Assembly: GCA_027604705.1 (NCBI GenBank)
Contig: JADHYV010000126.1
Span: 1-34,300 of the forward strand
Direction of reading: 5' to 3'
DNA length: 34,300 nucleotides
DNA from: Allomyces arbusculus
Lineage: Eukaryota > Blastocladiomycota > Blastocladiomycetes > Blastocladiales > Blastocladiaceae
The notes beneath the pieces were generated by a model that was given only the letters and a program-made list of their open reading frames with translations, was not told where the DNA came from and searched no databases. A program made the translations under genes and the position numbers. Each line of letters starts with the position of its first letter. Position 1 is the first letter of the stretch. Below are positions 1 to 34,300 of this stretch, one piece after another.

Positions 1-3000
1 TCGACCCAGTTCGTCTGGTAATGCACGGGCGGAATCGCCAAATCCGGCTCGTTGCGGCGCACGTGCGTGTTCAAAAACGCCTGCGCGTCGGCGACCGTCG
101 TCGGCAAGTGGCGCACGCCAACGGCCTCGGCGAGCGAGACCACACAGACCGGGTGCGACAGCGGCGGCGTGCCCGTCAACCCCAGCCGGAACCGCGTCTT
201 GAGCGTGAACAGCAACGTTTCTGCGACCCTCGTGTTGGTCCTTGACCACGCGTCGCGCGCCGACAGCACGTGCGACAGCTCGTGAATTTCGTCTATCACA
301 ATCCGGTGCCAGTAGACGCGGTCGAAAATCACCGCGTCTTTGTCGTTGCCGAACCGCGCGCGCGTGCGTTCATGCAGCCCTGCAACATGCGCGTCGAGCG
401 TGTTATTGTACTCGTGCTGGTACGCAGGGGTCGCCGCCTTGTACCACCGCTGCCGCCGGTAGAACGAGTCTTGCCATTCGAGGTAGCTGCGCGAGTGCTG
501 GTAGGCTTCGCGCGGCAAGCAGTACCGGCCGCCGGTCTTGGCGACTTTGGCGACCCGTTTCTGGTAGTTTTGGTTTTGCAGGAACGCGAGCGAGATGATG
601 ACCACGTCGGCGAGGAGCACATCGTTCCAGGTCAAGTCGCGGTGGTCGCGGATCGTCGCGACCTGAACGATCTTGGCACCGAGCGGCAGGCACTTTTGGG
701 CTTCGGCGACCCACTGCGTGACGAGGTCCGACCGGACGACGATCAGCGTTGCGCGCGAGACGAGGTACTTGAGCTTATCCGCCGGATCGTCCCACGGAAT
801 TGCGCGCACTGACCGGAACGGGTTGGCCGCGACGAGCGACAGCGCCATGACCGTCTTCCCCGCGCCCATCTTGCTCACCTCGAGCGCGCCGCGGCACTCG
901 AGCCCGGTAATGCCCAGGTGCAGGTCGTTCCAGACACTTGGGTCGGTCGCCGTCTTGTACGTGGCCAAGTTGACCCACATCCCGTCCTTGCCGAGCTGAA
1001 TCCAATTCGGGCACCCGCGCAACGTCGTCGACATGAACTGGCCGCGCTGCTCGGGCGTCGAGTTTTCCGTCGCTTGGTGCACGTGCACAGTCCTCGCCCT
1101 CCGGGACCGCTCGAGCGCCAGCAACCACCCCAAAGTGCGCTGCTGGTAATCGTGCAACTGCAATTGGAACCCTTGCGGCGTCGGCGCCGGCGCGTGTCCG
1201 CCCTCGATCGTGTCCGGCACGTAGAATTTCGGCAACCGGTACGCGTTGCGCGACTCGATCAGCCGCATCAGGTAGGACATTTGGCCCGGGAACCCGGGCA
1301 CGTCGACGCCCTCGCGCAAGGCGGCGTTCACGACGTCGGTTTTGAGGTAGGTGCACAGCTCGTAACGGTACTGGTCGTACCGGTGGCCCCAACCGTCGCG
1401 GTCCTGCGGCGCCGTCGGGTCGGGTGGGGAATAGACTTCGCCGTTGATACTGCGCAGGACCGTGCGGTAATACAGGTTGTGGTCGCGCGTCCAGCCCCAC
1501 ATGTTGTTTGCGCCGGACCAGACAATGAACAGGCGACCGGCCTTGTACGAGTTTTGGTCTGGTGAGCCGGTGCGGAAACGGGTGGTCAACAAAGAGAAAA
1601 GGGAAGAGCGAGCGTCAAGCAAGGGAAAGAAACAAAACGTACGCTCGTTGGCACCAGGTTCCTCGGGCCAATCGCCATCGTGCCGCCAGAATGCGTCCGT
1701 CGTGAACGCCAGCACGAGCCGGTCCATGACCGCGCGGTCGATCCCGCGTACCGCGTCCACAAACCCGTCCTCACGCACCTTCTCATCCTCCTCGCGCCCG
1801 GGACTCGGCTGCACGCGCTTGGCGCGCTCATAGTACGGGTCGTCCTTTTCGAGATCGGCAAAACTCTCGACCGTCAACTTTTTCAACTCCTCGTCCGACA
1901 CGGTCATCGAGTCCGGGTGCACGTAGTAGATGTCCTCGGTCATCATGCCCCACGAGTACTCAAAGAACCCGTCGTCCGTGATCCGCGGGCGGCGCACGCG
2001 CAAAATCGGCACGTAGCGGGCCGTCACGTCCGCGAGCACCGACGGCTCGAGGCACTTGAACGAGTTCATGTCGAGCGACGCGGGGGGCATCGGCAGGCGG
2101 AACCGCAGCGACACGGATTCGCTGTTCAAGAACAACTGGTTCTCGTTGCGCTCGAGCCCGGGCTTGACGGCGGGTGCTGCCTCCTGCTCTTCGTCCTCGC
2201 CGTCGTCCTCGAGCATTGGACGCGCGGGCGGCGCGGCTGCCTCACCATTGTTGTTGCCGATCGGGTCGAACCAGTGCCCGAACCCAGTGCGGTCATGCAC
2301 GCCCGCAGCGAGCAGCGCGCCGTCGTCGGCGTTCGCGTCGAGTTGGTTGCCCGCGAGGTCCACGTTCTCGGGTGTCTTGGAAAGCACGTCTGGGAAGTAC
2401 CGCCACCAGTTGGTTGCGTCGTCGTCCTGCTCCGCGTCGTCTCCGTCATTCTCGTCGGCGTCGGCGGCCGGTTGCACCGCGGCCGGCACGGCAGCGGCCG
2501 CAAAATGCTGCTGCGACAAGAACGCCGCCTGGCTGTCGACCACGGCGGCCTGGGACGACGACTCAGCGTGGTCGGGCACAATCTCGTCGATCGCGTGCGG
2601 GACCCAGTCGGCGGGAATTGCCTCGTCGTCGACGGTCTTCCTGGCCTTGGCTTTGCCCTTGCCCATTTTCGGCGCCGGTTCCGGCTCGGGCTCGGGTTGG
2701 TCCTCGTCATCGGTCGACGACGCCGGCTCGACATACTTTGGCGGCGACGGGCCGCGCGCAGCGCGCTCGGCGCGCGTCGCGCTGCGCGTCACGCGCGACG
2801 ACGACGCGGCCGGGGCCTCCTCCTCCTCGGCGGCGGCGTTGGCGGGCTTGGGCTTGGCGACCTTGGCTGGTGCATTGCGGCGCTGGCGCTTGGGCTTGGG
2901 CTCCTCGTCTTCCTCGTCGCTGAGGTCGCCCTCGGCCTCGGGCTCGGGCGCGGCAGCCGACGCGCGCGTCAGGCGCGGCGCGGTCGTGGGCGCGGCGCGT

Positions 3001-3155
3001 GCGGTACGGCGCGGCGTCACGGCAGCGCGCGGGCGAGCAGCAGCACGCGACAAGGCGGGCGGGTCGGCGACAGCTGGCGCAGGCAGTGGGTCCCCGGCAA
3101 TGGCGGCTGCGGCGGCGGTGGCGGCGGCGCGGCGCGGGCGGCGGGTCGCGGGCAT
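1..3155 (-). CDS. SNF2-type DNA-dependent ATPase/helicase, active-looking copy (3' end outside window)
   Basis: Exon 1 is 3155-1643 and exon 2 runs from 1558 off the left edge; the 84-bp GT-AG intron is phase 1. About 1023 residues are visible. The start is the first ATG before an Ala/Pro-rich, then acidic and basic, nuclear-type N-terminus. A conserved domain of unknown function follows (FFEYSWGMMTEDIYY near the end of exon 1). Exon 2 carries the SNF2_N helicase motifs: a Q-like motif LHDYQQRTLGWLLALE, Walker A KMGAGKT (G736-T740), motif Ia ATLIVVRSDLVTQW, Walker B VIDEIHELS (D927, E928) and motif III LGLTGTP (T966-P969). The family uses ATP hydrolysis to translocate on DNA and remodel chromatin or repair intermediates; Rad5/SHPRH-like and other subfamilies cannot be separated without the C-terminal half. 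Its paralogue lies at 31328-34300 in the opposite orientation. The SNF2 call is firm; the exact role is unknown. Confidence 0.88.
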   Translation of the reverse strand, partial: MPATRRPRRAAATAAAAAIAGDPLPAPAVADPPALSRAAARPRAAVTPRRTARAAPTTAPRLTRASAAAPEPEAEGDLSDEEDEEPKPKRQRRNAPAKVAKPKPANAAAEEEEAPAASSSRVTRSATRAERAARGPSPPKYVEPASSTDDEDQPEPEPEPAPKMGKGKAKARKTVDDEAIPADWVPHAIDEIVPDHAESSSQAAVVDSQAAFLSQQHFAAAAVPAAVQPAADADENDGDDAEQDDDATNWWRYFPDVLSKTPENVDLAGNQLDANADDGALLAAGVHDRTGFGHWFDPIGNNNGEAAAPPARPMLEDDGEDEEQEAAPAVKPGLERNENQLFLNSESVSLRFRLPMPPASLDMNSFKCLEPSVLADVTARYVPILRVRRPRITDDGFFEYSWGMMTEDIYYVHPDSMTVSDEELKKLTVESFADLEKDDPYYERAKRVQPSPGREEDEKVREDGFVDAVRGIDRAVMDRLVLAFTTDAFWRHDGDWPEEPGANERTFCFFPLLDARSSLFSLLTTRFRTGSPDQNSYKAGRLFIVWSGANNMWGWTRDHNLYYRTVLRSINGEVYSPPDPTAPQDRDGWGHRYDQYRYELCTYLKTDVVNAALREGVDVPGFPGQMSYLMRLIESRNAYRLPKFYVPDTIEGGHAPAPTPQGFQLQLHDYQQRTLGWLLALERSRRARTVHVHQATENSTPEQRGQFMSTTLRGCPNWIQLGKDGMWVNLATYKTATDPSVWNDLHLGITGLECRGALEVSKMGAGKTVMALSLVAANPFRSVRAIPWDDPADKLKYLVSRATLIVVRSDLVTQWVAEAQKCLPLGAKIVQVATIRDHRDLTWNDVLLADVVIISLAFLQNQNYQKRVAKVAKTGGRYCLPREAYQHSRSYLEWQDSFYRRQRWYKAATPAYQHEYNNTLDAHVAGLHERTRARFGNDKDAVIFDRVYWHRIVIDEIHELSHVLSARDAWSRTNTRVAETLLFTLKTRFRLGLTGTPPLSHPVCVVSLAEAVGVRHLPTTVADAQAFLNTHVRRNEPDLAIPPVHYQTNWV

Positions 3156-4937
3156 CGTGCAGAGTCGGTCAAGCGAGCAATCAGCAAGGGCGCGCGCTCG
3201 CGGCGGTGTCGAGGAAGCAGCAAGTGGTCGTTTTGCGGGGAGACTTGCCGGTGGTTCCCGTCGCGCTTTTGAGGGACGGCGGGGACGAGGCGACCCGAGC
3301 GACCAGGTGGTTGCGCTGGGCCCGCGAAAGAGGCGGAACTGGGCGGAAGGCGCGCGGAAAACCGAAAGCGGGCGCATTGTGGCGCAACGCGCCTTTGGTG
3401 GGACTCACTCGCGCACCGCAGCATCCATGCCTGCTGCCTGGCCGTCCAGTCGACTCACTGGGTGCGCACCCACGCCTCAACACACAAAATAATGAGCAGA
3501 TCAGCTTTGACCTGTCCCGCTGTCACTGCCAATATGGCAACGATGGCAGCAAACTAGACAGTTGTAGTGAATCAAATCGAGTCGCTTGCATCAGTTTCCT
3601 GTTCACTTTCTCTTCCTGTCACATTGCTCAAGTTCAGTGCCATTTCGAGAAAATCAAAGCGCAAAGTGGGTTCGGCACGTACAATCACAAATACGAGTAG
3701 AAGCACGCCGACAACTCATGCCAGACGAGAAACCTTGGTGAGCAGCAACTTGGTCATGAACCACAACATGGCGTTGCAGTAGGACTTGCCACCAGGATCA
3801 AATGGCCGCTTGAGCATGTCATGGCTGGTGCAATTTGTGTTCTCCTCGAAAAACGTCGTTTGTGGCCTTGGTCGACTTATTGATGCGAGAAGAAGGAGCG
3901 GGATGGTCGGGAATTGACGTGTCATGCAGCATGCTGGTCAGTTGCTGGTTCTGGTCGAAGTCGCGCGCGTGGGCAATGACCACTTTACGGTGCACGTCCC
4001 AGTCTTGTCGTCATTGCCACTACTGCATAGCGGCCGCAGCAGAATGGCGTGCATGTATGCCTGATTGTGGCCCAATGGCACATGTCCTACCTGCCAAGAC
4101 ACCCCAGTTTTCTTCAATTGCGCGTGTATCGTCCAAACTCTGCGTGTTGGCGTGCTGACTCTTGTTTTTTTCAATCGTGTCGCGTTGTCGTTGGTCCCGT
4201 ATTCTGGTTGATGTGCTCCATCGCATCACTCACTATTTATTGTGCTTGCAGCGCCTGGTTACCACGTTTGATCGTGCCATGTGCTTTTGATTCCCATTTC
4301 TAATGGATAATGTCTTGCTTCAATTTTTATTGCGTTCGCCTTTTTCCGTTGTGATTTCTGACTTGTTTGCATGGCCATTGAATAGCGCCATGATGCCCAC
4401 TCCCAGGGAGCACGATCCTGTCTGTGGCATCTGCTTCTCCATGGCTGCAGCAGCAATTTTGCGTTCTTATTGGTCCTTGCACGATCAGGTTGTGCTTCAA
4501 ACTTAAATGTGGCTGCAATCTGTAGCACTTTAATGACGCCCCATTTTTTGATTCGCAGGGCAAGGCGCCTTGGGCTTTCCTTTGAATCTGTCATGGGTCA
4601 TGGTGGCATTACAGAAAAATGGTATAATGATCTTCATCAGCAAGACTCACTGCCGTGGCCGTGCTTCTTGCAGCCGTCGACGGCTTGTTCGCCAGTGATT
4701 GACAGCGGACACCAAGAGCGACAAGCAGAAAAGAGTCCAGCGACGCTTGATACAAAAGAGCATGACTCCGGTCCTCGCGTCTCTTTCAAGCCCTCTCTTG
4801 CCTGCCGTCGTGCACGCGTCAAAGGGGCGGTGGTCGTCTTGTCCAAAACTTGTCCGGTGACCTTTGCACACTGCTGTGGCCACCACTGCGCACAACAACA
4901 CATCTTTTCTTGTCGCAGTACAAACGCCGCTGGCACC
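3156..4937. other. intergenic, no gene seen
   Basis: The stretch separates the divergent SNF2-like gene (-) and the first small + gene. The first 350 bases are GC-rich and probably hold the SNF2 promoter and 5' leader; the rest is AT-richer than the coding regions. Open frames on both strands are short, lack codon bias and match nothing I recognise. An open frame runs upstream of the ATG at 4938 as far as an ATG near 4590, but its composition is not protein-like. I see no tRNA or repeat. Confidence 0.5.
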
Positions 4938-5827
4938 ATGATCTCAATCCGCGCTCTCTCGACCGGCACGCAGCTGGATGCCTGGCAAAATCTTGCGTCG
5001 ACGTCGCGTTACTTGGCGCCATCTGCTCTGTGGCCCATGATCTCAACGATACTCGAGCGACTGGGGGCGTTCTGGTCCGGCCCCCTGCCCCCTCCACCCG
5101 AATCCCAGCCGCCGCCAAAACCACGGCAGCGAGCGCCATTTATTCCGCCCTACCCTTACGAGCCGCTGTTCCCTGATCAACAACCGCCATGCCTGGCTCG
5201 TGACACGGCGTCCGTGCGAGGCGCACCATATCCACGTCCTGCCACCGCCACCGCTGTGAAGGTCAAGACGCACGTGCCCTTGGTCCTGGAGCGCGAGCGC
5301 CGGCCGTACCGGATCGGGCCAAACGAGGACCTAGTCGCGCAGCTGGAGCACACAGCGCAAATGGCCGCATCCCGCAACGGCCAGAACCGCGGCACGGACG
5401 CGACCATGGTGCTGCCCGTTGCCAATTCGTCGGCTCCAGCATCACCGCGTGGTCACGCCCAGGACGCGACAGATCTAGCGGCTGGACCGTCGGCGCTGGC
5501 CGATTCTGACGCGTCTACGTCATGTGCTGTCCCCGATCCGACCGATTTGCAGGCCCACGGTGCGTGATCGATTCACTGAGTTGTGCTGTCCTCGCCTTGG
5601 CTCAAATATAGATATATCCAACTCTGGTAGTTTCAGACGGTCGGTTGCTTGACGTAGAACTGCTCGAGACGCTGCACGCGCTTGTCGCGGCGCAGGAGGA
5701 GGTGCTGGAGCTGACGCGCTTGGCGGTTGCACAGCTCGAGCGACAGATCGGACCTGGAAGGGACATGCGGTTGAAGACAGAGCAATGGGGCGAGCGACGC
5801 GGAAAGCATGAATTCGTCGATAAATGA
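4938..5827 (+). CDS. hypothetical protein with LERERRPY motif, paralogue A
   Basis: Exon 1 is 4938-5559 and exon 2 is 5637-5827, giving 270 residues. The intron has a GTGCGT donor, a TTTCAG acceptor and phase 1. The ATG at 4938 is chosen because the following stretch (residues 1-45) is basic, hydroxylated and free of acids at first, like a mitochondrial presequence or membrane-associated helix; upstream sequence is not protein-like. A Pro-rich segment follows (about 50-90), then LVLERERRPYRIGPNEDL (about 115-135), a low-complexity linker, and in exon 2 a leucine-rich helix (LDVELLETLHALVAAQEEVL) predicted to form a coiled coil. I do not recognise the family. A second gene at 8039-8997 shares the ERERRPY motif, the linker layout, the phase-1 intron with the same split Asp codon, and the C-terminal helix. 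Splice sites are my reading and untested. Confidence 0.6.
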
Positions 5828-6732
5828 GTACTAGCAGGTTCAGAGGAATAAAATCCATTGGGTTACAAATCCTTGCTTGATCCATCCGCCAGATCTTGGC
5901 CCAGAGAGAATTAGGTCATTGTTGATCGTCACTGCACCAGAAAATGCGCTAACGGTCAAAAAAAAAAAAAATAGGACATCCAAGTGTCAAAATGTGAAAG
6001 CAGACACGACAGTGCAGACTCTTGCTGCACTTGAGATGGCAGTGAAACGGAAGAATTGCGTCGTTTGTTTGGAGACTAGGCAGTCGACTGTGGATTCAGT
6101 TAGTACCGCGCTGCAGATCAACGACCACATTCTCGGTGTGAACCAGAAATGGGTCTCAGATTTGCTTGACCAATTACACGTGATCGTAAAGACTAATCGA
6201 ACCCAAGTCGGCCAACCATGGCTTAGCATTCACACCAGATTGCTACGTGTGATGATCTTGCTGTCAGAGTTGATCTGGCAAGCGCACAAAGGAGAACTGA
6301 ATTGTCGCCGCCCACACCTTGCTTCACTCAAAGCTTTCAAAACCCAAGTGTCATCCTTGTATTGCCTATTTCAAGGACAGCTCTCGCGTTCGTAAGCAAA
6401 CGACTGAAAAGTTAGGCGCACACTCATAACGTCCGACTGCTGCACTTCTTCGCTTGTTGGCGGCCGCACACATGACGTTTGTGGAACGTGACAAAATTGA
6501 CCAGTGCTCACTGGCTGTCGAGAGGCCAAATCATATGCTGCCAAAGAACAGGAATGCTGGCCTATGGTGGCCGAATCCTGTCCAACTCAGGCTGGAAGTG
6601 CAACCGTTGCAGCGATAAAACTGGGACAGCCGCAACTGACCACGTCCATCCTCCCAACTCACCAGCAAGCATCACACCAAAGCTATCCAAACTTCTCCAC
6701 CGCGATTCACAACGTCCGTGTCCACATTGGCC
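5828..6732. other. intergenic with A14 tract and one doubtful small ORF
   Basis: The region is AT-richer than its neighbours. It has a run of 14 A at 5958-5971. A 119-codon frame from the ATG at 6036 to 6395 (+) contains helix-like stretches and Cys pairs (CVVC), but its base composition and codon use differ from nearby genes and I recognise no domain, so I do not call it a gene. The last 300 bases probably hold the promoter of the gene starting at 6733. Confidence 0.4.
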
Positions 6733-7545
6733 ATGTTCCCCACGCCTCGACGAATGCTCATCGCTGAACCGTGCTCACCCACAAATCAGATGCACTCGAC
6801 CCGCGAAGTCATCAAGAAAACTGTGACCGTCCTGGGCCAGCACAACAAATTTCTCGTTGCGGCGCTGATCGCGGCTGGCAGCGCGTGGGCCGTGTGGCAG
6901 CTGCTCAAGCGGCTCGGCATCAATTGTGAAACGCTGCCCGGTTTCGAGAAACCGGTTCCCGCCGCGTCGACGCACCCGGGCAATGGATCCGACGCGCGCC
7001 CGCCATCACGCTCCGTGCCAAGCATTGTTCGGGCACGACCTGCGCCAGCACCATCGCCCGTTCCGGCGACGCGCCATCTATCCACGACGCTCAGCACGCC
7101 GACGCAAACCGTGGCACCCGCGCCGATCGTGACTTCTCCTTGTTCCACACCAGCTGTGCTGCCGCCCGACCTGCCAGGGTCTACGGCCGAGCAGCATCGC
7201 AAGAAGAAGCGGACTAAGCGCCGCAACCGCGCGCACTTCGCCAAGCGGCAAGCGCTGCTCGAGGCCGAGCAGGCGCTCGAAATGGCGGGGGTTGGTCCGA
7301 TTTTTGACTTGGATTCGGACTCGTGCGGCGACATCGAGTCGGTGAACACGTCGCCGACATGGGACCTTGGCATCATTGGCGATACGACGCGCGGGTCGGA
7401 GGAGGGCATTGGGGAATTGGAGGACGACGACGTGTTTGGTGGCGAGCTCGCCGCGTTAGGGTGCCCAAGCTGCGCCTTGGTCGCGGAGCTGTCGGGCGGG
7501 CGGTGCTGCTTGTGCAAGGATTGCGCAGACCCGTGGGTGGGGTAG
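6733..7545 (+). CDS. hypothetical single-span membrane protein with Cys-rich C-terminus
   Basis: An uninterrupted frame of 270 residues runs from the first in-frame ATG at 6733; ATGs at 6754 and 6790 are alternatives, and starting at 6790 would begin just before the helix. A short N-terminal arm is followed by one hydrophobic segment at about residues 40-57 (FLVAALIAAGSAWAVWQLL) flanked by Lys/Arg. Then come a long Pro/Ser/Thr-rich linker, a basic patch (KKKRTKRRNR, about 157-166) that could act as a nuclear or nucleic-acid-binding signal, an acidic stretch (GELEDDDVFGGE), and a tail with cysteines arranged CPSC and CCLCKDC that could bind one zinc ion. GC-rich codon use matches neighbouring genes. 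I do not recognise a family. It sits between the two LERERRPY paralogues on the same strand but shares no clear sequence with them. Confidence 0.6.
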   Translation: MFPTPRRMLIAEPCSPTNQMHSTREVIKKTVTVLGQHNKFLVAALIAAGSAWAVWQLLKRLGINCETLPGFEKPVPAASTHPGNGSDARPPSRSVPSIVRARPAPAPSPVPATRHLSTTLSTPTQTVAPAPIVTSPCSTPAVLPPDLPGSTAEQHRKKKRTKRRNRAHFAKRQALLEAEQALEMAGVGPIFDLDSDSCGDIESVNTSPTWDLGIIGDTTRGSEEGIGELEDDDVFGGELAALGCPSCALVAELSGGRCCLCKDCADPWVG

Positions 7546-8038
7546 GAGTGAGTGGTGAAGGATTGAGTGAGGTGACAGGATGTTGAACGAGCGGCGTATG
7601 TTAATTAAACTTTGGTTTGAAGATCGGGAAATATGCTCGATAAAGGCGCTGAGAAACAATTTTCGCACCTTCTCCACCACTTCTGCACGCATTTTCGGGC
7701 CCCACTTTTCCCGGCGTCTCGCGGTCGGTGCAGAGTATCAACTCGGCTGGTCTTTCACCGTGTCCTGATCCCGTCCTTGGCAGCTGCCGTCTAAACATGG
7801 CGGCACAGTCGAGGTCGCGCCGTATAAATTCAAAAAGCAACGGCTGTCGATGCAATGTCTTCTCTCCTCCTCGCCCGGCCATCCTTGTCCCTTTCCGGCT
7901 GATCGGCATGGACCAAGAACTCGCGAAAATAATTGGGGTTCGGCGGCAAGCCTGTGAACTGGACTCTGCCAAAACCATGGTCCTCATACCTCCGTCGTCC
8001 AAATCCAGGGAACTGTTTAAACAGCGTCGATCGCGTGC
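7546..8038. other. intergenic, promoter of the 8039 gene
   Basis: About 490 bases lie between two + strand genes. They contain a TATAAAT box (listed separately) and an ATG at 7908 that opens a 45-codon frame ending at 8045. This overlaps the proposed start at 8039, so it is either an upstream ORF or part of an alternative first exon. Nothing else is recognised. Confidence 0.4.
7823..7829 (+). promoter_or_regulatory. TATA box (TATAAAT)
   Basis: A TATAAAT motif in a GC-rich context lies 79 bases before the ATG at 7908 and 210 bases before the ATG at 8039, on the strand of the LERERRPY paralogue B gene. Called by match and position only. Confidence 0.4.
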
Positions 8039-8997
8039 ATGCTGAGGACGGGCGGCCTGTTCAACCTCAAGATCGCCGTGGACGTGCTTGTGGCCGGAGG
8101 CACGGCCGCGCTCAAGCAGCTCGTTGAGGGCTCGCGCAAGTATCGCGTCGATGCGGGTCCCCCTTCAAAGTCACACACGCAGCCGATGCTGATCTGCCTG
8201 AACGTCCATCAACTCTCACGACTGTCGTCTCCCCCACGTTCCTCTTCACCGTCGTCCCGCCCACCGTCGCGACGCTATACCGCGCCGCCAACCGTCCGCG
8301 GCAGGACGCGTCGTGCGGTCGCAACGGTACCGGCAGCGTCGCCACGCGCGCGATCACAAGCACGTGGCCAAGCATGAGTGGCAAGAGAGCGCGACAGACC
8401 GCGTTCCAGGCAAGCCGTCGTCCACGGCCGCGGTCCGTGGGATTCTGGAACGCGAGCGCCGGCCGTACCAGATCAGCGGCGCCGATCTGCCGCACCGGGA
8501 CCAAGTGGTGGAGCGCGCCGACCGGCTCGTGAAGTGTGGGGAATGGGTCGTAGAGCGTGGGACACCGGTCGCTGAGTACGTGCGTGCTGACGCGGACGTG
8601 ATCAAAGGCGCCGCGCAAGGCGCGTCTGAGACGGCGGAGCGCGAAGCGCATCCGGCCACTGCGATGGACGGTACTTTGCGCGTGTTCTCTGCCGTCGACT
8701 CGCGGCCGCGCATGCTATCGTCCATGGTCTTCATAGACTTGGCCCACGTTGAGGAGAGTGTGGACTGTACCGAGTTGCGCCAGCTCATCAACACGCTATT
8801 GGCCATGCAGGAAACGAGCGCCGACACTAATATGTGCATGGCGATTGTGCACTTCGTCGGCATCCTGGAACAGAGTCGCTCGACCAGCACGCCCGCGGGG
8901 TGGATCCGGCGAGGAGTTGATCGAGGGATGGTGGGACGTCATCAGGATCAGCGACGAGGACGGCGCGGGCCGCGCGAAGCAGCAGATAGGTGTATAG
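8039..8997 (+). CDS. hypothetical protein with LERERRPY motif, paralogue B (exon limits uncertain)
   Basis: This probable multi-exon gene is paralogous to the one at 4938-5827. The ATG at 8039 starts a plausible N-terminus (MLRTGGLFNLKIAVDVLVAG) in one frame. The core lies in another frame from about 8305, so a 5' intron I cannot place is required. The core has ILERERRPYQISGADL, then helix-forming acidic and basic sequence. A 66-bp intron with a GTACTT donor and a TTCATAG acceptor (about 8669-8734) is phase 1 and splits an Asp codon exactly as in paralogue A. The following exon has CTELRQLINTLLAMQE, aligning with the C-terminal helix of A. The 3' end is unresolved: the best-looking terminus (EELIEGWWDVIRISDEDG, stop at 8997) is in a different frame, needing another short intron or reflecting an indel. 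Convergent with the gene ending at 9179. No known family is recognised. Confidence 0.45.
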
Positions 8998-9178
8998 AGC
9001 ACTCTGTGCAACTGAACGCGTTGAAGAAGCGGTACGGGCACCGTGGTTTGCTCTGTTTGTCGGTTCGTTCGGTGGAATACATGCGTCTGTGTTATGATCC
9101 ACCTGTACATTCATCCCGTCAGCCCACAAAACTGCTCCATGTCAACCAAATCGCCGTCGCAAATAGTGCACCTCGATT

Positions 9179-10370
9179 TCACGCGGTCTGGTCCGCCTCC
9201 GCTGCTGCGACCGCGCGCGGATTCGGACACCCCATCTCCACCAACGCCGTCAACAACCCGCGCTCCCGCACCGCCGCGATTTGCTCGTCCGTCGTGACCA
9301 ACGACGAACCCGTATACGCGACCGCGTTCGCCGACAAGCCCGTGGCCGGATCACGCGCTTGCGTTCGCGGAACGAGCATCATCCACCGCTGCGTTACGAG
9401 AAGATTGTGTGCGTCGGACGACGGGAAGTCGGCGCGCGCCTGCGCGAGGAGGGTCGAGTACGCAGCGTGCATGCCCTGGCCGTTGCGCGGGTTCGGCGCG
9501 GCGTAGTGCGCGAATGGGAGGGTGGAGGTCTTGTGGGTCGGATCTTTTCGGCGGGTGAGTGGGTGAATGGAGGTGGAGGAATGGGGGGGGGGGGGGGTGG
9601 GAGGGTGTACCTTGCGCGGCTGCGGCAATGTCTTGCTCAAGCGGGATCGAGCGGTCGAGCGGGAACACCTGGATGTGGCGATGTGGTTGGCTGTGTCGAG
9701 AAACGGCCACCCGATCAGTATCGAAAAGCGGATGCCGTTGAATCGAAATCAAACGCAACGCACCTGCACCCCGACGCCAACCCACAGTTATAAAACGCAA
9801 ACGGGTCCTTGCCCACGGCTTGGAACGCGTCCATGACCGGGACCAACGCGTCCATATCCGGCGCGTCGAGCGGCTGGTCCTGCTCCTGGAACTCTTGACG
9901 TGCCGAGTCAGCTATCGCGCATTGCTTCGTATCAGACTGATCGCAACAAGAACGTACCCTTGGACACGACCAAGACGTGTTCCGGGATCACCGGAAACTT
10001 ATTGAGCAAGAGCACGTGCGCTGGATCGAGATTTGCGACCCACATGGCCGGATCGTACGGCAAGAACGGGTTCGGTTTCTTCTCGCCATTCGCGACGGGT
10101 TTCGGCTGCTGGCCAGGCTTCTTGGCGAGCGACGGCGCGTGCAGTACGCTGATCTGGTCAATGCGCGCAGATCTCGTGCATCAGTTGCCTGGTTGAGGGT
10201 TCGGGTTGGTGGTGAAGGAGCCTGTGGATCACCTTGTGCCCCGTCACCGCGTCGGTAATGTCGATTTGCGCTGTGGCCGTAAATACGAGTCGACCGGCGG
10301 CGCGCGCGTCCTGAAACACGCGCGCGATGCGTGCGGCAAGTTGCTGAGACATGTTGCTTGGGTCGCTCAT
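9179..10370 (-). CDS. APA2: ATP adenylyltransferase (Ap4A phosphorylase), Apa1/Apa2 family
   Basis: Five exons: 10370-10233, 10153-9958, 9893-9764, 9690-9611 and 9543-9179, with introns of 79, 64, 73 and 67 bp. The product is 302 residues, close to the yeast enzymes. Apa1/Apa2 enzymes split diadenosine tetraphosphate with phosphate to give ADP and ATP, keeping Ap4A low, mainly in the cytosol. Family signatures visible: NPFLPYDPAMWVANL and HVLLLNKFPVIPEHVLVV in exon 2, AFYNCG then SQPHRHIQVFPL across the exon 3/4 junction (histidine-triad-like H158-x-H160-x-Q162), and the C-terminal ATP_transf region (MLVPRTQ, NAVAYTGSSLV, TALVEMGCP). Both splice junctions around the H-x-H-x-Q motif restore the expected sequence. 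The start at 10370 gives an N-terminus of the usual length. The fourth intron contains a 15-base homopolymer. The family call is firm; APA1 versus APA2 is not distinguished. Confidence 0.93.
9583..9597. repeat. G15 homopolymer (C15 on the coding strand) inside an intron
   Basis: Fifteen consecutive G on the + strand lie inside the last intron (9544-9610) of the ATP adenylyltransferase gene. On the transcribed sense this is a C run within a pyrimidine-rich intron. The length is likely variable and prone to sequencing error. Confidence 0.8.
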
Positions 10371-10963
10371 TGCCTGTTGAAATATGATCGACGGTAACGA
10401 CAGCGTGGAAATGATTGGTGGTGATCACACTCAAGCTTGCATCACGTGATCGCGATTTGTTTCTGAGAGTCGACCTGGCGAGAGCGGCGAGCAGATCAGC
10501 CTGTGTTGTTTGAATACCAACGCACTGTTTTGCGAGGATACCCAGAGCATTTTTATCCTGTCACTGCTAAATAGCGAGTCGAGAGCCGAGGAAGGCACAA
10601 TTCAAGCACATTCATTGGAGCAATACATCCGAAACACACCCAAAATGAGGACCACCGCCGCGCGGCGCGGCGCGGAGCGAGCGTCCAAAGAAAACAAGCA
10701 AACGAGGTGGGGGCCACCCGCAATGCCGAAGGAGCGGGTGAAGGTTCAGAACGAACAGTGGATGGGTATTGAAAGCAAAGTAGGAACGCGACTCGATGGG
10801 CAGCAGCACGACGGCCGCTGCTGGGGCAAAACTGGTGGTCGCGTGACGACGCGCGGATGCGACACCGTGCAGTCAAACGTTGGCCCTGACGCGGGGCCTC
10901 TTGATGCCACGGTGGGTGAGGACAAAATCGCGCTGCGGTCGCATGGTTGGCGATACGTCGCGT
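10371..10963. other. intergenic between APA2-like gene and ATG44
   Basis: This holds the 3' flank of ATG44 (-) and the promoter and leader of the adenylyltransferase gene (-). Open frames here show no recognisable protein. No RNA gene or repeat is seen. Confidence 0.4.
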
Positions 10964-11464
10964 CTAGTTCTTGCGCTCAAACGCGGTGGGGAACCGCTGC
11001 AGCAGCTCGACGGAGCGGTCCATGACCCACTCGCCCGACTCCTACGTCGTGAGCAAAAGCGGGAGCTTAAGTGCTCCTGCATGCAGAACGCTCGACGGTG
11101 GCGGGCTCATTTACGTACAAAGTACTTGTCGAGAACGAACTTGATTCCTTCGTTCTGCACTTGGTCGGTGGCCAAACCTGGCGGACCTCGACGATGCATT
11201 AGCGCGGGGGTTCTCCGAGTTTGCAGAGATGAAGGACATACTGATCCCAGCCGAGCGGCGGATGCCGGCAAAGACGGTCGAGACGAGCACCGCGTCAAAG
11301 GCGAACGAGAGCAGGCTAACAACGACAGGCGCGAAGCGGGGACCGACAGATTCGGTCAGTCGATGTGCATTGGATGAGGAGTCTTTTTGCTGCGGCGTGC
11401 TCGACAATCCTGTCTGGTGGTGGTTGGTTCATGGCGGGTTCATCGTCCATATTTACCGGGACAT
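10964..11464 (-). CDS. ATG44: mitofissin (DUF1748), mitochondrial fission factor
   Basis: Four exons: 11464-11457 (8 nt: ATG, TCC and two bases), 11315-11242, 11177-11119 and 11041-10964. The assembled product is 72 residues; yeast Atg44 is 73. The first exon ends at a GTAAAT donor and joins at TTAG to give MSRLLSFAFDAVLVSTVFAG, continuing IRRSAGIS, NEGIKFVLDKYF, and ESGEWVMDRSVELL ending in FERKN. These match the DUF1748 pattern: N-terminal amphipathic helix, FDAVLxST.xAGI+RS, conserved GE.V.D.SV and terminal FERK. Mitofissin resides in the mitochondrial intermembrane space and drives the membrane fission needed for mitophagy (known for yeast and fission yeast; inferred here). It is divergent from the COX14-like gene and has a TATA box about 100 bases upstream. 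The GTAAAT, GTATGT and GTACGT donors and phases all agree. Confidence 0.92.
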
Positions 11465-11994
11465 GACGCGAACAAATGGAAAGGAGGTTGATGCTGATCA
11501 GTCGGTCCAAGTTGAACTAGGAGAGCAACCAGAACCCAGCAACGGCGAGGGGCACCGCCGTCCTTTATACTCGACCGTGTCGTGTGCCGTGGCCACTTTG
11601 CACGCCGCATTGTTCGCTCCATCCATGGTGGTGGTCGGAGGTGGTGGCGGCGCCAGACTGTCGACTGGCGTTGGCCGACGAGGTGGAGCGCTGGGAGACG
11701 TGGGGGACAGTTGACTGGCTGGGGGGACGCTCCGAAACGTTCCGACTTTGGGTTGACACATGATGACACGTCCTCCGTGCTTCCCCGAAGGGCAAGTCTC
11801 TGCGGCGGCCCGCCTGTGTTCGGCGATAGATCTGACGGGATGCGGTGAGAGCTGTCGGAACCATCAAGTGGCAGCTGAGCAGGTGCCGTGAGATGGGAGA
11901 CAATTTCGCTGGTTGCTTTATCACGCGCTTGTCAACACCAACGATTCGTGTCGATTCTTGTGATTCGTTGCCGTCGTTGTCCAGCAAACTCACC
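11465..11994. promoter_or_regulatory. bidirectional intergenic region between ATG44 and the COX14-like gene
   Basis: A stretch of 530 bases separates two divergent start codons, so it must hold both promoters. A TATA box for ATG44 is visible; none is clear for the + gene. No open frame here looks coding. Confidence 0.45.
11562..11569 (-). promoter_or_regulatory. TATA box of ATG44 (TATAAAGG)
   Basis: TATAAAGG on the - strand, 98-105 bases upstream of the ATG44 start codon. Called on sequence match and spacing. Confidence 0.5.
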
Positions 11995-12372
11995 ATGTCC
12001 AGCACCGTTTCCAAGCTCGCCGACTTTGTGCAAAAGGCGACCGTCGCCGGCCTCGCCACGATTTCCGTGCTCGGGCTCTATGGTTAGTTCAATGTCGAAA
12101 TAGTGGGATTCACGGCGTTCACAAGCTGATCGACTAATCATTGTCGAAATCCAGGCGTCTACCAAACGACGAGCGCACGCATGCAGTACTCCAAGGAGGT
12201 GACGGAGAAGATCCGCGCACGCGAGCAGGAGCTGGTACTGACGCTCCACGTTCTCAACCGATCGGACCTTGAATCATTTCTGACTTCTCTCTCTACTCTT
12301 CAGATTGCCATTCGCGAAGCCAAGGAACGTGCCGAAGCCGCTGCCGCGGCCAGCACCCCCGCACAGGCGTGA
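11995..12372 (+). CDS. small mitochondrial inner-membrane protein, COX14-like
   Basis: Three exons: 11995-12082, 12155-12234 and 12304-12372, encoding 78 residues. Intron 1 is phase 1 with a GTTAGT donor, a CTAAT branch-like site and a CCAG acceptor; intron 2 is phase 0 with GTACTG and CTTCAG. The protein has a short N-terminus (KLADFVQKAT), one transmembrane helix at about residues 14-36 (VAGLATISVLGLYGVYQ), then a charged helix (QYSKEVTEKIRAREQEL) and an Ala-rich tail. Length, single span and the RLTV-like entry to the helix resemble Cox14, which helps load Cox1 during cytochrome c oxidase assembly. Similarity in such short proteins is weak; another small inner-membrane factor is possible. 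It is divergent from ATG44 and convergent with CFAP20. Confidence 0.75.
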
Positions 12373-12587
12373 GGGTGTCTTCATGATTGCTCCAGCCGCA
12401 CGCGATCCTGCAGCGCACGCCGCCAAACGGCGCGCGCTATTGTGAATAGCTCTTTGTAATTTAGTTGTCATGAATCTCCGTTTTCCATTCCACCCGAGTC
12501 CGCGATGAAACCCCCTCCACTCCAACATTGCGATCCCCCACACGCGCCAGTCCCAGGCCGCCCGACCCGCGGCCCGCCTGCCCCACC

Positions 12588-13536
12588 TTACGCCGCCTTC
12601 TCCTCCCCGCCCGCAGCGACCGCCGTCCCCGCCGGCACCGGTGGCAACCCGCCTGCGCCCGCGCCCGCGCCCGCACCCCCTGCCGCGTTTGCGGCTGCCT
12701 GCTGCTGCGACTGCTGAATCGGCAAGAACAGCTTGAACTCTGGCGGCAACTCCTCTTCCGAGTAGAGCCGGTCCGAGAAGTAGATGCGGCGAATGCGGCA
12801 ATTCGCGTGAATTTGCACGCGCAAGGTCTCAATGTAGTTGGTCCCGTAGGCGCGGCGCGTAAAGTCCGACAGGTTGAATTGGATCTGGTTCCACCCGTCG
12901 TCGAGCCGCATCGGCATCGTGCAGATGAAGGGCTTGACGCGCGTCGTCGACTAGGATGGCAAAGAGGGCGCGTGAGTGAACCGAACGAGCGAGAAAGAGA
13001 CAGCGTGTTGGGTACCTGGTAGTTGGACGCGCGGAACCGGCGGCGCACATTCTTGTCGTCGAGCACCTGCACCTCAAACGTAAAGTACTTTTTCAGGTTC
13101 TTGATGATCATGACGAGAAACGGCAGCTTGATCCCGAGTGTGCGGTTCGTTTGTGCCGGGCACGATATGTAGTTGGTCGAAACGTTGGTGCCAATGATTT
13201 CCAAGACCGACGACTGGATGTCGTTGTCGGTGATGCGCTTGATGTGGCCGTTGCGCACTTGCTTATCCCAGATCTGGAGTGGTTTGGAGCTGGAAGTAGA
13301 GGAGAGGCGGAGGAAGAAGAAGAGGTCAGATAAGTACGACAGGAGCGCCAGCAAAGCCGGCGTTGCGCGCGGCGTCGCTGGATGCGAGTTGCCGAGCGAG
13401 AAACGTTTCCACGCCGTTACGCGCGCACTCCAGGCTGACACGCCAGCGACAGCGGCATACACGGCGAGTCGAGCGACGCGTACCCGATGGAGTAGAGGAT
13501 CGACAAAAATCCGGACTGGAACGTGTTGCGGAACAT
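12588..13536 (-). CDS. CFAP20: CFAP20 (BUG22/GTL3), cilia- and flagella-associated protein
   Basis: Three exons: 13536-13484, 13289-13016 and 12950-12588, giving 229 residues. The start gives [18 protein letters not shown], as in animal and protist CFAP20. Exon 2 has [40 protein letters not shown] and [19 protein letters not shown]; exon 3 has [35 protein letters not shown] and [13 protein letters not shown]. Conservation is near complete over the usual 190 or so residues. CFAP20 is an axonemal inner-junction protein that binds doublet microtubules and stabilises cilia and flagella. Here it adds a Gln-, Ala-, Gly- and Pro-rich tail of about 35-40 residues. The first intron (13290-13483, 194 bp) is the longest of those resolved in the window. 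This gene is the main evidence that the organism has a flagellated stage. Confidence 0.97.
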
Positions 13537-13935
13537 GATGGAGGGTTGACGATGCGCTCGGCGGGTGTCCGTGAAGCGCGTGAGTCGGGTCGAGGTTGGA
13601 GCGTGCTAACTGCTGATGGTTGGTTGGCGGCGGCGCGTCCAGCTCGGGCCGGGCAGCGGTTGCAGCGGCGAGAATCGAATGCAGCGAGTCGCGGTCCACC
13701 AAGTCGCAGTGCGGGGAGGACAGAGCGCAGTGCGACGATGTCAAGCGCTTGATTAGCTTGCCAGTGGCGGAGATCACCGCGCGAGACGCGCAAAATGAAC
13801 GGAAGAGAGGAGCTGGAGACAGAGCAGCGCGCCACGTGCAAGTCCCATGCCGCACCTGACGGAGAAAAAGTTACACTTCAAGGAAAACACGTCGCACACC
13901 CCACACACTTGATCATTTCGCTCGCAAAATCAAAT
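13537..13935. other. intergenic between CFAP20 and separase
   Basis: About 400 bases holding the CFAP20 promoter and the end of the separase transcript. GC-rich frames on both strands are antisense noise with no family resemblance. Confidence 0.4.
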
Positions 13936-16900
13936 TCACTCCACGGCGCTCACCCCGCTATTTTCCCCACGCGCAGCCGCGCCCGCTGCCGCCCGACGTC
14001 TCGCATTCCGCCTGATAGCCGGAACCGGCGTGCTCGGCCCCGCATCACTCGTTTCCGAACCCGACGACAGCTTGGCGGCGCGAGTCCTTGGTGCCGGTCC
14101 CGGACGCACCACTGGTGCCGCGAACGGCGAAGCCGGCCGAGGTGCTGCCATCGTTCCAGCGCGCGGTGCCCCCACCGGGGCGGAGCGTCGCACCAAGTGC
14201 ACGGGCGCGCCGTACACCACCGGCGCCGCGCCAATCAGGTACGGGAAATGGCAATGCTCCCGCGCGCGCGCAACCGCCGCAGCCAACGACGGCGTCGTCT
14301 CCGTCTCAGCCGCTGCCGTTGGCGCACCGACCAGCGGCGGTCCCGGCCGTCTCACGGTCATCGGCGCACGGAACCGTCCCGTTGCCCCCACAGTGGGCAC
14401 AATCGGCGTCGCGCTCGGCCCGCGGTCGCGCGTGCGTTCCACGTCCACGTCCCCTTTACGCGACTCGCCATCCACGGCGGGCAGCGGGAACAGTCCCCAT
14501 GACGTGAGTGCTGCGAGCGCGAACCGGTCAATGTCCTTGTCGGTCACGTCCCACAGATTGGCCACGACGCACGGCGCGTGCAGGAGGTAGTTGAGTGCCG
14601 TGCCCATGGGCTCGAAGTCGCCGGCCGCGGGTAACTTGCCCGAGGAGCAGCCCATCAGGAACGCGGCCTTGACGGATTTCGGCAGCGACAGGAGACGTTT
14701 TGGCGGGCACAGGGATTCGCCGCCGCCGTGGCCGAAATAGAGGAACAGGTCGTGCGCTTGCAGGGCGGCGAGAAAGTGGGATTCGGACTCGGGCGGGACG
14801 CCGAGGTGGCCGTGCCAGTCGGGGCACGATCTATGCGTTGACATCAAGTCGGTCAGTTCAGAGTCCGTCACCCCTAGCGAAATCCGCACACACCGGCAAC
14901 GTACCGCATCATCGGCTCAAAGACGGCCTGCGTGCCCGGCAAGTCTCCCGCCGGATTTACCACATAATACACGCTCGTCCCATCCACGACCACAGGATCC
15001 GCGCGTCTCGCGAGCGCCGCATCCAGCATATCCATCCCAAACAGCCGTGACACGGGCACGCCGCGTAACGCGACCGTCGCCTCCCACGGGATCGGCATCA
15101 TGTGCTTGTCGAGAATGAGGAACACATGCTCTGGCATATCTACGTCGATACTCGCCGACTGGGTCACTGCCGCCAGCAAGAACGCGCGCACCGACGCGAA
15201 TTCGAGTGTCCCACCCGTGACGTCGTCGTCGGTCGTCGCGACCGGGTACCCCGCGCGACTCGCCTCGTCGAGCACGAAATACGTCATATCGTCAAAATCC
15301 GACGGCGTCGCGGTCGTACCGAGCGCGAGCCACGCGTGCGCGACAATGATCGGCACCTGCAACCGTCTCCGCCGCCCGGTCGGCACCGGCGGGACCGCAG
15401 AGTCAACAAACCGCGCCAAGTCCGTCAAGAACTTGCCTGCACCCGAGTGCCGCGCGGCGTGCAGGAGGCCGCGGAACCCGCCGAGCCATGCGGTGTCAAT
15501 TTCGGTCAAGACAGAGAACAAGTCGCGGTCCTGCCGAGTCCGCGTGTCCCACCACCGCACCTTATCCTCGCGCGTCACATAGTTCTCCTTGAGCATCGCC
15601 TCGCTGGCAGAGACCACACCGTCGAGCGTCGCTCGAACACGCGCGTACGTCGGCGCCTTGGTCGCGAAGGACGTCCCCGCGCGAACCGACGCGCGCAGGA
15701 GCGGCAGGCGCACGGTCGCGTGATGTTCGGCGCGCGCAGTGACTACAATCAGCACGTTCCGCACTGTGTCGACCGAGAGCCGGACGACGGCCCATTCGGG
15801 CGGGACGGGCGTCGTCCCGTCGTCGTCATTGGCGGCGAGATCGTCGTCCTCGGGTAACGCCAGCGTCACGAGTGACTCTTCGAGTGGTTCCGCCAACGCG
15901 GACCGGACGGGCGTACGCCGTGGGGTCAGCGTGGATCGGCGCGACCGCGGCGTGCGTCCAAACATCGTCGTTGCCGGGGTCTGCGGCCCCACTCTCGGTC
16001 TCCCGGCGGCGCGGTCCGCGGGCGTCGGTGTCGCCGGCCCCGAATTCCCACCGACTTGTGCGGCAACTGCCGTCCCACCTAACAACGCGCGCATCCGGCG
16101 AAACGTGACGCCATGACATGTCTCCTCGAGCAGCTCCCCCACATCAATCTGGGACTCGATCCTCGCGACGCGCTTGACCGCGTGAATCGCCATGAGCATA
16201 TGCGCCGCGTCCAAAAGCACCGCGGGCGCGGCCACTTCGCCACACTCGCGCACCGCCGCCCACAGCACCTGTTCCGCCAAATCCAGCCGCGCCGTGATCC
16301 GCGTATCTGTGACCAATGGCGCTCCCACGGGGGGTACCACATCCGTCGCGTCGAGCACGACCACGGCGTCGTCGAGCGCCGCGACCGCGGGAATGCGCCG
16401 CAGTGCGCCGGCGACCAAGTCCAAGTGCAGCTTGGCCACGTGGTGGAAGAAGGGCGCGCGTGCGTCGGGCGCGAGCGCGTGGGCGGCGTTGAGTGCGGCC
16501 ATGGTGCGTTTCTCTGCGTCAGGTCGCCGGTTCTGCAGGGCCAGCACGTCCGCGTGGAGTCGGGCAAGGTCGGCGTCGAGCGCGCCGACGTGCGCGGCGC
16601 GTAAATGTTCGTTCTTGCCGGACGTGGGCGGGAGCATTCGGTGCACGCGCGGCGTGTAGGCCGCGTCGGCGAGTAAGTCCGTCACCGTCCGCCGCGCCTT
16701 GACTCGGGACACGACGTCGGCCGCGGCGAGACAGTACCGGTCCGCGGCACCGACCGCATCCGGAACACCACCGCGCGCGCGACGGACAGCGACGTGTCCG
16801 AGCTGGACGAGCCGCATCGCTCCCTCGACCGCCGGCTCCTCCCCTCCCTCCACTCCCTCTCCATCCCCAAGCAACCCCACGGCCTCGTCCAGCTCCCCCT

Positions 16901-19900
16901 TCCGCTCCGCGACGTACGCCAACCACGTCGCGAACCTTAGTTTCGCTACCGTATTCCCCCTGCGCTCCGCAGCGTCCATCGCCTGGCTCGCATACACTTC
17001 CGCATCCCGCCAGAGCCCCGCGACCGCAAACAGCCCAACGACCGCATCCGCGACCTGCACCGCCGCGTGCGGCGCCTGTTTCGCCAACGGCACTGTCTCG
17101 AGCGCTTTCACCAGCGCATCGATCCCGCGCCCTTGGGCCCGCAACCACCGAATCCGCGCGCGGTTGCGCGCGACCGTCGCGACCATTCCCTGGCCGGGAA
17201 CCACGCCAAACACGTCCAGTGCATCGAGCAACGGCGCGGCTTTTGCCGGATTCGCCGCGGCCACGAGGTACTCGGCATAGACGGCCGTCCAGTGGTGCCT
17301 CTCGCTCGCGGGGAGCGGGGCCAGGTACTCGCGCGCAGTCGCGAGGGCCGAACCGACGTCGGCAATGTACCCGAGGTCGAGGTACAGTTCGGCGAGGCGG
17401 ACGAGGGTCGCGGCCTTGCCGCGGTCGGTCGAGTCGATCAATAGTTGCACTTGGTAAAGGATCGGGAGTAAAGAAGTGGACGCGCGGCCGAGTAGGACGC
17501 GCTCGATGTGGTGCAGGTGAAATTGGGTGTCGTCGGGCGAGATCAGGGTGTTGGACGTGACGGCACGCTTGTACAGCTGGAATGCCGCAGCGAGGTCGGC
17601 GTGCGCGCGGGCCGAGGCTGTGGCATCGGGCGAGTTGAACGTAGTGGTGGAGAGGAACGCGCGGTAGACGTGGGCGGTGGCGAGTAAGTCAGGAACAAAC
17701 TGTGCCGGTTCGGTTGGGGGCAAGTTGGGCGACTAGATCGCAACGTGCATGTATTCCCAGTCAGTTCCCAGTCCAAAAGTTGCCCTCCACTCCAAACACC
17801 AACGTACACTCAGTAACGCAATCGCCTCCTCGCACCATGCGCGCATCCTCTCCTCCTCCTTTTTCTCAACCTCCTCACCACCCTTGGCCGCACCCACCGC
17901 CATGATCCGACACAACAGTGCATGTGCCCTCGCGACCATCCCACCCGCACTACCCCTCGCCCACTTGACCCACATCCTCAGCACCCGATCGGCCACCTCC
18001 GTCTGCCGTGCGGCAAACAGGTACTTCCACTCGAAGAAACACACCCAGTGGTCCGGGACCTCCGCGGCCATCGGGCGATACTCCTCCCCTTGCCTCGCCA
18101 CCGCCTCGCGCCGTAGTTGCCGCCCGATAAACCGCGCGACCTCGTGCCGGTCGCCCGTCCGGACGACCGCGCGCAACGCCGCGCGCAGAGTCCCGCGGTC
18201 CCGCGTCCGCGGTGGGGACGAAGTCGATGTGGCCATGGCGTCCGCGGCGTCTGCGTCGGTGACGACGCGGTCAATCGCGGAGACGAGTTCGAGTTTCCGC
18301 GCGAGCTTGATGCGGAGGTCCGGATCGTCGTGAGATGCGAGGTGCCGCTCGAGCACGGCGACGGCCATTTGCGCGGGTTGCAGTGCTGCGCGGAAGTGGT
18401 TCCGGGAGTGCAATGTCGCGGCGAGGTGCTGCAACGCATGGCTCACCCTAACAAGCGGCGACTGAACCGCCGTGGCCCCGACCGCGGGTGCGGGTGCGGG
18501 GACCAAGTCTGCCAACTGCGCGGCCTTCCCGAGGTACCCGACGGCCGTGTCCGTCCCGTCCTGCGCGGCGGCGAGTTGCGCGAGGTACAGCAACCACTCG
18601 AACAAGCTGCTCGCCACCGCCTGGTCCGAATTTACCGCGGGGGACAGCGCGGCCACGAGCAGCGCGACCGTATCGTGAATCAACGCCTTCGCGTAGGCCA
18701 CGCTGTCGTTGAACGGATTCAACGCGTCGTCGCGCGCGTTCACGCGCGCGGTGAATGTCGAGGCTGCCGAGACGTACCGCGACGCCGCGGACCGCGCCGA
18801 TATTGGTGGTGCGGCGCGCGGGGTGCGCAAGCACGAGAGTAGATCTTCGAGCGCGGAGGTGACGGTGGCAAAGTCGGCGGTGCCGATGCGCGTGATCCGG
18901 GCGCGCGCGTGCAGTAAGTGCAGCGAGAGGAGGTGGTCCGGCGGCGGGGCGCGGGGTGCGAGCCAGTGCAAGAGCGACGCGATCGTCGCGTCAGCGTCGG
19001 CGGGCGCGTCGGACGTGGTGGTGGCGAGGGTCGTGCACCATGCGACGGCGAGTCGGGTAAGCCGGTCGATATCGACGTCCGGGTGCGTCGCGACGTCCTT
19101 CACCACCCCCACCGCACCGTTCGCGGGCGGACCCCACTTGATCAGTGCCGCAGTCAATTCCGCGACCGCCCAGTGGCCCCGAACGAGCCAAGTCACGGCG
19201 CGCGGGTAGAGCGGCGAGTCGGTCACGGCACCGGCGAGGTCGAGGACCGTCATGACGAGGCGCGCGGACGTGACGCATTGCGCGCGGCACGTGCGGTCAT
19301 CGAGGCCGGCACCCGGCAAGCACGCGAGCCACCAGTCGAGACTGCCCGCGGTGGTGACAGGGTCGATGTGTTGTGTGACGGAGGATTGCGCGAGCGCGCG
19401 GTCACCGGCCTTGACGAGCACGCGCAAGTAGTGCTGCAGGTGCGTGACGACGACGAGGACCAGGTCGCGCGCACGTGGAGTCAGGACAAACGCGGGCGGC
19501 GGGACCACGGCAAAGAGCGAAGAAGACAAGTTGGATGATGCCGGCCCTGGCGGCGTCGTGCGTCCCGTACGTCCGGTCTCGGCAAGCCGCGACTCGAGCC
19601 GCGCCTTGACGGCCGCGATCAAGTCGAGCGCGTCGTGCGTCGCCCCGGCGTCGACGATAAACGTCATGATATTGGCCAGCCGCTTTTCAATCAGCGCGTT
19701 GGGTGCGAGCGATTCTTGCGCAATACCAGCCGCGCGTAGTTGCGTCTCGACCGCGGCCAGCGCTGGGAGAGTCAACCGGACCGTCTGGACGAGGTAGTCG
19801 CGACGGCGCATCCATTGCGGTCCGAGCGGTGGTGATTGGCGTTCCTTTGCTTGCACAGCCTGCAGCGAGTCGGCGCACGCGCGCAATAAGCGCGCGAGTG

Positions 19901-20036
19901 AGGCGTAGACAGTTGATGGGTCGCTGGCGTGCTGGGAGACGGATTGAAGTGCGGATTTGGTCGAGGCGAGGAGTTTGGCCGTGAGCTTGGCGGGGTCGGC
20001 GACGGCTGCGGCAATGGCAGCTACCGGGTCGGCCAT
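13936..20036 (-). CDS. ESP1: separase (caspase-like cysteine protease, peptidase C50)
   Basis: Three exons: 20036-17808, 17732-14905 and 14830-13936, with introns of 75 and 74 bp (phases 0 and 2). The product is 1983 residues, in the usual range for separases. Separase cleaves the cohesin kleisin at anaphase onset and is held in check by securin. The long N-terminal part (residues 1 to about 1550) is helical, Ala/Leu-rich and repeat-like, as expected for the superhelical regulatory region. The C-terminal protease has EHVFLILDKHMMPIPWEA, SVYYVVNPAGDLPGTQ, the catalytic His motif LYFGHGGGE (H1720), the catalytic Cys motif FLMGCSSG (C1747) and LIGAAPVVYGAPVHL. A tail of about 85 Pro/Ala/Ser-rich residues follows. 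The start is the first ATG in frame; 70 further upstream codons are open but lack an ATG. Both junctions restore family sequence. Confidence 0.95.
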
Positions 20037-20462
20037 GGTCGCGGAGCTTGGTGCGCCCCGCGCGCGCGGGGTGCGTGTGCTGGCGGAGCTGGTAAGTGCT
20101 GGCGGCGTGATCGTCGCCGTCGTCGAGCGCCAGCCAAATGGATGGTAATTTGCTTGCTGCGGTGGTGGTGGGCCCAAGAACGGGTCTGAGGCGATGATGT
20201 GGAGCTGGTGGAAGGTGCGGTGGATCGGAGCACGTGGGCCAGGTGACCGCGACACTGAAGCAGCGGCCGTTTCTGGCTGATCTCCACACCGTCACTGTGC
20301 TGTCGACGCTGTGCCGTTCGTGGCATCTTCGTCGACGAGGACGGCAATTGGCCACATAACAGCGACAGCAAGGACGGCAGCGTCGCGCATCGAGCACGAC
20401 GAGCACCTGCAGGAACCGATCTCCAACACGGGAGTGCAAGCGCACCGCTCCCGCACGGCAAG
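20037..20462. promoter_or_regulatory. divergent promoter region, separase / PARN
   Basis: A 426-base interval between the two start codons must hold both promoters. I see no clear TATA box. The separase reading frame stays open without an ATG for about 220 bases into it. Confidence 0.45.
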
Positions 20463-22263
20463 ATGGCCCACCTGTCCAGCAACAACGCCAACATGATCAC
20501 CATTACGCACGACACGTTCATGGCTGCGTTACCCGTCGTGCGTGAGGCCATCGCCAAGGCCGACCTGATCGCGCTCGACTGCGAGTTCTCCGGTACTGAT
20601 CCCAGCCTGTACCGCGGCGCCGTACCCTGCCATGTCTTGCTCGCGGCCCTCACACCGCTCAATACGAAAGGACTCCAGGAATCGACGACCCACACGCTAC
20701 CCCACTCGACCGACCATTGTTCTACGACTCGCCCGAGCAGCTCTACCAGAAATCGCGTGCCATCGTAGCCAAGTACCGCCTCCTGCAACTCGGTCTGTGC
20801 TGCCTGACCAAAAGCGGCAACAATTCCAATACCTACGGTGCGCGCGCATTTGCCTTCCACCTGTGCCCGCGCGCGCACGCCGACCTCGGGCTCGACTCGA
20901 CCGTCACGTTCCAAACGTCGGCGCTGCAGTTCATGGCCAAGAATGGATACGATTTCGGGCTCACATTGGGCCACGGGATCGCACACTTGAGCCGTGCCGA
21001 CGTGCGGCACGTTGAAGTGGATGCACAGCCGTACCCGTTCCAGGCGGTATTTCGGCCGGCGTTGGGCGAGGCCATGTACGCCGTCTTGTCTTTGCGCACG
21101 AGTGAGGAGATGTGTGATCTGACCACCATAACAGTGCGCAAATCGAGCGCTTCCTCGCCGACTTCCACGCGACCCCCCTGCCGCCCCAGGGCATCAAACC
21201 GGCCGACCTGCCCATCCTCTTACTCGACCGTGCCTCTCTCGGTGCCGGCGACCGGATCGAGCTCGAGCGGCTCTTCGCGGGCCAAGTCGACATCACCGGT
21301 TCGGCCACGGATATTCGCCATTTCCACTTAACCCCACGAACGGGCCGCGCCGCGTCGCATTCGGTCGCGCCCGATGCGGCTCACCGGACGCGTATCGTCA
21401 AGGAAGGTACGCTTTTCGGGAAAGTCATGGACGCGCTCGTGGCCGCCAAGAAGCCAGTGATTGGACACAGCGTGTGGTTCGACCTGCTGTTTATCTGGCA
21501 CGAACTCGTCGACGACTTGCCGCCGACGTTGGCCGAGTTCTGTCAAGCGGTGCACGCGATGTTCCCGACGATCGTCGATACGAAATACTTGGCGCACCGG
21601 ATGTTCGGCAACGCGCAAGTGGCGCTCAAGAGCCTCTACGCGTGGACGCCCGGCGCCAACGCCGACGCGGGGCCAGGGTCGCCATCGCTCGCAACAGCGT
21701 TCCCGCGTGATTCGGATTCCGACGCGCCCATGCCCGATGCGGCATGTCCACCGCTACCGACGGTTGCAATCGACGCGCACCACGACCAGTACTTCACGGC
21801 GACCGCGTTCCACGACGCGGCGTATGACGCCTACGCGACTGCGTGCGGGTACTTGAAACTCGCGCACCACGCGATGCACGTCGCGCGCGTGTGGGATTCC
21901 GCGACCGAAATCCCGAGCGATTGGGCCAACGGCGTGCAGTTGCACGATAACGTGTTCCGCAACGTGCGGCTGGATTCCGGGAACGAAGGGCCCGGGCGGC
22001 CGCCGGGTTTGGGTGACCGGGACGCGGTGTTGCGCGTGCGTGTGCAGGGTGGTGCAAGTGCGGCGGAGGTGGTCGGGCGGGTCGCGCGTGCGGGGACGAA
22101 GAAGTTTGAGGTGCGGTTTGTCGCGCGCGACGTGTGGTTTGTGGATTTGAAGGAGGTGGACGATGTGGAAGGAGTCGTGCGCGCAATTGAGCGCGGAGAA
22201 GCGGGGGAGGGGGACAAGGAGGGTACGGGGGACGGCGCCTGGACGGTGGTGCGCGTGTGGTGA
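20463..22263 (+). CDS. PARN: poly(A)-specific ribonuclease PARN (DEDDh exonuclease)
   Basis: Exons 20463-20592, 20679-21075 and 21135-22263 give 551 residues. The second donor (GTACGC at 21076) is the best of two in-phase options; the other is at 21031. PARN removes poly(A) tails 3' to 5' from mRNAs and matures small RNAs. Catalytic residues are in place: D39 and E41 in ADLIALDCEFSG, D292 in VIGHSVWFDLL, and H402/D407 in FHDAAYDAYATACGY. Flanking signatures also match: FYDSPEQLYQKSRAIVAKYR, LLQLGLCCL, FQTSALQFMAKNGYDFG, and MFPTIVDTKYLAH. A C-terminal region (about 450-551) has RRM-like character. In the middle, the loop before the third motif is a low-complexity Ala/Pro/Asp stretch. It shares the intergenic region with separase. 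PARN is absent from budding yeast but common in zoosporic fungi, which fits the inferred host. Confidence 0.93.
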
Positions 22264-22302
22264 GGATATCGCTTGGGACGTATGGGCGCGTTGATGTGCC
22301 CA

Positions 22303-22322
22303 GAAATGAAATGAAATGAAAT
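22303..22322. repeat. (GAAAT)4 microsatellite
   Basis: Four perfect copies of GAAAT lie about 40 bases after the PARN stop codon, probably in its 3' untranslated region. Confidence 0.85.
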
Positions 22323-22526
22323 GGTTTCCCGTCGTTTGGCAAGACGAGCAAGCGTCAGTTCCTGTGGATCGATCCCGTTGGCCATCCTTGACGCGGCCAT
22401 CATCCTCGACCATTTCCGGTCCAGCACGACAAGACCAGCGCACGTCGGCGACTCAAATGCGCGAGTCCCCGCAAAATTACGCTCAGACTGGGTTTTGCAC
22501 GACACGCGCGCCAGTGATCCGGCCAG

Positions 22527-22692
22527 TCAGAGCCCGCCCGGCATGACCCAGACGTCCAGCGTCGAACCTCGCGCATCCATCAGCGGCCGCCGCTCCGCCG
22601 TCGCCGACAAGACGGAAATGCCGTCGAGATAGCAGAGAACATTGGCAAACAGAACCAGGCGCATCGGTCGATCGATGCGCATGCCCGACCAG
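22527..22692 (-). CDS. possible terminal exon of an unrecognised small protein
   Basis: A 55-codon stretch on the - strand ends with TGA at 22529-22527. It follows a possible CAG acceptor at 22695-22693, or could start at the ATG at 22682. The sequence looks protein-like: a hydrophobic MRLVLFANVLCYLDGISVL segment and a conserved-looking LMDARGSTLDVWVMPGGL end. Upstream exons would lie in 22700-23260 on the same strand, but I could not join any with confidence. I do not recognise the family. It would be convergent with PARN and divergent from the Ser/Thr-rich gene. Confidence 0.3.
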
Positions 22693-23271
22693 CTGGTCGG
22701 TTATGGAGTTGGGCACAAGCAATCGGGAAGGGAGCTGACGCTGCGAGGTGTTATCCGCGACGGAACTGCTGACGCTGCAGTCCGTCGCTTTGGCTTGCCC
22801 GCCACCGCCGCTGCCTCCTCTTCCGCGAACTTTGTGCTCGTGTCGCTCGCGCCGTGATCCGCGCAGCTGCCCCTTGTGCGTGCGTCGTGGTGCCCAACTC
22901 CAAGCCTTTTTCTGGAGCCAGTATGGCTGGCAGCAGCGACTTCGGCCCAGCACAGCAAGAACCACGCGCGACGCGAGCTCCAGACTTCATTCTCTTGCGC
23001 AACTTCATTTCGTGCCGATCGTGTCCGCACGCGCGCCGGACGCCAATGAAAAACGAAAACAAAGACTGGACCTGGGTCACGCAGTCGGCATGGCTCGCCC
23101 TCACGGACGCGCTCGCGCTCCACTGCGGCCAACCTGACCACGACGGCGACGTTCTCGAACCTCCTCGCGCGCAACCCCGCGCGGCGCGCCCAAGTCCACG
23201 GCCGCCGACCCACGCGAGCGCGCGCGCTTTGCTGACTTGACCTCGACAATAATGGACTCTGCGCGCACGCG
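22693..23271. other. unassigned stretch upstream of the Ser/Thr-rich gene
   Basis: Several overlapping frames on both strands are open here because of high GC. None gives a convincing product. It may contain 5' exons of the - strand exon at 22527-22692 and the upstream promoter of the gene at 23407. Confidence 0.35.
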
Positions 23272-23278
23272 TATATAA
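23272..23278 (+). promoter_or_regulatory. TATA box (TATATAA) of the Ser/Thr-rich protein gene
   Basis: TATATAA in a strongly GC-rich context, 129 bases before the ATG at 23407, in the right orientation for a core promoter. This predicts a leader of roughly 100 bases. Confidence 0.6.
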
Positions 23279-23406
23279 CGCGACCGCGTCGCTGCCGCGC
23301 CGTCCGCTACCCCACCACTCCGCGCACCACCATCTCTTGCTCGCGTGCCGACGGGGCGCGCCTCCTCCTTACTCTCTCTCCCGCCCGACGCGTCGCGCCC
23401 AGCTCC

Positions 23407-25674
23407 ATGTCCACCAGCATGACCCCGCACGAACCGAAGCGCTCACGCGCGCGCCGCGCCGTCGCGCTCCCCACGACCTTGATGCTCGTTCTCGCCGCTG
23501 CCGCGCTCCTCGCGGCCGCGCCCGCGCAGTCGGCCCCACTCGCGCGCCGGTTCCCGACGACCGCCGCCACCGCTGCCGCCAAGGTTGCGGGGATTGCGGT
23601 CGCTGAAGTCGCCGCCGAGCCGACGCCAAGTTCCGCGGTCTACATCCCGCCGGCCGCCGCGGCGACAGCGGCAACGACGACAGCCGCGCAGGTGCACGAG
23701 CCATGGGTGTCGTACTACCCGAGCAGCAAGCCCGGCACGGTTGTGGACCAAGTGCCGCCGCGCGGGCCTGAGACAGTGACAGCGACGCAAGCGGCCACGA
23801 CGGCGCAAGGCTCGACGTTGGCGACGCCCGTGTCGAGCAATGCCGCGGGCGCGACGAGCGCCGCGTCGGCGCCCGCGCCGGAGACCAACTTGGTGAAATT
23901 GCCGGTCGCGACGAGCGTCGATGCTGGGGACGAGACGGTTGGACTCCCGTGGCCGGAAGACGAGACAGTCGGACTGCCGCTACCCGAGGAAACCACCGCC
24001 ACCACGGTGACGACGGTGGTGACGGCAAGTCATCACGCGACGACGACCGCCCTGGCGCAGACGTCCGAGTCGGTTGGGACGCGCGTGGTCGATGCGACTA
24101 CGACCGGTGCCGGATTGGCGACGACCGGGGTCCGTTCGACCAAGATTGCTGAGTTGACGGCGAGTGCCAAGCCGACGGCGACAATTAAAGAGTCAAGTAC
24201 GGGTGCTCACTCGACGGCCACGGTCATTGCCGAACCGACGAGCGTGGCCGAGTCGGCGACGGCGATTTCCGCGCGGTCTACGATTGCCGTCGACTCGACG
24301 ACCAAGATTATTGCTGAACCGACGAGCGCAGCTGCGTCGGCAACGGTCCATTCCTCGAGCGCCGTCGTGTCGTCGACAAGCACCAAGCCTTCCAGTGCCG
24401 CCGCGTCGGCGACGACGGAGATCGAGGCCTCAAGCATCAAGGAGTCGAGCACGGTCGCCGAGTCGACTGCCGCAGCGTCGGCCACCATCCACACGGCCAG
24501 CGCCAGCACGATCACGAGCGTGCTGTCGACGCCAACGACCGAGGAATCGAGCACGCGCTCGTCGGAATCCACGGCTCAGGTATCGGCTTTTGCTGCCGAT
24601 TCGACGACGCTCCTAGCGCACAGCAGTGCCACGGCGACGGCGACGCACAACTCGACCAGCAGTACTGCCACGGTGTTGGCGACGCGCGACTCGACCAGTA
24701 GCGCCGCGTCGGCAACGGTTGACACGACGAGCAAGGCCGCGGCGTCAACGGCGTTCGACTTGGCGACAAGCAGTGCCGTTGCCGAGCCCACGGCGCTCTC
24801 TGAGTTCACGACGCTCGCCGAAACCGAGACGCTTGACTCGACCCTCTCCACCACGACCGCAATGGCCGACCTGCCCATCACCACGCAATCGGCGTCGTCT
24901 TCCTCATTCTCGACTCACACAACGCGTCTCGTGACGCAGCCATTTGCTGCGCAGGGCCAGTTTGTCGTGCGCACCATCATTGGCACGCCCGCAGCGCCTG
25001 CGTCTACCGAGACGCCCGTGGCCGAGCCGACGCCCGTGGACGCTGCCGCTGCCAAGATCGTTGCGGCCGCGCGGAAGACCACCTCACTGGCACTCGTTAC
25101 GGGGTTCCGTGTCGCAGCCGTGGAAGAGCCCATGGTCACGGGCGTGCGCGCCGTGGCCGAGCCCGAGGAGACGGACGCGTCGGACCAACAGTCGAGCGTG
25201 GAGGCAACAGTGCTCGTCGAATCGACAACGACCGTGAGCGCAGATGCGACAGCGACAAGCGAGGCGACTTTCACGACCGACGCGCTCACCTTGATCTCGA
25301 CGACGCCTGCGGCGGAGCCAACGGCCGTGCCTGAATCAGCAACGACCAACGAGCGCACGGCGAGCGCGACGCAACTAGCCACCGTGACGACGACCGAGAC
25401 GGTCACGGTCACGCACCTCCCCTCGTCGACGCACTCGACCTCAACCGCGTCGGCGCCCGCTCCGGAAACCACGATTGAGCTGGCCGGGTCGATCACGGCC
25501 ATTGTCAACGGCGAACTCATGGAATTCTCGGGCGTTGCACGCATCATTGAGGACAAGCTCAAAGTGGCCTTCAGTGGGCCCATGTTCTCGGGCCAGGCTG
25601 AGGGCCGTGTCGTCGGTGCTGGAGCCACAAACCTGGTGAGCGTGAGTGGGGCTATCGCGTCGGCCGAGTACTGA
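23407..25674 (+). CDS. secreted Ser/Thr/Ala-rich mucin-like protein
   Basis: A single uninterrupted frame of 755 residues. The N-terminus is basic (residues 1-19) followed by a hydrophobic core (LPTTLMLVLAAAALLAAAP, about 21-39) with a likely signal-peptidase site after AQS-A near 43. Most of the rest (about 140-650) is Ser, Thr and Ala with imperfect short repeats such as STSSTATVLA, EPTSVAES and related blocks, typical of heavily O-glycosylated wall or surface proteins. A short PPR-rich piece with HEPWVSYYPSS lies near 98-108. The last 65 or so residues differ: low in Ser/Thr, with GSITAIVNGELMEFSG, ARIIEDKLKVAFSGPMF and repeated Gly-Ala, suggesting a small beta-rich domain. No C-terminal hydrophobic anchor is visible, so a GPI anchor is unlikely. 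Function unknown; a cell-surface or extracellular role is inferred from composition. Confidence 0.8.
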   Translation: MSTSMTPHEPKRSRARRAVALPTTLMLVLAAAALLAAAPAQSAPLARRFPTTAATAAAKVAGIAVAEVAAEPTPSSAVYIPPAAAATAATTTAAQVHEPWVSYYPSSKPGTVVDQVPPRGPETVTATQAATTAQGSTLATPVSSNAAGATSAASAPAPETNLVKLPVATSVDAGDETVGLPWPEDETVGLPLPEETTATTVTTVVTASHHATTTALAQTSESVGTRVVDATTTGAGLATTGVRSTKIAELTASAKPTATIKESSTGAHSTATVIAEPTSVAESATAISARSTIAVDSTTKIIAEPTSAAASATVHSSSAVVSSTSTKPSSAAASATTEIEASSIKESSTVAESTAAASATIHTASASTITSVLSTPTTEESSTRSSESTAQVSAFAADSTTLLAHSSATATATHNSTSSTATVLATRDSTSSAASATVDTTSKAAASTAFDLATSSAVAEPTALSEFTTLAETETLDSTLSTTTAMADLPITTQSASSSSFSTHTTRLVTQPFAAQGQFVVRTIIGTPAAPASTETPVAEPTPVDAAAAKIVAAARKTTSLALVTGFRVAAVEEPMVTGVRAVAEPEETDASDQQSSVEATVLVESTTTVSADATATSEATFTTDALTLISTTPAAEPTAVPESATTNERTASATQLATVTTTETVTVTHLPSSTHSTSTASAPAPETTIELAGSITAIVNGELMEFSGVARIIEDKLKVAFSGPMFSGQAEGRVVGAGATNLVSVSGAIASAEY

Positions 25675-26905
25675 GGAGCTGTGCACAGATGCGGGAGAGG
25701 GCGCTGACCGTTGTGGGTGCTGTTCGTGGTGTTTGGTTTGCGGCTGCCTTCTCGGCCTTTTAGCCTAGTTTGTTGGGGTTTTGTTGTTTGATTTTGTTGT
25801 TCCTTAGTTGTTTTTCCCTCGATTTTGGCACCGTGCCAGCCGGCTGCCTCTTTCGTGTACATATCGCAATATCGCATGGTCACAATCAAGCGCATTCAAA
25901 CGCATCTCTGGTCTGTCGCGCGATTTGCAAATATGTTCCGCGACTTGGTGTTGCTGTTGCCGCCAGCAAACGTATCGGCAGCGGACTATGTCGAATGCTT
26001 GATTATTTCGGAAGAATTGAAGCCCAGGACATGATTGTGATGAGAAAATCCCAAAAGCAACACATACGGGCCCAAAACAGTCGGCAATTGGCAGCAAAGA
26101 TGCGCGGTCGTGATCAGAAGAGCAGCTTCAAACCTTCAAATCGCACTGCCGCACATGTGCACGCCTTCGTGCGTCAATACATTTGCCGACAAAGACTAGC
26201 AAGCGGCACATGACTGCTCTTCAAACGACGGTCACCGATTGTGGGCAGATGCGCCTGTTAATCGCTTGCCCGGCCACAGCACATTCCCGCACACGAGAAT
26301 ACGTACAACCCACTCACCCACCCCCGAGTTGGCTGTTCGATGATCCCAACATCGAACTCAAGCAATGAAAGGCAAACTGACAAAATGAGGCACTAACCCC
26401 CTTACCGCCAATGCATAAAATCAATCGCTTGTTGCCCTGGGGTGAGAATCCTTCAGATGGAGGGAATATCAGGACTTCAAACCACAACACCTTCAATTTT
26501 TGGTTTTTGATTTTTCACAGCCAATATGAACAGTTCCAGTGCGCTCTAATCCAGTTGATGCCTTTTTTTCATTTCCGGGTTTCGCCCGTGTTGGTTCTGG
26601 ATGCACATCATGCGGGCAGTAGTGCTGCCCAGGCAACAAGAAGCAATTCTTGCTCCAAATTGGCATGTACACCATATGACGTCGTTAACGGATCATGGAT
26701 TAAATGTACCTGTCGCGGCCAGCGTTGTGGAAAACCAGACAGACCATTTGCCCACATTTCCAGTGGCCAAGCACAGCCATGGGAGCGACCAAATGAGGCA
26801 CACCAATGATAGGAAATCATATAGCGTCAAAATCACATGTGCAATGGCAAAAAATGATGACTGAACACCATCCAAAGAGCAACGCAAGCAACGGTATCCT
26901 CGGTC
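25675..26905. other. intergenic, no gene seen
   Basis: Lies between the convergent ends of the Ser/Thr-rich gene (+) and the S1/P1 nuclease gene (-). T-rich just after 25738, then AT-rich overall. Frames on both strands (for example one from the ATG at 26411) are not protein-like. I see no tRNA, repeat or mobile element. Confidence 0.5.
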
Positions 26906-28488
26906 TCACACTTCCATACCAGCAAGAACGGCGTCGAGGAGTGCAGTGAGCCGAACCGCACTAAATAGTGTGTGCACAAAACGTCGTCAGCTCGTTGAAC
27001 ATCAACGTCGCCAAAAGTGAGCAAAGGGGGAATCCTACCCCATGGCGATGGCCTTCCGCGCAATGGGAAGGTTAGTGTCGTGGTATGCGCCAGCCAGGTC
27101 CTCCTCAAGGTTTTGCCAGACCGTGCCACAGTTGAGCTGGTCCGATTGCTGAGCCCAAAACTCAGGGCAAAGCACGACGGACAAGGGCGCGGGGTCGCCC
27201 GTCCTGCTCGTCTTGATGGCACCGTTACGCGACGTCGTAACTCCAGTAATGTACGATAGGTCCTCGGAGCGGCCTGGATCCACCTGGAGCACAAACGCGC
27301 GAGACTCCTTCATGCCAGGCATCGAAAGCGGGCACCGAACCCACGACTATCAAATTTTAAGTTCGTGGTCAGTGTCATTTCGCTCAAGGTCGAAAGGCGT
27401 CAATTGATGATCAGAAGAATTCCGTACCAAAACATCGCCCTTCCATGTTGTCCCGAGTTCCTTGACCACATCACGCGCAAACGCGTGTTCCGACCCGTGA
27501 AACATATCGTGCATGTGCTTCTTGAGCATCAGCGTATCCCACACCTCATGCAGGTTGGCGTCGTGACGGTTGAACACGACTTGAACGTCATTGCCACCGC
27601 GTTCGCGACCCGATATGTGTAGAGGCTGGTGAATGTCTTGCACTACAGTCAGATGGGACACGATTTCCCGCCCCTTGGTCAGTAACCAAACCTACAACAA
27701 ACCAGAGGGAGTCAACACCACGAACCAAAGTGAACCAAAAACTTGAGCGACTCGATGGCCGTGAACCGCTCACCGAGCGGGATCTCCTGCGGTGGGTTGT
27801 CATGGTGCGGCGGCCCGGTCGAGTGAGGGTGGCGCCAAGCTGTTTGCTCCTCTGGGCGGTCGGCAGGACGGTCGAGTAGACGGCGCGACGGGCGGTTGGG
27901 CATGCGGGTCCGGCCTTGCGCGTCGACCCACTCGATCCTGGCTGAGCGCAGACCCTCGACGTCGTCTAGCGCGTCCACGGGGCGCAGGGCGAGTGTCTGA
28001 AGCGCCTTGGCGGCAAGAGCCGCGTTGCGCACGGCCCACGAAAGTTCTACCGTAGTCAAGAGTGGTCACAACAGCATGAGTCGCCGAAATTGCAACAAAT
28101 GCACGCACACGAGCGAGTGAAGAGAACATGACGCACCTTGAATCGCCACCGTGATGCAGTTCCCGTCGGGACAATCGCGCGCCGCGATGTACGAGCAAGC
28201 ATATGGCGGATTGTCATGCGCGTCGGCAAAATGCAGTGAACCTGTGCCCCTGTACCGCCCCTCTTTCTTAACTTCATCAGCCCAGCTCGAAATCAGCGCG
28301 ATATTGCCGTCGACCCCTGGAAGCAACTTTTTCAGCGCAAGTCGCGTCTCAGGTCGAATCAACTGCATTGCAGCTTGAGCCATGACCGAGTGACCGACAT
28401 GACCCCACGCCATGACCTCGGCCGCCGAAGTGAGCAACACGGCTGCGCCAGCTGCGACAACAGCTAGCCAGAAGGAAGCGCGATACAT
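26906..28488 (-). CDS. secreted S1/P1-type zinc-dependent nuclease
   Basis: Five exons: 28488-28137, 28046-27726, 27642-27428, 27346-27039 and 26960-26906, encoding 416 residues. The family cuts single-stranded DNA and RNA and removes 3'-phosphates, using three zinc ions, usually outside the cell or in the vacuole. A signal peptide (residues 1-27) is followed by the invariant Trp as mature residue 1 (W28 in MAWGHVGHS). All nine zinc ligands of nuclease P1 have counterparts: W28, H33, D71, H86, H223, D227, H233, H256 and D260 (HFVQDIHQPLH; NLHEVWD). Exon 4 begins SWVRC, matching the family SW-x-x-C, then CPEFWAQQSDQLNC, and exon 5 gives the closing GGAVRLTALLDAVL. An Arg/Pro-rich insert of about 50 residues before H223 makes it longer than P1. 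Two TATA-like boxes lie upstream. Confidence 0.92.
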
Positions 28489-28516
28489 CGACGCGACTTG
28501 AAGTTGAGAAATGTCG

Positions 28517-28523
28517 ATTTATA
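28517..28523 (-). promoter_or_regulatory. TATA-like box (TATAAAT) near the S1/P1 nuclease start
   Basis: TATAAAT on the - strand only 29 bases before the ATG at 28488. If used, the leader would be almost absent, so the more distal copy at 28642-28648 is the likelier core promoter. Confidence 0.35.
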
Positions 28524-28641
28524 CGGGCGCTTGGCAGATCACTTGGTTCGCAAAGATTGTAGAGTCGATGGGGATCGCGTGCAGAACAGCCGCCAAGGCG
28601 AACAGGCAAAGGAGAGAGCTGGAGAGCGCGTCGGCTGTGGC

Positions 28642-28648
28642 ATTTATA
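28642..28648 (-). promoter_or_regulatory. TATA box (TATAAAT), distal, S1/P1 nuclease
   Basis: A second TATAAAT on the - strand, 154 bases upstream of the nuclease ATG, a spacing similar to that of the TATA boxes of ATG44 and the Ser/Thr-rich gene. Confidence 0.45.
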
Positions 28649-29075
28649 GTGCCGAGGAGAGGCTGTGGAAGCCGTGAAGCCTTCGAAGCGCCATCGAGAA
28701 TCAGCTCTGTTGGCCGAACGCGCGTTTGTGGAGAAGGGAAACGTGGAAGACGCCGCAGCAGGGGAGCTCCACTGGCCACAGACATTCGCTTGACCATGGA
28801 AAGCTAGCAATCAAAAATAATGCGCATTGGGTTGACGCGAATTGACAATTTGAGTAGGTCAACATTTCTCGTACCGTTCACCTGGCGCCGCATTCCATTT
28901 CAACACCCCGCCACCATCCATTTCAACTGAAATTTCCACGACCCCACCTTCGACATTGAGAAACGCGTTTCGTTTGGTACACAACATGTATTGGTTGCTT
29001 CGCAGGGATTTCCTTGAGTATTTTTGGCCAGCACGCACCAGTATCCGCGAGCCAGCTGGCGGGAGCAATGCGGAG

Positions 29076-29141
29076 GAGCGATGCGGCGCGAGTACGGGAG
29101 CGATACGGCGCGAGTACGGGAGCGATGCGGCGCGAGTACGG
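29076..29141. repeat. 22-bp tandem repeat, three copies
   Basis: Three consecutive copies of a 22-bp unit beginning GAGCGATGCGGCGCGAGTAC; the middle copy has A for G at one position. A shorter relative (GAGCAATGCGG) lies just upstream and a partial copy (GAGTGACG) just downstream. The unit length is not a multiple of three, so it is probably not coding. Confidence 0.85.
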
Positions 29142-31327
29142 GAGTGACGTTGAAAGAGTCCGGAGACAACACGGTATGAGTACAGAAACAATGCGGTGCC
29201 ATGGACGTGCCAGTCCAATAGGCAGAGCGGCATGAGGAAGCTTATTCAAGGAGGACGAGGGCGCGCTCGACATCTTCATTCGCGTCAGGAGAACAGCGTG
29301 ATATTTTCGGAAAACTTGGCGGATCGCATGGTGCAGGAGATAGACCTTGAGCAATTGGCGATGTGTGCAAGCGGCCTGATTCGCTGGTGGCAAGCCGTGC
29401 TCGACTGCACGAGCTGGACGTGAGGCTTGAACGGCTGACGGTATCCGAGAAGCACAAGGAGCGTGGGCAAAATGAGCGCGAGCGGGGCCTTGGCGACGCG
29501 ACGCGTCCAAGCTGACCGAGAAGTATTGGTGGTGTGCGTAGGTCGAGAGAGAATCGACGATTCACATGCACGGCAAGGTGCTTGGGGACAACTGCGACGG
29601 GTGAGTGGCACGTGGCGATCAGCTTGCGCGCGAGCAGAGCATGATGCTTTAGAGGTCGACGGGAGAGGAGCAGCAGCGTGTATCGGTTAAGCTGGGTGGA
29701 CGTATCAGCGGCGTGCATCTTGCGAGCTGGACGAGAAGTCTCACAGGTGCGCAGCAAGCAAGCTGAGCTCGAAGAATTAACGTCGGGCAGCTTACGAGCG
29801 ACATGAGAAGTCGGGGCGATGCCAAGCTAGCGTGCTGAGCGGGAATCATCAGCAGGGTGCAATGACAAGCAACGATGTGTCGCCAGGTAGCTGGATACGT
29901 GGCACCAGCTGACTGGGCGAGCGGTAGAGAGCATGGCCGCGACATGGAGCGAGCAGGTTGGGCGAGAAGTACCGGCGCGTTGCAAACAAACATGTCACTC
30001 AGCTGAAGTGCACAGTGATTTTGCGACGCAAACTGCAACGTTTCCCTTGCGATGTGACTGCAACGTCTCCCCGTTGGCGGTTGGCAGTGTGCGCGATGTG
30101 ATGTGATGCGAGGCGATAGGACAGCAACGTCTCTGCGTGCAAATAATTCACCTTCGCTTATGGCTGCAATCACTGATACTGACACAGTCGATATCAGTTA
30201 TGGAGTAGTCACCCACCACCACCTGATCCTCCTCCATTCACGCCTCTGCCAGGGCGGTACGCCGCGCGCCACGATCGGCTTGTTGTTGACTACCTATTCT
30301 GGCTCGTTGTTTACCGCCCATTGTTGTCATTCCGTTCTTCTCATCGATGATTGATTACGATTACGTTGGCGCTCACCAAACATTGCTGCCAGACGAACGT
30401 CTCCCACGCATGGTTATGGGCAACAAAACTTGCAGGTACAATCATGCTTATCGAGGAAATCAACTCTAGCGGCCATGATCAGCCAACTTGGCGTCTCCCA
30501 TCCAGGACACCACCTCGAGATGGCAACCAAGTCAACTTCAGTTGCGCCAACAATAACACGCGTCGCATTTCCGGAAGTGTCGAGAAGACGAGCAGGCCAA
30601 ATCAACTGGCTAACAGGGCGGCACACAGGACGCACGACAGTGGCCGGAATTGACTGGCCTAGTGCACTTGCCCATGTGCGTGGGGATATCAACGCCGAAA
30701 GAGTGCCCAAACACTTGCCGTTTGGTTGGCTGTTCGTACATAGTTATGGTGGCAGCAGGTTCTGCGGCTCCGAATCGTTGAGCTGCAGAGTAACATGGAC
30801 ATGCAACAAGGCTTGGGCATCGACAGCAGTTCACAAAATGCTGCAGGTGGGGCGCAATGCCCGTAAATCATTGCTGGGTTTGGACGTGGCAACGGGACAG
30901 CCGCGGACGGTATCGTCTAGCTCGATCAAGTGTTGAGTGACGAGGTGGTGCAACAACTCGAGCGGTCGGTCAGATTGGCAATCGTGTTCAGATGATGAAG
31001 TTGCACCCTGCTCGTTTCCATGGCGGTCAAACCGTCAGCAGCTTCTTGAAGATCAGTGTGCAGCAAGTCGTGCAAGTCGGGAGGGTCCAAAGGGCCAAGG
31101 CTGTTTCTGCGGCCGAGCAACGCCGTTGATGCTGCTGGGTCACCTCTCTCATCAGCCGACCCCTCAGTTGATGTGCGAACAATTTGTTACGCTCGGTGTT
31201 GGTGCATGGGCAGACCATTTCCTGAGGTTTCCAGGAGAAGCTAGCGCGATGTTCATTCGCATCTAAGGGCCATCTATGACGTAGCTCCTTGCAGAATCGT
31301 GAACACTATCAAGCTGGAAACGACAGC

Positions 31328-34300
31328 ATGCCCAAGAGCCGCCACAACGATGCGGCTGCCGCCGATGATGCTTCAGCGCCCATTTACGAGCCGGCTCGCC
31401 AGGTCTGTTTGCCCAGGGCGCCTAGCTCGGAACAGAGCGCGCGAACAGAAGCGACAAGCGCGACCACGACCACATCTTCAACTGCAGGGCCGCAAGATAG
31501 GCCGAAGCCTACGCACGTGTCTTCAGATTCCGACTTGGAACCCAAGCGCAAGCGGCAATGTGTCCAGAGTTCCACCAAGGCCGCTGACAGCCAGGCGGCC
31601 ATTATCGAGCAGCAAGGCCAGTTTGGTTCAGCCGGCCAGCTCAAGGACGATGGAATGAGCAACTATGGCGACAATGTGCACGCTGACGCGATTTCGTGGT
31701 GGCGCGTCTACCCGGACGTGCTCAGCAGGAAACCTGAAGACGACATGGCTGGCCCTTGCTGCGACGACGATTGTTCTGTCGATGCTTCAACATTGCTGTG
31801 TGCGCGCGACGTGATGGATCGCGAGGAAAAGGATGAGGAGCACACTGACGCGGCAACAGTTCGCCCTCAACTTGCACGCAACGCCAACGAGCTCTTTGTG
31901 AGCTCGGGTGGGGCCTGGGTGCAATTCCGCCTGCCCATGCCGCCGGGATCGCTTGACATGAGCACGTTCAAGTGCGTGCAGCCGACTATTCTCGCGGACG
32001 TGACCATGCGCAATGTCCCGGTCCTGCGCGCACGCCGCCCGCGCATCACGCCCGACGGTTTTTTCGAGTACTCGTGGGGCATTGTGACCGAGGACATGTA
32101 CTACGCGCACCCGAAGTCGACGACCATGTCGCCTGAGGAGATTGCCGCTCTCACGGTCGAGGATTTCGCCGACTTTGAGTTGGAAGACCCGTATCACGAT
32201 CGTGCCAAGCACGTCCACCCGACTGAGGGCCACGAGGACGACGAGATTGTCAATTTTGACGGGTTTGCCGAGGCCGAAATGGGCATCGAGCGCAGTTTGG
32301 TCACTCGGCTCGTGTTTTCGCTCAATTCGGACGCGTTTTGGCGCCATGACGGCGATTGGCCTGAGCGGCCTGGTTCCAATTTCCGTACGCTGTCTTCCAC
32401 TTGAACAATTGCGCATGTTTACCATCAATTCCTGACCGCATGGTTGCCACGCATGGTTGCCACCGATCCAGATCAAGACTCTTATGCGGCTGGCCGCGTC
32501 TTCATCGCTTCGTCGGGCACCAACAACATTTGGGATTGGACGGCCGACCGCGACAAGTACTACCGGATCGTGCTGCGCAGCATCAAGGACAAGCCCTACG
32601 CACTGCCCGGCACGCACGCCATGTCGTCGTACTACGTGCCAAACCACTTGCTGGAGCAGTACCAATACGACGTCTCGATCTACCTCAGGACCGACATTGT
32701 CCACGCGGCGCTGCGTGACAGTATTGAAGTGCCCGGGCTCAAGGACCAGATCGCGTCGGTGCTGCAGATTCTCGAGGCACGCTACAAGAACTCGCCGCCG
32801 CACCTCTACGTGCCAGGCACGCTTGTGGCCGGCCATGAGCTCGCGCCGACGCCGCCGGGGTTCCGGCTCGAGCTGCGCGACGATGAGCGGCGGGCGCTGG
32901 CGTGGATGCTCGCGCTCGAGCAGAGCCGTCGTGCGCGTACCGTTCATGTCCACCGCGTCACTGGGCTGTCGCCACTCGCGCAGCGGCTATTTGAGCGCAC
33001 GACAGTGCGCGGGTGCCCAAACTGGATCCGGCTCGGACCCGGTGGAATGTGGGTCAACCTCGCGACTCTGGAGGCGGCCGAGGATCCGAGCGTGTGGTCT
33101 GGACAACGGGTCGGGACTGCCGAGATCGAGTGCTGCGGCGCAATCGGGGTCAGCCCGATGGGCGTGAGCAAGATCGTCATGGCGCTTTCGCTCGTGGCCG
33201 CCAATCCACTTCGTTCGGTGCACGCGACCCCGTGGGATGATCCGGCCAACAAGCTCAAGTACCTCGTCTCGCGCGCGACGCTGATCGTCGTGCGATCGGA
33301 CCTCGTCACGCAGTGGGTCACCGAAGCCCAAAAGTGTCTGCCGCCTGGTGCCAAGATCGTGCAGGTCGCGACGATCCGCGACCACCGGGACCTGACGTGG
33401 AACGACGTGCTTCTTGCCAGCGTCGTTATCGTCTCGCTCGAGTTTCTGCAAGACGCCGACTACCAGAAAAGAGTCGCCGAACTCATCAAGATGGGCGGGG
33501 GGTACTGCCTGCCACGTGCAGCGTACCAGCAGGCGTCGGACATCGGCATTCCGCTCGATGCGTGGAGCCGGTGGAAACGCTGGGCGCAAACACCTGCACC
33601 AGCCGACGCGACCGCTTTCAATGATCTCATGGACGCTCATATCGCGCAACTCCAAGAGCACTCGCGTGCGCAGTTCGGCACTGATAAGGACTGCGTCATT
33701 TTTGACCGAGTCTATTGGCACCGGATCGTGATTGACGGCATTCACGAGCTGTCGCACGTCCAGGGTGCACGCGCGTACGACGAGGCAGCCGCCGACACGC
33801 GTATGGCCGAAACATTGCTGTTTTGCCTCAAGGCTCGGACCCGGCTCGGGCTCACGGCCACGTTACCGTCGACGATGCGGCCAGCAGACGTGTCTGCACT
33901 CGCCGAGTCTGTGGGCGTGCGTAATCTGCCATCGACAGTCGCCGACGCGCAAGCGTTCTTGAACACGCACGTGCGTCGCATCGACCCGGATCTCGCAATT
34001 CCGCCCGTGCATTTCCAAACTATCTGGGTGGATTTGGCTCCCGCCGCGGTCGAACTTGTGTCGTCGTACCAAGGGCAGTCGATCCGGTTGCGACTCTTGA
34101 TGTGCAACCTCCTGCGCCGGATCAAGGACGATGTCGTGGCTGTGACGGGGGTTACGGTCATGTCTGACGTGACCATGACCGAACGCAACGTCGACGGCCT
34201 GGGCGGGGACGCCGATTATGCGGTCTACGGCTCCAAGATCAAGGCGCTCGTGCAATTTGTGCGCCGCGTGGTGCGCGCCGACCCGACGGCCAAGCTGATT
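31328..34300 (+). CDS. SNF2-like paralogue with degenerate ATPase motifs (3' end outside window)
   Basis: Exon 1 is 31328-32384 and exon 2 runs from 32472 to the right edge; the 87-bp phase-1 intron (GTACGC donor, CCAG acceptor) splits the same His codon as in the paralogue at 1-3155. 962 residues are visible with no stop. Similarity to the paralogue covers the pre-helicase domain (FRLPMPP, RPRIT-DGFFEYSWG, DAFWRHDGDWPE) and the SNF2_N core, where long blocks are nearly identical (KLKYLVSRATLIVVRSDLV). It continues into SNF2 domain 2 (GSKIKALVQFVRRVVRADP). Key residues differ: Walker A is MGVSKI (582-587) instead of MGAGKT, Walker B is DGIH (G775) instead of DEIH, and motif III is TATL (814-817) instead of TGTP. 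ATP hydrolysis is therefore unlikely. The Ser/Thr-rich N-terminus diverges. The start is the first ATG in the open frame. Confidence 0.85.

Follow-up and report, generated by a model that had tools for sequence, protein, structure and literature searches.

A SNF2-family paralogue in Allomyces arbusculus with damaged ATP motifs and an open reading frame apparently under purifying selection

The locus described here raises the question of whether a SNF2-family gene that has lost its ATP motifs and keeps a long open reading frame is retained by selection or is on its way to decay. The window, by which we mean the whole stretch of DNA analysed, is the entire contig C126 (34,300 bp) of a genome that was searched as 25.9 Mb in 197 contigs, and it carries two related SNF2 copies, c1 and c2, both of which run off its ends. 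The genome is eukaryotic, as the separase and CAF1-domain frames of the window show, and its 39 matches to the chitin synthase family PF03142 accord with a fungus, although 4 of 14 control genomes match that family as well. The initial annotation had singled out c2 as a long frame with an ancestral intron and damaged nucleotide-handling motifs, lying 28 kb from an active paralogue. These features were confirmed: the frame extends over 962 codons from its ATG to the contig end, and the core ATP motifs of c1, as judged from alignment, appear intact. The coordinates of c2, of its motifs and of the related copies are collected in Table 1.

Table 1. Positions of c2, its motifs and related SNF2-family copies, in window coordinates unless a contig is named
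Feature	Position	Strand	Description
c2 as assembled	31328..34300	+	962 open codons in two exons, then contig end
c2 exon 1	31328..32384	+	N-terminal region, 352 codons and one base; frame open from the ATG
c2 predicted intron	32385..32471	+	87 nt, phase kept; GTACGC donor, GATCCAG acceptor
c2 exon 2	32472..34300	+	SNF2 N-lobe and beginning of the C-lobe; no stop up to the contig end
Q motif, damaged	32882..32926	+	YQQR (c1) to DERR (c2), plus the following helix; from the nine-copy alignment
Walker A / motif I, damaged	33158..33175	+	MGAGKT (c1) to MGVSKI (c2); Lys kept
c1-like block	33250..33420 (approximate)	+	same codons as c1 at 41/53 against 137/248 elsewhere; Fisher p 0.003, chosen after looking
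Walker B / motif II, damaged	33728..33745	+	VIDEIH (c1) to VIDGIH (c2); Asp kept
Motif III, damaged	33851..33868	+	LTGTPP (c1) to LTATLP (c2)
c2 deletion junction	34165..34215	+	about 85-135 bp from the contig end
c1, active-motif paralogue	3..3377	-	on the contig of c2 in opposite orientation; likewise truncated by the contig end
C79b	contig C79, 69630-73844 (locus L033)	+	1405-residue open frame; about 15 kb from active-motif C79a
Headless C-terminal SNF2-family tails	C160 left end (L037), C56 left end (L036), C95 right end (L038)

The predicted intron of c2 contains a stop codon, and the spliced junction reads SNF followed by HQDSYAAGR in frame. A predicted 84-nt intron occupies the same position in c1 (donor at 1642), and GT...AG boundaries are readable there in the five further paralogues inspected (C95, C6, C20, C1 and C74); the intron is thus conserved in position. 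Residues 91-352 of exon 1 can be aligned to c1, C95, C20, C1, C74 and, in part, C6. Exon 2 scores 32 bits against the SNF2-related domain PF00176, above the curated cut-off of 24.9, and c2 thus belongs to the SNF2 group. The best common DNA block of c1 and c2 is 82.6% identical over 413 nt. Among the nine copies described below c2 has the lowest GC3 (0.779), a point against a retained gene. Its base-change spectrum is much like those of C95 and C6.

The multi-member family to which c2 belongs, and its relics, had been overlooked by the initial annotation. With c2 exon 2 as the query the genome yields 20 matches, which comprise at least nine long-frame copies (c1, c2, C95, C6, C20, C1, C74, C79a and C79b) and otherwise fragments; seven of the nine possess intact core ATP motifs and two, c2 and C79b, are dead. 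A helicase-C query gives 29 matches, other SNF2 genes among them. Genome-wide, PF00176 is matched 36 times, 8 times within the family of c2 with a best score of 51.2 bits and 28 times elsewhere with a best score of 322.5, which marks the family as a divergent side branch of SNF2; the six active paralogues scanned as proteins score 32.9-56.2 bits. Those active members that are sufficiently complete share the order SNF2 N-lobe, helical linker, RING finger and helicase C. Among the matches listed, relics broken into short frames are found on C135, twice on C73, on the minus strand of C79 and on C56, and c2 is unlike these relics in its assembled part. The copies on C135, C73, the C79 minus strand, C79:51031 and C56 and the C160 tail stood outside the nine-copy alignment and the codon models, and C79b was kept out of the set termed active. 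The placement of c2 among c1, C95 and C6 is poorly supported (40-54%).

A comparison of 17 flanks for carriage by transposons (C135, C73 and the upstream side of C79b were left out) returned a sole long match of 2.2 kb, between C95 and C56, and other matches of 30-175 bp. The long match covers frames that by eye are F-box/LRR-like and lie near the SNF2 copies on these two contigs, namely L027 5759-7999 (-) and L036 1678-4104 (-), with 73% DNA identity over the 2.2 kb. Similarity to the flanks of C95 and C56 is also seen in the window at 30775-30947 and at 30483-30544, and a related relic may therefore lie upstream of c2. The c1-like block within c2 is possibly a short gene-conversion tract or else the product of plain constraint; a similar excess of codon identity between C95 and C6 in the same block (p 0.004) suggests that constraint may be the cause. 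The telomere pattern TTAGGG x3 found no match, and in the viral collection one stretch matched a pattern and none encoded a relative. Elsewhere in the window, two frames at 13936-17186 (-) match successive parts of the separase profile PF03568 (6-298 and 297-395) and probably belong to a single gene, separated by an intron or a frame change. A CAF1-family ribonuclease frame at 21427-22263 (+) matches only the C-terminal part of PF04857 (199-318 of 320). The 755-residue frame at 23407-25674 (+) is rich in Ser, Thr and Ala, matches nothing in Pfam at E 0.1 and has a hydrophobic stretch near its start; by eye it resembles a protein that is secreted or part of the wall. A 26-bp exact direct repeat lies at 29075-29144, its copies 44 bp apart, start to start.

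Alignment of the nine copies bears out the damage reported earlier for Walker A, Walker B and the TGTP motif, and it adds the Q motif, which had escaped notice. Motifs Q, I, II and III are all damaged in c2, at core residues kept in seven of the nine long-frame paralogues, and the wider Walker A stretch has gone from KMGAGKT in c1 to PMGVSKI; motif Ia is intact (0/9 residues changed). Among the 40 motif columns that are invariant in the seven active copies c2 has changed nine: three in the Q motif and its helix, the Gln among them, the Gly and Thr of Walker A, a single residue in motif Ib, the Glu of Walker B, and two in motif III, namely the Gly and a Pro. Not all nine are known ATP contacts. 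When the five close active copies are each left out in turn, only 3/203 motif residues are changed (Fisher p 6e-6 against the 9/40 of c2), whereas outside the motifs c2 differs less clearly from them (9/85 against 23/448, p 0.08); within c2 alone the contrast between motif and outside changes is not significant (p 0.10). This count is strong only against the five close copies, because the distant active copies also change motif residues (C74, 8/48 in the motifs and 19/104 outside; C79a, 4/44 and 23/108), although both still carry GAGKT, DE and TGTP cores. Changes of this kind, which in c2 affect the Gln of motif Q, two Walker A residues (Gly and Thr), the Walker B Glu and the Gly of motif III, impair SF2 ATPases, and from these residues of known function we infer that c2 has lost ATPase activity. 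A structure prediction for exon 2 from a two-sequence alignment (mean pLDDT 32.8) was too poor for use.

Selection on the frame was assessed with a GY94 codon model (F3x4) over 511 codons of the nine copies, columns with codons in fewer than eight of the nine being dropped. The c2 branch has an omega of 0.157 against a background of 0.163, an average over the time before and after motif loss on a branch that no orthologue splits, and omega=1 is rejected (2dL 64.5; 67.8 on a second topology); the values themselves are rough, since synonymous sites are strongly diverged. When the nine terminal branches are tested singly, no significant departure from the rest is found for any of them (largest 2dL 2.9). 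For exon 1 alone the c2 branch gives 0.114, with omega=1 again rejected (2dL 35.2; 241 codons of seven copies, C79a and C79b being left out and C6 partial, on a tree set by hand after the codon tree). A partition test, applied to seven of the nine branches (C74 and C79a left out), found the c2 branch faster in the ATP motifs (51 codons; 0.141 against 0.067, nominal 2dL 5.2 with neutral time fixed) and not faster in the 438 codons outside them (0.170 against 0.184, 2dL 0.6) or in Ia/Ib (0.043 against 0.051). The relaxation of the c2 motifs is suggestive only, because it is one of 21 uncorrected branch-by-partition tests and C1 deviates too, in the slower direction (2dL 7.6). The expectation attached to the earlier reading, a dN/dS well below 1 outside the motifs, thus agrees with what the c2 branch displays. 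A neutral segment placed at the end of that branch fits best at zero length; a tail of about 0.12 codon substitutions per codon, a value obtained by interpolation between 0.10 and 0.15, costs roughly 1.9 lnL on a branch of 0.88 and serves as a rough upper bound.

Simulated neutral drift offers a separate view of the same problem. The starting sequence was the final 962 codons of the c1 frame as it stands in the window with its intron. At each of three indel rates (0, 0.03 and 0.1 per substitution) 20,000 runs were made, with thresholds of three, five and eight motif losses, the last being the nine observed less one expected. Eight losses had accumulated before any stop or frameshift arose in 10, 5 and 0 runs, respectively, five losses in 295, 75 and 6, and three in 1721, 755 and 225, which is not rare. 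The whole set of losses is consequently hard to place in a neutral period, while a few of them are not.

A further change, also overlooked initially, concerns the C-terminal part. Residues 10-574 of the exon 2 protein correspond to 19-591 of C6 and residues 575-619 to 805-849, so that c2 has an apparent in-frame internal loss of about 213 residues relative to C6, comprising the helical linker and the RING finger (745-787 in C6). As assembled, c2 thus has no RING between its helicase lobes, and the contig stops at the start of the helicase C lobe, the lobe that would carry motifs V and VI. RING fingers score above the cut-off in C1, C20, C6, C74 and C79a; c1 and C95 end before it. If the contig end is correct, the loss speaks against a retained role of c2 as a RING ubiquitin ligase.

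The codon data and the drift runs bear on the idea that c2 is an early pseudogene, active until recently, which has lost its function and has yet to acquire a stop or frameshift in its assembled part. Copies of this family do die, as the relics attest, a dead gene may lack its RING and its motifs in this way, and a neutral tail up to the bound given above is permitted; on the other side, a neutral gene nearly always meets a stop or frameshift before it reaches eight motif losses, the codons outside the ATP motifs show no relaxation, and the splice sites and all 962 codons are kept. We regard early decay as rather unlikely on balance. That c2 is still an ATPase with unusual motifs is far less credible: Walker A still has its Lys and Walker B its Asp, but the Gln of Q, the Gly and Thr of Walker A, the Glu of Walker B and the Gly of motif III have been lost together, and we consider continued activity highly improbable.

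The deletion invites a different objection, namely that the contig end of c2 is chimeric or collapsed and the RING loss artificial, which would leave the motif losses real. Both SNF2 copies of C126 sit at contig ends, C95 also stops inside the family, and the deletion junction lies close to the end of the contig. Among the matches seen, three heads have no tail (c1, c2 and C95-left) and three tails no head (Table 1), two of which, C56-left and C95-right, by eye share about 75 nt of family tail at their start; breaks between contigs evidently fall within this SNF2 family. Against an artefact, the last 180 bp of C126 match the four other places found at only 79-85%, and the motif changes sit hundreds of bases inside the contig. 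A faulty contig end is improbable as an account of the RING loss. The reading that we favour is that selection has probably preserved c2 as a pseudo-ATPase with a binding or partnering role: it combines loss of the ATP motifs with a frame under purifying selection, as averaged over its whole branch, which is to be expected of such a protein. The earlier proposal of a retained function is therefore better supported than decay, by omega, by the drift runs and by the contrast with the relics; the specific roles that accompanied it, a DNA- or chromatin-binding partner or a dominant regulator of the active copy, we can offer only as conjecture.

A second copy of the family is ATP-dead. In C79b the Walker A glycines and motif III are gone, and the Glu of Walker B has become Gly, as it has in c2; its RING-like match falls below the curated cut-off (25.5 against 27.9 bits), and PF00176 finds no match to it in either the genome-wide or the protein scan. 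Outside the motifs it has changed 29/85 residues. Its branch has an omega of 0.10 and, in the partition test, is faster in the ATP motifs (0.164 against 0.059, 2dL 15.4) with 0.157 against 0.186 outside. In the protein tree C79b is sister to C79a with 100% ultrafast bootstrap and stands apart from c2, so the two copies seem to have suffered their losses independently. In both cases an active copy lies on the contig of the dead one (c1 and c2 on C126, C79a and C79b on C79), a linkage that may be due to chance, as there are two cases and the family also clusters. It is tentatively conceivable, though doubtful, that linked pairs of an active and an ATP-dead SNF2 paralogue have arisen repeatedly in this lineage, in which the dead member would be a non-motor subunit or a competitor tuning the active remodeler.

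A profile of the seven active paralogues was compared with solved structures and matched best to PDB 7r76 and its kin (deposited as 'DNA repair protein Rad8', 5.6e-25), 7r76 being Cryptococcus DNMT5, followed by 6l8n (Rad5, 8.4e-19). Proteins of the Rad5/Rad8 type, fungal DNMT5 included, have the same order as the active paralogues (SNF2 N-lobe, RING, helicase C), in contrast to c2, which is devoid of the ATP motifs and, as assembled, of the RING. Fungal proteins reported as Rad8 are said to be likely DNMT5 (PMC7862722), and the SNF2 part of DNMT5 is related to that of Rad8 homologues (PMC13297926). Membership in DNMT5 itself was rejected: the methylase domain PF00145 is absent from all family proteins scanned. 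Its 11 matches in the genome fall on C3, C10, C12, C19, C22 and C27, none of which is a contig of the family members found.

Pseudohelicases are already known. Yeast Utp25 (PMC9539457) and Deinococcus PriA (PMC4504706) are helicase-like proteins with roles that do not need the ATP motifs or that outlived their loss, much as we suggest for c2; Utp25 is DEAD-box-like and both belong to families other than that of c2, and their roles are bench-tested, whereas that of c2 is putative. An inactive relative beside an active enzyme, as c2 is beside c1, is likewise described in PMC13297926 for DNMT3L and for Mta9, which forms a heterodimer with the catalytic Mta1. These are methyltransferases, unlike c2, whose partnership is putative; the proposed SNF2 pairs would be the counterpart of dead/active enzyme pairs such as Mta9/Mta1. 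Judged by titles and abstract openings, and with subscription journals mostly outside the search, the literature searched contained no naturally ATPase-dead SNF2 paralogue that we recognised.

Taken as a retained pseudo-ATPase, c2 would have arisen by duplication within an expanded Rad5/Rad8(DNMT5)-like family with the order SNF2, linker, RING and helicase C. It would have lost ATP binding and hydrolysis through motifs Q, I, II and III, and with them the RING finger, while its N-terminal region, the residues of the SNF2 fold and motif Ia would have been kept under purifying selection. The gene is presumably expressed, and selection on it would have acted after the loss of the motifs and not solely before it. 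Its role would most likely be that of a passive DNA- or nucleosome-binding platform or of an inactive partner to c1 or another active paralogue. If expressed, c2 and C79b would allow one to study the function of a SNF2 protein deprived of its motor, and possible control of live copies by dead ones, in a family that is both expanding and dying within a single genome.
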